A stretch of DNA of 64,000 nucleotides from Paeniroseomonas aquatica (GTDB lineage: Bacteria > Pseudomonadota > Alphaproteobacteria > Acetobacterales > Acetobacteraceae): positions 1 to 64,000 of the forward strand of contig NZ_JAUFPN010000204.1 in NCBI RefSeq assembly GCF_030409335.1, in the 5' to 3' direction. The position numbers and the translations under genes are program-made. Positions 1 to 64,000 of this stretch are shown here, in pieces. The notes beneath the pieces were generated by a model, which was not told the origin of the DNA, made no database searches, and was given only the letters and a program-made list of their open reading frames with translations. Position 1 is the first letter of the stretch. Each line of letters opens with the position of its first letter.

Positions 1-621
1 ATGCGCCGGGGCGCTGGCGGCCGGCGCCGGGGCGAGCGGCAGGGTGATGGCGGCGGCCGGCACCGGGGCCGCCGGCAGCGGCGTGCTCAGGGTCGGCGTA
101 TTGGCGCTTGGGCTGGCCACCGCGGCGCGGGGCGGGGCGGCGCGGTCGGCCGCGGCGGCGGCCAGGATCGGTGCCGCCAGCGCCGCGGCCGGCGGCGCGG
201 CCGGGGCGGGATGGGCAAGCGCCACCTGCACCGGCGCGGTGAGGCGCGGCAGCAGGGCGAAGCTGGTGGTCCCGGTCGGCGTGGCCGTCTCCCGCGCGGC
301 AAAGAGCGCGGTGGGGCCGGCATAGGCCACCACCGTCGGCAGCCGGCGCTCGGCCTCGCTGGCGCGGACGAACTGGCTCGGCTGCATGGCCTCGAGCGCC
401 GGCAGGTGGCGCTGGGCGACGCTGCGCAGCCGCTCCGGCTCGTTCAGCCAGGCCCATTCGGCCTGCAGGGTCTGGGTGCGCGCCTCGGCGTCCTCGACCT
501 TGCGGGCGATGCCGCGCAGTTCGCGGTCGAGCACCGCGGCTTCGTGCTTCGTCTGGTAGACGTGCAATCCGGCGCCGAGGAACGCGACCAGGCAGAGCAG
601 GGTGAAGGGGCGGAAGATCAT
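1..621 (-). CDS. ftsL: Cell division protein FtsL (3' end beyond window)
   Basis: The visible 207 codons begin at an ATG that overlaps the rsmH stop codon in an ATGA junction. Residues 5-22 form one membrane segment. A charged, heptad-like stretch follows at about 25-75, which is the short bitopic coiled-coil layout of FtsL. FtsL joins FtsB and FtsQ in the divisome and activates septal peptidoglycan synthesis. The position directly after mraZ and rsmH fits the conserved dcw order. From about residue 135 the protein becomes a long Ala/Pro tail that is still open at the window edge, so it is much longer than the usual ~100-120 residues. Function rests mainly on topology and gene order, because FtsL sequences are poorly conserved. 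Confidence 0.8.
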
Positions 622-1598
622 GCTGCGTCCCTGGCTTCTTGCAGGCGTTCAGTGTCAAGGCGTTCGATCGCGCGCAGCCTGGCGGAGCGGGCGCGCGGAT
701 TGGCATTGGTTTCGGACCGGCCCGGCCGCAGCGCCTTCGGCGTCAGCAGGCGGAAGGCGGCCGGCGCGGCGCGCTGGGTCAGCGCGCTTGGGTCGTGGCG
801 GGAGGTGCCGGCGCTGCGGCCGGCCTGGGCCGCCATGAAGCGCTTCACGATGCGGTCCTCGAGCGAGTGGAAGGCGACCACCACCAGCCGCCCGCCGGGC
901 GCCAGCAGCTGCGCCGCCGCGGCCAGGCCGCGCTCGATCTCGCCCAGCTCGTCGTTCACCGCCAGCCGCAGCGCCTGGAAGCTGCGCGTCGCGCCATCGA
1001 TGCCCGACGGGTCGCGGGGAACGCAGCCGCGCACCAGGGCGGCCAGGCGGGCCGTGGTGGTGATCGGCGCCTCGCGGCGCGCCGCGACGATCACGCGGGC
1101 GATGCGGCGGGAGTAGCGCTCTTCGCCCAGCTGATAGAGCACGTCGGCAAGCTCCGACTCGTCGAGGGTGTTGATGAGGTCCGCAGCGGACTTCCCCTGT
1201 TTCGACATGCGCATGTCAAGCGGTCCATCGCCCCGGAAGGAGAAGCCGCGGTCGTTTTCATCGAGCTGAAAGGAAGACACGCCGAGGTCGAGCACGATGC
1301 CGTCCAGCCGGCCGATTCCCTCCGCCTCCAGCAGCGCGAGCATGTCGCCGAAGCGGCCTTCCAGCAGGTGCAGCCGGCCGGCGGCGCGGTCGGCCAGCGC
1401 GGCGCCGCGGGCGATCGCATCCGGGTCGCGGTCGATCGCCCAGAGTGTGCATGCGGCGGCATCGAGGATGGCGCCGGCATAGCCGCCGCCGCCGAAGGTG
1501 CCGTCGAGGTAGCGGCCACCGTCGCGCGGCGCGAGCGCTTCCAGCACCTCGGCCAGCATGACCGGGACATGCCGGCCCTCCGGGGCTGCATCGCTCAT
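618..1598 (-). CDS. rsmH: 16S rRNA (cytosine(1402)-N(4))-methyltransferase RsmH
   Basis: A 326-residue protein of normal family length. It opens with the family signature [13 protein letters not shown] at residues 10-22, followed by the SAM-binding loop DGTFGGGGY at 32-40. It N4-methylates C1402 of 16S rRNA in the decoding centre. Its start overlaps the mraZ stop by 4 bases and its stop overlaps the ftsL start by 4 bases, so the three genes are translationally coupled on one transcript. Many overlapping frames here are shadows of this gene. Confidence 0.97.
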
Positions 1599-2032
1599 AC
1601 GTCGCCTCCCTCGTCCAGGGCGTCCAGCCGGGCTTCCTCGGCGGCATAGGCGCCGGCCGCCCAGATTTCGAAATAGGCGCCGCGGCCGGCGAACTGCAGC
1701 TCGGATTCGAGCCCCGCCTGCTCGGCCAGTTCACGCGGCATGACGACGCGGCCTTCGGTATCGGGATGCAGCGTATGGATGCGGCCGACGAGCTTGCGCA
1801 TGATGGATTGGTACTCGGCCGAGAGCTTGCTGAGGCCGGCGACGCGGGCTTCCACCTCTGCCATGTAGTCGGGCCTGGCCCAGACCTCGATGCAGGGAAG
1901 GTGGCGCGACTTGCGGAGGATGATGTCCTCGGCACCGAGCCGGCTGAGGATGGCGCGGAAGGGGGCAGGCACCGAGATGCGCCCCTTCTTCGCGTCGAAC
2001 CCTCCGCCGAATGTGCCTGTGAACTCCGACAT
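1595..2032 (-). CDS. mraZ: Transcriptional regulator MraZ
   Basis: 145 residues from the ATG at 2032 ([20 protein letters not shown]). The open frame runs further upstream, but the MraZ fold starts here. Two SpoVT/AbrB-like halves are visible: the first around residues 5-50 and the second around 80-125, the latter with [14 protein letters not shown]. MraZ is the first gene of the dcw cluster, binds short repeats near its own promoter and represses the cluster in Escherichia coli. Four TGGGA-type repeats lie about 180-220 bases upstream of this start. The stop overlaps the rsmH start (ATGA). Confidence 0.95.
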
Positions 2033-2210
2033 CGCCCAGCGACCGCCCCCCCAGTGACCGCTCGAAATGACCGCTTGTTGACACGTGGCCTGCGGGGGAA
2101 CGGCGTATATGGGCGTCTGGTGCAGCGGCCGACGGGGCCCCCCGACCCCGCCGGCTCGCCCGACCATCCCACCGCGGATCCCTCGCCCCCCCGAGCTCTT
2201 GGATCCGCCG

Positions 2211-2250
2211 CGGGATGACTTGGGATAGCATGGGATTTCCCGGGACTACA
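2211..2250 (-). promoter_or_regulatory. Four phased TGGGA repeats, candidate MraZ boxes
   Basis: Read on the plus strand, four consecutive 10-base units begin CGGGAT, TGGGAT, TGGGAT and CGGGAC, so a (T/C)GGGA core recurs every 10 bases. In E. coli MraZ binds TGGGN repeats separated by 5 bases, which is the same period. The array lies upstream of mraZ on the far side of its leader and overlaps a plausible promoter. That supports autoregulation of the dcw operon, but binding is inferred. Confidence 0.65.
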
Positions 2251-2397
2251 AGCCCGAATGCCATTCCGGCTTTCTCTGTCTTCGATGCAATTGGATTGAA
2301 TCGGAAGAGGTTAGCGAGGTTTGGTTCCACCGCATGAGAAATGAAGGAACTTCGGCAGCAATAAGTTATGCTTACTCGTTTTGTTCTCGAAGCGGGA

Positions 2398-2420
2398 CGG
2401 GTCCAAAGAAATTTGACCCG
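2398..2420 (-). terminator. Possible terminator after rnpB
   Basis: CGGGTC at 2398-2403 pairs with GACCCG at 2415-2420, extended by AAA/TTT inside. It lies 40 bases past the mature 3' end of the RNase P RNA in its direction of transcription. There is no clear U-run after it, so this is a weak call. Confidence 0.3.
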
Positions 2421-2460
2421 CCCGCGTTTTTCCGCGCGGTGTTCATAATCGGGAAAGAGT

Positions 2461-2888
2461 GCGTCAGGTGGCCTGTAAGCCGGGTTCTGTCCGCCCCCGG
2501 CGAACCGGGTGCGGGACGACCATTCCTCTGGGACGCGCCTCGCGGTGCGCCTCTCGCGGCCAACCCGGGTGGCGGGGCGGAAATGCCCCCGCGTCACGTC
2601 CGCCGAAGCGGACGCCGCCGGCCACCCCTATTCGGCCTTGCTCCCGATGGGGTTTGCCCTGCCGCCCCCGTTGCCGGGGGCGCGGTGCGCTCTTACCGCA
2701 CCGTTTCACCCTTGCCGGACGGTCCCGCGGCCGAAGCCGCGCGACGGTCAGGCGGTTTGTTTTCTGTGGCACTTTCCCTGGGGTTTGACCCCCGCCGGCC
2801 GTTGACCGGCATCGTATTCCCGTGGAGCCCGGACTTTCCTCCAGCGATGCCTCGCGGCACTGCCAGCGGCCGTCCAGCCACCTGACGC
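2461..2888 (-). ncRNA. rnpB: RNase P RNA, bacterial class A
   Basis: On the minus strand the 5' part contains GGAGGAAAGTCCGGGCTCC. The middle has GGGTGAAACGGTGCGGTAAG and GAGCGCACC, followed by AGGAATGGTCGTC. The 3' part has ACAGAACCCGGCTTACAG. These are the universally conserved RNase P RNA blocks in the right order. The ends form a perfect 12-base P1 helix: 2877-2888 pairs with 2461-2472. The length of about 428 nt is normal for class A. The RNA is the catalytic subunit that trims tRNA 5' leaders. Short open frames inside it are not genes. Confidence 0.97.
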
Positions 2889-2906
2889 GGCGCGTGTTTG
2901 CGCGCC
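2889..2906 (-). terminator. GC hairpin between amidase and rnpB
   Basis: GGCGCG at 2889-2894 and CGCGCC at 2901-2906 form a perfect 6-bp stem with a 6-base loop. It sits in the 31 bases between the amidase stop and the rnpB 5' end. It may end the upstream transcript, or be part of the leader removed from rnpB. No U-run follows. Confidence 0.3.
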
Positions 2907-2919
2907 GGCGCGGCCGCCG

Positions 2920-3627
2920 TCAATCCGGCCCAGGACCCGGTTCGGCGAGCGCCGCGACCGCCGCCAGCGCGGCCCGGGTGCCGGCATCCGGCTGCCCGTC
3001 GACCAGGGACGGGCGCCAGCGGCGCTGGAAGGCGGTCAGCAGCAACGGCAGCGGCAGGTCCGGCCGGTAGCCGATCGCCGCAAGCAACGCCGCAGTATCG
3101 CCCCCGCCATCGGGTCCCTGATCCGGCTTGCCCGCCGGGGCGGGCCAGAGCCCGACCCCGTTCGCCGCAAGCCCTTCCCAGTCGAAGAACTCGCCCGGGT
3201 CCTGCTTGCGGTCGGGGGCGATGTCGCTGTGGCCGACCACGTCGCGGGCCGCGATCGGGTGCCGCCCGAGGATGCCGAGGCAAAGGTCGCAGACCGCGGC
3301 CATCTGCAGCGCCGGGAAGGGGCGGTAGCCCCATTCATGGCCCGGGTTGACGATCTCGATGCCGATGCTGCGGTCGTTCAGCCCGCTGCGCCCGCGCCAG
3401 TGGGAGATGCCGGCATGCCAGGCCCGGCGGGATTCGGGCACCAGCCGGAAGACCGCGCCATCCTCCTCGACCACGTAATGCGAGGAGACCCGGGCCGCCG
3501 GGTCGCGCAGCCGGGCGATGGCGCCGGCGCCGGAGGGCATGCCGGTGTAGTGCAGCACCAGCATGTCGACGGGCATCCCCGCCGGCCGGTCGTCCTGGTT
3601 CGGGCTCGGCGCGTCATGGATCCGCAT
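2920..3627 (-). CDS. N-acetylmuramoyl-L-alanine amidase, AmpD/AmiD type
   Basis: 235 residues of the Amidase_2 zinc fold. The first ligand His is in MLVLHYTGM (about residue 26). GHSDIAPDRKQDPG (about 134-147) supplies the second His and the acidic third ligand. WHAG and SIGIEIVN are further family marks. It cleaves the lactyl-amide bond between muramic acid and the peptide during cell-wall recycling. The last ~60 residues look like a small peptidoglycan-binding-type extension. No signal peptide is visible, which favours a cytoplasmic AmpD-like role. The next gene upstream on the same strand (djlA-like) ends 4 bases before this start, so they are probably co-transcribed. Confidence 0.9.
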   Translation of the reverse strand: MRIHDAPSPNQDDRPAGMPVDMLVLHYTGMPSGAGAIARLRDPAARVSSHYVVEEDGAVFRLVPESRRAWHAGISHWRGRSGLNDRSIGIEIVNPGHEWGYRPFPALQMAAVCDLCLGILGRHPIAARDVVGHSDIAPDRKQDPGEFFDWEGLAANGVGLWPAPAGKPDQGPDGGGDTAALLAAIGYRPDLPLPLLLTAFQRRWRPSLVDGQPDAGTRAALAAVAALAEPGPGPD

Positions 3628-3631
3628 GGCG

Positions 3632-4450
3632 CTAGAGCTTGCGGTCCCGCTTCACCCGGTCCCAGGCGGCGTTGATCTCGGCCACCTTGTCGGTCGCGCG
3701 CTTGACGAATTCCTGCGGCACGCCGCGCGAGGCCAGGCTGTCCGGGTGGTTCTCCCGCATCAGCTTGCGCCAGGCCTGGCGCACCGCCTCGTCCGAGGCA
3801 TCCCTGGGCACGCCGAGGATGCTGTAGGGATCCGATCCGCCCTGGTCCGCGCTGGACTGGCCGGCGCGCGGGTTGAAGCCGTCCCGCGCCCTCTCCCACC
3901 CGGTCGAATCGAGGCCGAAGCCACGCTGCACGCCCTGCAGGAAGGCGACCTCGGTGCGGGTCAGCGGGCCATCGGCCCGGGCGATCTGGAACAGCGCGGC
4001 CAGCACGTCCTCCAGCATGCCCTTGTTGTCGGCGAAGGCCTCGCCGAGCTTCTCGGCGAAGGGCTCGGCCGGGTCGGCGCTGTCGCGCGCCTGGTCGAAC
4101 AGGGAGGCGACCTCGCGCATGTTCTCGGGCGGGATGCGGAACAGCCGCTTGAAGGTATCGATCTCCTCCCGTTTCACCGGGCCGTCGCACTTGGCCAGCT
4201 TGGCCGCCAGCACGACGACGGTGATGGCAAAGAGCTGTTCCCGGGTGCCGAGCAGCGCCGCGGCGTCGGCCGCCTGCTTCACCGCGGAGCGGCCGAACAG
4301 CGCGCCGAAGGGATTGGACGCGGCGCCCGGCCGGCCGCCGGCCGTCCCCTGGTCCGCCGCATGCCCGAGCGCGGCCCCGACCACGGCGCCGAGCGGCCCG
4401 CCGGTCATGAAGCCCGTCACCCCGCCAATGATCTTGCCCCAGAGGGTCAA
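3632..4450 (-). CDS. TerB/DnaJ-domain co-chaperone, DjlA-like
   Basis: A 272-residue protein if started at TTG 4450. I prefer that start because MTLWGKIIGG-type ends open DjlA-like proteins and an AGGGGA ribosome site lies 8 bases upstream. The frame also allows an ATG at 4501. A glycine-rich hydrophobic N-terminus (about residues 5-30) could sit in the membrane. A TerB-like helical domain spans about 70-180. A C-terminal J domain has DPYSILGV and the HPD motif in RENHPDS. J domains stimulate DnaK. DjlA proteins are membrane-anchored DnaK partners with a poorly defined client set. Confidence 0.85.
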   Translation of the reverse strand: MTLWGKIIGGVTGFMTGGPLGAVVGAALGHAADQGTAGGRPGAASNPFGALFGRSAVKQAADAAALLGTREQLFAITVVVLAAKLAKCDGPVKREEIDTFKRLFRIPPENMREVASLFDQARDSADPAEPFAEKLGEAFADNKGMLEDVLAALFQIARADGPLTRTEVAFLQGVQRGFGLDSTGWERARDGFNPRAGQSSADQGGSDPYSILGVPRDASDEAVRQAWRKLMRENHPDSLASRGVPQEFVKRATDKVAEINAAWDRVKRDRKL

Positions 4451-4593
4451 GCCCGAAATCCCCTGCCTTGAGGTGCCGATGTCCCGCGGGAGCCTTACCA
4501 CGCCGGCGCCGCCGGGGCACCCCTCGGGAAGGGGTCTCGCAAGGCCTTGCGTCCCGGGTCTAGGCTGGCCGGCACAGGGATAAGGAAACCGCC

Positions 4594-5478
4594 ATGACGC
4601 TCGCGCTTCGCCCTTTGCACCCCCTTTTTGCCGCCGAGGCCAGCGGGATCGACCTCGCCCGGCCGCTGGCCCCGGCCGAGGTGGCGGCGGTGAATGCCGC
4701 GATGGAGACCCATGCCGTCCTGGTCTTCCGCGACCAGCCGATGGACCAGGCCCAGCAGGTCGCGATGGCCACCCAATTCGGCCCGCTCAACCCGGGCCTC
4801 AAGCAGATCGGCCGGACGGCGGAGCGGCTCAAGGAAGCGGCGCTGATCGACATCTCCAACCTCGATGCCGAGGGCCGGCCGCTGCCGCGCGACAGCAAGA
4901 AGATCGTCAGCGGCCTCGCCAACCAGCTCTGGCATTCCGACAGCAGCTTCCAGGCCCCCGCCGTCTCCTATTCCATGCTCTCGGCGGTGGTGCTGCCGAG
5001 CTGGGGCGGGGAGACCGAATTCGTCGACCTCCGCGCCGCCTGGGATGCGCTGCCCGAACGGCTGCAGCGCCAGGTGGAGGGGCTGGAGGCGGAGCATTTC
5101 GCGCTCCATTCCCGCATGACCCTGCTCGGGGACACCGACTACACGCCGGAGCAACTGGCGGCCCTGCCGGCGGTGGTCTGGCCGCTGGTCCGCACCCACC
5201 CCGGCTCCGGCCGCAAGCTGCTGTTCTGCGGCATCCACGCCCGGCGCATCCTCGGCATGGGGACGGCCGAGGGGAAGATGCTGCTGATGGACCTGCTGGA
5301 GCACGCGACCCAGCCGCAGTTCCGCTACCGCCACGACTGGCGCGTCGGCGACCTGGTGATGTGGGACAACCGCGCCACCCTGCACCGCGGCCGACGCTAC
5401 GACCTGGCCGAGCCGCGCGAGCTGCGGCGCACCACCTGCGACCAGGTTCCGGCGGAGCGGGCACGGCACGCGGCGTAA
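4594..5478 (+). CDS. TauD/TfdA-family 2-oxoglutarate Fe(II) dioxygenase
   Basis: 294 residues. The facial triad is visible as H114xD116 in LWHSDSSF and a distal His in ATLHRGRRYD. RELRRTT provides the Arg that binds the 2-oxoglutarate carboxylate. Enzymes of this family hydroxylate a substrate carbon, often releasing sulfite, an alcohol or a keto acid from sulfonates, aryloxyacetates and similar compounds. The substrate cannot be read from the sequence. It stands alone on the plus strand, preceded by AAGGAAA 6 bases before the ATG. The convergent MarR-type gene ends 18 bases after its stop. Confidence 0.9.
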   Translation: MTLALRPLHPLFAAEASGIDLARPLAPAEVAAVNAAMETHAVLVFRDQPMDQAQQVAMATQFGPLNPGLKQIGRTAERLKEAALIDISNLDAEGRPLPRDSKKIVSGLANQLWHSDSSFQAPAVSYSMLSAVVLPSWGGETEFVDLRAAWDALPERLQRQVEGLEAEHFALHSRMTLLGDTDYTPEQLAALPAVVWPLVRTHPGSGRKLLFCGIHARRILGMGTAEGKMLLMDLLEHATQPQFRYRHDWRVGDLVMWDNRATLHRGRRYDLAEPRELRRTTCDQVPAERARHAA

Positions 5479-5496
5479 GGGAGGGCCGGGGGATGC

Positions 5497-6000
5497 CTAC
5501 AGGGTGGCCGCCGCCCGCGCCGCTTGTTCGTAGTGGCCCGACAGGGTCCTGAGCAGCGCGGCGAGTTCGGAGAGCGCCGCTGCCGGCGGGCCGCTGCCAT
5601 CGACCGAGCGGGCCAGCAGCTGCTCCCGCACCGCGGCGTAGCGGGTGCAGAGGGCGGCGCCGGCCTCGGTCACGGCCACCAGCTTCTCCTTGCCGGCGCG
5701 GCTGGTGGCGACCAGCCCGGCCGCCTCCAGCTTGCGGATGGCATAGGTGGCGATGTGCGTGTCCTCGATCGCCAGGGCGAGCAGGATCTCGGCCTGGCGC
5801 TTCGGCCGGCCACGGTGGTGCACGGTATGCAGGATGAGCACCTCGGTCGCCGACAGGCCCGGCGCCCCGGCGGCGGCGGCGCAACGCACCATCCAGCGCT
5901 GGAAGGCATGGCCGGCGAGGATCAGGCCGTACTCGACCTCCGACAGGGCGGGAGAGGCGCCGGCGGCGAGGTGGGCGGAGGAGACGACGGGATCGACCAT
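5497..6000 (-). CDS. MarR-type winged-helix regulator
   Basis: 167 residues. A winged-helix core lies at about residues 45-120 ([14 protein letters not shown]..., then AILL-type recognition and wing segments ending VTEAG), flanked by helices that would form the dimer interface. It is divergent from the fused 5-oxoprolinase gene. A perfect dyad element lies between the two starts, beginning 9 bases upstream of this ATG. No Shine-Dalgarno sequence fits in front of the ATG, so the mRNA may be nearly leaderless. The likely role is local repressor of itself and the oxoprolinase, with an unknown ligand. Confidence 0.85.
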
Positions 6001-6008
6001 GCGCTGAT

Positions 6009-6036
6009 GTTGACAAAATATCGATAAATCGTCAAC
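6009..6036. promoter_or_regulatory. 28-base perfect dyad operator between marR-type gene and oxoprolinase
   Basis: GTTGAC, four bases, TATCGATA, four bases, GTCAAC. The outer arms are exact inverted repeats and the core is itself a palindrome, so the whole element has one centre at 6022/6023. The arms also resemble -35 hexamers in both directions (TTGACA on plus, TTGACG on minus). This is the size and symmetry expected for a MarR-family dimer site. Confidence 0.8.
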
Positions 6037-6104
6037 GAACGCCTCGCGGGGACGCGGGCTTGCGCCGAGGCCCCCGGCTTGTCATCACGGCGGCGGAGGG
6101 TGCG

Positions 6105-9100
6105 ATGGTGGACGCGGCTTGGCAATTCTGGATCGATCGCGGCGGCACCTTCACCGATATCGTCGCCCGTGACCCCGCCGGGCGGCTCTCCACCGCCAAG
6201 CTGCTGTCGGAGAACCCCGGCCGCTACAGCGACGCCGCCGTCGCCGGCATCCGCCAGATCCTTGGCATCGCGCCGGGCGCCGCCATTCCCCCGGGCACCA
6301 TCGACGCGGTGAAGATGGGCACGACGGTCGCCACCAACGCGCTGCTCGAGCGCAAGGGCGAGCGGGTGCTGCTGCTGGTCAACCGCGGCTTCGCCGACAT
6401 GCTCCGCATCGGCAACCAGGCCCGGCCGAAGCTCTTCGACCTCGCCGTGCGCCTGCCCGACCTGCTGCACGAGCAGGTGGCCGAGATCGGCGGCCGCATG
6501 GCCGTCTCGGGCGAGGAGCTGGAGCCGCTGGACGAGGCCGCCGCCCGCGCCGCGCTGGAGGCCGGCTTCGCCGCCGGCATCCGCGCCGTCGCCATCGTGC
6601 TGATGCATGCCTGGGCGCATCCCGGGCACGAGCAGCGCCTGGGCGTCCTCGCCCGGGAGGCCGGCTTCCCGCAGGTCAGCCTCTCCCACCAGGCCTCGCC
6701 GCTGCCCCGCATCGTGCCGCGCGGCGATACCACGGTGGTGGATGCCTATCTCTCGCCGATCCTGCGCCGCTACGTCGAGCAGGTCTCGGGCGAGCTGCCC
6801 GGCGTCCGCCTGTACTTCATGCAGTCGAACGGCGGCCTGGCCGAGGCCGGCCACTTCCAGGGCAAGGATGCCATCCTCTCCGGCCCGGCAGGCGGCATCG
6901 TCGGCGCCGCGCGCACCGCGGGCATGGCCGGCTTCGAGAAGATCATCGGCTTCGACATGGGCGGCACCTCGACCGATGTCGCGCTCTATGCCGGCGAGTT
7001 CGAGCGGGCCTTCGAGACCCTGGTCGCCGGCGTGCGGATGCGGGCGCCGATGATGGCGATCAACACCGTCGCCGCCGGCGGCGGCTCCATCCTGCAGTTC
7101 GACGGCGCCCGCTACCGCGTCGGCCCCGAGAGCGCCGGCGCCGTGCCCGGCCCGGCCTGCTACCGCCGCGGCGGGCCGCTGACCGTGACGGACGCCAACG
7201 TCATGGTCGGCAAGATCCAGCCGAAGCACTTCCCCAGCCTCTTCGGCCCCAACGGTGACCAGCCGCTGGATGCCACCGTCGTGGCCGGGAAGTTCGAAGC
7301 CATGGCTGCCGAGATCGAAGCCGCGACCGGCACGCCGCAGGACCCCCGCGCGGTGGCCGAGGGCTTCCTCCGCGTCGCCGTCGCCAACATGGCCAATGCG
7401 ATCAAGCAGGTCTCGATCCAGAAGGGCCATGACGTCACCCGCCACGCCCTGCAATGCTTCGGCGGCGCCGGCGGCCAGCATGCCTGCCTGGTGGCCGACG
7501 AGCTCGGCATGGAGACGGTCTTCATCCATCCCTTCGCCGGGGTGCTGTCCGCCTATGGCATGGGCCTCGCCGACCAGACGGTGATCCGCGAGGCCGCCGT
7601 CGAGGCGCCGCTCACGCCCGCGGGCATGGAAGACCTCGCCGCCCGGCTGGACGCGCTGGCGGAGGAGGGCCGCCTCGAGCTGCTCCGCCAAGGCGCCGAG
7701 GCCGGGCGTATCGCCGCCGCCCGCCGGCTGCACCTGCGCTATGCCGGCACCGACAGCTTCCTGCCCGTCGCCTTCGGCCCGCATGAGGAAGTGGTCGCCG
7801 CCTTCACCACCGCGCATCGCCAGCGCTTCGGCTTCGCCACCCCGGAACGCGAGCTGATGGTCGAGGCCTGCATCGCCGAGGTGACCGCCGCCGGCGAGGC
7901 GGTGGAGGAAGCCGCCCTGGCCGCCCGCCCGGCCGGTGAGGCGCCCGCCGTGCTCGATACCGTCGCGCTCTTCGTCGAGGGCGCCGCCGCCGAGGCGCCG
8001 GTCTACGATCGCGAGGCCCTGCTGGCCGGCGATACGCTGCGCGGCCCGGCGCTGATCCGCGAGGCCAATGCCACCACAGTGGTCGAGCCGGGCTGGACCG
8101 CCGAGGTCACGCCGCTGAACCACCTGATCCTCCGCCGCACCGAGCGGCGCGCCAGCGCCCGCACCGCCGATACCGGCCGGGTGGATCCGGTGATGCTGGA
8201 GCTGTTCAACAACCTCTTCATGTCCGTCGCCGAGCAGACCGGCGCGGTCCTGCAGAACACCTCGCTCAGCGTGAACATCAAGGAGCGGCTGGACTTCTCC
8301 TGCGCCATCTTCGACGGCAGCGGCGGGCTGGTCGCCAATGCCCCGCATGTGCCGGTGCACCTCGGCGCCATGGGCGAGAGCGTCCGCACCGTCATCCGCC
8401 AGCGGGGCGCCACCCTGCGGCCCGGCGACGTGGTGGCGCTGAACAACCCCTACAACGGCGGCACCCACCTGCCGGACATCACCGTCATCACCCCGGTCTT
8501 CGATGCCGCCGGCGCCGGGATCCTGTTCTTCCTCGGCAGCCGCGGCCACCACGCCGATATCGGCGGCCTGACGCCCGGCTCGACCCCGCCGCAGTCCCGC
8601 ACGCTGGAGGAGGAGGGCGTCGTCATCGACGACTTCCTGCTGGTGGAGCAGGGCCGCTTCCGGGAGGCCGAGTTCCGCGGGCTGCTGGCCTCGGCCCGCT
8701 ACCCCGCCCGCAGCCCGGACGTGAACGTCGCCGACATCAAGGCGCAGATCGCCGCCAACGAGAAGGGCGTGCAGGAACTCCAGCGCGCGGTGCGGGAACA
8801 GGGGCTCGATACCGTCCGCGCCTATATGCGCCACGTCATGGACAATGCCGAGGAAAGCGTCCGCCGGGTGCTGGCCAAGCTCCAGGACGGCGAATTCCAC
8901 ACCACCATCGATGACGGCACACCCCTCCACGTCGCGGTCCGGGTTGACCGCGCCAATCGCCGCGCCGTCATCGACTTCACCGGCACCGGGCCGCAGCGCC
9001 CCTCCAACTTCAACGCTCCGGCCGCGGTCTGCCGCGCGGTGGTGCTCTATTGCTTCCGTGCCCTGGTCGGCGAGGAGATCCCGCTGAACGACGGCTGCCT

Positions 9101-9731
9101 CAAGCCGCTCGAGATCATCGTCCCCTCCGGCACCTTCCTGTCGCCGCTGCCCAGTGGAGAGGGTGGGGGCGCCGCCGTGGTCGCCGGCAACACCGAGGTC
9201 AGCCAGATGACCTGCAACGCCCTGCTGGCCGCGCTCGATGCCTGCGCCTCGGCCCAGGCGACCATGAACAACGTGATATTCGGCGACGACACCTACCAGT
9301 ATTATGAAACGGTCTGCGGCGGCGTCGGTGCCGGTCCCGGATTCGACGGCTGGGGGCCGGTGCAGACCCATATGACGAATACCCGCATGACCGACCCGGA
9401 AGTGCTGGAACTCCGCTACCCCGTCCGGCTGGAGGAATTCTCCATCCGCCGCGGCTCGGGCGGGCAGGGGCAGTGGCGCGGCGGCGACGGCTCGCGCCGG
9501 CGCATCCGCTTCCTCCGGGCCATGCAGGCGATCGTCGTCGCCTCCCGCCGCAACGTCGCGCCGCATGGGCTGCATGGCGGCGCCGATGGCCTGCCCGGGC
9601 GGCAATGGGTGGAACGGGCGGATGGCCGGGTCGAGCCCATCCCCGGCAACAGCGGCAGCGCCGAGCTGGCCATCGGCGATGCGCTGGTGGTGGAGACCCC
9701 CGGCGGCGGCGGGTGGGGGCGCGCGGCTTGA
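6105..9731 (+). CDS. Fused 5-oxoprolinase/hydantoinase (HyuA-HyuB in one chain)
   Basis: 1208 residues from ATG 6105, chosen because GGAGGG lies 4 bases upstream; the frame also opens at 6060. The N-terminal half (about 1-690) is the ATPase-like HyuA part with RGGTFTD at 12-18, [14 protein letters not shown] and [13 protein letters not shown]. The C-terminal half is the HyuB part, starting near [12 protein letters not shown] and containing [13 protein letters not shown]. Such enzymes open cyclic amides, such as 5-oxoproline to glutamate, using ATP. The single-chain form is typical of 5-oxoprolinases, whereas the split pair at 16321-20000 is a paralogue. Regulation by the divergent MarR-type gene is likely. 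Confidence 0.9.
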
Positions 9732-9759
9732 GGGCCATGCGCCCCTTCAGCCCCTGCTG

Positions 9760-12633
9760 ATGCGGCGGCTCGCGGCGATCCTGCTGCCGCTGCTGGGCCT
9801 TCTGGCCGCCGCGCTCTGGGTCGGGCCGCGGCTGCTCGACTGGGAGCCCTACCGGGCCCGGCTGGCGGATATCGCCAGCACCCGGCTGGGCCGGCCCGTC
9901 ACCTTCGACGGCCGCATCACCCTCACCTTGCTGCCGCAGCCCCGGGTGGAGGCGGCGGCGGTCGCCATCGGCGCCGACGAGGACGGAATCGCCATCACCG
10001 CCCGGGCCATGCGGCTGCGGCTCGACCTCGGCGCGCTGCTGGCCGGCCGGCTCGAGCCCCGCGAGATCGCCCTGGTCGGCGGCGAGATCGCGCTCCCCTG
10101 GCCGCCGGCGGCGCTGCCCAGCTTCCGGCCGCCGCCCTGGCTGACCACCCTCGAAGCCCGGCTCGAGGATTGCCGGCTCACGATCGGCGGGCTGCGGTTC
10201 GAGGCGCTGAATGCCCGGCTGACCACGGGGGGCGCGGCCGAAGCCCTGGTCGCGGAAGGCAGCGCCGCCTGGGGCGGCTATGCCATCCGCTTCTCCAGCC
10301 AGCTCGGCCGGGCCGGCTTCGACGGCGTGGCGCCGCTCGACCTCTCCCTCGCGCTGGCCGGCACCACGGTCTCGGCCCGCGGCGTGCTGGCGCCCGGCGG
10401 CGGCTTCGAGGGCCGGCTGGAGGCCGCCGGCCCCGACCTCGCCACGCTACTGCCGGCCCCGGCCGGGGCCTTCCGCGCCGTCGGCCGGCTGACCGCCACC
10501 GCCGACCTCATCGCCGCCGACGAACTGGCGCTCGACCTCGGCGGCCAGCCGGCCCGGGGTGCCGCCACCCTGCGGCTGGCGCCCAGCCCGCGGCTGGACC
10601 TGGCGCTGGTCGCCGGGCGGCTGGACCTCGATGCCTGGGTGGCCGCCCTGCGCCAGTCGCGCGCCACGGCCCGGCTGCTGCCGGTGCCGGTCGGCATCGA
10701 CCTCTCGGCCGAGGCGACCGGCCTGGCCGGCATCCCGCTGCGCCGGCTGCGCGGCGCCCTGTTCCTGGAAGGCGAGCGGCTGACCCTGTCCGATGTCTCC
10801 GCCCTGCTGCCGGGCGACATGGAGCTGGAGCTGGCCGGCGCCACCGCCGGGCCGCGGCTGGAGCTCGCGGTGCGCTTCGCCGGCCAGACCCTGCGGGAGA
10901 CGCTGGCGGGGCTCGGCCTGCCGCTGGCCGGCACCGACCCGGCCCGGCTGCGGGTGGGGGAGGGCCGGTTCAAGGTGGCGCTGGAGGAGAACCAGGCGGC
11001 CATCTCGGACCTCGCCGCGACCATCGACGGCGCCCGGCTTTCCGGCGCCGGGGTGGTTCGCCGGGGACCCCGGCTGGCCATCGGCCTCGGCGTCACCCTG
11101 GACCGGCTGGACCTCAACGGCCTGCTGCCGGAGGTGGCCGATACCGCCGGGCTGACCGCCCGGCTGGCCGGCTTCGACCTGAACCTGCGGCTGGCCGCCG
11201 AGCAGCTCGCCTGGCGCGAACTGAAGGCCGAGCGGGCGACCCTGGACGCCACGCTCGAAGGCGGCCGGCTGGCGCTGCGCCGGCTGGGGCTGCGGCTGGG
11301 CGAGGTGGATGTCGCCGTCTCCGGCTCCGCCCAGCTCGGCGCCGCGCTGCGGGTGCCGGACCTCGCCCTGGAGCTCAGCGGCGCCAACGGCGAGGCGCTG
11401 GTGCCGCTGCTGCCCGCGGGCTGGGCGGCGCCGCTCGGGCCGCTGCTCGCCAGGCAGGTGGCGCTGCGGCTCTCGGGCGGCGGCCCGGCCGAGGCGCTGG
11501 CGCTGCGGGCGGAGGGCGATCTCGGCGGCCTCCGCGTCGAGGCCGCGGGGACCCTCGATGCCAATGCCCGCCGCGGCGGCGGCACGCTGACGCTCCGCCA
11601 TCCGGGCGCGCCGCGGCTGCTGGCGCCGTTGCTGGGACCCGAGGCAGCGGAGTGGCTGGGGGAGGGGTCCCTCGCCGTGGTCGCCACCCTGGGCTCCCAG
11701 CTCTCCGGCACCCCGGCCGCGCGCAGCATCACCGCCGAGCATCTCGACCTCGTGGCCGGCACCCTGCGGATGCGCGGCCAGCTGGCCCTCGGCCTCGGTG
11801 GGCCGCGGCCGCGGCTGACCGGTCGGATCACCGCCGAGCGGCTGCCGCTGCCGGGACCGGCGGCGCGCGGGACCGCGCCGCTCGGGCTGGAACGGCTGGG
11901 CGCGCTGGATGCGGAACTGGCGGTGGAGGCGGGCCGGGTCGAGCCGCAGGGCTGGGTGCCGCTCGAAGCCTTCACCGGCACGCTGAAGCTCGCCGGCGGC
12001 ACGCTGCGGCTCGAGGCGGGCCAGGCGAAGCTGGCCGGCGGCACCCTGCGCGGCAGCCTGACCGTCGAAGGCACCGCAACCCCGCCCCGCCTCGCCCTCG
12101 AGGCCCAGCTCGCGGATGTGACCATCGGCACGCCGCTGTTCGAGCTGCCCTTCGACCTCGGCGCCGGGCGGGTGGGGGGCCAGGCCCGGCTGCAGGCTGC
12201 CGGCCACAGCATGGCGGCGCTGGCGGCGACGCTGGAAGGCAGCCTCGGCCTCGCGGTGCGCGACGGCGTGCTGATCGGCCTCGACCTCGCCGCCCTGCAG
12301 GCCGGCGCCGCCCTGGCCGATCCGGCCGCGGCGGAGGCCGCCATGCGCGAGGCCCTGGCCGGCGGCGGTTCCGCCTTCGACCGGCTGGATGCCACCACCC
12401 AGCTCGCCGCCGGCCGCGCCAACCTGGTCGAGGGCCGCATCGCCACCGAGGGCGGCGGCGCCGGCAGCATCGCCGGGGAAATCGACCTGGCGCGGGCGAC
12501 GCTCGACCTGCGGCTTGCCGCCCGGCCGGTGGCGGAGGCGCCGGAGGTCGGGCTGCGGCTCAGCGGGCCGCTGGCCGCGCCACGCCGGCTGCCGGAGCTG
12601 GCCCCCTTCCTGCGCTGGCGCGCCGAACGCTGA
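9760..12633 (+). CDS. AsmA-family protein
   Basis: 957 residues starting MRRLAAILLPLLGLL. One N-terminal membrane segment (about 4-22) is followed by the AsmA start pattern, with GRPVTFDGRITL near residue 45. A very long beta-rich repetitive body follows, and the C-terminal AsmA_2-like part has a GSLGLAVRDGVL segment. AsmA-like proteins are membrane-anchored, bridge-like proteins of the periplasm implicated in outer-membrane lipid homeostasis. The start is 29 bases after the oxoprolinase stop, so it may be read from the same transcript. The role is assigned by family only. Confidence 0.85.
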   Translation: MRRLAAILLPLLGLLAAALWVGPRLLDWEPYRARLADIASTRLGRPVTFDGRITLTLLPQPRVEAAAVAIGADEDGIAITARAMRLRLDLGALLAGRLEPREIALVGGEIALPWPPAALPSFRPPPWLTTLEARLEDCRLTIGGLRFEALNARLTTGGAAEALVAEGSAAWGGYAIRFSSQLGRAGFDGVAPLDLSLALAGTTVSARGVLAPGGGFEGRLEAAGPDLATLLPAPAGAFRAVGRLTATADLIAADELALDLGGQPARGAATLRLAPSPRLDLALVAGRLDLDAWVAALRQSRATARLLPVPVGIDLSAEATGLAGIPLRRLRGALFLEGERLTLSDVSALLPGDMELELAGATAGPRLELAVRFAGQTLRETLAGLGLPLAGTDPARLRVGEGRFKVALEENQAAISDLAATIDGARLSGAGVVRRGPRLAIGLGVTLDRLDLNGLLPEVADTAGLTARLAGFDLNLRLAAEQLAWRELKAERATLDATLEGGRLALRRLGLRLGEVDVAVSGSAQLGAALRVPDLALELSGANGEALVPLLPAGWAAPLGPLLARQVALRLSGGGPAEALALRAEGDLGGLRVEAAGTLDANARRGGGTLTLRHPGAPRLLAPLLGPEAAEWLGEGSLAVVATLGSQLSGTPAARSITAEHLDLVAGTLRMRGQLALGLGGPRPRLTGRITAERLPLPGPAARGTAPLGLERLGALDAELAVEAGRVEPQGWVPLEAFTGTLKLAGGTLRLEAGQAKLAGGTLRGSLTVEGTATPPRLALEAQLADVTIGTPLFELPFDLGAGRVGGQARLQAAGHSMAALAATLEGSLGLAVRDGVLIGLDLAALQAGAALADPAAAEAAMREALAGGGSAFDRLDATTQLAAGRANLVEGRIATEGGGAGSIAGEIDLARATLDLRLAARPVAEAPEVGLRLSGPLAAPRRLPELAPFLRWRAER

Positions 12634-12733
12634 ACCGCCGTGGACGCCGGCAGGGCGCCACGGCATGGTGCGCCCGAATCCGCAGCCCAATCCGTCGTCC
12701 ATCGGGCAGCCTGGGGCGGCACCGGAGATCATC

Positions 12734-14134
12734 ATGGCCACTCGTGACGGGGCGCTCGCCCGTGCCGCTTCCAGCTTCGACAGCGGCGCCTTCAAGGCCC
12801 TGCTCAGCCGGCTCGTTGCCATCCCCTCCAGCTCGCAGGACCCGGGGTCCGAGGCGGCGCTGGAGGACTATCTGGACAGCGGCGTGCGGCCCTGGCTGGA
12901 GAGCCTCGGCTTCGGCGTCGCCATCCATCCGAACCCGCTGGAGGGCTTCGGCCCGATCCTGACCGGCGCCCGCATCGAGGACCCGGCCCGGCCGACCATC
13001 CTGCTCTACGGCCACGGCGATACCGTGCGCGGCCTCGAGGACCAGTGGCGCCCCGGCCTGCTGCCCTGGGCGCTGACCGAGGAGGGCGATCGCTGGTACG
13101 GCCGCGGCACCGCCGACAACAAGGGCCAGCACGCGCTGAACCTCTCGGCGCTGGAGGCGGTGATCGCCGAGCGCGGCGGCAAGCTCGGCTTCAACGTGAA
13201 GCTGGTGCTGGAGATGGCGGAGGAACGCGGCAGCAAGGGCCTGCGTGAATTCGTCGCGGCCCATGCCGGGGAACTGGCCGCCGATGCGCTGATCGCCTCC
13301 GACGGGCCGCGGGTCGACCCGGCGGTGCCCACCATCGCCACCGGCACGCGCGGCACCTACCACTTCGACCTGGTGGTGAAGCTGCGGGACGGCGGCGTGC
13401 ATTCCGGCCATTGGGGCGGGCTGACAACCGACCCGGCGGTGCTGCTGGCGCATGCGATCTCGACTATGATGGACCGCAACGGCAAGATCCTGGTGCGCGA
13501 CTGGCTGCCCCGCAACGGCGTGCCGGCCGAGGTCCGCGGCGTCCTCGCCGGCTGCCCGGTGGGCGGCGGCGGCGGCGAGGGCGCGGCGACGATCGACCCG
13601 GACTGGGGCGAGCCGGGTCTGACCGCGGCGGAGAAGATCTACGGCTGGAACAGCCTGATCATCCTGGCGATGGTCAGCGGCCGGCCGGAGAACCCGGTGA
13701 ACGCCGTGGCCCCCGATGCCCGGGCGCATTGCCAGATCCGCTACACCGTCGACAGCGACACCGAAGGCTTCGAGGCCTCGCTGCGCCGGCACCTCGATGC
13801 CCATGGGCTGGAGGCGGTGACGATCGAGAATGCCTTCGTCCGCATGGCCGCCAGCCGCACCGCGCCGGACCACCCCTGGGTGCGCTGGGCCCAGGCCAGC
13901 ATGGAGCGCTCGCTCGGCAAGGCGGTGCAGATCATCCCGAACAGCTCGGGCGGGCTGCCGGGCGATGTCTTCGTCGACCATCTCGGCGTGCCGCTGGTCT
14001 GGGTGCCGCACAGCTACAACGGCTGCAAGCAGCATGGCCCGGACGAGCACCTGCTGATCGCCCCGGCGCGGGAAGGGCTGCTGGCCTTCACCGGGATGTG
14101 GTGGGACCTCGGCGAGGCCGGCACGCCGGGTTGA
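12734..14134 (+). CDS. M20-family metallopeptidase (dipeptidase-like)
   Basis: 466 residues from ATG 12734; an upstream in-frame ATG at 12665 is possible. The two-zinc site is visible: H94 and D96 in LYGHGDTV, the bridging D128 in GRGTADNKG, and the general base pair E163-E164 in EMAEERGSKG. NSSGGLPGD and PHSYNGC give the C-terminal ligand region. M20 enzymes cut dipeptides, acyl-amino acids or N-carbamoyl compounds. The length and the GTADNKGQ pattern resemble the carnosinase/CNDP group more than short carbamoylases. The cyclic-amide genes on either side make an amidase role in the same pathway possible but unproven. Confidence 0.88.
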   Translation: MATRDGALARAASSFDSGAFKALLSRLVAIPSSSQDPGSEAALEDYLDSGVRPWLESLGFGVAIHPNPLEGFGPILTGARIEDPARPTILLYGHGDTVRGLEDQWRPGLLPWALTEEGDRWYGRGTADNKGQHALNLSALEAVIAERGGKLGFNVKLVLEMAEERGSKGLREFVAAHAGELAADALIASDGPRVDPAVPTIATGTRGTYHFDLVVKLRDGGVHSGHWGGLTTDPAVLLAHAISTMMDRNGKILVRDWLPRNGVPAEVRGVLAGCPVGGGGGEGAATIDPDWGEPGLTAAEKIYGWNSLIILAMVSGRPENPVNAVAPDARAHCQIRYTVDSDTEGFEASLRRHLDAHGLEAVTIENAFVRMAASRTAPDHPWVRWAQASMERSLGKAVQIIPNSSGGLPGDVFVDHLGVPLVWVPHSYNGCKQHGPDEHLLIAPAREGLLAFTGMWWDLGEAGTPG

Positions 14135-14243
14135 GGGCAGGCCGTTACGCTTTCTCACCCGGCGGACGGGCCGGCGTCATGCGCCGGTTACATGGGCTCC
14201 CCAGCTTTCGGTGGCCACCATGGCTCCACAAGGAGATTCCCCA

Positions 14244-14828
14244 ATGAGGACGATGCGTCTGGCCCTGCTCGGCACGGCCCTCCTCGCCGCCGCTCCCGCT
14301 TTGGCGCAGCCCGCCGCCCCGCCCGGCCCCATGGGGCGCGAGCGCGGCCCGATGGCGAGCTTCGCCCGGATCGACGCCAACCACGACGGCCGGGTCACCA
14401 TGGACGAGGGCTGGACCTACGTGCAGACCCGCTTCGGCGACGCCGACCGCAACAAGGATGGCGTGCTGGTGCTGGAGGAGGCGCTGGCCATGCCGATGAT
14501 GCCGCCGCCCGAAGGGGCGCCGCCCGCCGGCCGTCCCGGGCCCGCCGCCGCTGGCAATCCGATGCGGGCGCGCATGGTGGCGATGATGTTCCGCGCCGTG
14601 GACGTCAACCGCGACGGCAAGGTGTCGCTGGAGGAGGTCCGCCCGATGGTCGAGGCCCGCTTCCGCGCCCTCGATGCGAATGGCGACAATGGCGTGACCC
14701 TGGACGAGCTGCCGGCGCCGCCGCACCACGGCGCCCGGCACGGCGGTCATGGTCACGGCCCGCATGGAATGCGCGGGCCGGGCGGCCCGGACGCCGCCCC
14801 GCCGGCGCCGCCGCCGGCACCGCGCTGA
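14244..14828 (+). CDS. Secreted EF-hand protein with His-rich tail
   Basis: 194 residues from ATG 14244, with AAGGAG 8 bases upstream. A signal peptide covers about 1-21 (cleavage near ALA-Q). Four EF-hand loops follow: DANHDGRVTMDE at 44-55, DRNKDGVLVLEE at 68-79, DVNRDGKVSLEE at 120-131 and DANGDNGVTLDE at 144-155. The last loop has Asn instead of Gly at position 6. The C-terminus is rich in His, Gly and Pro (HHGARHGGHGHGPHG). The layout suggests a periplasmic or secreted calcium binder whose tail could also hold transition metals. No enzymatic domain is visible. Confidence 0.85.
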   Translation: MRTMRLALLGTALLAAAPALAQPAAPPGPMGRERGPMASFARIDANHDGRVTMDEGWTYVQTRFGDADRNKDGVLVLEEALAMPMMPPPEGAPPAGRPGPAAAGNPMRARMVAMMFRAVDVNRDGKVSLEEVRPMVEARFRALDANGDNGVTLDELPAPPHHGARHGGHGHGPHGMRGPGGPDAAPPAPPPAPR

Positions 14829-14888
14829 GTCTTCCCGCGCATCCCGCCTCCCCGGCAGGATGCGCGGCCTGGGACCGGGAGTGATGCG

Positions 14889-16220
14889 ATGAGCCTGGCG
14901 ATGGACCACCTGCGCCGTGCCATCGCCGCCGCCGGTCCCGACTATTGGCTGCGGGACGCCCGGGTGCCGGCAAGCCTGCTGGCCGGCCCGGTCCCGGCCG
15001 CCACGGAGGCCGAGGGCCTGGTCCGGCTGGACCTGCGGATCGCCGCCGGCCGGATCGCCGCCCTGGCGCCGGCCGGCACCGGGCCGGAGGGGCCGAGCCT
15101 CGACGGCGGCCAGCTCTGGCCCGGCTTCGTCGATGGCCATACCCATCTCGACAAGGGCCAGATCTGGCCGCGCAGCCCGAACCGGAGCGGCGATTTCCGC
15201 GGTGCCCTGGCCGCAGCCGCCGCCGACCGGGACGGCTGGACCGAGGCCGATATCGAGGCCCGCTTCGACTTCAGCCTGCGCGCCGCCCATGCGCATGGCA
15301 CGGTCGCCATCCGCACCCACCTCGAGAGTTTCGGCCCCAGCTCCTGGCGGGTGTTCCGCCGGTTGCGCGAGGCCTGGGCCGGCCGGATCACGCTCCAGGC
15401 CAGCTCGATCCGTCCGCTGGAGGATTTCGCCGACGAGGCCGGGACGGAACTGGCCGATCTGGTCGCCGCCTCGGGCGGCGCGCTCGGGACGGTCACGCGG
15501 CTGTCTGGCGGGGCAGGGGCGCCGCTGCCGGAGGGCTTCCAGGCCCTGCTCGACCGCTGCTTCGCCCTGGCCGAGGAGCGCGGCCTCGACCTCGACCTGC
15601 ACGTGGATGAAAGCGGCGAGGCCGGCGCCCGGGCGCTGCGCGAGATCGCGCTCACGGCGCTGCGCCGCCGCTTCCCCGGCCGCATCCAGGCCGGGCATTG
15701 CTGCGCCCTGGCCATGCAGCCGGAGTCCGAGGCGCGGGAGACCATCCGGCTCTGCGCCGAAGCCGGGCTCGCCGTCGTCGTGCTGCCGATGTGCAACCTC
15801 TATCTCCAGGACCGCGTCGCCGGCCGCACGCCGCGCTGGCGGGGGGTGACGCTGGTGCATGAGATGCGGGCGGCCGGCATCCCGGTCTCGGTTGCCTCGG
15901 ACAATGCCCGCGATCCCTTCTTCGCCTACGGCGACCTCGACATGGTGGAGGTCTACCGCGAGGCGACGCGCATCCTGCACCTCGATCACCCGGTGGCGGA
16001 CTGGCCGCGTGCGGCGACCGTCACCCCGGCCGGGGTGATGCGGCTGCCCGAGGCCGGCTGGCTGTGCCCCGGCGCCCCGGCCGACCTAGTGCTGTTCCGC
16101 GCCCGCGGCTGGTCCGAGTTCCTCGCCCGGCCGCAGGCGGACCGCATCGTGCTGCGCGGCGGGCGGGTGCTGGCGGCGGAACCGCCGGACTGGCGCGAGC
16201 TGGATGCGCTTCTGGGCTAG
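14889..16220 (+). CDS. Cytosine-deaminase-like amidohydrolase
   Basis: 443 residues of the amidohydrolase superfamily. GHTHLDKG at 83-90 gives the first metal-binding HxH. HVDESGEAG carries the His/Glu pair typical of CodA. AGHCCAL supplies a further metal His and SDNARDPF the metal-binding Asp. It would deaminate a cytosine-like ring, for example cytosine to uracil or creatinine to N-methylhydantoin. It precedes the HyuA/HyuB pair on the same strand by 100 bases. That order fits deamination followed by ATP-driven ring opening. The actual substrate is inferred. Confidence 0.87.
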   Translation: MSLAMDHLRRAIAAAGPDYWLRDARVPASLLAGPVPAATEAEGLVRLDLRIAAGRIAALAPAGTGPEGPSLDGGQLWPGFVDGHTHLDKGQIWPRSPNRSGDFRGALAAAAADRDGWTEADIEARFDFSLRAAHAHGTVAIRTHLESFGPSSWRVFRRLREAWAGRITLQASSIRPLEDFADEAGTELADLVAASGGALGTVTRLSGGAGAPLPEGFQALLDRCFALAEERGLDLDLHVDESGEAGARALREIALTALRRRFPGRIQAGHCCALAMQPESEARETIRLCAEAGLAVVVLPMCNLYLQDRVAGRTPRWRGVTLVHEMRAAGIPVSVASDNARDPFFAYGDLDMVEVYREATRILHLDHPVADWPRAATVTPAGVMRLPEAGWLCPGAPADLVLFRARGWSEFLARPQADRIVLRGGRVLAAEPPDWRELDALLG

Positions 16221-16320
16221 GCCCCGGACCGGCCGGCGGGGGCCTGAGCCGGCCGGGCCGCGGGTTGCGCCGTGGCCGGGCCGATGGGACGCTGCCCGCG
16301 ACCATCAGGGGTGACGAGGC

Positions 16321-18369
16321 ATGGCCTGGCGCGTGGGCGTGGATTCCGGCGGGACCTTCACCGATGTCTGCCTCTTCGAGGAAGCGACCGGGCGCATCGA
16401 GGTCTGGAAGCTCTCCTCCACCCCCGACGATCCCTCCCGCGCCATCGCCCAGGGCGTGGCCGAGGGCATGGAACGGCTCGGCCAGCCGTCCGGCGCCATC
16501 GCCTATTTCGGCCATGGCACCACCGTCGCCACCAATGCGCTGATCCAGCATCGCGGGGTGAAGACCGGGCTGATCGTCACCCAGGGCTTCCGCGACCTGC
16601 TGGAGATCGGCCGGCAGAAGCGGCCGGATCTGTATGATTTGCAGGTGGAAAAACCACCGGTTCTGGTCGCCCGCGACCTGCGGCTGGAAGTGCCGGAGCG
16701 CATCCGCCACGACGGCAGCATCGAGACCGCGCTCGACGAGCAGGCGGTGCGCGAGGCCGCCCGGGTGCTGCGCGCCGCCGGCGTCAAGGCGGTGGCGATC
16801 TGCTTCCTCTACAGCTTCATCGCCCCCGCGCATGAGGCGACCGCGCGGCGCATTCTGGTCGAGGAATTCCCCGAGGCCTTCGTCACCGCCAGCCACGCCA
16901 TCGCCCCGGAATTCCGTGAATACGAGCGGCTCTCGACCGCCGTGGTGAATGCCTATCTCGGCCCGGTCATGCAGGGCTATATCCGCCGGCTGGCGGAACG
17001 GCTGGAGACGCTCGGCGTCACCGCGACGCCGCATCTAACCCAGTCCAACGGCGGGGTCATCGGCTTCGAGGCCGCGGCGGCCATGCCGGTGCGGATGGTG
17101 CTCTCCGGCCCCTCCACCGGAGTCATCGGCGCCCAGGCGGTGGGGCGGCTGGCCGGGCTGCCGGACCTCATCACCTTCGACATGGGCGGCACCAGCACCG
17201 ATGTGGCGCTGCTCCCCGGTGGCGAGCCGCGGCTGTCGGGTGAGGCCATCGTGCATGGCTACCCGATCAAGGCGCCGATGCTGGATATCCACACCGTCGG
17301 TGCCGGCGGCGGCTCGATCGCCTATGTCGACAGCGGCGGGCTGCTGAAGGTCGGGCCGCGCAGCGCCGGCGCCGCGCCGGGGCCGGTCTGCTACGGGCTC
17401 GGCAATGCCGAGCCGACCGTGACCGACGCCAACATCATGCTCGGCACCCTCCACCCGACGCATCTGCTGGGCGGCCGCCTGCCGGTGCGGCGGGACCTTT
17501 CGGTGGCGGCGATCGAGCGGCTGGCGGCGCAGCTCGGCATGGAGCCCTATGCGACCGCGCAGGGCATCCTCGCCGTCGTCACCGCCAACATGGCCAAGGC
17601 CATCCGCGTCATCAGCGTGCAGCGCGGGCATGATCCGCGCGACTATACGCTGATGGCCTTCGGCGGCGCCGGGCCGCTGCATGCAGCGCGGCTGGCGAAG
17701 GAGCTCGAGATGAAGCGCGTGCTGGTGCCGCGCAACCCCGGCATCCTCTGCGCCATGGGCCTACTGCTGACCGACCTCCGCGCCGATTTCGCCAGCACCC
17801 GGCTGACGCCGCTGGCCGCCGGGCTGGCGCCGATGACCGAGGCCTTCGCCGGCCTCGCTGGCCAGGCCGAGGCCTGGTTCGCCCAGGAGCATATCGCCCC
17901 CGAGGCACGGCAACTGCGGCGCAGCGTCGACATGCGCTACGCCGGCCAGAACTACGAGCTGGCGATCCCGCTGCCGCCCGGCGACCTTGGCGCGGCGACC
18001 CTGGCGGCGCTCGCAGAAGGCTTCGCCGCCGCCCACCATCGCCTGTACGGCTTCATCGCCGAGGAGGAGCCGGTCCAGCTCGTCACCTTCCGCGTCGAGG
18101 CGACCGGCACCGTGCAGAAGGCCGTGCTCCGCCCCCGCCCGCTGGCCGGGCCGGAGGCGAGCGCCGCCATCGCCGGGGAACGTGCGCTCTGGCTGCCCGA
18201 GACCGGCGGCACCGCGACCGTGCCGGTCTACGACCGGGAGAGGCTGCTGCCCGGCAACCTGCTCGCCGGCCCGGCCATCGTCGAGCAGATGGACAGCACC
18301 ACCGTGGTCCTGCCCGGCATGACCGCCAGGGTCGATGCCTATGACAACCTGATCCTGGAGGCGGCATGA
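16321..18369 (+). CDS. Hydantoinase/oxoprolinase subunit A (HyuA)
   Basis: 682 residues, the usual size for the separate A subunit. DSGGTFTDV at 7-15, [14 protein letters not shown] and [13 protein letters not shown] mark the ATP-binding acetate/sugar-kinase-like fold. With subunit B it performs ATP-dependent opening of hydantoin-like rings. AGGGGTGA about 6 bases before the ATG gives a good ribosome site. The stop overlaps the hyuB start (ATGA), so the subunits are translationally coupled. The upstream amidohydrolase suggests N-methylhydantoin or a related cyclic ureide as substrate. Confidence 0.93.
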   Translation: MAWRVGVDSGGTFTDVCLFEEATGRIEVWKLSSTPDDPSRAIAQGVAEGMERLGQPSGAIAYFGHGTTVATNALIQHRGVKTGLIVTQGFRDLLEIGRQKRPDLYDLQVEKPPVLVARDLRLEVPERIRHDGSIETALDEQAVREAARVLRAAGVKAVAICFLYSFIAPAHEATARRILVEEFPEAFVTASHAIAPEFREYERLSTAVVNAYLGPVMQGYIRRLAERLETLGVTATPHLTQSNGGVIGFEAAAAMPVRMVLSGPSTGVIGAQAVGRLAGLPDLITFDMGGTSTDVALLPGGEPRLSGEAIVHGYPIKAPMLDIHTVGAGGGSIAYVDSGGLLKVGPRSAGAAPGPVCYGLGNAEPTVTDANIMLGTLHPTHLLGGRLPVRRDLSVAAIERLAAQLGMEPYATAQGILAVVTANMAKAIRVISVQRGHDPRDYTLMAFGGAGPLHAARLAKELEMKRVLVPRNPGILCAMGLLLTDLRADFASTRLTPLAAGLAPMTEAFAGLAGQAEAWFAQEHIAPEARQLRRSVDMRYAGQNYELAIPLPPGDLGAATLAALAEGFAAAHHRLYGFIAEEEPVQLVTFRVEATGTVQKAVLRPRPLAGPEASAAIAGERALWLPETGGTATVPVYDRERLLPGNLLAGPAIVEQMDSTTVVLPGMTARVDAYDNLILEAA

Positions 18370-20000
18370 TCCCTACCGTCGATCCGATCACCGTCGAGGT
18401 CATCGGCAGCGCGCTGTCCTCCATCACCGAGGAGATGGGCGAGGCGCTGATCCGGGCCTCCCATTCCACCAACATCAAGGAACGGCGGGACTGCTCCACC
18501 GCGCTGTTCGACCCCGCCGGGCGCACCCTCTGCCAAGCCGAGCATATCCCGATCCACCTCGGCAGCTTCATCGGCATCATCGCCCATATCCTAAAGCGCC
18601 ACCCGGCCGAGGCGATGCGCCCCGGCGACGTCTTCTGCGGCAATGATGCCTATGAGGGCGGCGGCACCCACCTGCCGGACATCGTCCTCGCCGAGCCGGT
18701 CTTCATCGGGGACCGCATCGCCGCCTGGGCGGTGAACCTGGCGCATCACGCGGATTTCGCCGATCGCGGCCATGCCCATATCTACCAGGAAGGCCTGCGC
18801 ATCCCGCCGATCCGGCTCTTCCGCGCCGGCGAGCTGCAGCGGGACGTGCAGGCGCTGATCCTGCTGAACTGCCAGGTGCCGCGCGAGCGCCTCTCGGACC
18901 TCCGGGCGCAGATGGCGGCCAACCGGCTCGGCGTACAGCGCTTCCAGGCGCTGTGTGCGAAATACGGCGAGGCGACGGTCGCGGCGGCCGGCGAGGCGCT
19001 GATGGATTACGCCGAGCGCAAGATGCGCGCCGGCATCGCCGCCATCCCCGATGGCACCTATCGCTTCACGGATACCCACGATAGCCCCGAGATCGACGGT
19101 GAGCTCGCCCTCTCGCTCGAGCTCACCGTCGCCGGCGATGCGATGCGGCTGCATTTCGACGGACCACCGCAGGTCCGCGCCGGCATCAACATGGTCATGA
19201 CCGCGCTGCTGGCGACCGTCTACTACGCGGTGAAGACCGTGGTGGACCCGACCCTGCTGCCCAATGCCGGCCTCGCCCGGCCGCTAACCGTGACCGCCAC
19301 CGAGGGCAGCGTGCTGAATTGCGTGCTGCCAGCGGCGGTCAATGCCCGGCTCTCGACCTGCCAGCGCGTCGTCGACCTCATCCACGGCGCCCTGGCCCAG
19401 GCGGTGCCGGAGCGCGTCACCGCCGCCCACAACGGCGCCTGCTTCGTCGCCAGCTTCATCGGCCGCCAGCCCGGCACCGGCGAGCCCTGGGTCTATCTGG
19501 AGACCATCGGCGGCGGCTACGGCGCCCGGGCGACGAAGGACGGCCTCGACGGCGTCCATGTCCACACCACCAATACCTCCAACCTCCCGGTCGAGGCGCT
19601 GGAGATTGAATACCCGCTGACCCTGCTGCGCTACGAGCTGGTCGAGGGCTCCGGCGGCGCCGGCCGGCATCGCGGCGGCATGGCCATCCGCCGGGTCTAC
19701 CGGGCGGAGGCGGATTGCCGGCTGCGGATGGATGGCTCCCGCTTCCGCTCGGCGCCCTGGGGCCTGCTGGGCGGGGAGGCGGGGGCCATGGGCCGCTTCA
19801 TCCTCGGCCCCGGCGTCGCCCCCTTCGAACTCGGCAACGGCGACCTCAAGGCCGGGCAGTGGGTCGAGATCATCACCCCCGGCGCCGGGGGCTATGGCCC
19901 GCCCGCCGAGCGTGCGCCCGACTCCGTCGCCCGCGACCTGGCCGAGGGGCGCATCGCCGCCGCCGAGGCCCGGCGCGCCTATGGCCGTATCCTCGGCTGA
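18366..20000 (+). CDS. Hydantoinase/oxoprolinase subunit B (HyuB)
   Basis: 544 residues, full length. It starts with the family pattern DPITVEVIGSALSSI, and [15 protein letters not shown] is the hallmark loop shared with the fused enzyme at 6105-9731. The C-terminal segment GSGGAGRHRGGM is also typical. It works as a complex with HyuA, whose stop codon it overlaps. A strong hairpin follows 35 bases after the stop, which probably closes the transcript that began with the amidohydrolase or earlier. Confidence 0.93.
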   Translation: MIPTVDPITVEVIGSALSSITEEMGEALIRASHSTNIKERRDCSTALFDPAGRTLCQAEHIPIHLGSFIGIIAHILKRHPAEAMRPGDVFCGNDAYEGGGTHLPDIVLAEPVFIGDRIAAWAVNLAHHADFADRGHAHIYQEGLRIPPIRLFRAGELQRDVQALILLNCQVPRERLSDLRAQMAANRLGVQRFQALCAKYGEATVAAAGEALMDYAERKMRAGIAAIPDGTYRFTDTHDSPEIDGELALSLELTVAGDAMRLHFDGPPQVRAGINMVMTALLATVYYAVKTVVDPTLLPNAGLARPLTVTATEGSVLNCVLPAAVNARLSTCQRVVDLIHGALAQAVPERVTAAHNGACFVASFIGRQPGTGEPWVYLETIGGGYGARATKDGLDGVHVHTTNTSNLPVEALEIEYPLTLLRYELVEGSGGAGRHRGGMAIRRVYRAEADCRLRMDGSRFRSAPWGLLGGEAGAMGRFILGPGVAPFELGNGDLKAGQWVEIITPGAGGYGPPAERAPDSVARDLAEGRIAAAEARRAYGRILG

Positions 20001-20034
20001 GCCACGTCCGCCGCAGGGTTCCGGTGGCCGGCAT

Positions 20035-20061
20035 CCGGGTTGCCGTCGAGCGGCAACCCGG
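20035..20061 (+). terminator. Strong hairpin after hyuB
   Basis: CCGGGTTGCCG at 20035-20045 and CGGCAACCCGG at 20051-20061 form a perfect 11-bp stem around a TCGAG loop. It is placed just past hyuB. No long T-run follows, as is common in GC-rich genomes. Confidence 0.6.
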
Positions 20062-20272
20062 CCTGACAGCCCATTGATTCCGCTACCGCATCTGGACAAA
20101 ACATGGCGACCTCGGCGTTACATGCTTGACCTGGAGGCCGCCCGGCCCGCAGCGTCCGCCGCGCCGATGCAACCCGGGCTCCCAGCCAGGGCGAAACGGT
20201 GTGTCTGGCCATCGCGGGGCAAGCCGGTCCCGTCGGTGCGCCGCTGTACGATGCTATCCCTGAGAGGCCCCC

Positions 20273-21325
20273 TTGCGCCCAGATGAAGCGACCCGCGGCG
20301 CCATCCCACCCGTTCCCTCGGCGGACCAGCCGATGCCGCCGAAGCTGCTGGACTACCAGCCGGTCTTCGATGCCGCCCTGCCACCGGAATGGGAGCTGAT
20401 CGGCCGCAGCCGCGGCAGCCTGTGCGGGCATGCCGAGCCGGCGGATGGCCTCCGGGACCCCTTCCAGGGCGGCTGCTTCGTGCTGGCGCATCCCGCAGCC
20501 GGCGTCGCGCTGGTCGATCTGCTGCCGGACCGCACGCCGAATGCGGAAGCGCTGTTCCGCCGCCTGCTCAATGCCGTGGATTTCTCCGCCCGGTGCCGCG
20601 GCTACCTGCCGGTCATCCATGTCGCGGTCGGGCCTGACGAGCTGCCCACGCTGCTGGGGCGGATCGAGGACGGCTTCGGCTACGATTCGGTGCTGACCAT
20701 CGCCGATCGCGGCCAGTGGGTCGGCGAGCTCTGGCGCATCCTGCAGTCTGGCATCACCTGGGAAGCCTTGGGCCGCCCGCCCTCGGGCCGCACCCCGGCC
20801 ATCCTGCCGGTGAAGGGCGAGCGTTGGGCGCTGCCCGCCCGGCTGGCCCGCGCCAGCCTGCTGGCGGGCGGCCTGTTCGGCCTATTCGGCCTGGGCTTCG
20901 CCGCCGCGCTTCTGCTGCCGCCGCCGCCCGAGGCCCCGCCGCAGCCCGCGCCGACCGGCCTCAGCGCCCTGGCCGCGGTGGCGCCGGCGCGGGAGGCGAT
21001 GCTCACCCCCTTGTCCGCCCCGCTGGTCACCCCGATGCCGGCCGCGGCCGACTCGCTGCCGGCCCCGGTCCTGCAGCCGCTGCCGGCGGTGGCCGCGGCC
21101 GCGCCGCAGGCCAGCGCGGACGAGATCGTCGTCGACCCCTCCGAGCCGATGCCCCAGGCCGAGACCCGCACTGCGGCACTTGTGCCCGGCGCCCGCCGCA
21201 CCGGCCGCACCCCCCTGCCGATCGACCGGCGCTGCAGCGAGGCGCTGTTCCGCTTCCAGCAGGGGGGGAGCCTGTCGAGCCAGGAAATGACCCACGTCCG
21301 CCAGGGCTGCGCCTCCTGGCGATAG
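20273..21325 (+). CDS. Membrane protein of unknown function, Ala/Pro-rich
   Basis: 350 residues if started at TTG 20273 (GAGAGG precedes it); an ATG at 20333 would give 330 residues. I do not recognise the family. The first ~180 residues look like a compact cytoplasmic domain (GGCFVLAHPAAGVALVDLLPD, then RGYLPVIHVAVG). One membrane segment sits at about 195-218. It is followed by an Ala/Pro-rich spacer, then a small basic C-terminal part with two Cys (RRCSEALFRF...VRQGC). This fits a bitopic protein with a short periplasmic domain. It stands alone between two hairpin-rich gaps. Confidence 0.7.
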   Translation: MRPDEATRGAIPPVPSADQPMPPKLLDYQPVFDAALPPEWELIGRSRGSLCGHAEPADGLRDPFQGGCFVLAHPAAGVALVDLLPDRTPNAEALFRRLLNAVDFSARCRGYLPVIHVAVGPDELPTLLGRIEDGFGYDSVLTIADRGQWVGELWRILQSGITWEALGRPPSGRTPAILPVKGERWALPARLARASLLAGGLFGLFGLGFAAALLLPPPPEAPPQPAPTGLSALAAVAPAREAMLTPLSAPLVTPMPAAADSLPAPVLQPLPAVAAAAPQASADEIVVDPSEPMPQAETRTAALVPGARRTGRTPLPIDRRCSEALFRFQQGGSLSSQEMTHVRQGCASWR

Positions 21326-21471
21326 GCCGCGGCCATCCGGCCGGGGAGGCACGGCCGCATCGCCCGGCCGACCGCCGGGTGGCCTGGCCGCCCGGCCGGC
21401 GCTGACCGCTGCGTCAGGGCGCGCTTCGCCCCTGCCTCCGCCGGCCGGCTGTTAGCAATGCGGAAGATCAA

Positions 21472-21500
21472 TTCAGCTTAGATCGTCGACGCGCTATGCT
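21472..21500 (+). promoter_or_regulatory. Possible icd promoter
   Basis: TTCAGC at 21472-21477, a 17-base spacer and TATGCT at 21495-21500, 30 bases before the icd start. The hexamers match consensus only partly, so this is tentative. Confidence 0.3.
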
Positions 21501-21529
21501 GCGCCGCAGCATCTTCGAGGGGTTTCTGC

Positions 21530-22984
21530 ATGTCCGCCACGTCCGCGTCCAAGGTCACCGTCACCGCCATCGCGGGGGACGGCATCGGGCCTGAGGTGAT
21601 GCGGGCGGTGCAGCAGGTTCTGGCGGCGGCCGGGGCGCAGGTGGCCTGGGAGGATGCGGTCGCCGGCGGCGAGGCCTTCGCCCGCGGCATCAGCACCGGT
21701 GCGCCGCAGGAGACGCTCGACAGCATCGCCCGCAACGGCGTGGCGCTGAAGGGGCCGCTGGCGACGCCGGTCGGGCACGGCGAGAAATCCGCCAACGTCA
21801 CCCTGCGCACCGTCTTCGAGATGTACGGCAACATCCGTCCGGTGCGCGAGCTGCCGGGCATCCGCACGCCCTTCTCCGGCCGGGGGATCGACTTCACCGT
21901 GGTACGGGAGAATGTCGAGGACCTCTACGCCGGCATCGAGCACATGCAGACGCCGGGCGTGGCCCAGGCGCTGAAGCTGGTGACGGAGGCCGGCTGCGCC
22001 CGCATCACCGAGCTGGCCGCGGCGCTGGCCGAGGCCGAGGGCCGCCGGAAGGTCACCATCGCCACCAAGGCGAATATCCTGAAGCTGACCGAGGGCATGC
22101 TGAAGCGGGTCGGGGAGAAGGTGCTGGCGGGGCACCCGAGCCTGGTCCACGAGCACATGATCGTCGACAACTGCGCCCACCAGATGGTCATCCGGCCCGA
22201 GCAGTTCGACGTCGTGGTCATGACCAACATGAACGGCGACATCCTGTCCGACCTCGCGGCCGGGCTGGTCGGCGGCCTCGGCGTCGCCCCCTCGGCCAAT
22301 CTCGGCGATGCCGTGGCGATGTTCGAGGCGGTGCACGGCTCGGCGCCGCAGATCGCCGGCATGGGCCTGGCCAACCCGACCGCGCTGCTGCTCTCGGCCC
22401 TGATGATGCTGCGCCACATCGGCGACTTCGCCACCGCCCGCAAGGTCGAGCATGCGCTCTACGTGACCCTGGAGGAGGGCGTCGACCTCACCGGCGACAT
22501 CGCCGCCAAGGGGCGGGGCGCCCAGACCGATCGCTACGTCGCCCGGCTGATCGCCAACCTCGGCCGCGAGAGCGCGCTGGTGCCGGCGCGGGAATACCGG
22601 CCGATGGCGATGCCGGCCTGGCCGCGCGGCAGCGGGGTGAAGGCGACCGAAACCCGGGAGGTCGTGGGCGTCGACGTCTTCATCGAAAGCGGGCTGGAGC
22701 CCGGGGCGCTCGGCGCCGGCCTGCAGTCCCTGGCCGAGGGCAGCGGCTTCGCGCTGAAGGCGGTGACCTGCCGCGGCGCCCAGGTCTGGCCGGTGCTGAG
22801 CCCGCACACCTTCGTGGTCGACCAGTTCCGCGCCCGCTTCCTGTTGGGCGCGCCGCTGGCGGATGCCGGCGCGGCGGTGCTGGCGCTGCTGGCCCGCATC
22901 GGCGTCGGCCACCGCTGGATGCAGGTCGAGACCCTGCAGCGCTTCGACGGCGTGGACGCCTATGCCAAGGCCCAGGGCGAATAA
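21530..22984 (+). CDS. icd: NADP-dependent isocitrate dehydrogenase
   Basis: 484 residues of the isocitrate/isopropylmalate dehydrogenase fold. IAGDGIGPEVM at about 14-24 gives the start pattern. LRTVFEMYGNIRPV carries the substrate-binding Arg. NMNGDILSDLAAG holds the metal Asp residues. An extra C-terminal domain of ~140 residues is typical of the Rickettsia/alphaproteobacterial form. It converts isocitrate to 2-oxoglutarate in the TCA cycle and competes for isocitrate with the isocitrate lyase at 56193-57503. GAGGGG lies 7 bases before the ATG. The neighbour downstream is convergent, with a perfect inverted repeat between them. Confidence 0.92.
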   Translation: MSATSASKVTVTAIAGDGIGPEVMRAVQQVLAAAGAQVAWEDAVAGGEAFARGISTGAPQETLDSIARNGVALKGPLATPVGHGEKSANVTLRTVFEMYGNIRPVRELPGIRTPFSGRGIDFTVVRENVEDLYAGIEHMQTPGVAQALKLVTEAGCARITELAAALAEAEGRRKVTIATKANILKLTEGMLKRVGEKVLAGHPSLVHEHMIVDNCAHQMVIRPEQFDVVVMTNMNGDILSDLAAGLVGGLGVAPSANLGDAVAMFEAVHGSAPQIAGMGLANPTALLLSALMMLRHIGDFATARKVEHALYVTLEEGVDLTGDIAAKGRGAQTDRYVARLIANLGRESALVPAREYRPMAMPAWPRGSGVKATETREVVGVDVFIESGLEPGALGAGLQSLAEGSGFALKAVTCRGAQVWPVLSPHTFVVDQFRARFLLGAPLADAGAAVLALLARIGVGHRWMQVETLQRFDGVDAYAKAQGE

Positions 22985-23009
22985 GCAACCCGGGCGAATA
23001 GGCCGAACC

Positions 23010-23045
23010 GGAAGCCGCGGAGACATGGCGGCCCCCGCGGCTTCC
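23010..23045. terminator. Bidirectional terminator between icd and solute-binding protein gene
   Basis: GGAAGCCGCGG at 23010-23020 and CCGCGGCTTCC at 23035-23045 are exact inverted repeats with a 14-base loop. They lie in the 65-base gap between two convergent stop codons, so the hairpin can serve both strands. Confidence 0.6.
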
Positions 23046-23049
23046 TCCG

Positions 23050-24291
23050 CTATTTCACCAGCGGGCAGCCACCCTCGCTGAGCGGCCGGAAGGCCTGCTC
23101 GGCCGGCACCGTCGCCGCCAGGGTATAGACATCGCCGGGGTAGCGGTTCTCGCCCGGCTTCTTCACCTGCAGCAGGAAGGAGGGATGGATCTTCCGCCCA
23201 TCCTCGCGCAGCGTGCCGGGGCCATAGGCGTCGTCGTCGGTCGGCAGCCGCTTCATCATCGCCACGGTCTCCCGCCCGCTCGCCTTGGCCCGCGCCACGC
23301 CGAGCTCCTTCACCGCCTTCAGGTAGTGCAGGATGCCGCTGTAATTGGCGGCATGGACGTAGTTGGGGAAGACGCCGGCGGGCAGCTTCGACTGCACCCG
23401 CCTGGTGAAGCCGCGGGTGCGGTCGTTCAGGTCCCACCAGAAGGTCTCGGCGATGAACATGCCCTGCATGGTCGGCAGCCCGGCGGCGAGCACGCCGGTG
23501 ATCGAGCCGATGATGGCGGCCAGCTTCATCGTCCGGGTCAGGCCGAATTCCTGGGCCTGCTTCACGCAATTCACCAAGTCGTCGCCCGCCATGGCGAGGC
23601 CGAGCACCTTGGCGCGCGAGGCCTGGGCCTGCAGCAGGAAGGCGGAGAAATCCGTGGTCTGCGGGAAGGGATAGCGGGAGGCGCCGAGCATACGGCCCCC
23701 CGCCGCCTCGACGAAGCGGGTGGTGTCCCGCTCGATCGCGTGGCCGAAGGCGTAGTCGGCGGTGATGAAGTACCAGCTGTCGCCGCCGCCCTTGGTGATG
23801 GCGGTGCCGGAGGTATTCGACAGGCACCAGGTATCGTAGCTCCAGTGCACGCTGTTCGGCGTGCAGGCGCGGCCGGTCAGCTCCGAGGTGCCGGCCGAGG
23901 CGTTCATGTGGACCTTGTCGCGCTCGACGCAGACCGGGTTGATGCCGAGGGCGATGGCGCTGTTGCCGACATCGGTCACCACGTCGACGCCGCGCTGGTC
24001 GAACCAGCTGCGGACGGTGTTGATCCCGACATCCGGCTTATTCTGGTGGTCGGCGGTGACGATCTCGACCTTGATCGAGGGGTTGGCGGCGGTGAACTCC
24101 TCCACCGCCTGGCGGACGCAGGCGACCGAGGTCGGGCCGGTGACGTCGCGGTAGGGCCCGGCGAGGTCGGTGAGGATGCCGATGCGGATCGGCTCGGTGG
24201 ATTGGGCATGCAGCGCCGGCAGCGGCAGCAGCGAGGCCGCGGCGGCAAGGGTGGCACGGCGGGACAGCCTGGGCGGCAGGATCAGGGGCAT
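23050..24291 (-). CDS. Branched-chain-amino-acid-type ABC solute-binding protein
   Basis: 413 residues from ATG 24291. The N-terminus has RRATLAAAASLLPLPALHAQ, an export signal with a twin-arginine-like start and cleavage near AHA-Q. The mature part begins IRIGILTDLAGPY, the type I periplasmic-binding pattern (Peripla_BP_6, LivJ-like). It contains several Cys (ACVRQ, PVCVER, GRACTP, TWCLS). Such proteins deliver amides, amino acids or aromatic acids to LivHMGF-type importers. No permease or ATPase of that type is in the window, so it is an orphan binding protein here. It is 91 bases from tsaD on the same strand. Confidence 0.88.
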   Translation of the reverse strand: MPLILPPRLSRRATLAAAASLLPLPALHAQSTEPIRIGILTDLAGPYRDVTGPTSVACVRQAVEEFTAANPSIKVEIVTADHQNKPDVGINTVRSWFDQRGVDVVTDVGNSAIALGINPVCVERDKVHMNASAGTSELTGRACTPNSVHWSYDTWCLSNTSGTAITKGGGDSWYFITADYAFGHAIERDTTRFVEAAGGRMLGASRYPFPQTTDFSAFLLQAQASRAKVLGLAMAGDDLVNCVKQAQEFGLTRTMKLAAIIGSITGVLAAGLPTMQGMFIAETFWWDLNDRTRGFTRRVQSKLPAGVFPNYVHAANYSGILHYLKAVKELGVARAKASGRETVAMMKRLPTDDDAYGPGTLREDGRKIHPSFLLQVKKPGENRYPGDVYTLAATVPAEQAFRPLSEGGCPLVK

Positions 24292-24382
24292 CGCGGGAAG
24301 CTTCCTCGGATGGCCGCCGTTCAGCGGGCGGCCTTGCCGCAAGCCTAGGCGGCAGCGGCCGCCAAGGCCAAGGGTTTCGCGC

Positions 24383-25426
24383 CTATCCCGCCAGGGCCTC
24401 CAGCGGCCAGCGCGGCCGCGGCGCGTGGCCGAGCGGGTCCGTGAGGCCCCGGCGCAGCCGCTCGATCCCGGCCCAGGCGACCATGACGGCATTGTCCGTG
24501 CAGAGCCTGACCGGCGGCGCCACCAGCGCCAGCCCGCGTTCCGCCGCCACCCCGGCCAGCGCCTGGCGCACCGCGGCATTGGCCGCGACCCCGCCGGCCA
24601 CCACCAGCGCGGTCGCGGCCGGCAGCATGTCGAGCGCATGCCGGGCCCGGTCCGCCAGCACCGCGGCGACGGCGGCCTGGAAGCTGGCGGCGAGATCGGC
24701 CCGGTCCTGCGCCGGCAGCGCCCCGGCCGGGTGCTTGCCGACCGCATGGGCGACCGCGGTCTTCAGCCCGCTGAAGGAGAAGTCGCAGCCCACCCGGCCG
24801 TACAGCGGCCGCGGCAGCTTGAAGCGCGCCGCATCGCCCTCCGTCGCCAGCCGCTCCAGCGCCGGCCCGCCCGGCCAGGGCAGGCCCAGCAGCTTGGCGG
24901 TCTTGTCGAAGGCCTCGCCCACCGCATCGTCGAGGGTGGTGCCGAGCCGGCGGTACCGGCCGACGCCCTCGACCGCCACGCATTGGCAATGCCCGCCCGA
25001 GAGCAGCAGCAGCAGGTAGGGGAAGCGCGCACCCTCCGGCACCACCCCCGGCAGCGTCGCGGTCAGCGCATGGGCCTCGAGGTGGTTCACCGCGACGAAG
25101 GGCAGCCCGTGCGCGATCGCCAGCCCCTTGCCGAAGCTGGCGCCGACGATCAGCCCGCCGATCAGCCCCGGGCCGGAGGTGGCGGCGATCCCCGCCAGCC
25201 CGGGCCAGGCGACGCCGGCCTCGGCCATCACCTGCGCCGCCAGCCGCGGCAGGTGCTCGAGATGCGCCCGGGCGGCGATCTCCGGCACCACCCCGCCATA
25301 GGGGGAATGCTCCTGCAGCTGGCTCAGCACCGCCTCGGCCAGGATGCGGCCATCGGCGCGGAGCACCGCCGCCGCGGTCTCGTCGCAGCTCGATTCCAGC
25401 CCGAGCACCACGGCCGAAGCCTCCAT
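24383..25426 (-). CDS. tsaD: tRNA N6-adenosine threonylcarbamoyltransferase TsaD
   Basis: 347 residues from ATG 25426; the open frame runs 19 codons further up. VLGLESSCDETAAAV at 7-21 and the metal-binding VNHLEAH with H115 and H119 are diagnostic. It transfers threonylcarbamoyl to A37 of ANN-reading tRNAs together with TsaB/E/C. It is divergent from hemC with only 41 bases between the starts, a conserved alphaproteobacterial arrangement. Confidence 0.96.
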   Translation of the reverse strand: MEASAVVLGLESSCDETAAAVLRADGRILAEAVLSQLQEHSPYGGVVPEIAARAHLEHLPRLAAQVMAEAGVAWPGLAGIAATSGPGLIGGLIVGASFGKGLAIAHGLPFVAVNHLEAHALTATLPGVVPEGARFPYLLLLLSGGHCQCVAVEGVGRYRRLGTTLDDAVGEAFDKTAKLLGLPWPGGPALERLATEGDAARFKLPRPLYGRVGCDFSFSGLKTAVAHAVGKHPAGALPAQDRADLAASFQAAVAAVLADRARHALDMLPAATALVVAGGVAANAAVRQALAGVAAERGLALVAPPVRLCTDNAVMVAWAGIERLRRGLTDPLGHAPRPRWPLEALAG

Positions 25427-25467
25427 GCGCACTTTCCCCTTTCGCCGGCCGGGCCTAAGACACCGCC

Positions 25468-26514
25468 ATGCTTCCCGCCGCAAACGCCGCCACGCGCCAA
25501 GGACCCGGCACGCCGCGCCATGGCCGCGCCCTGCCGCTCCGGGTCGGCACCCGCGGCTCGCCGCTCGCCCTGTGGCAGACCCGGCACTTCCTGTCGATCA
25601 TCCGCCACTTCTGCCCGGTGCTGCGGCCGCCCTTCCTCGACGGGATCGACACCTTCGACGAGCATGTCATCGCCACCTCCGGCGACCGCATCCAGGACCG
25701 GGCGCTGGCGGATATCGGCGGCAAGGGCCTCTTCGCCAAGGAGATCCACGAGGCGCTGCTGGACCGGCGGGTCGATTTCGCGGTCCATAGCCTGAAGGAC
25801 CTCGAGACCGAGCTGCCCGCCGGCATCGCCCTGGCCTGCACCCTGAAGCGCGAGGATGCGCGGGACGCGATCGTGCTGGGGGAGGGCTGCGGCCCGCCCG
25901 ATGCCGGCGATCCCTATGGCTGCCTGCCGGCCGGCGCCGTCATCGGCACCGCCTCGGTCCGCCGCCAGTCGCAGATGCTGCACGCCCGGCCCGACCTGGT
26001 CTGCCGGATGATCCGCGGCAATGTGCAGACCCGGCTCGGTCGGGTGGCGAGCGGCGAATTCGCCGCCAGCCTGCTGGCCCTGGCCGGGCTGAAGCGGCTC
26101 GGCCTGGAGGATCGCGCCAGCCTGGTGCTCGACCCCGAGGCGATGGTCCCGGCCGCCGGCCAGGGCATCGTCGGCATCACCTGCCGCAGCGCCGACGTGG
26201 AATTGCTCGAGCTGCTCTCGGGCATCGAGGACCGCGAGGCGGCGGCGGTCAGCCAGGCGGAGCGGGGGCTGCTGGCAGCGCTCGACGGCTCCTGCCGCAC
26301 CCCGATCGGCGGCTATGCGAGGCTGCTGCCGCAGGCCGCCGGGGCCTCAGCCCGGGCTGCCCGGACCCTGCACCTCACCGGCCTGGTGGCCCGGCCGGAC
26401 GGCAGCTTCCTGCTCAAGCGCTCGGTCACCGGCAGCGCCGCCGACGCCGCCCGTTTGGGCGCCACCCTGGGCGCCGAGCTGCGGGCCGACAGCCCCGCCG
26501 ACCTCTTTGCCTGA
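25468..26514 (+). CDS. hemC: Porphobilinogen deaminase (hydroxymethylbilane synthase)
   Basis: 348 residues. LRVGTRGSPLALWQT opens the fold. HSLKDLETELP carries the active-site region and TASVRRQSQ the Arg pair that binds substrate. DGSCRTPIG holds the Cys that anchors the dipyrromethane cofactor. The N-terminus is about 20 residues longer than usual, so a later start is possible. It makes hydroxymethylbilane from four porphobilinogens. The hemD frame begins inside its last codons. Confidence 0.95.
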   Translation: MLPAANAATRQGPGTPRHGRALPLRVGTRGSPLALWQTRHFLSIIRHFCPVLRPPFLDGIDTFDEHVIATSGDRIQDRALADIGGKGLFAKEIHEALLDRRVDFAVHSLKDLETELPAGIALACTLKREDARDAIVLGEGCGPPDAGDPYGCLPAGAVIGTASVRRQSQMLHARPDLVCRMIRGNVQTRLGRVASGEFAASLLALAGLKRLGLEDRASLVLDPEAMVPAAGQGIVGITCRSADVELLELLSGIEDREAAAVSQAERGLLAALDGSCRTPIGGYARLLPQAAGASARAARTLHLTGLVARPDGSFLLKRSVTGSAADAARLGATLGAELRADSPADLFA

Positions 26515-27256
26515 CCTGCCCTGGCCGCCCCCGCCCGGCGCCGGCCGGGCCGTGCTGGTGACCCGGCCGGAGCCCGGCGCAGCCGAGACGGCGCAGCGCC
26601 TGACCACGCTGGGCTGGGAGCCGGTGCTGGCGCCGGCGCTCACGCTCGCGCCGCGGCCGTTCGCCCTGGCCGGTGCCCAGGCCCTGCTGCTCACCAGCCG
26701 GGCGGCGGCCCGCACGGTGCCCCCGGCCGGGCTGCCCCCGGGGCTGCCGGTGCTGGCGGTGGGGGAGGCGACGGCCGCCGAGGCGCGGCGCCACGGCTGG
26801 CGGGACGTCACCGCCGCGGCCGGCGATGCCGCGGCGCTGGCGGCGCTGGCGGCGGAGCGGCTGCAGCCGCGCGGCGGGCCGCTGCTCCTGGCGGTCGGCA
26901 CCGGCTACGGCCTGGACCTGGCCGGGGCGCTGCGGGAAAGGGGCTTCCGGGTATGGCGTCGGGTCGCCTATACCGCCGCTCCGGCTTCCGTCCTGCCGGG
27001 GACCGCCCAGGCGGCCCTCCGGACGGGGCAGGTCGTTGCCGCACTGTTTTTTTCGCCGCGTTCGGCACAATCTACCCTATCGATGTTGAGGACGGCCGGG
27101 CTGGCCGCAACCACCTCGGGGATCGCGGCGTTCGCCATCAGCCCCAGGGTCGCGGCGGCGCTCCGCGCCGATATCGCCTCCCTGGCGTGGCGCACGGTGC
27201 ATGTCGCCGACCGGCCCGACCAGGACTCGCTCTTGCAACTGCTCGGACCCAGGTAA
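26507..27256 (+). CDS. hemD: Uroporphyrinogen-III synthase
   Basis: 249 residues from a TTG at 26507 that overlaps the end of hemC by 8 bases; a GTG at 26552 is the main alternative. VLVTRPEPGAAETAQRL is the usual HemD start. The protein has the two-lobe alternating pattern with QALLLTSRAAA and, in the second lobe, ALFFSPRSAQSTLSML. It closes hydroxymethylbilane to uroporphyrinogen III. HemD sequences vary widely, so position after hemC is strong support. Confidence 0.9.
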   Translation: MPDLPWPPPPGAGRAVLVTRPEPGAAETAQRLTTLGWEPVLAPALTLAPRPFALAGAQALLLTSRAAARTVPPAGLPPGLPVLAVGEATAAEARRHGWRDVTAAAGDAAALAALAAERLQPRGGPLLLAVGTGYGLDLAGALRERGFRVWRRVAYTAAPASVLPGTAQAALRTGQVVAALFFSPRSAQSTLSMLRTAGLAATTSGIAAFAISPRVAAALRADIASLAWRTVHVADRPDQDSLLQLLGPR

Positions 27257-27264
27257 GCAACAAG

Positions 27265-28530
27265 ATGAGCAAAGCCCCCGAGAACCGGCCGCCTGCACCG
27301 GCGGCGATCCCGCCCAACCCGGCCCCGCGCAATTCGCCCTACAACCCGCCGGGCGGCGCTGCGCCCGGCCGCAAGCTCGACCCGGCCGCGGTGGTGATCG
27401 GCCTGTGCGGCGCGGTGCTGGTGCTGGCAGTCTGGTGGCTGCTGGTCACGCCGCGCTCCTCCTCCGACGGCGGCGTCGACCCGGCCCGGGTCGCCCAGAT
27501 CGAGCAGCGCCTCGGCACCCTCGATGGGCTGCGGGGCGAGGTCGGCGCGCTCGGTGCCAAGGTGCAGCAGTCGCAGTCGCTCGAGGGCCGCATCCGCTCG
27601 CTCGAGGAGAAGCCGGCGGCGCAGGACATCGGCCCGCTGACCAGCCAGGCCGCCGCGCTGACCGAGCGGCTCACCGCCGCCGAGCGCACCCTGGCCCAAG
27701 TCGGCACCCAGGCCGGCGAACGGACCGCGACGCTTGAGCGCCGCCTCGCCGCGCTGGAGGGCCGCCCTGCCATCGACCCCGCGACCTTCGCCCCGCGCGA
27801 TGCCTTCGATGCCCTGGCCGGCCGCTCCGAGCGCCTAGCCGAGCGGATCGAGGCCCAGGGCAACCGCGCCCAGGAGCAGGCCAAGGCCGCCGAACAGCGC
27901 GAGGCCGCCGCCCAGGACGCCGCGGGCAAGCGCATCGCGGCGCTCGAATCCTCGGTGGGCGAACGCGTCGCGGCGCTGGATGCGGCGCTCGGCAAACGCC
28001 TCGATGCTCTGGAGGCGGCGCAGCAGCGGCTGGTGGCGATCGAGAGCCGGACCTCCCGCATGGCCGCGGTCGATGGCGTGCGTGGCGCGCTGCTCGCCGG
28101 CCAGCCGCTCGGCGAGGCGCTCGGCCGGATCGACCAGCCGCCCGCCGCGCTGGCCCGCTTCGCCACCGTGGCGCCACCGACCGAACCCGCCCTGCGGCTC
28201 TCCTTCGAGGATGCCGCCAAGGCCGCCCGCGGCGCCTCGGACGCCGCGATGCAGCCGGATGGCAGCCGCGGCGGCGTGGTGGACAGCGCCATCTCCCGCC
28301 TCAGCGGGCTGGTGACCGTCCGCCGCGGCGACCAGGTGGTCTGGGGCGACGCGGCGGAAGCCGAGATCGAACGCGCCCGCCGTGCGCTGGAAGCCGGAGA
28401 CATCGAGATGAGCCTGCAGCATGTCGACAAGCTGCCGCCGCCGGCCCGTGCTGCGATGCAGCCCTGGGCGGACCAGGCCCGGGCGCTGATCGCGGCGCGT
28501 GCCGCGCTCCGCCAGCTGGCGATGGGCTGA
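27265..28530 (+). CDS. Mitofilin-like coiled-coil membrane protein of the heme block
   Basis: 421 residues. A Pro-rich cytoplasmic start precedes one membrane segment at about 43-62 (VVIGLCGAVLVLAVWWLLV). Then comes a long Ala/Arg/Glu/Gln-rich helical region of about 230 residues with heptad character. The final domain (about 335-421) ends near LQHVDKLPPPARAAM, as in alphaproteobacterial mitofilin/HemX-like proteins. These are thought to shape or organise the inner membrane, and the gene stands between hemD and hemY in many alphaproteobacteria. It starts 8 bases after hemD and ends 4 bases before hemY. Confidence 0.88.
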   Translation: MSKAPENRPPAPAAIPPNPAPRNSPYNPPGGAAPGRKLDPAAVVIGLCGAVLVLAVWWLLVTPRSSSDGGVDPARVAQIEQRLGTLDGLRGEVGALGAKVQQSQSLEGRIRSLEEKPAAQDIGPLTSQAAALTERLTAAERTLAQVGTQAGERTATLERRLAALEGRPAIDPATFAPRDAFDALAGRSERLAERIEAQGNRAQEQAKAAEQREAAAQDAAGKRIAALESSVGERVAALDAALGKRLDALEAAQQRLVAIESRTSRMAAVDGVRGALLAGQPLGEALGRIDQPPAALARFATVAPPTEPALRLSFEDAAKAARGASDAAMQPDGSRGGVVDSAISRLSGLVTVRRGDQVVWGDAAEAEIERARRALEAGDIEMSLQHVDKLPPPARAAMQPWADQARALIAARAALRQLAMG

Positions 28531-28534
28531 GCCG

Positions 28535-29836
28535 ATGCGCCGCGCCCTTTGGGTCCTGCTGCTGCTGGCGGCCGGCGTCGGACTGGCCCTCTGGCTGGCC
28601 GATGTCGGCGGCACAGTCGAGATCAAGGTCGGGGATGCCTGGATCGGCACCAGCTTCCCCATCGCCCTGCTGCTGCTGGTGGCCGCCTTCGCGGTGGTGC
28701 ACGGGCTGCTCTCCGGCATCGCGGCGCTGCGCCGCTGGCCCGACCGCCTCCGCCAGCGCCGAGCCCTGCGGCATCGCGCGGATGGCGATGCGGCGGTGAC
28801 CCGGGCGCTGGTGGCGCTGGCCGCCGGCACCGCCGAGGCGGCCCGGCTCGAGGTCCGCAAGGCGCGCGGCCTGCTCGGCGACACGCCGCAGACCCTGCTG
28901 CTGGCCGCCGAGGCCGAGCGCCTCTCCGGCCGCGAGGACGCCGCCGCGGCGGTCTTCCGCACCCTGGCCGAGCGCGAGGATGCCCGCTTCCTCGGCCTGC
29001 GCGGCCTGCTGCGCCAGGCCATGGCCAAGGGCGACTGGACCGCGGCCCTGGCCCTGGCCAAGGAAGCCGAGGCGAACCAGCCCGGCGCCGCCTGGCTGCG
29101 GGAGGAGCGTGCCCAGCTCGCGCTGCAGACCCGCAACTGGCGGGAGGCGCTGGTGCTGGCCCCGACCGAGACCCCGCGCGCCCCGCTGGCGCTGGCCGCC
29201 GCGGCGCAGGAGCCGAGCCCGGAGAAATCCGCTGAGCTGGAACGCCAGGCTTTCCAGGCCGATCCCGCCTTCGCCCCAGCCGCCATGGCCTATGCCAAGC
29301 GGCTGCGCGATGGCGGCACCTCCCGTCGCGGCAAGGCGGTGCTGGAGGATGCCTGGGCGGCCTCGCCGCATCCCGACCTCGCGGTGCCCTACCTGGCCGA
29401 TGAGGGCGATGCGCTGACGCGGATGAAGGCGGTCGAGGTGCTGATCCGCCGCAACCCGACCCATGCCGAAAGCCGCCTGCTGCTGGGGCGCACGGCGATT
29501 GCCGCCGGGCTGACCGGCCGTGCCCGCGGCGCCCTCGACGCCCTGGTGAAAAGCGGCGAGGCCGATCGCCGAGCCTACCTGCTGCTGGCCGAGCTTGAGG
29601 AGGCGGAGCACGGCGAGACGGTCGAGGCCCGGGCCGCGCAATCCCGCTGGCTGCGCGAGGCGGCCGGCGCCGCCCCGGAGCCCCGCTGGCGCTGCGGCAA
29701 CTGCGGGACCGACCACGCCGCCTGGGCGCCGGTCTGCAGCGCCTGCGACATGGTGGGCCGCATCGCCTGGACCACCGAGCCGCGGGCCGCGGTGGCCGCC
29801 CCGAAGCCGGCGGCGACGCCGGCGCTGGCCGGATGA
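28535..29836 (+). CDS. hemY: HemY-type TPR membrane protein with C-terminal zinc ribbon
   Basis: 433 residues. Two N-terminal membrane helices (about 3-20 and 42-62) surround the HemY_N pattern GTVEIKVGDAWIGTSF. A helical TPR-like region runs to about residue 380. Near the end WRCGNCGTDHAAW...VCSACDMVGRIAW shows two CxxC pairs, as in the rubredoxin-like end of LapB. The E. coli homologue lies in the hemCDXY operon without a clear catalytic role. The metal knuckle points to heme, iron or assembly control. It ends the four-gene heme block. Confidence 0.88.
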   Translation: MRRALWVLLLLAAGVGLALWLADVGGTVEIKVGDAWIGTSFPIALLLLVAAFAVVHGLLSGIAALRRWPDRLRQRRALRHRADGDAAVTRALVALAAGTAEAARLEVRKARGLLGDTPQTLLLAAEAERLSGREDAAAAVFRTLAEREDARFLGLRGLLRQAMAKGDWTAALALAKEAEANQPGAAWLREERAQLALQTRNWREALVLAPTETPRAPLALAAAAQEPSPEKSAELERQAFQADPAFAPAAMAYAKRLRDGGTSRRGKAVLEDAWAASPHPDLAVPYLADEGDALTRMKAVEVLIRRNPTHAESRLLLGRTAIAAGLTGRARGALDALVKSGEADRRAYLLLAELEEAEHGETVEARAAQSRWLREAAGAAPEPRWRCGNCGTDHAAWAPVCSACDMVGRIAWTTEPRAAVAAPKPAATPALAG

Positions 29837-29850
29837 GGCGACAAGGGTGG

Positions 29851-29879
29851 TTGCCGCGGCCGGCGGTCGCGGCTATCTA
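29851..29879 (+). promoter_or_regulatory. Probable promoter of tRNA-Thr
   Basis: TTGCCG at 29851-29856, a 17-base spacer, and TATCTA at 29874-29879, ending 14 bases before the mature tRNA 5' end. The spacing and hexamers are good for a sigma-70 type promoter. Confidence 0.5.
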
Positions 29880-29893
29880 GCCAGCGGCGCGCT

Positions 29894-29968
<75 letters not shown>

Positions 29969-30010
29969 GTCGCCTTCCTGCATTCGGCCGGCGTCCTGCA
30001 AAGCTCCGGG

Positions 30011-32581
30011 TCAGGCCACCGGCGCCGTGGCCCGCCGGCGGGGATTCAGCGCCTCGGCCGAGAGCAACCGGCTGGCCGGCAGACGCATGCGGCACTCCAG
30101 GCCAGCAGGCCGCCACGCGAGCGTCAGCGCCCCGCCGAGCTGGCCGCGCACGATCGCATCGATCATCCGCGAGCCGAAGCCGCGCCGGGTCGGGGCCTCC
30201 ACCATCGGCGGGCCGCCCTGCTCCGCCCAGCAGAGCTCGACGAAACCATCCTCCACCACCCAGCTCAAGGTCACCTTGCCGCCCAGGCGGGAGGCGGCGC
30301 CATGCTTCGCCGCATTGGTCGCCAGTTCATGCAGCACCATCGCCAGCGGCTGTACCGCCGCGGCGGCGACCGCCAGGGCGGGGCCCTCCAGCACCACAGA
30401 GCCGGGCGGGCAGCTGGCGGTCTCGCGTTCCGCCAGGACCTGCAGGTCGGCGCCGATCCAGCCTTCCTCGGCCAGCAGGGTATGCGCCCGGGCCAGGGCC
30501 GCCACCCGTGCCTCCACCGTCGCGACGAAGGTTTCCGGCTGGTCGCGCCGGGTCAGCCGCAGGACCGACTGCACCACCGCCAGCACGTTCTTCGCCCGGT
30601 GATCGACCTCCCGCGCCAGCAGGATGCGGCGCTGCTCGGCCTCGCGCCGTTCCGAGACGTCCTGCGAGACGCCAGCGAGGCGGAGCACCGCACCGGTCAT
30701 CGGGTCCCGCGCCGCCACCGCGCCATGGGTCGCGATCCAGGCCCAGCCCTGGGACGGGGACCGCCGCTTGACCCGGAACTCGGCGATGAATTCGGGGATC
30801 TCACCCTCGATGGTCGCCTGCAGCAGGGCATGGGTGGCCGGGCGATCATCGGGATGCACCGAGGCGGTCCAGTCCGCCAGGGTGAAGCTGCTGGTGACGG
30901 GTGCCTCGATCGCTTCGCTCGTGGCGCTGGCGCGGCTGCCGCGATCCGCCACCGGGTCGTATTCCCAGGTGGTCAGCCGGGCGGCCGAGACCGCCAGGCG
31001 CAGCCTTTCCTCACGGTCCGCCAGCGCCAGCGCCGCCTGGCGGTGGCTGTCCACATCCTCGACCACGCCGACCCATTCGACCGCCTGTGCGCCGTCCCGC
31101 AGGGGCACGGCGCGGGCCCGCACCCAATGCCATTCGCCGCCCGAGGTCCGCACCCGGTATTCGATATCGATCGGCCGATCCTGCTGCCGGGCATTCTCCC
31201 AGGCGGCCAGGGTCCTGGCGAGGTCGTCCGGATGCAGCATGGCCAGCCAGCCGGCGCCGCGCAGCGCCGTATCGGACTGGCCGGTCAGCGCCTGCCAGCC
31301 CTCGGCGTCCAGGATCCCGCCGTCGGCATCGCTGCGCCACAGGACCAGCGCCCCGGCCTTGGCCAGGGCGCGGAAGCGATGCTCGCTGGTGGTCAGCCGT
31401 TCCATCGCCTGGTCGCGTTCGGCCATGGCCTGCGCCAGGTCGTCGACCTCCCGCAGGATAGGTCGCTCCGGCACGGTCGAATCGGTCAGCCGCTGCAGCG
31501 CCCGGGCGATCCGCCCGGCCAGCATCGCCGCCAGGGCGACGCCGCCGGCCAGGATGGCCGCGGCCAGCAGCCCGACCTGGCGGAGCGCCCGCCAGAGAGG
31601 TGCGCTGAACTCCGATTCCGGCAGGCTCAGCGCCACGGTGAAGCCGCTGCGGGGAGCGGTGGCGAAGGCGAAGGTGGCGGTCGAGCCGTCGTAGGTCGGG
31701 GCATCGTGCAGCACGCCCTCCGGCAGGTTGGCGAGCGCGCGGGCGAAATCGGGGTGGACCGTCCTGCCGATGTAGTCCGCCTCGGCCACGGAACGGGCGA
31801 CGACGACGCCGGCACGGTCGATGACGGCCGCGATCCGCGCCTCGGAGCCGGGCTCGTTCCTCTCGCGCAGCGCCATGGCAAGGCGGCCTTCCGGCAGGGC
31901 GGCGGCGAAGGCGAAGCGTGGGCGAGGGCGCGGCGTCGGGTTGGCCGGTGCACTCGGCGCCTGGGCCATGCCGCTTCCCTCGGGCGGGGCGGGCCCGGCC
32001 AGGGCCGAGGGGCCGACCACCGGCACGACCACCGCCACGACCAGGCGTCCGGTATTCTGGCTGCTGACCAGGTTGGTGACCTTGCTGCGGCCCGTGGTCA
32101 GGGTGTCGTGCATCGCCGGCGGGGTCGGCGCCTGCGGCCGGCGCTCCCCCACCGGCCAGGTGGTGCTCAGCAACTGCCCGTCCAGCGAGCCCAGGCCGAT
32201 CGCTGTGCCGTCCAGCTGCGCCGCCATGGCCCGCATCTCGGTGTCCACCGCGGCCAGATCGCCGCGGGCGAGGGCGGAGGAATCCGCCAAGGCCCGCAGC
32301 CCGGTCTCGACCCGCTGGATCTCCCGGTCCACCAGGGCCGTCATGGTCCGGGCCTGGCCGAGCACCTCCGCCTCGGCCCGGCCGCGCGCCTGGTTGTGCG
32401 CATGCCAGACCGCCAGCCCCGCCAGCGCGGTCAGCGGCAGCGCGACGGTCACGACCAGCAGCAGCAGCAGGGTGCGAAGGCTGAGACGACGCCGGTCCGG
32501 CGACACGCTCGACGCATTTGGGTTGAACGCGGAAGCAAGGATCATCCGCGCATAGGATGGTGACGACTGGCCGAGGGACAC
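30011..32581 (-). CDS. HWE-family PAS sensor histidine kinase
   Basis: 856 residues from GTG 32581; an ATG at 32545 is an alternative. A membrane helix (about 36-56), a periplasmic sensor region to about 340 and a second helix (about 345-368) are followed by PAS/PAC domains (EHRFRALAKAGALVLWRSD..., then a second ending RLAGVSQDVSERREAE). The kinase core has EVDHRAKNVLAVVQS with the phosphoryl His, the N box HELATNAAKHGA and the WxE mark in LCWAEQGGP that defines HWE kinases. Family members often feed the PhyR-EcfG general stress response. No response regulator is adjacent. Confidence 0.92.
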   Translation of the reverse strand: MSLGQSSPSYARMILASAFNPNASSVSPDRRRLSLRTLLLLLVVTVALPLTALAGLAVWHAHNQARGRAEAEVLGQARTMTALVDREIQRVETGLRALADSSALARGDLAAVDTEMRAMAAQLDGTAIGLGSLDGQLLSTTWPVGERRPQAPTPPAMHDTLTTGRSKVTNLVSSQNTGRLVVAVVVPVVGPSALAGPAPPEGSGMAQAPSAPANPTPRPRPRFAFAAALPEGRLAMALRERNEPGSEARIAAVIDRAGVVVARSVAEADYIGRTVHPDFARALANLPEGVLHDAPTYDGSTATFAFATAPRSGFTVALSLPESEFSAPLWRALRQVGLLAAAILAGGVALAAMLAGRIARALQRLTDSTVPERPILREVDDLAQAMAERDQAMERLTTSEHRFRALAKAGALVLWRSDADGGILDAEGWQALTGQSDTALRGAGWLAMLHPDDLARTLAAWENARQQDRPIDIEYRVRTSGGEWHWVRARAVPLRDGAQAVEWVGVVEDVDSHRQAALALADREERLRLAVSAARLTTWEYDPVADRGSRASATSEAIEAPVTSSFTLADWTASVHPDDRPATHALLQATIEGEIPEFIAEFRVKRRSPSQGWAWIATHGAVAARDPMTGAVLRLAGVSQDVSERREAEQRRILLAREVDHRAKNVLAVVQSVLRLTRRDQPETFVATVEARVAALARAHTLLAEEGWIGADLQVLAERETASCPPGSVVLEGPALAVAAAAVQPLAMVLHELATNAAKHGAASRLGGKVTLSWVVEDGFVELCWAEQGGPPMVEAPTRRGFGSRMIDAIVRGQLGGALTLAWRPAGLECRMRLPASRLLSAEALNPRRRATAPVA

Positions 32582-32637
32582 CGTTTCCCGCGCTCCTGCA
32601 GGTCAACAGATCGGGAGCATGCAGCGACAGCGCCGCG

Positions 32638-33012
32638 TCAGGCCTCCGCGCGGGCGCCAAGGCGGCGGAGCACCGCGCAGAGCCGCGAGAAGCCCAGCCA
32701 GAAGGCGCCATGGCCGGGCGCATCCTCGGGGTTGGCGCCGAGCCGCGGCTCGCCCCGGCGGAGCAGCCCGAGCCGCGCCTCGAACCGCCCTCGCATGTTC
32801 TCGAGGAAGGCGGCGCTGCTGCCCAGGTATTGCTCCAGCATCTCGGCGGCGATCTCGATTTCGAGCCCTGCGCGTCCTTCGAGGGTGAAGCGCTTCAGTG
32901 CCCGGCTTTCCTGCGCCAGCGCCAGGTGCAGCCGGTGCAGCTCCGCGAGGTCGCGCGCGATGCGCAGCCGGGCCTCCCGCGCTTCGGTGGCCAATGAATC
33001 ACTCTCGGGCAT
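32638..33012 (-). CDS. Small helical protein of unknown function
   Basis: 124 residues, not recognised. It is almost entirely predicted helix, rich in Arg, Glu, Leu and Ala. A heptad-like stretch (about 5-75) includes ELHRLHLALAQESRALKRF, which suggests a soluble coiled-coil dimer. It lies 56 bases upstream of the histidine kinase on the same strand and may be co-transcribed with it. A 9-base inverted repeat (33020-33056) precedes its start. Good codon usage for the genome supports it as real. Confidence 0.65.
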   Translation of the reverse strand: MPESDSLATEAREARLRIARDLAELHRLHLALAQESRALKRFTLEGRAGLEIEIAAEMLEQYLGSSAAFLENMRGRFEARLGLLRRGEPRLGANPEDAPGHGAFWLGFSRLCAVLRRLGARAEA

Positions 33013-33019
33013 GCGTCGG

Positions 33020-33056
33020 ACTCCCGGCAGGGATGGGAAGCATGCACGCCGGGAGT
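33020..33056. promoter_or_regulatory. Inverted repeat in divergent gap
   Basis: ACTCCCGGC at 33020-33028 and GCCGGGAGT at 33048-33056 are exact inverted repeats with a 19-base centre that includes GCATGC. They lie in the 145-base gap between the small helical protein gene (minus) and the CoA-transferase gene (plus), 8 bases from the former start. This could be an operator or a leader hairpin. Confidence 0.35.
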
Positions 33057-33157
33057 GAAGCAGGGGTGAATCGGGCCGCCGCGACCGGCCCGGCTTGACC
33101 GCCTCATGGCGCCACCCCCAAGGTCCGCGGCGAAACGTCCAGAAGGAATGCCGCCCG

Positions 33158-34300
33158 ATGCTGCCCCCTCCCTTGCCACTGCAGGGCGTGAAGGTCGTCG
33201 AGATCGGGCAGAACCTGGCCGGCCCCTATGCCAGCGAGATCCTGGCCATGCTGGGCGCCGAGGTCGTCAAGATCGAACGGCCCGAGGGCGACGACGCCCG
33301 CGGCTGGGGCCCGCCCTTCAACGCCGGCATCGCCACCAGCTTCCACGCGGTCAACCGCAACAAGCGCAGCGTGGTGCTGGACCTGAAGGACCCGCAGGCG
33401 CTGGCCTGGCTGCGCGGTTTCCTGGCCGACAGCGACGTTTTCATCCAGAACATGCGGCCGGGCTCGCTCGAGAAGATGGGCCTCGGCGCCGAGGCGGTGC
33501 GGGCGCTCAATCCCTGCCTGATCTACTGTTCGCTGCATGCCTTCGGCGCGGTCGGGCCGATGGCGCTGAAGCCGGGCTACGAGCCGATCGTGCAGGCCTT
33601 CGCCGGCATGTTCAGCGTCAACGGCTCGGCCGAGGTGCCGCCGGCCCGCGTGGGCATGCAGGTGCTCGACCTCGGCACCGGGGTCTGGGCGGCGCTCGGC
33701 TGCCTTGCCGCGTTGCAGCGTCGGCACCTGACCGGGGAGGGGGCGACGGTCGATACCTCGCTGTTCGAGACCGGCATGGGCTGGATGGCGCAGCATTTCG
33801 CCGGCTACTTCGAGAGCGGCCGGCAGCCGCCGCGCCACCGCAGCGGCAATCCCAAGCTCATCGTCTTCCAGGCCTTCGACACGGCGGATGGCGAGATCGT
33901 CGTCGCCGCCGCCAACGACCGGCTGTTCGCAAAATTCGCCGCCGTGCTGGGCCACCCGGAATGGGGCAGCGACCCGCGCTTCCGCACCAACAAGGACCGC
34001 ATCGCCCACCGCGAGACCATCCTGCCCCTGCTCAGCGCCGAGATGCTGAAACGCGGCAGCGAGGACTGGGCGGAGGCGCTGGAGGCCGCCGGCATCCCCT
34101 GCTCGCCGATCAACGACCTCGCCGCCGTCGCCGCGCATCCGCAGACCGCGGCGCTCGGCATGATCCAGCCCATGCCGGGCTACGACGCGCGGGGGATCGG
34201 CCTGCCGATGTCGATCGACGGGCAGCGGCCGCCGGTCGAGCGCGGCGCGCCGGCGCTGGGGGAGGCGAATGCCGAGCTCGGCGCGCCCATGCCGAAGTAG
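33158..34300 (+). CDS. Class III (CaiB/BaiF-type) CoA-transferase
   Basis: 380 residues from ATG 33158, with AGAAGGA 10 bases upstream. VVEIGQNLAGPYASEILAMLGAEVVKIE at 13-40 is the family opening (positions given for the longer run). D171 in GMQVLDLGTG matches the Asp that forms the acyl-enzyme anhydride. GYFESGRQPPRHRSGNP is a further family segment. It moves CoA between carboxylic acids, for example making an acyl-CoA for degradation. The nearby TctC and ThDP genes suggest organic-acid catabolism, but the acid is unknown. Its stop directly abuts the stop of the convergent TctC gene. Confidence 0.92.
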   Translation: MLPPPLPLQGVKVVEIGQNLAGPYASEILAMLGAEVVKIERPEGDDARGWGPPFNAGIATSFHAVNRNKRSVVLDLKDPQALAWLRGFLADSDVFIQNMRPGSLEKMGLGAEAVRALNPCLIYCSLHAFGAVGPMALKPGYEPIVQAFAGMFSVNGSAEVPPARVGMQVLDLGTGVWAALGCLAALQRRHLTGEGATVDTSLFETGMGWMAQHFAGYFESGRQPPRHRSGNPKLIVFQAFDTADGEIVVAAANDRLFAKFAAVLGHPEWGSDPRFRTNKDRIAHRETILPLLSAEMLKRGSEDWAEALEAAGIPCSPINDLAAVAAHPQTAALGMIQPMPGYDARGIGLPMSIDGQRPPVERGAPALGEANAELGAPMPK

Positions 34301-35248
34301 CTACTCCGGCTCGATCCCGGCCAGCGCCACGAAGCGGGTCCACTTCTCCCGCTCGCGCTTCACCAGCTCGGCGATGCGCGGCAGGTCCAGCGCCTCCGGC
34401 ACGAAGCCGAATTCCACCAGGCGGCTGCGCGCCGGCTCGGCCAGGATCGCTTCGTTGACCAGGGTGTTGAGGCGCAGCGCGATCTCCGGCGGCACGCCCT
34501 TGGGCAGGGCGATGCCGAGGAAGCCGGTGATGACGAACTCCGGCCAGGTCTCGCTCATCGCCGGCAGCTCGGGGTGGCGGGACCAGCGGCCCTGGCGGGT
34601 GATGGCCAGGGCACGGAGCTGCCCCTGCTTCAGGTAGGCATCGCCCGCGGTGGTATCGACGAAGATGAGGTGCAGCCGGCCGGCCAGCAGATCGGCGAAG
34701 GCGCTGCCGATGGTGCGGTAGGGCACGCCCAGCATCTGCACCCCGGTCATGACGTTCAGCAACTCCCCCGGCACGCGGGAGGAGGCGTTGAAATGGCCGA
34801 AGGCCAGCTTGCCAGGATTGGCCCGGGCCTCCGCCACCAGTGCATTGGCATCCCGCCAGGGCGCCTCCGGCCGCACCAGCAGGTAGCTGCCGTTGGAGCC
34901 GAAGAAGCCGATGGTCTGGAAGTCCCGCTCCGGGTCGTAGGGCAGGTCCTTGACCGTCGAGGGATTGGCTGAATGCGTGCTGGTCGTCGCCAGCAGCAGG
35001 GTATGGCCATCGGGTGCGGCCTGCTTCACCGCCATGGTGCCGATGACGCCATTGGCGCCGGGGCGGTTGTCCACCACCACGCCCTGGCCGGTCTGCTCCT
35101 CGAGGTATTTCGCCACCAGCCGCGCGGTGATGTCGCCGGAGCCGCCGGGGGCGAAGGGCACGATGATGCGGATCGGGCGGGCCGGGAAATCCTGGGCGAC
35201 GGCCGGCGAGGCCAGGAGCGTGGCGAAAAGCGTGCGGCGGCGCAGCAT
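34301..35248 (-). CDS. TctC/Bug-family solute-binding protein
   Basis: 315 residues. An export signal ending near AVA-Q is followed by FPARPIRIIVPFAPGGSGDITARLV, the standard Bug opening, then VVVDNRPGANGVIG. Bug proteins bind carboxylates such as citrate, glutamate or phthalate in the periplasm for TctAB transporters, or act as sensors. No TctA or TctB is present in the window. A strong site (GGAGGA) precedes the ATG. It converges on the CoA-transferase with no spare base between stops. Confidence 0.93.
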   Translation of the reverse strand: MLRRRTLFATLLASPAVAQDFPARPIRIIVPFAPGGSGDITARLVAKYLEEQTGQGVVVDNRPGANGVIGTMAVKQAAPDGHTLLLATTSTHSANPSTVKDLPYDPERDFQTIGFFGSNGSYLLVRPEAPWRDANALVAEARANPGKLAFGHFNASSRVPGELLNVMTGVQMLGVPYRTIGSAFADLLAGRLHLIFVDTTAGDAYLKQGQLRALAITRQGRWSRHPELPAMSETWPEFVITGFLGIALPKGVPPEIALRLNTLVNEAILAEPARSRLVEFGFVPEALDLPRIAELVKREREKWTRFVALAGIEPE

Positions 35249-35357
35249 GGATTTTCCTCCCCCTGCCGAGTATCCGCCATCCGCGCTGCCACGCCACCCC
35301 CTTCACGCCGGGCGCAAAGCCTCCTTCAATGGCGGCAAGACGGAGGGAGCCAGGACA

Positions 35358-36320
35358 ATGACGGTGCTTGACCGCCGCAGCCTGCTCGCGGCCGCGCTGC
35401 TGCCGGCTGCGGCGCGCGCCGAGGAGGCCTGGCCCGCGCGCCCCGTCCGCCTCGTCATCCCCTTCGGCGCCGGCGGGCCGATCGATACCATCGGCCGGAT
35501 GCTGGCGGAGCAGCTGCGCGAGCGGCTTGGCCAGCCCTTCGTCATCGACAACCGCCCCGGCGCGGGCGGCAGCATCGGCATCCGCGCGGTGGTGCAGGCG
35601 CCGCCGGATGGCAGCGCGCTGCTGCTGACCAGCGCCTCGCTGGCCAGCGTGCCCGCGCTCTACCCGGGGCAGGGGCTCGACCCGCGCAGCGCAATGACGC
35701 CGGTGAGCCTGGTCGCCGACGTGCCGACGGCGATGGTGGTCCGCGCCGATGGGCCTTTCGCCAGCGTGCAGGACGTGATCGCCGCGGCGCGGGCACGGCC
35801 GAATACGCTGACCTACGGCAGCGGCGGCGCCGGCTCCTCCAACCACCTCTCGGGCGCGCTCTTCGCCGGCGCGGCGGGGGTGCGGCTGGAGCACATCTCC
35901 TACCGTGGCGCCGCGCCGGCGATGATCGCGCTGCTGGCCGGGGAGATCGACATGGTCTTCGCCAGCACGGTCGAGACCCTGCCGCATGTCCGCGCCGGCC
36001 GCGTGCGGCTGCTGGGCGTAGCGACGGCGGAGCGCGTCGCCAGCCTGCCCGACACGCCCGCCATCGCCGAGATCGTCCCCGGCTATGTCGCGCTGAACTG
36101 GTACGCCATCGCCGCCCCACGCGGCCTGCCGGCGCCGATCGTGGCGAAGCTGGCCGAGACCCTGGCGGCGCTGCGCGACCTGCCGGAGCTGCGCGCCCGC
36201 TTCGCCGCCGCCGGGACCGAGCCGCTGCTGACCGGGCCGGAGGCGCTGGCGCGGCTGCTCGAGAGCGACGTGCCGAAATGGCAGCGGGTGGTGGCCGAGG
36301 CCGGCATCCGTGGTGAATAG
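35358..36320 (+). CDS. TctC/Bug-family solute-binding protein
   Basis: 320 residues from ATG 35358. The signal sequence MTVLDRRSLLAAALLPAAARA is followed by WPARPVRLVIPFGAGGPIDT and the conserved VIDNRPGAGGSIG. This is one of five members here. It leads a probable three-gene transcript with the ThDP enzyme (16 bases on) and another TctC. It is divergent from the TctC gene at 34301-35248, with 109 bases between starts. The ligand is unknown. Confidence 0.93.
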   Translation: MTVLDRRSLLAAALLPAAARAEEAWPARPVRLVIPFGAGGPIDTIGRMLAEQLRERLGQPFVIDNRPGAGGSIGIRAVVQAPPDGSALLLTSASLASVPALYPGQGLDPRSAMTPVSLVADVPTAMVVRADGPFASVQDVIAAARARPNTLTYGSGGAGSSNHLSGALFAGAAGVRLEHISYRGAAPAMIALLAGEIDMVFASTVETLPHVRAGRVRLLGVATAERVASLPDTPAIAEIVPGYVALNWYAIAAPRGLPAPIVAKLAETLAALRDLPELRARFAAAGTEPLLTGPEALARLLESDVPKWQRVVAEAGIRGE

Positions 36321-36336
36321 GGAAGGGAACCAATCA

Positions 36337-38019
36337 ATGAGCCGCACCGTGGGCCGCGTCCTGGCCGAGAGCCTGATCGCGCATGGCATCGACACCATCT
36401 GGATGGTGCCGGGCGAGAGTTTTCTGGGTTTGACCGATGCGCTGACCGATATCCCCGACCAGATGCGCCTCATCGTCTGCCGGCATGAGGGCGGCGCCGG
36501 CTTCATGGCCGTCGCCGATGGCCGCATGCGGGAGGGGCGCGCGGGCGTGCTGCTGGTCTCGCGCGGGCCGGGCCTGTCCAATGCCATGGTCGCGCTGCAC
36601 ACGGCACATCACGACGCGACGCCACTGGTGGTGCTGTGCGGCCAGGTGGAGCGCAAGGACTTCGGCCGCCTCGCCCTGCAGGAACAGAATTACGCGAAGC
36701 TGCTGGCCGACGTGACCAAGGACGTCATCGAGGTGAACGAGGTGGTGCAGGCGAGCGAAAGCATCGCCCGCGCCTTCCATCTGGCCGAAAGCGGCACGCC
36801 GGGCCCGGTCGCCGTCATCCTGCCCGAGGACATCTTCGACGAGCTCACCGATGCACCGGTGGCGAAGCCGCGCCCGCGCGTCTATGGCGGCGCCCGGGCC
36901 GAGGACCTCGACCAGCTGGCCTCGATGCTGGCCAGGGCCGAGCGCCCGCTGGTCTGGGTCGGCGGGGCGCTGGCCAATGCGACGGCCGGGACGCTGGCGG
37001 AACTGCAGCAGCTCGCGGAGCAATGGATGCTGCCGGTCTCGCCGACGCACCGGCGGCCGCAGCTCTTCGACAACACCCATCCCCACTACGGCGGCTACAT
37101 GGGCATCCGCGTGCCTTCGGGGCTGATCGCCGAGATGCGGAAGGCCGACCTGCTGGTCAGCCTCGGCGAGCGCCTCACCGATTCCGTCAGCCAGTCCTAC
37201 AGCTTCCCGACCGCACCCGACCCGCAGCTGCCGCTGGTCCATGTCTGGCCGGATGCCAATGAGATCGGCCGCGTCTTCCGCCCCGACCTCGGCATCGCCG
37301 CCGAGCCGGCCGATGTCATCCGCGCGCTGCTGCGGCGCGGCGCGCCGGCCGATGCGGCCAGGCGCCGCGGCTGGGTCGCCGGGCTGAACGGCATCCACCA
37401 GGGGCTGATGGCGCCGAACTGGGACAGCATGGCGGATGGGGTGAACTTCGCCGCCGTCTGCATCGAGATCGGCAAGCACATGGCGCCCGATGCCGCGGTC
37501 ACCTCGGATGCGGGCAATTTCTCCTCCTTCATCCATCGCTATATCGGCTTCAGGCCGGGACAGAATTTCCTGTCCTCTGTCGTGGGCGCGATGGGCGCCG
37601 GCGTGCCGATGGCGGTCGCCGCCGCCATCCGCCGCCCGGGCAAGCAATCCATCGGCTTCGTCGGCGACGGCGGCGCGCTGATGAGCGGCAACGAGATTGC
37701 GACGGCCATGCAGTACGGGGCGACGCCGATCATCATCATCTCCGACAACAAGCGCTACGGCACCATCGGCATGCACCACGAGGTGCGCTACCCCAACCGC
37801 CCCTACGAATCCGCGGTGAAGCTGACCAACCCCGACTTCGCCGCCTGGGCCCGCGTCTTCGGTGCGGAAGGCATCACCATCTCCACCGAGGCCGAGGTCG
37901 AGGCGGGCATCGCCCGCGCCTTCGCCGTGCGCGGCAAGCCGGTGGTGGTGCATGTGCATACTTCCGCCGAGCAGATGAGCGCCTGGCGCCGCCGGGGCGC
38001 GGCGCGGGTGCACGGCTAA
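36337..38019 (+). CDS. ThDP-dependent enzyme, acetolactate-synthase-like
   Basis: 560 residues from ATG 36337 (GGAAGGGA upstream), built of the usual three domains. E51 in CRHEGGAGFMA is the Glu that activates the thiamine ring. GDGGALMSGNEIATAMQ with later DNKRYG is the Mg-ThDP motif. It lacks clear marks that would tell acetolactate synthase, sulfopyruvate decarboxylase or benzoylformate decarboxylase apart. Flanking TctC genes and the upstream CoA-transferase suggest a 2-keto-acid catabolic step. Its stop overlaps the next start by one base (TAATG). Confidence 0.88.
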   Translation: MSRTVGRVLAESLIAHGIDTIWMVPGESFLGLTDALTDIPDQMRLIVCRHEGGAGFMAVADGRMREGRAGVLLVSRGPGLSNAMVALHTAHHDATPLVVLCGQVERKDFGRLALQEQNYAKLLADVTKDVIEVNEVVQASESIARAFHLAESGTPGPVAVILPEDIFDELTDAPVAKPRPRVYGGARAEDLDQLASMLARAERPLVWVGGALANATAGTLAELQQLAEQWMLPVSPTHRRPQLFDNTHPHYGGYMGIRVPSGLIAEMRKADLLVSLGERLTDSVSQSYSFPTAPDPQLPLVHVWPDANEIGRVFRPDLGIAAEPADVIRALLRRGAPADAARRRGWVAGLNGIHQGLMAPNWDSMADGVNFAAVCIEIGKHMAPDAAVTSDAGNFSSFIHRYIGFRPGQNFLSSVVGAMGAGVPMAVAAAIRRPGKQSIGFVGDGGALMSGNEIATAMQYGATPIIIISDNKRYGTIGMHHEVRYPNRPYESAVKLTNPDFAAWARVFGAEGITISTEAEVEAGIARAFAVRGKPVVVHVHTSAEQMSAWRRRGAARVHG

Positions 38020-38978
38020 TGCGCCGCCGCGCCCTATTGCTGGCCGGTCTCGCCGCGCCTGCGGTGGCGCGCGCCCAGACCACTTGGCCCGACCGGGCCG
38101 TGCGCATCGTCGTCCCCTATGCGCCGGGCGGCCCCTCCGACATCCTCGCCCGCACCCTCGGCGCGGCGTTGTTCGAGGCCTGGCGCCAGCCGGTGGTGAT
38201 CGAGAACCGCCCCGGCGCCGGCAGCGCCATCGGCACCGAGGTGGTCGCCCGCGCCGCGCCGGATGGCCATACGCTGCTGCTCGGCGCCACGGCGCATGTC
38301 ATGAACCCGGCGCTGATGCCGCGGCTGCCCTTCGACCCGGTGCGGGACTTCACCGCCATCATCAATGCCGCCTTCCATCCGATGGTGCTGGTGGAGCATC
38401 CGGCGGTCCCGGCGCGGGACGTGGCAGAGTTCGTCGCCCTGGCCCGCGCGACGCCGGGCGGCCTGACCATGGGCTCGGCGGGCGTCGGCAATGCCAGCCA
38501 CCTGGCGACGGCGCTGTTCGCCGGCGTCGCCGGGATCGAGCTGACGCACGTGCCCTTCACCGGCGCGGCGCCGGCCCAGGCGGCGATCCTGGCGGGACAG
38601 GTGCAGGCGGGGTTCCTGAATTCCACCGTCGCGGTGCCGCAGATCCGGGGCGGCGCCCTGCGCGGCCTGGCGGTCGCGGATGCGAAGCGCTGGCGCGAAC
38701 TGCCGGAGCTGCCGACCTTGGCGGAGCTCGGCTTCGCCGGGGCCGAGGCGGGGTCCTGGTACGGCATCCTCGGCCCCGCCGGGCTGCCGCAGGCGCGCGT
38801 CCTGCAACTCCATCGGGACATGCTGGCGGCGCTGCGCCTGCCCGCCGTCCGGGCGCGGATCATCGCCGCCGGCCTCGACCCGCTGGAGACCGGGCCGGAG
38901 GAATTCCAGGCCCAGCTCGGCGCCGAGGTGGCGAAATGGACCCGGGTGGTGCGCGAGGCCGGAATCAGGCCGGACTGA
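38019..38978 (+). CDS. TctC/Bug-family solute-binding protein
   Basis: 319 residues. It begins MRRRALLLAGLAAPAVARAQ, an export signal with an Arg run. WPDRAVRIVVPYAPGGPSDI and VIENRPGAGSAIG follow. It is coupled to the ThDP gene by a one-base overlap. It ends 3 bases from the stop of the convergent Rieske gene. The pairing with a ThDP enzyme on both sides may mean two related ligands or ligand sensing. Confidence 0.93.
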   Translation: MRRRALLLAGLAAPAVARAQTTWPDRAVRIVVPYAPGGPSDILARTLGAALFEAWRQPVVIENRPGAGSAIGTEVVARAAPDGHTLLLGATAHVMNPALMPRLPFDPVRDFTAIINAAFHPMVLVEHPAVPARDVAEFVALARATPGGLTMGSAGVGNASHLATALFAGVAGIELTHVPFTGAAPAQAAILAGQVQAGFLNSTVAVPQIRGGALRGLAVADAKRWRELPELPTLAELGFAGAEAGSWYGILGPAGLPQARVLQLHRDMLAALRLPAVRARIIAAGLDPLETGPEEFQAQLGAEVAKWTRVVREAGIRPD

Positions 38979-38981
38979 GCC

Positions 38982-39290
38982 TCACGCCTCGACGAAGACC
39001 CCGCCGTCCTCGACCTTCACCTTGTAGGTGGCGACGGGCACCTCGGCCGGCTCGTTCAGCGCCGCGCCGGTGCGGATATCGAAGCAGGCCTGGTGCAGCG
39101 GGCATTCCAGCTTGCCCTCCTCGCAATAGCCGTCCGACAGCAGCGCATACTCATGCGTGCAGATGTCGTTGACCGCGAAGATGCCATCCTCCAGCCGCAC
39201 GACCGCGATCGAGAGATCGCCGACCCGCACCGGCAGCGGCATGTTCTCCATGAGGTCCGCCTCGTCGGCGATACGATGCCAAGCTGCCAT
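38982..39290 (-). CDS. Rieske-type [2Fe-2S] ferredoxin, short form
   Basis: 102 residues. Cluster ligands are CTH (about residue 45) and CPLH, 16 residues further, the usual spacing of dioxygenase ferredoxins. It would pass electrons to an oxygenase. It is the last gene of a tight four-gene run (TauD, TctC with internal stop, Rieske, Rieske), 6 bases after the previous one. No Rieske oxygenase alpha subunit is present in the window. Confidence 0.92.
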   Translation of the reverse strand: MAAWHRIADEADLMENMPLPVRVGDLSIAVVRLEDGIFAVNDICTHEYALLSDGYCEEGKLECPLHQACFDIRTGAALNEPAEVPVATYKVKVEDGGVFVEA

Positions 39291-39296
39291 GCTGCC

Positions 39297-39710
39297 CTAG
39301 ACCTCCACCACGATGTAGCTGTCCTCGACCGAGACCGGGAAGGTCTCCGCCACGAAGGGACCCTTCGCCAGCGCATCCCCGGGCTCGACCGTGACCTGGT
39401 AGGTTCTGGCGCGGATGCTGTCCGGGTCGCAATAGCTCTGCCCGGTGCGGATGTCGAACTCCCAGCCGTGCCAGGAACATTGCAGCATCTCATGCGGCCG
39501 GGAGTAGAGGTACTGCCCCGGCTCCGTCGACTGCACCAGCCCGATCAGCTTGCCGGCGCAGAGGCTGCCGCCCTCGTGCGGGCAGCGGTCGGTCAGGGCG
39601 AAGTATTCGCCGGCGACATGAAACAGCGCGATCCGGCGGCCCTTCACCTCCACCAGCTTGCTGCCGTTCTCGGGTATGTCGCCGACCGAGGCGACGATGT
39701 GGCGGCTCAT
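39297..39710 (-). CDS. Rieske-type [2Fe-2S] protein, long-loop form
   Basis: 137 residues. Ligands are CPHEGGSL and CSWHGWEFD, separated by about 32 residues, twice the common ferredoxin spacing. The insert contains GQYLYSRPHEML. It probably carries electrons for an oxygenase or oxidoreductase. It lies 6 bases after the interrupted TctC gene and 6 bases before the short Rieske gene, so the two Rieske proteins are made together. Confidence 0.9.
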   Translation of the reverse strand: MSRHIVASVGDIPENGSKLVEVKGRRIALFHVAGEYFALTDRCPHEGGSLCAGKLIGLVQSTEPGQYLYSRPHEMLQCSWHGWEFDIRTGQSYCDPDSIRARTYQVTVEPGDALAKGPFVAETFPVSVEDSYIVVEV

Positions 39711-39716
39711 GGGGCC

Positions 39717-40679
39717 TTACTCCGGCCTGATGTTGGCGTCGCGGATGATGCGGCCCCAGCGCTGCCGCTCGCTCAGGATGATGGTGGCGAGGTCTGCCGG
39801 CGTGCCGCCCAGCACCCGGGCGCCGAGCCCGGCCAGCTTCTGCCCCGCCGCCGGATTGCGCAGCCAGTCGTTGACCGCCGCATTCAGCACCCCCACCACC
39901 TCGGATGGGGTGCGCGGCGGCGCCAACAGGCCGAACCAGCCCTAGATCTCGGCCCCGGCATAGCCCAGCTCCGCCAGGGTCGGCAGCTCGGGGGCCAGCG
40001 GCGTGCGGGTGGGGCTGGTCACCGCGATGCCGCGCACCTCGCCGCGCTGGACCATGCCGGCGGTCAGCGCGACATTCTCGAACATCAGGTTGATCCGCCC
40101 GGTCAGCAGGTCGGCCCGGACCGCGCCGCTGCCGCGGTAGGAGACATGCAGCAGGTCGATATCGGCCAGCCGCTTCAGCTGCTCCCCGGCCAGGTGCTGC
40201 GCCGTGCCCATGCCGGTGGAGGCGAAGTTCAGCTTGCCCGGCTGGGCACGGGCCAGCGCCACCAGCTCCGCCACCGAATGCACCGGCAGGGAGGGGTGGA
40301 CCACCAGCATGTAGGGCGTGGCGGCGACCGGGGCGATGGGGGTGAAATCCGCCAGCGGGTCCCAGGCCAAGTTCGGGTACAGCGCCGGCAGCACCGCATG
40401 GGCGCTGGCGCAGAGCAGCAGCATGTGGCCATCGGGCGCGGCCCGGGCCACGGCCTCGGAGCCGATGATGCCGCTGGCCCCGCCGCGGTTCTCCACCACC
40501 ACCGGGCGCGGCAGGCGCTCGGCCAGCGCCTCGGCCACCATGCGGCCGACCAGGTCGGTGGTGCCGCCGGCCACATAGGGGACGACGACGCGGATGGTCT
40601 GGCTCGGGTAGCCCGGCTGGGCGGACGCCAGGGCGGGCGCCGCCATCAGCCCCGCGAGCAGCCCACGGCGGGTGGTCAC
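39717..40679 (-). pseudogene. TctC/Bug-family solute-binding protein with in-frame stop
   Basis: The full frame is 321 codons, matching the intact paralogues, but a TAG at 39944-39942 cuts it after AELGYAGAEI (residue 245). The same frame continues GWFGLLAPPRTPSEVV to a normal end at 39717. Homologues have a Gln or Glu-type residue there, so CAG to TAG is the simplest change. The first 245 codons carry the signal and YPSQTIRVVVPYVAGG. The start overlaps the TauD stop (ATGA). The C-terminal lobe is missing, so binding is probably lost unless the stop is read through. Confidence 0.85.
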
Positions 40680-41590
40680 GAGAGCGACGCGACCGTCTGG
40701 ATCATCTGCTCCCGCGTCGCCGCCGGCGCTGCCTCCGCCAGCCGCCCCACGGACTCGCCCTGCAGCGAGCAGCGCAGCATCAGCCGCGGCTGGGTCTGGT
40801 CGAAATCCGGCAAGGCGACGTGGCAGGTGCAGCGGTTGTCCCAGAGCACGATATCGCCGACCGACCAGCGGTGCCGGTAGACGAACTCCGGTGCGGTCGC
40901 ATGGGCATTGAGGAAGTCGAGCAGCGCCGTGCTCTCCTCCTCGGAGAAGCCAAGGATGTGGCTGACCCGCTCCCCGGCCAGCAGCGACTTCCTGCCCGTG
41001 TCCGGATGCACGCGGACCATCGGATGCACCACCGCCGGGTTGCGCTGCTTCATGGCCTGCACGATCGCCGGGTCGCGCGCGCCGATGCCCTTCACCAGGG
41101 TCACGTCATGCACCGCCTCCAGCCCGTCGAGGATCGCCTGCATCTTCGGGCTCAGCGTCTCGTAGGCCATGGTCAGGTTGGCCCACATGGTATCGCCGCC
41201 CACGGGGGGCTTCTCCTGGCACAGCAGGAGGGAGCCCTTGGCCGGGCGCATGGTATAGGAGAGGTCGGTATGCCAGTTGCGCCCGGTGTTGCGGGTGCCG
41301 CTGGGCTTGCCGAGCCGGTGCTTGTTGGTCACCACCAGGATCTCCCGATGGCCCTCCAGCAGTGTCTCGGGCGCCTGGGAGTCATGGTCGTCGAGGGCGC
41401 CGAAATTGGCGGAGAAGGCGATGTGCTCCTCCGGCGTCAGCGGCTGGCCGGGGAAGACCAGCACCACATGCTTCAGCCAGGCATCGTAGAGCCGGCGGCG
41501 GGTGAGGTCATCGAGCGGCCGGCGCAGGTCGAGGCCGGTGACCGCGGCCCCCATGGCATAGCCGAGCGGGGTGATGGTCAGCTCGGGCAT
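40676..41590 (-). CDS. TauD/TfdA-family 2-oxoglutarate Fe(II) dioxygenase
   Basis: 304 residues from ATG 41590. H107xD109 in RNWHTDLSY and the distal His in CTCHVALPDF form the iron site. QPRLMLRCSL carries the 2-oxoglutarate Arg. The TfdA-like segment GGDTMWANLTMAYETL is also present. It likely hydroxylates an organic acid or ether. It opens the operon with the interrupted TctC and two Rieske genes. These enzymes do not normally need ferredoxins, so the grouping is odd. It is only distantly related to the TauD-like protein at 4594. Confidence 0.92.
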   Translation of the reverse strand: MPELTITPLGYAMGAAVTGLDLRRPLDDLTRRRLYDAWLKHVVLVFPGQPLTPEEHIAFSANFGALDDHDSQAPETLLEGHREILVVTNKHRLGKPSGTRNTGRNWHTDLSYTMRPAKGSLLLCQEKPPVGGDTMWANLTMAYETLSPKMQAILDGLEAVHDVTLVKGIGARDPAIVQAMKQRNPAVVHPMVRVHPDTGRKSLLAGERVSHILGFSEEESTALLDFLNAHATAPEFVYRHRWSVGDIVLWDNRCTCHVALPDFDQTQPRLMLRCSLQGESVGRLAEAAPAATREQMIQTVASLS

Positions 41591-41730
41591 GATCGTGTCC
41601 TCCGGAGACTTTCCCGGAAGGCTAGTCCCGCGCCGCCGGCCTCGGCAACACCGCGCCAGCGGCCGGCGACAGGCTTGAACCGCGGCGGCGGGTCTGAAAC
41701 CCTCGGATCTCCGCCCGGAGAACCCCCGCC

Positions 41731-42186
41731 ATGCGACCGCTCGCCCTCGCCCTGGCTGCCCTGCTCGTCGCATCCCCGGCCCTGGCCGATTGGCAGTACA
41801 CCCGCTGGGGCATGACACCGCAGCAGGTCGTCGCCGCATCGGGCGGCAGGGTCGTGCTGCTGCCGGAGGCGGAGCGCCCGCGGGTGCCGCCGCTGGTCAC
41901 CGCCGCGCGCGGCGACTTCGCCGATGGCGCGCTGCTGCTGCGGACCGTCTTCTCCTTCGCCATCGCCGGCGGCGGGCTGGAATGCGTGACCTATGGCGTC
42001 CGCCGCCGCGAGGACGACGAGGCCTTCAAGGCCCTGCTCATCCGCCGCTTCGGCCCGCCGCAGACCACCGGCGGCCTGGCTATCCTGGGCATGACGCAGC
42101 TCGGCTGGAAGCTGGAGCGGGACGAGGTTGACGCCAGCTTCTCGAGGGATGATCCCGCCTATGCCATGCAGTGCCGGAAGGGCTGA
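41731..42186 (+). CDS. Small exported protein of unknown function
   Basis: 151 residues with a clear signal peptide (1-19, cleavage ALA-D). The mature protein begins DWQYTRWGMTPQQVVAAS, a pattern seen in small periplasmic proteins of alphaproteobacteria that lack a known role. Two Cys (LECVTYG and AMQCRKG) could form a disulfide. It is alone on the plus strand between two minus-strand operons, 140 bases from the divergent TauD start. I do not assign a function. Confidence 0.75.
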   Translation: MRPLALALAALLVASPALADWQYTRWGMTPQQVVAASGGRVVLLPEAERPRVPPLVTAARGDFADGALLLRTVFSFAIAGGGLECVTYGVRRREDDEAFKALLIRRFGPPQTTGGLAILGMTQLGWKLERDEVDASFSRDDPAYAMQCRKG

Positions 42187-42198
42187 GCAGCCCTGGCG

Positions 42199-43083
42199 TC
42201 AGGCCCTCTGCCGGGCGCTGCCGGGGTCGTTGGCGGCCGTCGGGACATTGCCCTGCCAGACCGCCATGGCGACGTACTCCACCGGGTCATGCGTGCAGAA
42301 GACCGCGAGCGGCGTCGGTTCGTCCTGGACCAGGGCGCGGACCCGGGCCTGGTTGGCCCGGCCCAGCCGCGCATCCCAGGCCATGATGCGCTCATAGGCC
42401 GCGGCGCCCGCCGGGCAGGCGGGCACGGCGGCATGGACCTCGGCACGGTTGAAGTAGCTGTCGCCGGCATGCAGCATCCAGCCGCGCGGCCCCTCGATGG
42501 CGACGCCGGCGTGGCCCGCGCTGTGGCCGGGCAGCGGCACCAGCAGGAATTCCGGCGGCAGGCCGTCGAGCTCGGTCACCGCGTCGAAGCCGAACCAGCG
42601 CCCGGCGGTGCGTTCCGGATAGCGGCGCCAGCGCCGCGTATCGCCCCATTGCACCGGGCGGTACCGGGCCCGGTCCAGCAGACCGCGGCGGGCGACGGCG
42701 GCGCGGGCCTCCGGCTCCATGACGTGCACCTGCGCCTCGGGGAAGTCGATCAGCCCGCCGGCATGGTCGAAGTCGAGATGCGTCATGATGATGTGCCGGA
42801 CGTCGCGCGGCGACAGCCCGGCATGGCGCAGCCGCCGCAGCATCGTGCGGTCCGGGTCGAAGCGGAAGTTGAGGCTGGCGGTGTTCAGGACCGGCAGGCG
42901 CGACCAGGGATGCGCCATGTCGCGCATCCCGAGCCCGGTATCCACCAGCACGACGCCATGCGCCGCGGTCTCGATCGCTAGGCAGTGGCAGGTCAGCCGG
43001 CCGATGGCACCGGGGCTGACGCCATCCATCAGCGCGCCGCCGAGCGGCCGTGCCGGCCCGCAATCGAAATGGTGGATCCGCAT
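42199..43083 (-). CDS. Metallo-beta-lactamase-fold hydrolase with HxDxDH motif
   Basis: 294 residues. MTHLDFDHAGG takes the place of the usual HxHxDH, so the second His is Asp. Later ligands are in PLPGHSAGH, LHAGDSYF and FCTHDPVEY. The fold and length resemble lactonase-like members (AiiA group), which open lactones, but the changed ligand makes the substrate and metal use uncertain. VLVDTGLG is a normal start of the fold. It is 54 bases downstream of the lipoprotein gene on the same strand. Confidence 0.85.
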   Translation of the reverse strand: MRIHHFDCGPARPLGGALMDGVSPGAIGRLTCHCLAIETAAHGVVLVDTGLGMRDMAHPWSRLPVLNTASLNFRFDPDRTMLRRLRHAGLSPRDVRHIIMTHLDFDHAGGLIDFPEAQVHVMEPEARAAVARRGLLDRARYRPVQWGDTRRWRRYPERTAGRWFGFDAVTELDGLPPEFLLVPLPGHSAGHAGVAIEGPRGWMLHAGDSYFNRAEVHAAVPACPAGAAAYERIMAWDARLGRANQARVRALVQDEPTPLAVFCTHDPVEYVAMAVWQGNVPTAANDPGSARQRA

Positions 43084-43137
43084 GCCCTGCCTCCCGTCGT
43101 TCCCTGGGGCAACGGCGGCCGCGGGATGCGGTTGCCC

Positions 43138-43380
43138 TCAGCGGAGGGAGGGCAGCACCTCCGGCGTATTGGGCGCCCCGCCCGGCACCGTACCGAGCGG
43201 CGCGAGCGGCGAGGTATCCGGCGGGGCGAGCAGGGCCGGTGCCGGCGGCGCATCCGGCTTCGGATAGGTGCGGGGATAGATGATCTTCTCCTTCGGCCCC
43301 GGCGGGCGGGGCGGCCCGGCGCGGCCGCAGCCGGCCAGGGGTACCGCCAGGGCCAGCAGCACCACGATGCAGGCCTTCAT
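43138..43380 (-). CDS. Small lipoprotein downstream of argH (LptM-like)
   Basis: 80 residues. The signal ends in the lipobox LAGC (Cys18), followed by a Pro-rich mature part with [17 protein letters not shown]. Very short lipoproteins after argH are common in proteobacteria, and E. coli LptM (YifL) assists LptD assembly. Similarity here is in size, lipobox and Pro-rich form only. Its ATG overlaps the argH stop (ATGA). It was hidden within a longer open frame. Confidence 0.75.
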
Positions 43381-44759
43381 GCCAGCCGCTCCTGCCACTC
43401 GGCGGCCATGCGCCGCACGTTCTCCGGCGAGGTGCCGCCATAGGAGGTGCGGGAGGCGACCGAGGCCTCCACCGTCAGCACCCCGTACAGCGCCTCGGTG
43501 ATGCCCGGCTCCTCCGCCTGCAACTCGGCAAGCGTGAGCCCGGCGAGGTCGCAGCCGTGGGCCTCGGCCCTGGCGACCAGCCGGCCGGTGACGTGGTGGG
43601 CATCGCGGAAAGGCATCTTCAGCTCCCGCACCAGCCAGTCCGCCAGATCCGTCGCGGTGGAGAAGCCGGCGCCGGCGGCCTGCTGCAGGCGGGCCACGTC
43701 CGGCTGCATGTCGCGCACCATGCCGCCGACGGCGGCGAGGCAGAGGGTGAGGTTCTCGGCGGCGTCGAAGACGCCTTCCTTGTCCTCCTGCATGTCCTTG
43801 AAATAAGTCAGCGCCAGGCCCTTCAGCACGGTCAGCAGCCCGACCAGCGCCCCGGTCATCCGCCCGGTCTTGCCGCGCACCAGCTCCGCCGCATCCGGGT
43901 TGCGCTTCTGCGGCATGATCGAGCTGCCGGTGGTGAAGGCATCCGACAGCTTGACGAAGCCGAAGTAGGGGTTGGTCCAGATCACCACCTCCTCGGCGAA
44001 GCGCGAGAGGTGGGTCGCGCACATGGCGCAGCAGAACAGGAACTCGGCGGCGAAGTCGCGCGAGGCCACGCTGTCGAGGCTGTTCCGCGTCGGGCCGTCG
44101 AAGCCGAGCGCCGCGGCGGTCATGTGCCGGTCCACGGGGAAGCCGGTGCCGGCGAGCGCCGCGGCGCCGAGCGGGCTCTCGTTCATCCGCCGCCGGCAAT
44201 CGGCCAGCCGCGACAGGTCGCGCGACAGCATCTCGACATAGGCCAGCATGTGGTGGCCGAAGGTCACCGGCTGGGCCGGCTGCAGGTGGGTGAAGCCCGG
44301 CATGGTGGTGCCCGCGTGCTGCGCGGCCTTGGCGACCAGCGCCCGCATCACGTCCTCGACCTGCGCCGAGAGCCCGTCGATCGCGTCCCGCACCCAGAGC
44401 CGCACGTCGAGCGCCACCTGGTCGTTGCGGCTGCGCCCGGTGTGCAGACGCTTGCCGGCCTCGCCGATCGAGGCGGTCAGCCGCGCCTCGATGTTCATGT
44501 GGATGTCCTCCAGCGCCTCGTCCCAGGGAAAGTCCCCGGCCTCGATCCGCCGGGCGATGTCGCCCAGGCCCTCGCGGATGGCGGCCTCGTCAGCGGCGGA
44601 GATGATCCCTACATGCGCCAGCATGGCGGCATGGGCGAGGCTGCCCTGGATGTCCTGGCGCCACATCTTGCGGTCGAAGCCGATCGAGGCGTTGATCGCC
44701 TGCATGATGGCTGAGGGACCGGCGGCGAAGCGGCCGCCCCATTGGGAGTTACTGGACAC
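43377..44759 (-). CDS. argH: Argininosuccinate lyase
   Basis: 460 residues from GTG 44759, with GGAAAG 10 bases upstream; the open frame runs far further but SNSQWGGRF is the natural N-terminus. [15 protein letters not shown] is the superfamily signature with the catalytic Ser. [13 protein letters not shown] and [14 protein letters not shown] are diagnostic for ArgH. It splits argininosuccinate to arginine and fumarate. Its start region meets the divergent tlpA-like start, leaving almost no intergenic DNA. Confidence 0.95.
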
Positions 44760-44778
44760 GATGGCGGCACTTTCCGGA

Positions 44779-45366
44779 ATGCGGGCGACCCGCCGGGGGC
44801 TGGTCCTGGCGGTGGGCGGGACCCTAGCGGGGGCGGCGGCGGGGCGCAAAGCCCCATGGTCCGAAGCCCGGGCGGCGGGTGCCGCACGCCTGGCCGAGAC
44901 GGGGCCGAAGCCGCTGCCCGAATTCGGCTTCCTCGATGCCGAGGGCAAGCCGCACACCATCGCGGATTTCTCCGCCAAGGGGTTGCTGATCAACCTCTGG
45001 GCCACCTGGTGCCCGCCCTGCGTGGCGGAGATGCCGGCGCTGGACCGCACCCAGGCGGCGCTGGCCGGGGAGGGGATCCAGGTGCTGGCGCTGTCCTCGG
45101 ACCGCGGCGGCCGGGCGCAGGTGGAGGGCTTCTACCGCGACCGCGGCATCGGCCACCTCGGCGTCTGGCTGGACCCGCGCGGCGCGGCCAGCCGGGCGCT
45201 CGGCGTCCGCGGCCTGCCGACCACCATCCTGGTGGACCGCCAGGGGCAGGAGAGGGCGCGGGTCGAGGGCGACCTGGAGTGGGACGCACCCGCCATGCTG
45301 GCGACGATCCGCCGCCTGATCGGCCCTGCGGCCGTGCCCCCCGCCGATCCGCTGCAACCGGCCTGA
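44779..45366 (+). CDS. TlpA/ResA-like thiol-disulfide oxidoreductase
   Basis: 195 residues from ATG 44779; ATG 44761 in the same frame adds six residues. An N-terminal export or anchor segment (about 5-22, after RATRRG) is followed by a thioredoxin fold with WATWCPPC (C78 and C81) and [12 protein letters not shown] holding the cis-Pro. Such proteins reduce apocytochrome c or copper-site Cys in the periplasm. Divergence from argH with tlpA next to it is common in alphaproteobacteria. Confidence 0.92.
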
Positions 45367-45375
45367 CCCGGCCGG

Positions 45376-45411
45376 CCCGGGTGAGCACCCCGCGGCCACG
45401 ATCCACCCGGG
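45376..45411. terminator. Inverted repeat between convergent genes
   Basis: CCCGGGTG at 45376-45383 and CACCCGGG at 45404-45411, 20-base loop, in the 105-base gap between tlpA-like and tctC stops. It may act as a terminator in either direction. Confidence 0.35.
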
Positions 45412-45471
45412 GCGGCGCGCGTTACGCCTCAGGTCCAGGCGAGGACCCCGCCCGGCGCCTGGGCAGGCGGC

Positions 45472-46446
45472 TCAGGGTTCCAGCTTCACCCCGGTGCGCT
45501 CCACCACGGTGCGGAATTTCGCCACTTCCCGGGTCAGGAAGGCGCGGGCTTCGGCCGGGCCATTGGGCTCGGCCCAGGCCTCGACGCCGGCGGTCAGCAG
45601 CCGCTGGCGCAGCGCCGGCTCGGCGAGCGCGGCGACCAGCGCCTTGTTCAGCGCCTCCTGCACCGCGGCCGGCATGTTCGGCGGACCGAGGATGAGGTTC
45701 CAGGTGACCAAATCGTAGCCGGGGACGCCGGCCTCGGCCAGCGTCGGCAGCTCGGGGAAGGAGGGGAAGCGGCGGTTGCCGCTCACCGCGATCCCCCGCA
45801 CCATGCCGTCGCGCACCTGCTGCGCGGCGGAGGCCAGCACGGCGATGCCGAACTGGCCCTCGCCCTGGAAGATCGCCGTCAGCATCTGCCCGCCGCTGCG
45901 ATAGGGCACGTGGACGAAGCGGGTCTTGAGGTCGAGCGCCAGCATCTCGGGCGCCAGGTGCACGACGGCGCCGACGCCGGAGGTCGCATAGGTGTAGGTC
46001 TCCGGCGGGGCGGAGCGCAGGCGGTCCAGCACCTCGGGCGCCGTGGTCGCGGGGAAGTCCTTGTTCACCACCAGGATCAGCGGCGCGGTGCCGATGATGC
46101 CGAGGTGGGAGAAATCCTCGACCGGGTTGTAGCGCGTCCCGCCCACCAGCGCCGCCGGGGCGATGGCATGGGAGGAGCTCTCCACCAGCATGATGGTGTG
46201 GCCGTCCGGCGCCTGCCGCTTCAGCCATTCGCTGGCGATGATGCCGGCGGCGCCGGGGCGGTTCTCCACCACCACCCGCGCATCGCGGCCGAGGTGGACG
46301 CCGAGCCGGTCGGCCAGGATGCGGGCGGCGATGTCGGTCGAGCCGCCCGGGGCATAGCCGGTGACCAGGCTGATCGGCCGGTCCGGGAAGGCCTCGGCGG
46401 CGGAGGCGGCGACGGAAAGCAGGGCGGCGAGCAACAGGCGGCGCAT
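45472..46446 (-). CDS. TctC/Bug-family solute-binding protein
   Basis: 324 residues. Signal peptide about 1-19 (ASA-A/EAF), then FPDRPISLVTGYAPGGSTDIAAR and VVVENRPGAAGIIAS. It is the last gene of the long minus-strand run that starts with the ABC importer at 52714. It lies 23 bases after the unknown 249-residue gene. Its ligand is not readable. A link with the Ldh-type dehydrogenase (2-hydroxy or 2-keto acids) is possible. Confidence 0.92.
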   Translation of the reverse strand: MRRLLLAALLSVAASAAEAFPDRPISLVTGYAPGGSTDIAARILADRLGVHLGRDARVVVENRPGAAGIIASEWLKRQAPDGHTIMLVESSSHAIAPAALVGGTRYNPVEDFSHLGIIGTAPLILVVNKDFPATTAPEVLDRLRSAPPETYTYATSGVGAVVHLAPEMLALDLKTRFVHVPYRSGGQMLTAIFQGEGQFGIAVLASAAQQVRDGMVRGIAVSGNRRFPSFPELPTLAEAGVPGYDLVTWNLILGPPNMPAAVQEALNKALVAALAEPALRQRLLTAGVEAWAEPNGPAEARAFLTREVAKFRTVVERTGVKLEP

Positions 46447-46469
46447 GCGGATGATTCTTCCTTGATGGG

Positions 46470-47219
46470 TCAGGCTTGCGCCAGCAGCTCGGGCGGGGTG
46501 CGGCCGGGCACCGGCCCCATCAGCCCGAGGTCGATCGCGGTGCGATAGACCATGGCGGCGAAGCCCCGGCCGCGGGCGAGGGCGGTGAGCTTCAGCCGCG
46601 CCGCCGGTTCCGCCACCAGCCGCGCCAGCGCGGCGTCGTCCTCGGCCAGCGGCAGGCTGGGGATGACCGGGCCGCGCTGCGCCGGGGTGTCCTGCAGCAG
46701 CCGCTCCACCACCCGGGAATCGAGCGAGACCACGGCCCCGCAGGTCATCGGCAAATCCTCCTCGGGAAAGGCGATGCGGGCCCCGACCAGCGCGCCGGGC
46801 GCCCGGTTGCGGTCGAGGAAGCGGTCCCAGATCACCAGCGGCTCGCCGCCCGGGAAGGCCTCCGCCATGACCCCGCCCTCGGGATGCGGGCCGAGGATGC
46901 GCCAGAGCCCGAACTCGGCCACCGCCAGGGCGCCGAGCAGGCGGTATTCGTCGCTGCCGGGCGGCGGCGCCTCGGCCCGCGCCTGGCGGTCGATCGCCCG
47001 GCCATGCTCGCCCAGCGGGTCCAGCACGCCGAGGTCGAAGATGGCGGCGAGCTGCATCTCATCCGCCGGCCGCACCTGCTTGCCGTCCCAGAGCGTCAGC
47101 GCCCGGGCTTGCTGGGCGAGGCTGGCCAGCGGGATGCGCTTCGAGGCGGCGGTCAGGATGCGCCGCCGCAGCGCCGCATAGCGGCCGTAGCGGGCCGCCG
47201 CGGTCAGGTCCTCGGACAT
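46470..47219 (-). CDS. Unknown protein in the ABC/Ldh operon
   Basis: 249 residues, not recognised. No signal or membrane segment is visible. The first half is helical (RYAALRRRILTAASKRIPLASLAQQARAL, a run longer than is useful as a motif). The middle has LWRILGPHPEGGVMAEAF and LVIWDRFLDRNRAPG. A conserved-looking MTCGAVVSLDSRVVERLL follows. The protein starts 4 bases after the Ldh stop and ends 23 bases before a TctC gene, so a role in the same catabolic set is likely. It has normal composition for the genome. Confidence 0.75.
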   Translation of the reverse strand: MSEDLTAAARYGRYAALRRRILTAASKRIPLASLAQQARALTLWDGKQVRPADEMQLAAIFDLGVLDPLGEHGRAIDRQARAEAPPPGSDEYRLLGALAVAEFGLWRILGPHPEGGVMAEAFPGGEPLVIWDRFLDRNRAPGALVGARIAFPEEDLPMTCGAVVSLDSRVVERLLQDTPAQRGPVIPSLPLAEDDAALARLVAEPAARLKLTALARGRGFAAMVYRTAIDLGLMGPVPGRTPPELLAQA

Positions 47220-47223
47220 GGCG

Positions 47224-48309
47224 TCAGTTCGGGACCGTGACGCCGAGGCTGCGGGCGCAGGCGACGATGCTGGCCCAGGTATCCGGCTGCAGCGGCACGC
47301 CCTTGGCGAGGCGCTCGGCCTTCAGCCGCGCCTCCGGCTCGCCGGGCGCCAGCACCTCGCCGCCCGGGACGATCGGCTTGCAGGTCCTGACCCAGGCCAC
47401 GTAGTCCTCGGCGGTCTTCAGGAATTCGGCCGGCGAGCCGAAATGCTTCGGCGAGATGTAGATCGACAGCATGCCGTTGGCGATCCGCGCCCGCTTGGTC
47501 ACCGGGCCGGAGGAGCCGCCGCCGGTGAAGGCGCCCGCCAGCAGGTCGCAGACGAGGGCGAGGCCGGAGCCCTTGTGCTCGCCGAAGGCGCGGATGGCGC
47601 CGAGCCCGTTCGAGGAATTGCGCGGGCCGATCTGGTCGTAGTCGCCGTAGAGGGTATGCGGGTCCGAGGACAGGGTCCCGTCCGGCTCCACCAGCGCGTC
47701 GTGCGGCAGCGCCTTGCCGCCGTTGCTGGCGACCAGCACCTTGCCCTCGGCGACGAGGGAGGTGGCGAAGTCCAGCACCACCGGCGGGCTGGTCGGCACG
47801 CCGACGCAGAAGGGGTTGGTCGAGAAGCGCCGCTCGGTGCCGCCGAAGGGCGCCACCAGCACGCTGCCGGCGACGTTGACGAAGTGGATCGAGATCAGCC
47901 CGGCCTCGATCGCCTGCTCGGCATAGGCGCCGATCCGGCCGACATGCCCGGCGTTGCGCAGCGCGATGATGGCGGTGCCATGCTGCTGCGCCCGCTCGAT
48001 GCCCAGCGCCGCGGCCTGCGGCGCGACCGTCTGGCCGAAGCCGAAATGGCCGTCGAGCACGGCGAAGGCGCCGCCATCGGTAACCACCTCGGCCTGCTGC
48101 CCGGCGATGACGTAGCCCGCCTGCTGCCATTCCACGTAGCGCGGCACCCGCGCCACGCCATGGCTGTCATGCCCGGCGAGGTTGGCGCCGAGCAGGTGAT
48201 GCGCGATGCGGTCGGCTTCCGCCGGGTCGCAGCCATTGGCGCGGAAGATGTCGCCGACGACGGCGGAGAGGGTTTCGGCGCCGATCAGCACCGGGGTATA
48301 GCTTGCCAT
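47224..48309 (-). CDS. Ldh-family NAD(P)-dependent malate/L-lactate-type dehydrogenase
   Basis: 361 residues of the MDH2/YlbC-type family, distinct from classical MDH. GHDSHGVARVPRY carries the catalytic His. RNAGHVGRIGAYAE and EHKGSGLALVCDLLAG bind cofactor and substrate. Members reduce or oxidise 2-hydroxy acids such as malate, sulfolactate, ureidoglycolate or 2,3-diketogulonate. It lies 32 bases after the ABC ATPase gene and probably handles the imported compound or its product. Confidence 0.9.
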   Translation of the reverse strand: MASYTPVLIGAETLSAVVGDIFRANGCDPAEADRIAHHLLGANLAGHDSHGVARVPRYVEWQQAGYVIAGQQAEVVTDGGAFAVLDGHFGFGQTVAPQAAALGIERAQQHGTAIIALRNAGHVGRIGAYAEQAIEAGLISIHFVNVAGSVLVAPFGGTERRFSTNPFCVGVPTSPPVVLDFATSLVAEGKVLVASNGGKALPHDALVEPDGTLSSDPHTLYGDYDQIGPRNSSNGLGAIRAFGEHKGSGLALVCDLLAGAFTGGGSSGPVTKRARIANGMLSIYISPKHFGSPAEFLKTAEDYVAWVRTCKPIVPGGEVLAPGEPEARLKAERLAKGVPLQPDTWASIVACARSLGVTVPN

Positions 48310-48341
48310 GGCACGATCCTAACGGGGTCCGCGGGTGCCGG

Positions 48342-49445
48342 CTACAGCACCAGGTCGGTCTGCGGGTCGATCAGGTGCATCTGGTCCATGTCGACCGCCA
48401 TCGGCACCCGCTGCCCGGGCGAGACCTCGACCGCGGGGTCGAAGCGGGCGCAGATCTCGTGCCCCTGCATCCAGAAATGCAGCAGCGTCTCCATGCCCAT
48501 CGGCTCCACCACCTCGGGCGCCGCCTCGAAGACCGCGACATTGGCGCGGTGCTCGGTCTGGCGGGTCTCGGTCAGGTGCTCGGGCCGGATGCCGAAGAGC
48601 ACGTCCTTCCCCGCATGCGGTGCATAGCGGGCGGTACGGGCGGCGGGGATGGGCAGCCTGATGCCATCGGGCAGGTGCAGGGTCAGCGCCGCGCCGTTGC
48701 CCTCGAGCTTCGCTGGCATGAAATTCATCGAGGGGCTGCCGATGAAGCCGGCGACGAAGCGGGTCCGCGGGTGATGATAGAGCTCCTGCGGCGGCCCGAC
48801 CTGCTCGATGTTGCCGTGGTTCATCACCACCACCCGATCGGCCAGGGTCATCGCCTCGATCTGATCGTGGGTGACGTAGATCGTCGTGGTCTTGACCGTC
48901 TGGTGGACCTTCTTGATCTCGGTCCGCATCTGCACCCGGAGCTTGGCGTCGAGGTTCGACAGCGGCTCGTCGAACAGGAAGACCGCCGGGTCGCGCACGA
49001 TGGCGCGGCCCATGGCGACCCGCTGCCGCTGCCCGCCCGAGAGCGCCTTCGGCTTGCGGTCGAGCAGCATGCCGATGTCGAGGATCTTCGCCGCATTCTC
49101 GACCCGGCGCTTGATCTCCGTCTTGTCGAACTTCCGCAGCATCAGCCCGAAGGCCATGTTGTCGTAGACCGTCATGTGCGGATAGAGCGCGTAGTTCTGG
49201 AACACCATGGCGATGTCCCGGTCGCGCGGCGGCACGTCGTTGACGATGGAGCCGCCGATGTCGATCTCGCCGGAGGAGATCTCCTCGAGGCCGGCGATCA
49301 TCCGGAGGGTGGTCGACTTGCCGCAGCCGGAGGGCCCGACCAGCACCACGAACTCATGGTCGGCGATGTCGAGGTCGATCCCCTTCACCGCCTGCACGCC
49401 GCCTTCGTATTCCTTGACGATCTTCCGCAGATGGACCTGTGCCAT
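48342..49445 (-). CDS. ABC importer ATPase, UgpC/MalK type
   Basis: 367 residues from ATG 49445. Walker A GPSGCGKST (about 37-45), signature LSGGQRQRV, Walker B VFLFDEP and switch YVTHDQIEAM are all intact. A C-terminal TOBE/OB-type domain (about 240-367) contains VLFGIRPEHL, typical of carbohydrate importers. It energises the two permeases encoded just upstream (7 bases). The whole set is a CUT1-type importer. Confidence 0.95.
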   Translation of the reverse strand: MAQVHLRKIVKEYEGGVQAVKGIDLDIADHEFVVLVGPSGCGKSTTLRMIAGLEEISSGEIDIGGSIVNDVPPRDRDIAMVFQNYALYPHMTVYDNMAFGLMLRKFDKTEIKRRVENAAKILDIGMLLDRKPKALSGGQRQRVAMGRAIVRDPAVFLFDEPLSNLDAKLRVQMRTEIKKVHQTVKTTTIYVTHDQIEAMTLADRVVVMNHGNIEQVGPPQELYHHPRTRFVAGFIGSPSMNFMPAKLEGNGAALTLHLPDGIRLPIPAARTARYAPHAGKDVLFGIRPEHLTETRQTEHRANVAVFEAAPEVVEPMGMETLLHFWMQGHEICARFDPAVEVSPGQRVPMAVDMDQMHLIDPQTDLVL

Positions 49446-49452
49446 GTGACGC

Positions 49453-50346
49453 CTAACCCTTGGTCGCGCCGGCGGTGAGGCCGGCAATGTAGTAGTCCAT
49501 GAGGAAGGCGTAGACGACCACCGGCGGCAGCGCCGCCATCAGCGCGCCCGCCATGATCTGCCCCCAGGCGAAGGTATCGCCGCGGATGAGCTGGGAGACG
49601 ACGCCGATGGTCAGCGGCATCTGGTCCGGCGTGGTGACGAAGGCGGTCGGGTAGACGAAGGCCGCCCAGGAGACGGTGAAGGCGAAGATCGTCGCCGCGA
49701 TGATGCCTGGCAGGGCCACGGGGATGAAGATCTTGGTCAGCATCTGCATCCAGTTGGCGCCGTCGATCAGCGCCGCCTCGTCCAGCTCCTTCGGGATGGA
49801 CGCGAAGTAGCCGATCATGATCCAGGTGCAGAAGGGCACCGTCAGCGTCGGGTAGATCAGCACCAGCCCCCAGATGCTGTTCAGCAGGCCGAGCCCGCCG
49901 ACGATCTGATACAGCGGGATGAACAGCAGCGTGTCCGGCACCAGGTAGGTGAGGAACACCCCGGTCGCCAGCATCTGGCTGCCCCAGAACTTCATCCGGG
50001 CGAGCGCGAAGGCCGCCAGCACCGAGACCACCATCGAGATGATGACGACACAGACGGTGATGATGATGCTGTTCCAGAAGAAGCCGCGGAACAGCGGGTT
50101 GTTGATCAGCTCGATGTAGTTCTCGAGGGTCGGCGCCTTCACCAGCCAGGGGTTGCCCGAGAGGTTGGAGATCTCGGCACTCGACTTCAGGCTGGTCACC
50201 AGCATGTAGAAGGGCGGCGCCAGGAAGATGATGCAGGCGATGATGAGCGAGGCATAGGCGACCCACAGCGCCCAGCGCCGCTCGGACCGCAGGCTGCCGA
50301 GCTTGCGCCCGGTGTAGCTGGCCGGGATGGCGGTGGCCGACATCAC
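49453..50346 (-). CDS. ABC importer permease, UgpE/MalG type
   Basis: 297 residues with six predicted membrane helices. The EAA loop DEAALIDGANWMQMLTKIFI contacts the ATPase. FYMLVTSLKSSAEI is the usual MalG-type start. It overlaps the other permease by 4 bases (50343-50346). Together they form the membrane channel for a sugar, polyol or glycerophosphodiester type solute. Confidence 0.94.
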   Translation of the reverse strand: MMSATAIPASYTGRKLGSLRSERRWALWVAYASLIIACIIFLAPPFYMLVTSLKSSAEISNLSGNPWLVKAPTLENYIELINNPLFRGFFWNSIIITVCVVIISMVVSVLAAFALARMKFWGSQMLATGVFLTYLVPDTLLFIPLYQIVGGLGLLNSIWGLVLIYPTLTVPFCTWIMIGYFASIPKELDEAALIDGANWMQMLTKIFIPVALPGIIAATIFAFTVSWAAFVYPTAFVTTPDQMPLTIGVVSQLIRGDTFAWGQIMAGALMAALPPVVVYAFLMDYYIAGLTAGATKG

Positions 50347-51284
50347 ATCTGCTCCTTGTTGCGGCGGTTGATGCCGCGCAGGATGAAGTAGGCGAAGATC
50401 GCCAGCACCGGGAACATGAACAGGCTGACCGCGGCGCCGCGCGGCAGGTTGCCGGAGAGGATGCCGACCTGGAAGGCGTAGGAGGCGAAGACCTGCGTCA
50501 TGTCGCGCGGCCCGCCGTTGGTCAGTACCCGGACGATGTCGTAGTTGGCGAAGGTCACGATCAGGCTGAACAGCACGGTGATGCTGATGATGTTCTGCAT
50601 CATCGGCAGGGTGACGTAGCGCAGCCCCTGCCAGCCGGTCGCGCCGTCGATGGCGGCGGCTTCATACAGCTGGTCCGGCACCGACTTCAGCGCCGCCAGG
50701 TACATGATCATGAAGAAGGGAGAGCCATACCAGACGTTCACCATGATGACCGAGATGCGCGCCCACCAGGGCTCGCCCAGCCAGGGCACCGAGGGCACCG
50801 CGAAGATGTTGAGGATCCAGTTGATCGAGGAATAGCTGGGGTCGAACATCCACCACCAGCCGAGCGTCGACAGCGCCGGCGGGATGACCCAGGGCACCAG
50901 CAGCATGCCGCGCCACTTCCGCTGCCCCTTGGCCGGGATGGCGTGCAGCATATGCGCCAGCCAGAAGCCGATCAGCGCCTTGGCCACGACCGCGCCGATG
51001 GCGAAGATGCAGGACTGCCAGATCACCGCCCGGAAGGTGTCGTTCTCCAGCAGGATCTCGAAATTGCCGAGGCCGATGTTAGCCGTCATCCGCCGGTTCA
51101 GCGTCGACAGGTACATCGCATAGGCCGCCGGATAGGCGACCAGCCCGCCGATGATGGCGATCAGCGGCAGGGTCATCAGGAAGGCGATGGTGCTCCGCCG
51201 GCGGGCGAAGCGCTGCAGCGTCGAGGCGCGGCCATGCCCGGCCGGCCTCGCTTCGGCGACGACGAGTGTGCCGTCAGCGGCCAT
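50343..51284 (-). CDS. ABC importer permease, UgpA/MalF type
   Basis: 313 residues, six membrane helices after a cytoplasmic start. The EAA loop is YEAAAIDGATGWQGLRYVTL. It follows the solute-binding gene by 68 bases and overlaps the second permease gene. Length and loop place it in the CUT1 family. Confidence 0.94.
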   Translation of the reverse strand: MAADGTLVVAEARPAGHGRASTLQRFARRRSTIAFLMTLPLIAIIGGLVAYPAAYAMYLSTLNRRMTANIGLGNFEILLENDTFRAVIWQSCIFAIGAVVAKALIGFWLAHMLHAIPAKGQRKWRGMLLVPWVIPPALSTLGWWWMFDPSYSSINWILNIFAVPSVPWLGEPWWARISVIMVNVWYGSPFFMIMYLAALKSVPDQLYEAAAIDGATGWQGLRYVTLPMMQNIISITVLFSLIVTFANYDIVRVLTNGGPRDMTQVFASYAFQVGILSGNLPRGAAVSLFMFPVLAIFAYFILRGINRRNKEQM

Positions 51285-51352
51285 GATGTGATCTCCTCAA
51301 CGCTGCGGCGCAGCGGCGGGGCGGCACCGGCCACCCCGCCCTTGGATGATGG

Positions 51353-52714
51353 TCAGCCGCCGCGGACGATGGTGCTCAGCTCGCGCTCGAGCCAGCCGAG
51401 CGCCTGGTCCATCGTGTCGCCGCCCTGGGCGACCCGGGCGATGACCTTGGTGTTCAGCGCCTGGACGTACATCTGAGCGGCGAATTCGCCGGGCGCCGGG
51501 GAGAAGGCGACCGAGGGCTTCGCGTTGTGATGCGCCTTCAGCGGGTAGTTGAAGACCGTGCCGGTCGGCGGGCCCTCGGTCTGCCAGATCTTGAAGTCGC
51601 TCATGCTGGCAAACGGCGGGATGTCGTAGCCCGCGGTCTGGCTGGTCAGCGCCTCGGCCTGCGGCCGCTCGCTCAGGTGCTCGAGCAGCGCCTTGGCGGT
51701 GGTCTTGTTGCGGCCGAAGTTCCAGATGCCCGACGTCCAGGGCAGGTAGGCGAGGTAGCGCCCCTCCGGCCCGGCTGGCATCGGCACGGTCCAGCATTTC
51801 TCGGCGACCTGCGGCTGGTCGCGCTTGGCGACGGCCCAGGCCGACGGCGGGTTGAAGACCAGCGCCGACTTGCCCGAGATCAGCGCCCGGTTGTTCGAGG
51901 CATCGTCCCAGGCCCAGACGTCGTTCGGCAGGAACTTGGACAGCTTCACCGCATATTCGATGGCGGTGCGCAGCTTTGCATTGCCGCGGACGGTGGGCTT
52001 GCCCTTCTCGTCCATCATCGAGGCGCCGTAGCTGGCGAACAGCGCGCCGATCATGTCGACCGCATCGGTGAAGGCGCCCATCGGCAGGCCGAAGGGCACG
52101 CCGGCCTTCTGGCACTTCTCGGCGGCCATCAGGAAGGTGTCCCAGGTCCAGGTCTCGGCGCCCGGGCCGGCCTTGTCCTCGGCAGGCCACATGGCGCGGA
52201 TATCGATGCCCGCATGCTCCTGCAGCAGGTCGTAGCGGACGCAGGCCGGCTTGTTCTGGCTGCCGGAGACCGCCGGGACGCCGCGCCAGGCGCCGTCGCG
52301 CTTGGCGAGATATTCGGAGACGGGGCTGATCGGGCCGTACTTGGCGATCAGCCGGTTGATCACGTCATCCACCGGCTCGAGCACGCTGGCATAGGAGCCG
52401 ACGTCCCAGGGGGCGAGGGAGATGATGTCATGGCCGCTCTTCGACTGCGCCTGGGCGGCGCCGGCGAGCTGGAGCTGGTTGCCGGTGGTGTTGATGAAGT
52501 CGAGCGTGACCTCGACCCGGTTCTTCTCGCTCCATTCCTTGACCAGCTTGCGCATGGCGTCGTTGCCGGTCGGGACCCAGTGGTCCCAGAAGGCGACCCG
52601 CAGGCTGCCGCCGGTGCCCTGGGCATGCACCATCGGCGCCGAGAGCGCACCCGCCGCGATCACGCCAGCGCCCGAACGCAGCACGTTGCGCCGGCTCAAT
52701 CCTTGGATTGGCAT
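51353..52714 (-). CDS. ABC extracellular solute-binding protein, CUT1 type, Tat signal
   Basis: 453 residues from ATG 52714. SRRNVLRSGAGVIAAGALSA is a twin-arginine signal, cleaved near VHA-Q. The mature protein starts SLRVAFWDHWVPTGNDAM and has the family-1 binding fold (DIISLAPWDVGSYASVLEP, then WPAEDKAGPGAETWTWDTF near 190). It captures the solute for the permeases and ATPase that follow on the same strand. This is the first gene of a probable seven-gene transcript. Ligand not determined. Confidence 0.92.
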   Translation of the reverse strand: MPIQGLSRRNVLRSGAGVIAAGALSAPMVHAQGTGGSLRVAFWDHWVPTGNDAMRKLVKEWSEKNRVEVTLDFINTTGNQLQLAGAAQAQSKSGHDIISLAPWDVGSYASVLEPVDDVINRLIAKYGPISPVSEYLAKRDGAWRGVPAVSGSQNKPACVRYDLLQEHAGIDIRAMWPAEDKAGPGAETWTWDTFLMAAEKCQKAGVPFGLPMGAFTDAVDMIGALFASYGASMMDEKGKPTVRGNAKLRTAIEYAVKLSKFLPNDVWAWDDASNNRALISGKSALVFNPPSAWAVAKRDQPQVAEKCWTVPMPAGPEGRYLAYLPWTSGIWNFGRNKTTAKALLEHLSERPQAEALTSQTAGYDIPPFASMSDFKIWQTEGPPTGTVFNYPLKAHHNAKPSVAFSPAPGEFAAQMYVQALNTKVIARVAQGGDTMDQALGWLERELSTIVRGG

Positions 52715-52869
52715 TCCTGTTCGTCCTTCCCACGCGGCGGGGTTATCCCCGCCGGCTTCCCTGCATGGACCTGTCCCGGCCCCAGAGGCCAAGCTACCCG
52801 CTGCCGGGGAGGGCTGACAACGGGTCCAGAGGGCTGGTGGCGGTATTGTGGGGGGCGGCCGGGGCCGCG

Positions 52870-52894
52870 GGAACATTCCCGGGGGGGCGCCGTT
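52870..52894 (+). promoter_or_regulatory. EcfG-type (general stress) promoter
   Basis: GGAAC at 52870-52874, 16 bases, then CGTT at 52891-52894. This matches the GGAAC-N16/17-CGTT consensus of the alphaproteobacterial EcfG sigma factor. It lies 36 bases before the ATG of a YflT-like stress protein, the right distance for a short leader with the GGAGGA site. Directly seen as a match; use by EcfG is inferred. Confidence 0.7.
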
Positions 52895-52930
52895 GGGGCC
52901 GAGCCATCCGAAGCGGAGGAATGAAGACCC

Positions 52931-53230
52931 ATGCGCACCATTACCGCCCTGTTCGATTCGCGCCCCGAGGCCGAGCGGGCCGTCGAGACCCTGGTCCAGC
53001 AGCTCAACCTGCCGCGGGAGAAGATCCAGGTGCTCGCCGCCGGCGCCGAGAATGCCACCGCCGGCACCGACGAGAAGCGGAGCGAATCCCATCACGGCTT
53101 CAAGGCCGCTGGTGGCGCGGTGCCCGGCATCATGGTCTCCCTTCTGGTGCAGGACGACCAGGCCGCCGCCGCTCGGGACGCCCTGGCCGAGAACGGCGGC
53201 CGGACCGACGGCCCCGACGCGAGCGCCTGA
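52931..53230 (+). CDS. Small stress protein, YflT/GSP17M-like
   Basis: 99 residues. It opens MRTITALFDSRPEAERAVETL, the pattern of the heat-induced stress protein YflT-type domain. A Gly/Ala/Val segment (AAGGAVPGIMVSLLVQDDQ) follows, with a short acidic end. No membrane anchor is obvious. GGAGGA lies about 10 bases before the ATG. An EcfG-like promoter sits just upstream, which supports a general stress role. The biochemical activity is unknown. Confidence 0.8.
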   Translation: MRTITALFDSRPEAERAVETLVQQLNLPREKIQVLAAGAENATAGTDEKRSESHHGFKAAGGAVPGIMVSLLVQDDQAAAARDALAENGGRTDGPDASA

Positions 53231-53337
53231 GCCACCCGGCCGGGTCGCCTGCCGGCGGCCTGACCAGGGGACCTTGGGTCTGCCGGAGGCCGCCGCGCCG
53301 TGCCATCCTGCGCAGGCCGCTTCGAAAGGCTCGCCGC

Positions 53338-54330
53338 ATGACCCAGGCCCCCACCTACGCCGACGTGCAGGCCGCAGCCCAGCGGCTGCACGGCCGGATC
53401 GTCCGCACGCCGATGCTGCGCCATCCGCTGCTCGATGCGCTCACCGGCGGCACCATCCTGGTGAAGCCCGAGCCCCTGCAGCGCACCGGCAGCTTCAAGC
53501 TGCGCGGCGCCACCAATGCGGCGCTGCTGCTGGGCCCGGCGGCGCGGCGCGGCGGCATCGCCACCCATTCCTCCGGCAACCACGGCCAGGCGACGGCCTG
53601 CGCCGCGCATATGCTGGGCATGCCCGCGGTCGTCGCCATGCCGGCCGACGCCCCCGCCATCAAGGTCGAGAGCACCCGCCGCTGGGGCGCCGAGGTGGTC
53701 TTCTTCGACCGCCATGCCACGGACCGGGAGACGCTGGCCGCGACGCTGGCGGCCGAACGCGGCGCCACCGCCATCCCGCCCTTCGACCACCCGGATGTCA
53801 TCGCCGGCCAGGGCACGCTGGCGATCGAGCTCGCCGAGGATGCCGCCGCCGAGGGCCTCGCCCTCGAGGGCTTCGCCGCCTGCACCGGCGGCGGCGGGCT
53901 GATCGCCGGCTGCGCCCTGGCGCTGGAGGCACTCGCCCCGGCGGCCGAGCTCTGGGCGGTGGAGCCGGAGGGCTGGGACGACACGCGGCTCAGCCTCGCC
54001 GCCGGCCGGCGCATCGCCAATGACGGCACCGGCCCGGGGCTGTGCGATTCCCTGCTCTCGAAGCAGCCGGGCGCCATCACCTTCCCGATCAACCTCGCCC
54101 GCCTCGCCGGCGGCGTGGCGGTGGATGAGGCGGAGGTCTTCCACGCCATGCGCTTCGCCTTCGAGCACCTGAAGATCGTCGCCGAGCCCGGCGGCGCGGT
54201 GGCGCTGGCGGCGCTGCTGGCCGGCAAGCTGGATGCCAGGGGACGCTGCTTCGGCCTCGTCATCAGCGGCGGCAACGTGGACCCGGCGGTCTTCGCCCGG
54301 GCCCTGCAGGCCGCGCCGGCGGCGGCCTGA
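53338..54330 (+). CDS. PLP-dependent serine/threonine dehydratase family protein
   Basis: 330 residues of fold type II. TGSFKLRGA (about 49-57) holds the Schiff-base Lys. HSSGNHGQA binds the cofactor phosphate region and CTGGGGLIAG is the glycine loop. Family members deaminate threonine or serine to keto acids, or racemise serine. There is no ACT regulatory domain, so it is a catabolic or racemase type. Its stop overlaps the next start by one base. Confidence 0.92.
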   Translation: MTQAPTYADVQAAAQRLHGRIVRTPMLRHPLLDALTGGTILVKPEPLQRTGSFKLRGATNAALLLGPAARRGGIATHSSGNHGQATACAAHMLGMPAVVAMPADAPAIKVESTRRWGAEVVFFDRHATDRETLAATLAAERGATAIPPFDHPDVIAGQGTLAIELAEDAAAEGLALEGFAACTGGGGLIAGCALALEALAPAAELWAVEPEGWDDTRLSLAAGRRIANDGTGPGLCDSLLSKQPGAITFPINLARLAGGVAVDEAEVFHAMRFAFEHLKIVAEPGGAVALAALLAGKLDARGRCFGLVISGGNVDPAVFARALQAAPAAA

Positions 54331-54965
54331 TGCCGGGCCTGCCGCTCGGCCTGCATCGCCAGCCGATCCTGCTGGCGGCGGCAGCCGTGGGGGTGGCGGT
54401 CGGGGGCCTCGCCCGGCTTTTCGGCCTGCCCTGGCCGAGCGCGGTGCTGTCTGGCTGGTGCGCCACGGTGCTGGCGCATATCGGCCCGACCTGCGCGCTG
54501 ATGCTGCACGCGACCCCGGAGTCGATCCGCCGCCGCGCCGAGGAGCTGGACGAGGGCGAGGCGGCGGTGCTGGGCGCCACCCTGGCGGCGGCCATCGCCT
54601 CGGTCGGCGCGGTCTTCTGGTACCTTGCCTCGGGCGAGGGGCCGGCGACGCCGCGGCAGGTGGTGCTGGCGCTGGCCACCATCAGCCTCTCCTGGGTCTT
54701 CGTGCACATGCTCTTCGCGGTGCGCTACGCGCATGAATACTGGCAGGCCGGCGGCGGCCTCGACTTCCCCGGCGACGAGCGGCCGGAGTACGGCGAGTTC
54801 CTCTATTTCGCCTTCACCATCGGGATGACCTTCCAGACCTCGGATGTCGCGGTCAGCCGGCGCCTGCTGCGCCAGCTCACGCTGATCCACGCCCTGGTGT
54901 CCTTCCTGTTCAACGCGGTGATCCTGGCGGTCGCGGTGAACCTCGCCGCCAGCCTGGCCGGCTGA
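54330..54965 (+). CDS. DUF1345 membrane protein
   Basis: 211 residues with about five membrane helices. The DUF1345 mark is HMLFAVRYAHEYW followed by EYGEFLYFAFTIGMTFQTSDVAV (positions about 126-172). The function of the family is unknown. It overlaps the dehydratase stop (TGATG) and precedes the glycosyltransferase by 9 bases, so the three are co-transcribed. Confidence 0.9.
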   Translation: MPGLPLGLHRQPILLAAAAVGVAVGGLARLFGLPWPSAVLSGWCATVLAHIGPTCALMLHATPESIRRRAEELDEGEAAVLGATLAAAIASVGAVFWYLASGEGPATPRQVVLALATISLSWVFVHMLFAVRYAHEYWQAGGGLDFPGDERPEYGEFLYFAFTIGMTFQTSDVAVSRRLLRQLTLIHALVSFLFNAVILAVAVNLAASLAG

Positions 54966-54974
54966 GCCGCCGCG

Positions 54975-55946
54975 GTGACGGAACCCGCCGCGCAGCCGGG
55001 CCCCGCCGGCATGCCGCACGCCGGTCGTCCCGATAGGACGGCGGGCGTTTCCTACGTGCTGACGGTGTTCAACAAGCGGCCCTTCCTGCCGCTGGTGCTG
55101 CCCGCCATCCTGGCGGAGCAGCGATCGACCGGCGGCGAGATCATCCTGGTGGACGACGGCTCGGACGACGGCTCCGCCCGGCAGCTCGAGGAATTCGCCG
55201 CCCGCTGCCCGGCGGTGCGGGTGCTGCGCCAGCGCAATGCCGGGGTCGCCAGCGCCAGCAACCTCGGCCTCGCCGCCGCCGGGCAGCCGCTGGTCCGCCT
55301 GCTGGATGCCGATGACGTGCCGGTGCCCGGCAGCACGCGGCGGCTGCAGGCGGCCCTGGAGGCGACGGATGCCGACCTCGCCTATGGCGGGATGCTGCGC
55401 TACCACCTCGGCCAGCCGCTGCCGGCCATGCCGCCGCCGGTGGTGGGGATGGCCTGGGCGCTGGTTCCGCGGGCGCTGCGGGCGGTGCTGACCAACAACG
55501 AGATCGTCCCCAGCACCACGCTGGTCCGCCACCGGGCGCTGGATGCGGTGCTGCCGCTGGTCGAGGACATCCGCACCGCCCAGGACTTCCAGCTCGCCGC
55601 CCGGCTGGCCCAGCGCGGCGCGGTGGTGCGGCTGGGCGGCGCCCCGGTCTGCTGGTTCGCCGCCGCCGCGGGCAACCGGCTCTCGGCCAGCGTCGGCCGG
55701 ATGTATGCCGACACCTGCCGGCTGGTCGGCCGGCACCTCGACGGGCCCTTCGCCTGGCCGGCGGCGGAGGCGCAATTCGCCGCCCGCCGCAACGCCGCCC
55801 GGACCCGCCGCTTCGCCCGCCGCCACCTGCGGCTCGGCTGGCGGCAATGGCTCGACCTGGAGGCGCTGGCCTGGCGCGTCCGGCTGCCGGGGTACCGGCC
55901 CTGCCGCGCCGACCTCGCCTTCCTCGCCGGGATCTACGGCGAGTAG
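54975..55946 (+). CDS. Family 2 glycosyltransferase
   Basis: 323 residues from GTG 54975. A GT-A fold is visible: SYVLTVFNKRPFL, IILVDDGSDDGS for nucleotide-sugar binding and RLLDADDVPVPG holding the DxD metal motif. A basic C-terminal region (RNAARTRRFARRHLRLGWRQW) may meet the membrane. The sugar and acceptor are unknown. It closes the three-gene run. Confidence 0.9.
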   Translation: MTEPAAQPGPAGMPHAGRPDRTAGVSYVLTVFNKRPFLPLVLPAILAEQRSTGGEIILVDDGSDDGSARQLEEFAARCPAVRVLRQRNAGVASASNLGLAAAGQPLVRLLDADDVPVPGSTRRLQAALEATDADLAYGGMLRYHLGQPLPAMPPPVVGMAWALVPRALRAVLTNNEIVPSTTLVRHRALDAVLPLVEDIRTAQDFQLAARLAQRGAVVRLGGAPVCWFAAAAGNRLSASVGRMYADTCRLVGRHLDGPFAWPAAEAQFAARRNAARTRRFARRHLRLGWRQWLDLEALAWRVRLPGYRPCRADLAFLAGIYGE

Positions 55947-55958
55947 CCGGCCGGCCCG

Positions 55959-56165
55959 TCAGCCATGCGCCATCCGGCCGCGCTCGGCCGAGGCCCAGCC
56001 GTGGTTGTGCACCAGCCCGTCGTCGAAGCCGGGCTCCTCCGGATGCGCGCCCATGGCCCGGGCGACCAGCCCGCCCTGGTCCCCGGCGGGGGCGAAGGTG
56101 GTCGGCGCCTGGCGCGCCCAGCCATGCGAATGCACCAGGCCATCGTCGTAGTTGTCGTGCGACAT
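55959..56165 (-). CDS. Small protein with two DDGLVHxHGWA repeats
   Basis: 68 residues, family not recognised. A 12-residue unit occurs twice: YDDGLVHSHGWA at 6-17 and FDDGLVHNHGWA at 47-58. The two copies differ at most third codon positions (GAT/GAC, GGC/GGG, CAT/CAC, GCG/GCC) while the residues are kept, which argues for real coding under selection. His and Asp in each unit could bind metal. AGGAGG lies 7 bases before the ATG. It starts 27 bases after isocitrate lyase on the same strand, so it is probably co-expressed during growth on acetate-type carbon. Confidence 0.8.
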   Translation of the reverse strand: MSHDNYDDGLVHSHGWARQAPTTFAPAGDQGGLVARAMGAHPEEPGFDDGLVHNHGWASAERGRMAHG

Positions 56166-56192
56166 GGAAGCCTCCTGTCTTCGGGTGGGGGT

Positions 56193-57503
56193 TCAGTGTG
56201 CGGCGGCGAATTGCGCCGCCTCGGTGCTGGTCGCCAGCGCGGTGGTGCTGGAATGCCCGCCCGCGGCGGCGGTGGCGATGGCGTCGAAATAGCCGACACC
56301 CACTTCGCGCTGGTGCCGGACGGCGGTGAAGCCCTCGGCCTCGGCGGCGAATTCGGCCTGCTGCAACTCGCTGTAGGCGCCCATGCCGCGCTCGGCATAG
56401 CCGCGGGCCAGCCTGAACATGCTGAGGTTCAGGCTGTGGAAGCCGGCGAGCGTGACGAACTGGAATTTGTAGCCCATGGCGCCCAGCTCGCGCTGGAATT
56501 TCGTCGCCGCCTCGATCCCCATCTTGCGCTGCCAGTTGAAGCTGGGAGAGCAGTTGTAGGCCAGCATCTTGCCGGGGAAGTCGCGGTGGATCGCCTCGGC
56601 GAAGGCCCGGGCATCGTCGAGGTCGGGGTCGGAGGTCTCCCACCACAGCAGGTCGGCATAGGGCGCATAGGCCAGGCTGCGGGCGATGGCGTATTGCTTG
56701 CCGCAGCCGGGGCGGATGCGGTGGAAGCCCTCCGGCGTGCGGTCGTTGCCGATGAAGGGGCGGTCGCGCTCGTCGACGTCGCTGGTGAGGAGCTGCGCCG
56801 ATTCGGCATCCGTCCGGCAGAGCAGCACGGTCGGCACGCCCTCGACGTCGGCGGCGAGGCGGGCGGCGTTCAGGGTGCGGATATGCTGGCTGATCGGCAC
56901 CAGCACCTTGCCGCCGAGATGGCCGCACTTCTTCTCGGAGGCCAGCTGGTCCTCGAAGTGGACGCCGGCGGCGCCGGCATCGATCATCGCCCGCATCAGC
57001 TCATAGGCGTTGAGCGCGCCGCCGAAGCCGGCCTCCGCGTCCGCCACGATCGGCGCCATGTAATGCGTCCGGTCCTGGCCGCCTTCCTGCACCGCGATCT
57101 GGTCGGCCCGGCGCAGCGCGTTGTTAATGCGGCGGACCACCTCGGGGACGCTGTCGACTGGATAGAGCGACTGGTCCGGGTACATGGTGCCGGCGGTATT
57201 GGCATCCGCCGCGACCTGCCAGCCACTGAGGTAGATGGCCTGGAGCCCGGCCTTGACCTGCTGCAGCGCCTGCATGCCGGTCAGCGCGCCGAGCGTCGTC
57301 ACCTGCGGCTCGGTCTTCAGCAGCTGCCACAGCCGCCGGGCGCCGCGGTCGGCCAGGGTATGGGCGACGCGGAAGCTGCCGGCGAGGCGGGCGACATCCT
57401 CGGGCGTGTAGTCCCGGCGGATGCCGTCGAAGCGGCCGGGCTCGGGCCGGTCGCCGCCATGGCTGCCATCGGGGGCGTGAATGGGGGTAGGGGTCGGTCG
57501 CAT
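56193..57503 (-). CDS. aceA: Isocitrate lyase
   Basis: 436 residues. KKCGH at 191-195 is the catalytic Cys motif. Nearby [15 protein letters not shown] and the later NCSPSFNWQ complete the signature. It splits isocitrate into glyoxylate and succinate, the first step of the glyoxylate shunt. No malate synthase is in the window. GGAGGA lies 5 bases before the ATG. It is divergent from the ScfR/RamB-type regulator, with a control region of 138 bases between. Confidence 0.97.
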
Positions 57504-57641
57504 CGCAATCCTCCAGGCCTGTCGGCTGGAGTGAAGATTTCACTCGGCTGGGTGTTTTGCATCCGCTTTCCGGCCGAGGCTCTGGCAAACATGTCGATGG
57601 TTTCGCTATGATGCCCTCGATTCAGTAAATGGAGTAAAGTC
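57504..57641. promoter_or_regulatory. aceA-regulator divergent control region
   Basis: 138 bases. AGTGAA-GAT-TTCACT (57530-57544) is a perfect inverted repeat 26 bases from the aceA ATG. TTTGC at 57556-57560 faces GCAAA at 57585-57589; the TTTGCA half resembles the RamB box of Corynebacterium (CTTTGCAAA). TATGAT at 57607-57612 may be the -10 of the regulator gene. AGTAAA occurs twice, 9 bases apart (57624 and 57633), beside the GGAG site of the regulator. These look like binding sites, but which protein uses which is not known. Confidence 0.6.
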
Positions 57642-59042
57642 ATGGCCCGGGCGCTGATCGGCCGGACGGTGCGCCGGCTCCGGCAGGAGAAGGGGCTGGC
57701 GCAGCAGGCGCTGGCCGCCCGCCTCGGCATCTCCGCCAGCTACCTGAACCTGATCGAGCACGACCAGCGCGCCGTCACCGCCACCCTGCTGATCAAGCTG
57801 ACCGAGGCGCTCGAGGTCGACATCGCCGCGCTCTCGGGCCTGCGGGAGAAGGCGTTGGAGACCGGGCTGCGGGAGGTGCTCTCCGACCCGCTGCTCGGCC
57901 TCGACCAGGTGCCGGAGGAGGAGATCGCCACCATCGCCGGCAGCGCGCCGAACGCCGGCCGCGCCATGCTGGCGCTGTACCGCGCCTGGCGGGTGGCGCG
58001 GGAGGACAGTGGCGGCATCGCCCTGCCGACCGGCCGGCGCATCCTGCTGCCGACCGAGGAAGCCCGCGACTTCTTCCACGACCGCGCCAACCACTTCCCT
58101 GTGCTGGAGGCCAAGGCCGAGGCGATCGCCGCCGAGATGCGGGTGATGGCGCCCTCCGAGATGAACCACGCCGTCGCGCAGCGCCTGCGGGACAAGCATG
58201 GGCTGGTGGTCGCCGTCACCGCCCTGGCGCATGCGCTGCGCCGCTACGACCCGGCCGGGCGGCGGCTCGAGCTCTCCGAGGCGCTGCCGCGGGAGAGCCG
58301 CGGCTTCCACCTCGCCTTCCAGCTCATGCTGCTGGAGGCGGGGGAGGCGGTGCAGGCGGCGCTCGGCGGCTTCGAGCCGAGCAGCCCGGAGGCCGCGGCG
58401 CTCATCCGCATCGGGCTGCTGAACTACGCCGCCGGGGCGCTGCTGATGCCCTACCTGCCCTTCGCCACCGCCGCCCGCGACCTGCGGCACGACGTGGAGG
58501 CGATGGCCGCCCGCTTCGGGGTGAGCTTCGAGCAGGCCTGCCACCGGCTGACTACGCTGCAGCGCGACGGCGCCCGCGGCGTGCCCTTCTTCTTCCTGCG
58601 GGTCGACCCCGCCGGCAACGTCGACAAGCGCTTCAGCGCCGCCGGCTTCCCCTTCGCCCGCTTCGGCGGCTCCTGCCCGAAGTGGATCGTCCACCACGGC
58701 TTCGCCACGCCGGGGACGGTGCAGGTGCAGCTGGCACAGCTGCCGGATGGCGGGACCTTCCTCTGCTTCGCCCGCACCGTGCAGGGGGCGCCGACCCGCT
58801 GGGGGGAGCCGGCGGCGGTGCATGTGGTGGCGATGGGCTGCGACCTCAGCCGGGCGCCGGAGGTGATCTATGGCGACGGGCTGGACCTGGAGCGGGCGAT
58901 GGTCGGCATCGGCCTGTCCTGCCGCCTCTGCGACCGGATGGACTGCCGCAGCCGCGCCTTCCCGCCGCTCGAGCACCGGCTCGCGCTGGACCCCATGGTG
59001 ACCAGCGCCTCGCCCTACCAATTCAAGCCGGCGAAACGCTGA
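57642..59042 (+). CDS. ScfR/RamB-type XRE regulator of short-chain fatty-acid metabolism
   Basis: 466 residues. An XRE helix-turn-helix at about 8-62 (KGLAQQALAARLGISASYLNLIE, longer than needed as a motif) is followed by an IrrE/ImmA-like central domain. The C-terminal DUF2083-type region has CRLCDRMDCRSRAFPPL. Members control isocitrate lyase and propionate genes in actinobacteria and alphaproteobacteria. Divergence from aceA supports that role here, probably sensing acyl-CoA or a related metabolite. GGAG sits 7 bases before the ATG. Confidence 0.9.
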   Translation: MARALIGRTVRRLRQEKGLAQQALAARLGISASYLNLIEHDQRAVTATLLIKLTEALEVDIAALSGLREKALETGLREVLSDPLLGLDQVPEEEIATIAGSAPNAGRAMLALYRAWRVAREDSGGIALPTGRRILLPTEEARDFFHDRANHFPVLEAKAEAIAAEMRVMAPSEMNHAVAQRLRDKHGLVVAVTALAHALRRYDPAGRRLELSEALPRESRGFHLAFQLMLLEAGEAVQAALGGFEPSSPEAAALIRIGLLNYAAGALLMPYLPFATAARDLRHDVEAMAARFGVSFEQACHRLTTLQRDGARGVPFFFLRVDPAGNVDKRFSAAGFPFARFGGSCPKWIVHHGFATPGTVQVQLAQLPDGGTFLCFARTVQGAPTRWGEPAAVHVVAMGCDLSRAPEVIYGDGLDLERAMVGIGLSCRLCDRMDCRSRAFPPLEHRLALDPMVTSASPYQFKPAKR

Positions 59043-59244
59043 CCGGCGCCGCAAGGCGCGTGCCAATAACAGTCCCATCGCGATTTATGTCTCCGGCAGT
59101 GCGGATATCACGAACTGGCACTTGACCGCGGGGCGCTGTACCGCGACCTTTGGCGCTCGTCTCAATTCGGCTTCCGTGAAGCCTTGAGGCAGGCCGTGCA
59201 CCGAGGATGGGGCGCGGCTTAAGGAGCACCCGAGAGTTTCCGAC

Positions 59245-59973
59245 ATGGCCAAGAACGAGAGCTGGCGCCCCCGTAAGCCCCGCAAGCGCGGCTTCGACGA
59301 CGATACCCCCGAATTCGGTGGAAGCAGCGGAGGCTGGGCACCCCCCCCGCCGTCCTTCGCGACCGGCGGTCCCCCGATCATCCGATCGCCCTCCGTCTTC
59401 GCCTCCGGGCCGGAGCTGAAGGCGACGGTCAAGTGGTTCAACCCTGAGAAGGGGTTCGGCTTCGTCGAACTCGGCGATGGTTCGGGCGATGCATTCCTGC
59501 ACGTCTCGGTCCTGCAGCGGGTTGGCGCGGATGCCGTGAACCCCGGCGCGGGGCTGCGAATCCGCGTCGGCCCCGGGCAGAAGGGCCAGCAGGTCACCGA
59601 GGTGCTGGAGATCACCAGCCAGGGCGACGCGACGCCCGCGCCGCGCGGCGCCCCGGCCGGCGGCGGCTATGCCGATCGCGGCGGCGACCGTGGCGGCTTC
59701 GGCAGCCCGCGGCCGCCGCGCCCGCCCATGGGCGGTGGCGGCGGCTTCGCGCCGGTGGGTGACGCGGAGGAGATGCGCGGCACCGTGAAGTGGTACAGCG
59801 CGGAGAAGGGCTTCGGCTTCGTCTCCCCGGATGGCGGCGGGCGTGACGTCTTCGTCCATGCCACCGCGCTCGAGCGCAGCGGCCTCACGCCCCTGGCCGA
59901 AGGCCAGGCGGTGAACATGAAGGTCGTGCAGGGCAAGAAGGGTCCGGAAGCGGCGACGCTGACCAAGGACTGA
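59245..59973 (+). CDS. Double cold-shock-domain protein
   Basis: 242 residues. An Arg/Lys-rich and Pro/Gly-rich start (1-55) is followed by cold-shock domain 1 (about 58-125) with KWFNPEKGFGFVE and FLHVS. A Gly/Arg linker comes next, then domain 2 (about 177-242) with KWYSAEKGFGFVS and DVFVHAT. Both RNA-binding motifs are intact. Two-domain forms are typical of alphaproteobacteria and act as RNA chaperones. The leader from 59043 is about 200 bases and may be a regulated 5' region. A strong hairpin follows the gene. Confidence 0.93.
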   Translation: MAKNESWRPRKPRKRGFDDDTPEFGGSSGGWAPPPPSFATGGPPIIRSPSVFASGPELKATVKWFNPEKGFGFVELGDGSGDAFLHVSVLQRVGADAVNPGAGLRIRVGPGQKGQQVTEVLEITSQGDATPAPRGAPAGGGYADRGGDRGGFGSPRPPRPPMGGGGGFAPVGDAEEMRGTVKWYSAEKGFGFVSPDGGGRDVFVHATALERSGLTPLAEGQAVNMKVVQGKKGPEAATLTKD

Positions 59974-59981
59974 GACCCGAA

Positions 59982-60008
59982 CCCCGGGCCGCCGCGTGCG
60001 GCCCGGGG
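59982..60008 (+). terminator. Terminator hairpin after cold-shock gene
   Basis: CCCCGGGCCGC at 59982-59992 and GCGGCCCGGGG at 59998-60008 form a perfect 11-bp stem with a 5-base loop, 9 bases past the stop codon. Confidence 0.7.
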
Positions 60009-60092
60009 CTTCAGCGGCACCGCCGTTGCGCCTGCCCGGATGGTCGGCATATCACTGTGCCGGGGCGTTGAATCGATCCGGGGATCCAAAGA

Positions 60093-60539
60093 ATGCTGTT
60101 GCGGCGCGAGCGGGCGATGACGTCGATCGCCATCATGCTGGACGTGGCCTTCCATGCCGGCCGCACCGAAGCGGTCAGTGCCGCCGATATCGCCGAACGG
60201 CTGGGCCAGGCCCGGCGCGGCATCGAACCCGTATTGCAGGCCCTGTCGCGGGCCGGGCTGCTCGACAGCCTGCGTGGTCCCAAGGGCGGCTACCGGCTCG
60301 GCCGGCCGCCGCGCGACCTGCGCCTGGCCGAGGTGGTCGCCGCCGCTCTGGACGAGGATGCCCCGGCCGAGGTCCAGGCCGGGCGGCTGCAGGCGGTGGT
60401 GGTGGCGCCGCTCTGGGGCGAGATGGAAGCGCTCTGCCGGGAGCACCTGACCCGGCTGACGGTGGCCGACCTGATCAAGCGGGCGGCGGCGGCGGGGGTG
60501 AAGCGCCCGGCGGTGGAGCCGCTGAACTTCGTCATCTGA
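60093..60539 (+). CDS. Rrf2-family transcriptional regulator
   Basis: 148 residues with a winged helix: VSAADIAERLGQARRGIEPVLQAL is the recognition part (about 29-52) and GPKGGYRLGRPP the wing. Only one Cys (about residue 117, in LCREHL) is present, so a three-Cys iron-sulfur cluster as in IscR is not possible. That suggests a redox- or ligand-sensing type such as CymR, or another form. The target genes are unknown. A set of 10-base repeats lies just downstream. Confidence 0.88.
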   Translation: MLLRRERAMTSIAIMLDVAFHAGRTEAVSAADIAERLGQARRGIEPVLQALSRAGLLDSLRGPKGGYRLGRPPRDLRLAEVVAAALDEDAPAEVQAGRLQAVVVAPLWGEMEALCREHLTRLTVADLIKRAAAAGVKRPAVEPLNFVI

Positions 60540-60555
60540 ACGGCGCCCAGGCGTC

Positions 60556-60595
60556 CTCAATTCGGCTCAATTCCGCTAAATTTCCCTCAATTCCG
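60556..60595. repeat. Four 10-base tandem units CTCAATTCSG
   Basis: CTCAATTCGG, CTCAATTCCG, CTAAATTTCC and CTCAATTCCG follow each other without gaps. The period equals one DNA turn, and the array is more A/T-rich than its surroundings. It begins 17 bases after the Rrf2 stop and ends 195 bases before the AhpD-like start. A related CTCAATTCGGCT occurs once in the leader of the cold-shock gene near 59160. Possible phased protein-binding array. Confidence 0.75.
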
Positions 60596-60627
60596 GCCTG
60601 TTTTGCCGACCCAAGCCTTTGACTGCG

Positions 60628-60639
60628 CTCGAATTCGAG
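60628..60639. promoter_or_regulatory. 12-base palindrome CTCGAATTCGAG
   Basis: A perfect palindrome in the same gap, about 150 bases before the AhpD-like gene, 32 bases from the 10-base repeats. TTGACT just upstream could be a -35. Candidate operator for a dimeric regulator such as the adjacent Rrf2 protein. Confidence 0.4.
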
Positions 60640-60789
60640 TGGATCCGGAGGCTCTGCCCCTTGGCGCCGGACACGATCCGGAATTAGGAAAATCATCCTA
60701 GTGTCGCCCCGGTCCGGATGCAAGGTTTTCGGCTTCGCGGCCCGCCAGGGACCGCCATACTGCGGGACGCAACCGAGGAAGCCCCGTCC

Positions 60790-61335
60790 ATGGCCCGTGT
60801 CCGCAGCATCGCTCCGGAGGAACTCCCCGGCGACCTCGCCGCCATCTACCGCGAATTCGCCGGCGATTACGGCCCCTTCGCCAACCAGGTCGCGGTCTTC
60901 GCGCATGTGCCGGCGGCGCTGCGCCACCTGATGCCGATGCTGCTGGAACTGCGGGCCGCGGCGACGCTGCCGAAGCGCTACCTCGAGATCGCCATCGTCG
61001 TCGTCTCCAACCTCAACGCCTGCCACTACTGCGTGGCGCATCACAAGCCCTTCCTGGCGGTGACCGGCCTGTCGGAGGGCGGGATCGACCGGATCATGGA
61101 CTGGCAGGAGCACCCGGAGCTGGATGCGACCGACAAGCTGGTGGTGGAATACGCGATCGCCGCCTGGGAGAATTCCAGCCGCATCCCGGAAGCACTGTTC
61201 CGCCGGCTGCGCGCCGCCTTCACCGAGGCGCAGATCGTGGAATTGACCCTGCGCATCACCCTCTGCGGCTTCTTCAACCGCTTCAACGACGCCATGGGCA
61301 TCGAGGAGGAGGCCGAGGTCCGCGCGGCGGAATAG
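60790..61335 (+). CDS. AhpD-like carboxymuconolactone decarboxylase family protein
   Basis: 181 residues from ATG 60790. The AhpD core is complete: E66, then NACHYCVAHH with C78, C81 and H85. These form a redox pair that handles peroxides or alkylhydroperoxide reductase in AhpD. True muconolactone decarboxylases lack the CxxC pair, so a peroxidase-type role is favoured. It stands alone behind a regulatory-looking gap next to an Rrf2 gene and converges on the molybdenum hydroxylase, one base from its stop. Confidence 0.88.
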   Translation: MARVRSIAPEELPGDLAAIYREFAGDYGPFANQVAVFAHVPAALRHLMPMLLELRAAATLPKRYLEIAIVVVSNLNACHYCVAHHKPFLAVTGLSEGGIDRIMDWQEHPELDATDKLVVEYAIAAWENSSRIPEALFRRLRAAFTEAQIVELTLRITLCGFFNRFNDAMGIEEEAEVRAAE

Positions 61336-61336
61336 A

Positions 61337-63619
61337 TCACCCCCGCGCCGCCCGGATCGCCCCCCAGACCTTCGGCGCCGTCAGCGGCATGTCGAGATGC
61401 GCGACGCCGAGCGGCGCCAGCGCATCCAGCACCGCCGCCACCACCGTCTGCGGCGCGGCGATCGCCCCGGCCTGGCCGACGCCCTTGACGCCGAGCGGGT
61501 TCGACAGGGTCGGCAGCTCGCCGAAGGCGACATCGAGGCCGGGCAGGTCGGCCGCCCGCGGCAGGCAGTAGTCCATGAAGGAGGCCGACAGCAGCTGCCC
61601 GGAGCCGGCCTCGTAGGTCACCTCCTCCAGCAGCGCCTGGCCGATGCCCTGGGCGAGGCCGCCCTGGACCTGGCCCCGGGTCAGCATCGGGTTGATCAAC
61701 CGGCCGTAGTCATCGACCGCCTGGTAGCGCAGCAGGGTGACCTGGCCGGTCTCGGGATCGACCTCCACCTCCGCCACATGGGCGCCAGAGGGGAAGGTGA
61801 TGAGCTCCGAGAGGTTCTTCGCCTCGGTATCGAGGCTGCCGGGCGGCTCGGCGGCGAGGATGGCGTCCAGCGTCACCAGGGTCTCGGTCCCCCGCACGCT
61901 GAAGGCGCTGGCGGCATAGTCCAGCACCTCGGGCGCCGCCTGCAGCAGCCGGGCGGCGATGGGGCGGGCCTTCGCCAGCATGGCGTCCATCGCCATCACC
62001 AGCGCGGTGCCGCCGACATGCAGCGAGCGGGCGCCGCCATGGCCGTTGCCGTAGGGCACCTGGTCGGTATCGGCCTGGACCAGCCGGAAGCGCTCGCGCG
62101 GCAGGCCGAGGTGCTCGGCGGCGAATTGCGGGAAGCTGGTCTCGTGCCCCTGGCCGTTCGACTGGGTGCCGAGGCAGAGCGCGATGGTCCCATCCGCCGG
62201 GAAGCGGATCGCCGCCCATTCATGCGGGGCGCCGCGGGAGGTCTCGAGGAAGCAGGCGATGCCCAGGCCGCGCAGCCGGCCGGCGGCGGCGCTGCCGGCC
62301 TTGCGCGCGGCGAAGCCGGGGCGGTCGGCCAGCGTCTCGAGCTCGTCGAGGTTGGCGCCGAAGCGGCCGCCGTCCATCAGCATCCCGGTCGCGCTGCGAT
62401 AGGGGAAGGCCGTGATCAGGTTCCGCCGCCGCAGCGCGACGGGGTCGATCCCGAGCTGCCGGGCGGCGGCCTCGACCAGCCGCTCGGTCAGGTAATTGGC
62501 CTCCGGCTTGCCGGCGCCGCGATAGGCATCGACCGGCGCGGTATTGGTGAAGGCGCCGGTCACCTCAAGGAAGATGGCGGGGATGGCATAGACGCCGCCG
62601 ATGGCGGTCGAGACCGAATTGGTCGGGCAGGCCGGCCCATTCGCTGAGCAATAGGCGCCCATGTCGGCGGCCATGTCGGCCTGCAGGGCGAGGAAGCGGC
62701 CCTCCGCATCCAAGGCGAGGCGGGCGCGGCCGCGCAGGTCGCGGGCGTGCACGGCGGCCTGGAATTCCTCCGTGTAGTCGGCCACCCAGGCGACGGGGGT
62801 GCCGAGCCGGCGGGCGGCGACCAGCAGCGCGACGTATTCGCCGAAGAGGAAGTTCTTCAGCCCGAAGCCGCCGCCGACATCGGGGCAGTGCAGCCGGAAG
62901 CGCTCCTCCGGCAGGTGGAACACCGCCTCGGCGAGCTGGCGGCGGATGCCGTGGACGCCCTGGCCGCTCAGCAGCAGGTCGAAGCGGGTGCCGTCCCAGC
63001 GGGCGACGGCGGCGCGCGGCTCGATCGGCGCGGCGTGGATGCGGTTGTTGATCAGCTCCAGCTCGACGACATGGGCGGCGGCGGCGAAGCCGGCCTCGGT
63101 CGCGGCGCGGTCGCCGCGCTCGAAGCGGAAGACGGCGTTGCCGGGTGCCTCGGGCCAGAGCTGCGGCGCGCCGGGGGCCAGCGCCGCCCGGCTGTCCACC
63201 ACGGCGGGCAGGGGGTCGTAGCCGACCGCGATCGCCTCGGCGGCGTCGCGCGCCTGGGCGGCGGTCTCGGCGACGACGAAGGCGACGGCCTCGCCCACAT
63301 GCCGGACGGCATCGGCGGCCAGCGCATGGCGGGCGGGGATGATGATGGGGGCGACGGTCGCCACCACGGCGGGGCAAGGCAGCGGGCCGATGCCCTCGGC
63401 GGCGAGGTCGGCATGGGTCAGCACCAGGCGGACGCCGGGCATGGCCCGGGCGGCGGCGGCATCGATGCCGGTGATGCGGGCATGGGCGTGCGGGGAGCGC
63501 AGGACATGGCCGTGCAGGGTGCCGGGCGTGGCGATGTCGGTGACGTAGCGGCCCTGGCCGGTGAGGAAGCGGAGATCCTCGGTGCGGCGGAAGGATTGGC
63601 CGATATTGCCGTCCGGCAT
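61337..63619 (-). CDS. Xanthine dehydrogenase-family molybdenum hydroxylase large subunit with Glu-to-Gln change
   Basis: 760 residues from ATG 63619. FRRTEDLRFLTGQGRYVTD opens the Ald_Xan_dh domain. CPDVGGGFGLKNF, APVDAYRGAGKPEANY and GQGHETSFPQFAAE bind the molybdopterin. The catalytic Glu of the family (GVGEAG) is Gln here, in GVGQAGAIA (codon at 61474-61472). Genes for the FAD and iron-sulfur subunits are not in the window. It resembles CoxL-like proteins but lacks the CO-dehydrogenase Cys loop. The substrate is unknown, and hydroxylation may be lost or altered. Confidence 0.9.
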   Translation of the reverse strand: MPDGNIGQSFRRTEDLRFLTGQGRYVTDIATPGTLHGHVLRSPHAHARITGIDAAAARAMPGVRLVLTHADLAAEGIGPLPCPAVVATVAPIIIPARHALAADAVRHVGEAVAFVVAETAAQARDAAEAIAVGYDPLPAVVDSRAALAPGAPQLWPEAPGNAVFRFERGDRAATEAGFAAAAHVVELELINNRIHAAPIEPRAAVARWDGTRFDLLLSGQGVHGIRRQLAEAVFHLPEERFRLHCPDVGGGFGLKNFLFGEYVALLVAARRLGTPVAWVADYTEEFQAAVHARDLRGRARLALDAEGRFLALQADMAADMGAYCSANGPACPTNSVSTAIGGVYAIPAIFLEVTGAFTNTAPVDAYRGAGKPEANYLTERLVEAAARQLGIDPVALRRRNLITAFPYRSATGMLMDGGRFGANLDELETLADRPGFAARKAGSAAAGRLRGLGIACFLETSRGAPHEWAAIRFPADGTIALCLGTQSNGQGHETSFPQFAAEHLGLPRERFRLVQADTDQVPYGNGHGGARSLHVGGTALVMAMDAMLAKARPIAARLLQAAPEVLDYAASAFSVRGTETLVTLDAILAAEPPGSLDTEAKNLSELITFPSGAHVAEVEVDPETGQVTLLRYQAVDDYGRLINPMLTRGQVQGGLAQGIGQALLEEVTYEAGSGQLLSASFMDYCLPRAADLPGLDVAFGELPTLSNPLGVKGVGQAGAIAAPQTVVAAVLDALAPLGVAHLDMPLTAPKVWGAIRAARG

Positions 63620-63677
63620 GGGGCGGGTCCTCGAAGGTTCCCGCTCAGTGTCGCTGGTCGCTGGGGGGAAGGCTAGG

Positions 63678-63813
63678 TTGAGGAGGCGTTGCCTCCTCAA
63701 ACTCCACCACCAAGGGCCGAAGAGCCCTTGGAACCCTTGAGTCTAGACTTCTGGTGTCCAGAGGCCCTTCGGCCTTTGGTGGGGGGAGTTTGAGGGGGGC
63801 GACGCCCCTCTCA
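63678..63813. repeat. Composite palindromic intergenic element
   Basis: The ends are matching hairpins: TTGAGGAGGC-GTT-GCCTCCTCAA (63678-63700) and a 10-bp stem with one G-U pair and GAC loop (63791-63813). Between them are CCAAGGGC/GCCCTTGG (63710-63731), GTCTAGAC (63741-63748), TCTGG/CCAGA (63750-63762) and AGGCC/GGCCT (63762-63775). In addition the left half (63691-63722) is an imperfect inverted copy of the right half (about 63768-63800). The stop codon of the next gene lies in the last hairpin. It may be a terminator or a mobile palindrome. Confidence 0.8.
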
Positions 63814-64000
63814 TCCTTTGGCCAGCCGCTTCGCCACGAATTCCAGGCGATCCTGCCCCCAGAAGATATCATCCCCGATGACATAGCTCGGCGCCCCGAA
63901 GACGCCGCGGCCGAGCGCCGCCGCGGTATCGGCCTCCCGCATCGCCGCCCAGCGCGGGTCGTCGGCCAGCGCCAGCACGGCGGCAGGATCGAGGCCGCAT
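63811..64000 (-). CDS. DsbA-family protein, HCCA-isomerase-like (5' end beyond window)
   Basis: The last 63 residues are visible, entering the window at CGLDPAAVLALADD. They end GVFGAPSYVIGDDIFWGQDR and then LEFVAKRLAKG. This is the typical end of 2-hydroxychromene-2-carboxylate isomerases and related glutathione-dependent DsbA-fold enzymes. GAPSYV holds the cis-Pro loop. The N-terminal active site is outside the window, so the exact activity is open. It lies upstream of the molybdenum hydroxylase on the same strand, separated by the palindromic element. Confidence 0.85.
   Translation of the reverse strand, partial: CGLDPAAVLALADDPRWAAMREADTAAALGRGVFGAPSYVIGDDIFWGQDRLEFVAKRLAKG

Follow-up and report, generated by a model that had tools for sequence, protein, structure and literature searches.

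A short protein motif appears to be a portable accessory of the isocitrate lyase step: comparison among relatives showed it in cis as a tail of AceA and in trans as a small protein encoded on the same strand behind aceA. The motif was also shown, in the genomes compared, to be kept in small ORFs that occupied the aceA position with no catalytic core found (cored loci), mostly in genomes with a distantly related isocitrate lyase. Judged from these sequences and by analogy, there is close to an even chance that the motif is a docking or regulatory element serving the isocitrate lyase step and organised like the CP12/GapB tail.

The window, that is, the whole 64,000-nucleotide stretch of Paeniroseomonas aquatica DNA analysed, contained a minus-strand ORF at 55959..56165 (68 codons) whose translation, MSHDNYDDGLVHSHGWARQAPTTFAPAGDQGGLVARAMGAHPEEPGFDDGLVHNHGWASAERGRMAHG, is a 68-residue protein with two motif copies. 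Copy 1, YDDGLVHSHGWA, spans residues 6-17 (56115..56150, minus strand) and copy 2, FDDGLVHNHGWA, residues 47-58 (55992..56027, minus strand). Both 12-residue units read [YF]DDGLVHxHGWA and had 10 of 12 residues in common, and silent differences were present in five of the 10 codons for these shared residues, confirming the observation of an earlier note on this DNA that the units are kept in protein and have diverged at silent sites. An AGGAGG ribosome binding site (56171..56176, minus strand) was positioned 5 nt ahead of the ATG, and the gap from the aceA stop to the small ORF was 27 bp; the same note had described a strong ribosome site and a position 27 bases after aceA, and both held. This small ORF is real. 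When the whole genome containing the window was searched with the motif profile (E ≤ 0.001), two matches were obtained, both inside the small ORF. No confident fold was predicted for the window peptide alone (pLDDT 60, pTM 0.21), and the small protein is probably disordered. The small ORF and aceA shared a reading frame interrupted by one TGA (window 55962-57503), an arrangement that may stem from the recent splitting of a fused gene or be accidental. Stop-codon read-through was considered as a rule and rejected: the gap modulo 3 was 0, 1 and 2 in 12, 21 and 31 of 64 named loci, respectively, a spread indicating that read-through is not a general rule.

The aceA gene of the window (56193..57503, minus strand) encodes a 436-residue isocitrate lyase without a motif tail; its product, P0003, scored 728 bits against a cut-off of 562 for NCBIfam NF011645. 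It is separated by an intergenic region (57504..57641, no strand assigned) from a divergent ScfR-type (RamB-like) regulator at 57642..59042 on the plus strand. The regulator scored 208 bits with PF09856 (cut-off 24) and carried an HTH, as expected of the ScfR family, and its score of 404.9 with the NCBIfam RamB equivalog NF038139 was below the cut-off of 700. Sequence words common in this intergenic region were counted in relatives only, where AATAATT was found in 78/128 aceA loci and 14/21 cored loci. The adjacency of aceA and an ScfR-type regulator resembles the ScfR/RamB-regulated glyoxylate-cycle genes in the excerpt of PMC10370305; the difference is that a small motif protein is not mentioned in that excerpt. 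AceA (window 57441-57503) and the second isocitrate lyase described below had an [AS]P[DE]G element in common at the N-terminus (seen in L240, L241, L250, L251, L252 and L263). An element of this kind was present in most AceA proteins (75/98) and in all six second-lyase copies read, and it preceded the stretch matched by both lyase family models.

The small protein gave nothing above cut-off or significant in Pfam, NCBIfam, PHROGs or the sequences of solved structures, and no match among 72,556 plasmid records. In a sample of 200 genomes of the same family, a single-sequence search (E ≤ 0.1) gave matches, many of them weak, in 131, and the 19-position motif profile built from relatives (E ≤ 0.001) found the motif in 104. 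In the order sample, 117 of 299 genomes were matched by a 68-position profile (E ≤ 0.01), and the matches listed belonged to the same family. In a class sample of 385 genomes, that profile matched the window's own genome and gave one weak match besides, a 1157-residue frame (E 4.5e-4). The motif family was thus found almost only in Acetobacteraceae, counting sample genomes that carry Roseomonadaceae or Acidocellaceae names at NCBI. A scan of named genomes confirmed 116 stretches, of which 80 were kept; most of these were by title Acetobacteraceae genera or MAGs, and the remainder were less exactly named Alphaproteobacteria, Rhodospirillales or Proteobacteria MAGs. The small protein also occurs in the environmental relatives Belnapia rosea and Siccirubricoccus deserti. 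In 64 of the 80 named loci the relative lay 3' of aceA in the same orientation, at a gap of 13-220 bp. Two motif copies were recognised by pattern in 60 of these 64 genes, and a purine-rich ribosome site preceded 58 of them. The DDGLVH string was absent from the open-licence papers searched, and no account of such an isocitrate lyase motif, tail or small protein appeared there in the titles and abstract starts of the matches listed. The note's interpretation was supported in part: a new small-repeat-protein family with a link to isocitrate lyase was supported, and the motif that the note had proposed to look for in Acetobacteraceae was present in 104/200 same-family genomes, whereas isocitrate lyase binding, inhibition or chaperoning and metal binding would be candidate roles.

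The consensus from 109 copies at aceA loci was [HYF]-D-[DE]-G-L-V-H-x-H-x-W-A. All 109 had D, G and the first H; 108 had the second H, 106 had W and 106 had A, and L and V were each present in 102, with the conservation partly built in where the collecting pattern demanded D, G, H/Q and W/Y/F. The reading frame, whose conservation the note had made a test of its proposal, was kept, and dN/dS summed over 158 non-independent pairs was 0.11 within the motif vs 0.40 outside; judged by this ratio, the motif is under purifying selection. The two histidines would also fit a metal-binding element, HxH plus acidic residues, whose role would be to buffer the divalent metal needed by isocitrate lyase or deliver it to the enzyme. 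We regard this as quite unlikely: the near-invariance of both histidines is consistent with it, even if H or Q at the first was required by the pattern, and His/Asp-rich linkers were seen by eye in many fused tails; however, the conservation of Leu, Val, Trp, Ala and Gly suggests a docking surface, and the linkers of separate peptides, also judged by eye, were mostly not His-rich.

To place the motif relative to the enzyme, 98 aceA loci from the 200-genome sample were sorted. The first sorting gave 33 strict tails, 40 motif ORFs within 600 bp downstream and 25 loci with neither. After the tails were read, eight more loci joined the fused class, one for a frameshifted tail and seven for tails of variant sequence (YDHGIDHAHDWA-like, and DDDGQVHNHEWA), so that the final sorting was 41 fused tails, 39 separate ORFs and 18 neither; these counts may be blurred by partial assemblies. 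The tie to isocitrate lyase was therefore stronger than the earlier note had guessed, since the motif forms the AceA C-terminus in many relatives (41/98 loci). The search found 100 aceA genomes; three (G065, G191 and G194) lay outside the 98 loci, aceA running off the contig, and G193 gave two. The fused motif started past the ...STE..QF of AceA, where the two best-matching solved isocitrate lyases stop or nearly stop aligning, and the linker from the AceA end to the tail motif was 9 to 26 residues in 39 tails. For six of the 18 loci with neither form, a motif gene was present elsewhere in the genome (G043, G076, G081, G091, G143 and G146); in G146 and G076 it lay about 9 and 15 kb from aceA, respectively, on the same contig. 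On an AceA tree made by a quick method from 97 of the 98 rows (the short row G120 was left out), the fused/separate/neither label changed 13 times, and the starred branches forced at least five changes for the fused and at least four for the separate state, gains and losses being counted alike. The tree showed repeated switching between the tail and separate forms. In two genomes aceA was present twice, as full copies or with a C-terminal fragment as the second, and every one of these had a fused tail (L180 and L181 in G193; L173 and L247 in G026).

When aceA alone was searched for, 14 motif genomes appeared to be free of isocitrate lyase; this was rejected when 12 of the 14 proved to have a PRK06498-type enzyme. 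This second isocitrate lyase (NF005074/PRK06498 type) is about 30% identical to AceA, and an example at L250:2972-4327 scored 830 against an NCBIfam cut-off of 446. The two remaining aceA-less motif genomes had neither lyase and were 66% (G145) and 89% (G178) complete. By search, an isocitrate lyase of either kind was present in 100 of the 104 motif genomes, and the motif was missing from 77 of the 81 genomes with neither. The four motif genomes without a full lyase were the incomplete G145 and G178, and G020 and G058, which had aceA fragments; counting these fragments as aceA raises the figures to 102/104 and 77/79, the stricter count being 100/104 and 77/81. G020 (L234) and G058 (L228) had, in that order, the last 57 and 142 aceA residues with the tail. 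Their C-terminal pieces abutted a truncated ScfR on the other strand and the middle of the divergent pair was missing, an arrangement that is either a deletion or a misassembly. Conversely, 19 lyase-bearing genomes lacked the motif, 12 of them with aceA and seven with the second lyase only. In G049, G080 and G128 the second lyase occupied the position of aceA and diverged from the regulator. The motif ORF of G102 and that of G159 ended 58 and 65 bp, respectively, before the second-lyase match on the same strand. G199 had both lyases and a fused tail, and G099, of the same genus, had the second lyase and a cored gene. The aceA linkage that the note had put forward therefore stood in part: relatives follow aceA in 64/80 named loci, but the motif persists without aceA in genomes that have the distantly related isocitrate lyase.

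At 21 loci, some of them duplicates, aceA was absent and a motif ORF lay at its place, divergent from the same regulator. Several of these cored ORFs had AceA-like starts (e.g., MRPSTAPTRSPEGM.. or MRSTAVYAPDGM..), and several finished like fused AceA tails (..HxWA[VM]SSP[DE]R). An AceA N-terminal HMM, built from the 75 of 98 N-termini with the recognisable element, scored 10 of the 21 cored ORFs at 16.5-29.5 bits, compared with 11.3 for the best shuffle and 5.3 for the best separate peptide. With this HMM the remaining 11 (the L097/L107/L109/L112 type, L030/L099/L236 and L239) were indistinct from controls, and their origin rests on position because the AceA-like start was not significant there. 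L109 comes from Acidocella aquatica, where the motif gene took the aceA position and the stretch read held no aceA. On the regulator tree, made by a quick method and containing long branches, the 17 cored rows, seven of them without a significant AceA-like start, fell into five groups, and the starred branches forced at least four state changes, gains or losses. Fused relatives were neighbours of cored rows twice (L227 beside G096/G153/G196; L217/L232 beside G026). From these sequences we infer that the catalytic core was lost several times, because regain of the core seems less likely. At L236 (G031) and L099, a protein of at least 236 residues occupied the aceA position; it carried four copies of the motif, of which the last was truncated where the contig ended.

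Another possibility is that motif ORFs are functionless relics of an aceA tail. Decayed or single copies at some loci (L053, L216 and L221) and the 19 isocitrate lyase genomes without the motif would be in keeping with decay. However, the purifying selection on the motif, the ribosome sites in 58/64 genes, the repeated retention of the motif without the core and its near absence where there is no isocitrate lyase all argue against relics, and we consider this very improbable. A tentative reading, falling below an even chance, is that a regulatory tail has outlived its enzyme: the motif would have arisen on isocitrate lyase in Acetobacteraceae and be needed for the glyoxylate shunt whichever isocitrate lyase is used, the core being lost repeatedly and the tail kept. 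On such a course, aceA would have been given up with the distantly related lyase doing the step, and the tail would have been kept as a free protein at the old place, in several cases carrying aceA's own start. If true, bacteria that lack AceK would have in the motif a controller of their isocitrate branch point that can be exchanged between cis and trans.

In Escherichia coli the isocitrate branch point is controlled by AceK. AceK was found in none of 40 searched motif genomes chosen from the 104, with the E. coli control positive, and in one of 14 control genomes; its absence from motif genomes does not by itself show that the motif controls the branch point. These data bear on an alternative in which the target of the motif is a different isocitrate-node enzyme, namely isocitrate dehydrogenase, malate synthase or aconitase, which it would either recruit to the lyase or, in the case of isocitrate dehydrogenase, restrain in AceK's stead. 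A partner common to both lyases would explain how the motif survived exchange of the lyase, and the 0/40 result for AceK fits the second form of this alternative. However, the lack of AceK was not special to motif genomes (1/14 controls), and malate synthase had neither the motif nor the APDG element at its start in 10 of 10 genomes; it was accordingly rejected as a carrier of either (0/10). Action on another node enzyme appears rather unlikely.

The divergent regulator offers a further candidate partner. An ScfR orthologue (at least 50% identity) was present in 101 of the 104 motif genomes, and the three exceptions, G145, G178 and G182, were 66%, 89% and 89% complete, respectively. The motif might bind this ScfR-type regulator, so that a product of the aceA promoter reports its output back in a feedback loop. 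The divergent ScfR arrangement was retained at cored loci, and in the excerpted part of PMC10370305 the glyoxylate cycle of Paracoccus is under the control of the ScfR protein RamB, which also binds CoA esters, all consistent with feedback. However, an ScfR would be expected beside aceA anyway, 23 genomes had ScfR and no motif, and in G102 and G159 the motif gene adjoins the second isocitrate lyase, away from ScfR; we consider the feedback loop unlikely. ScfR columns that recurred with motif loss came mostly from two divergent clades and were rejected as candidates.

We consider docking and tuning most likely because the arrangement matches CP12/GapB, with AcnSP as a precedent. On the docking reading, the short linear motif [HYF]D[DE]GLVHxHxWA, displayed twice by the small protein, would dock on isocitrate lyase or on some fixed isocitrate-node partner, and the docked motif might tune activity, assembly or localisation. 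The tail form would act autonomously, and the free form, produced along with the enzyme, would be a bivalent partner. A point against docking is that the motif would have to serve two distantly related lyases. No convincing recurrent column or patch that changed with motif loss was found in AceA, and a tethered AceA-peptide model (pLDDT 52, pTM 0.46) was too poor to read.

According to the portion of PMC4436894 consulted, one segment is common to CP12, a small disordered protein, and to the C-terminal extension of plant GapB. The motif described here likewise occurs free and as a C-terminal extension of an enzyme, in trans and in cis, so that it would work like this system rather than belong to it. 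The enzyme is a different one, and no CP12 family was among the Pfam matches of the window protein: the CP12 Pfam model did not recognise it, and its sole Pfam match, PF21392, was below cut-off. Membership of this COQ9_N family was rejected, the score being 18.3 bits against a curated cut-off of 27 over a short, chance-like match (residues 10-20). No CP12-type cysteine pair was found; the window protein has no cysteine and therefore no disulfide switch, and 24 aligned peptides had at most two, scattered. CP12 also binds and inhibits GAPDH/PRK, whereas an effect of the motif on enzyme activity is putative. AcnSP, as presented in the available part of PMC7336809, is a small protein that resembles a piece of aconitase and alters the kinetics of this cyanobacterial enzyme. 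The likeness is that of a small protein to a terminal segment of an isocitrate-node enzyme, again within that part of PMC7336809. The same text attributes AcnSP to a partial duplication onto a Synechocystis plasmid; by contrast, the motif is family-wide, repeated and, in many genomes, part of the enzyme.

The motif follows isocitrate lyase as a tail, a small protein or the leftover of a lost enzyme, and it could make branch-point control in AceK-less bacteria directly testable. It is a bacterial addition to the known enzyme tails with free small-protein counterparts. By its example, 'hypothetical' ORFs of 50-100 residues that follow metabolic genes may be modules of this sort. Among the small proteins with a single motif, many ended with a second conserved element, approximately P-S-[ST]-x-V/A-x-x-D[DE] (e.g., RTPSTVHQDEH), which was seen in L155, L156, L165, L223, L224, L237, L240 and L241 and may replace the second motif copy. 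A subfamily starting with MT[YF]AA.. was found near a PhaR-type polyhydroxybutyrate regulator at L218, with L226, L229 and L235 placed in it by clustering; at L235 a Dyp-type peroxidase also adjoined the gene.
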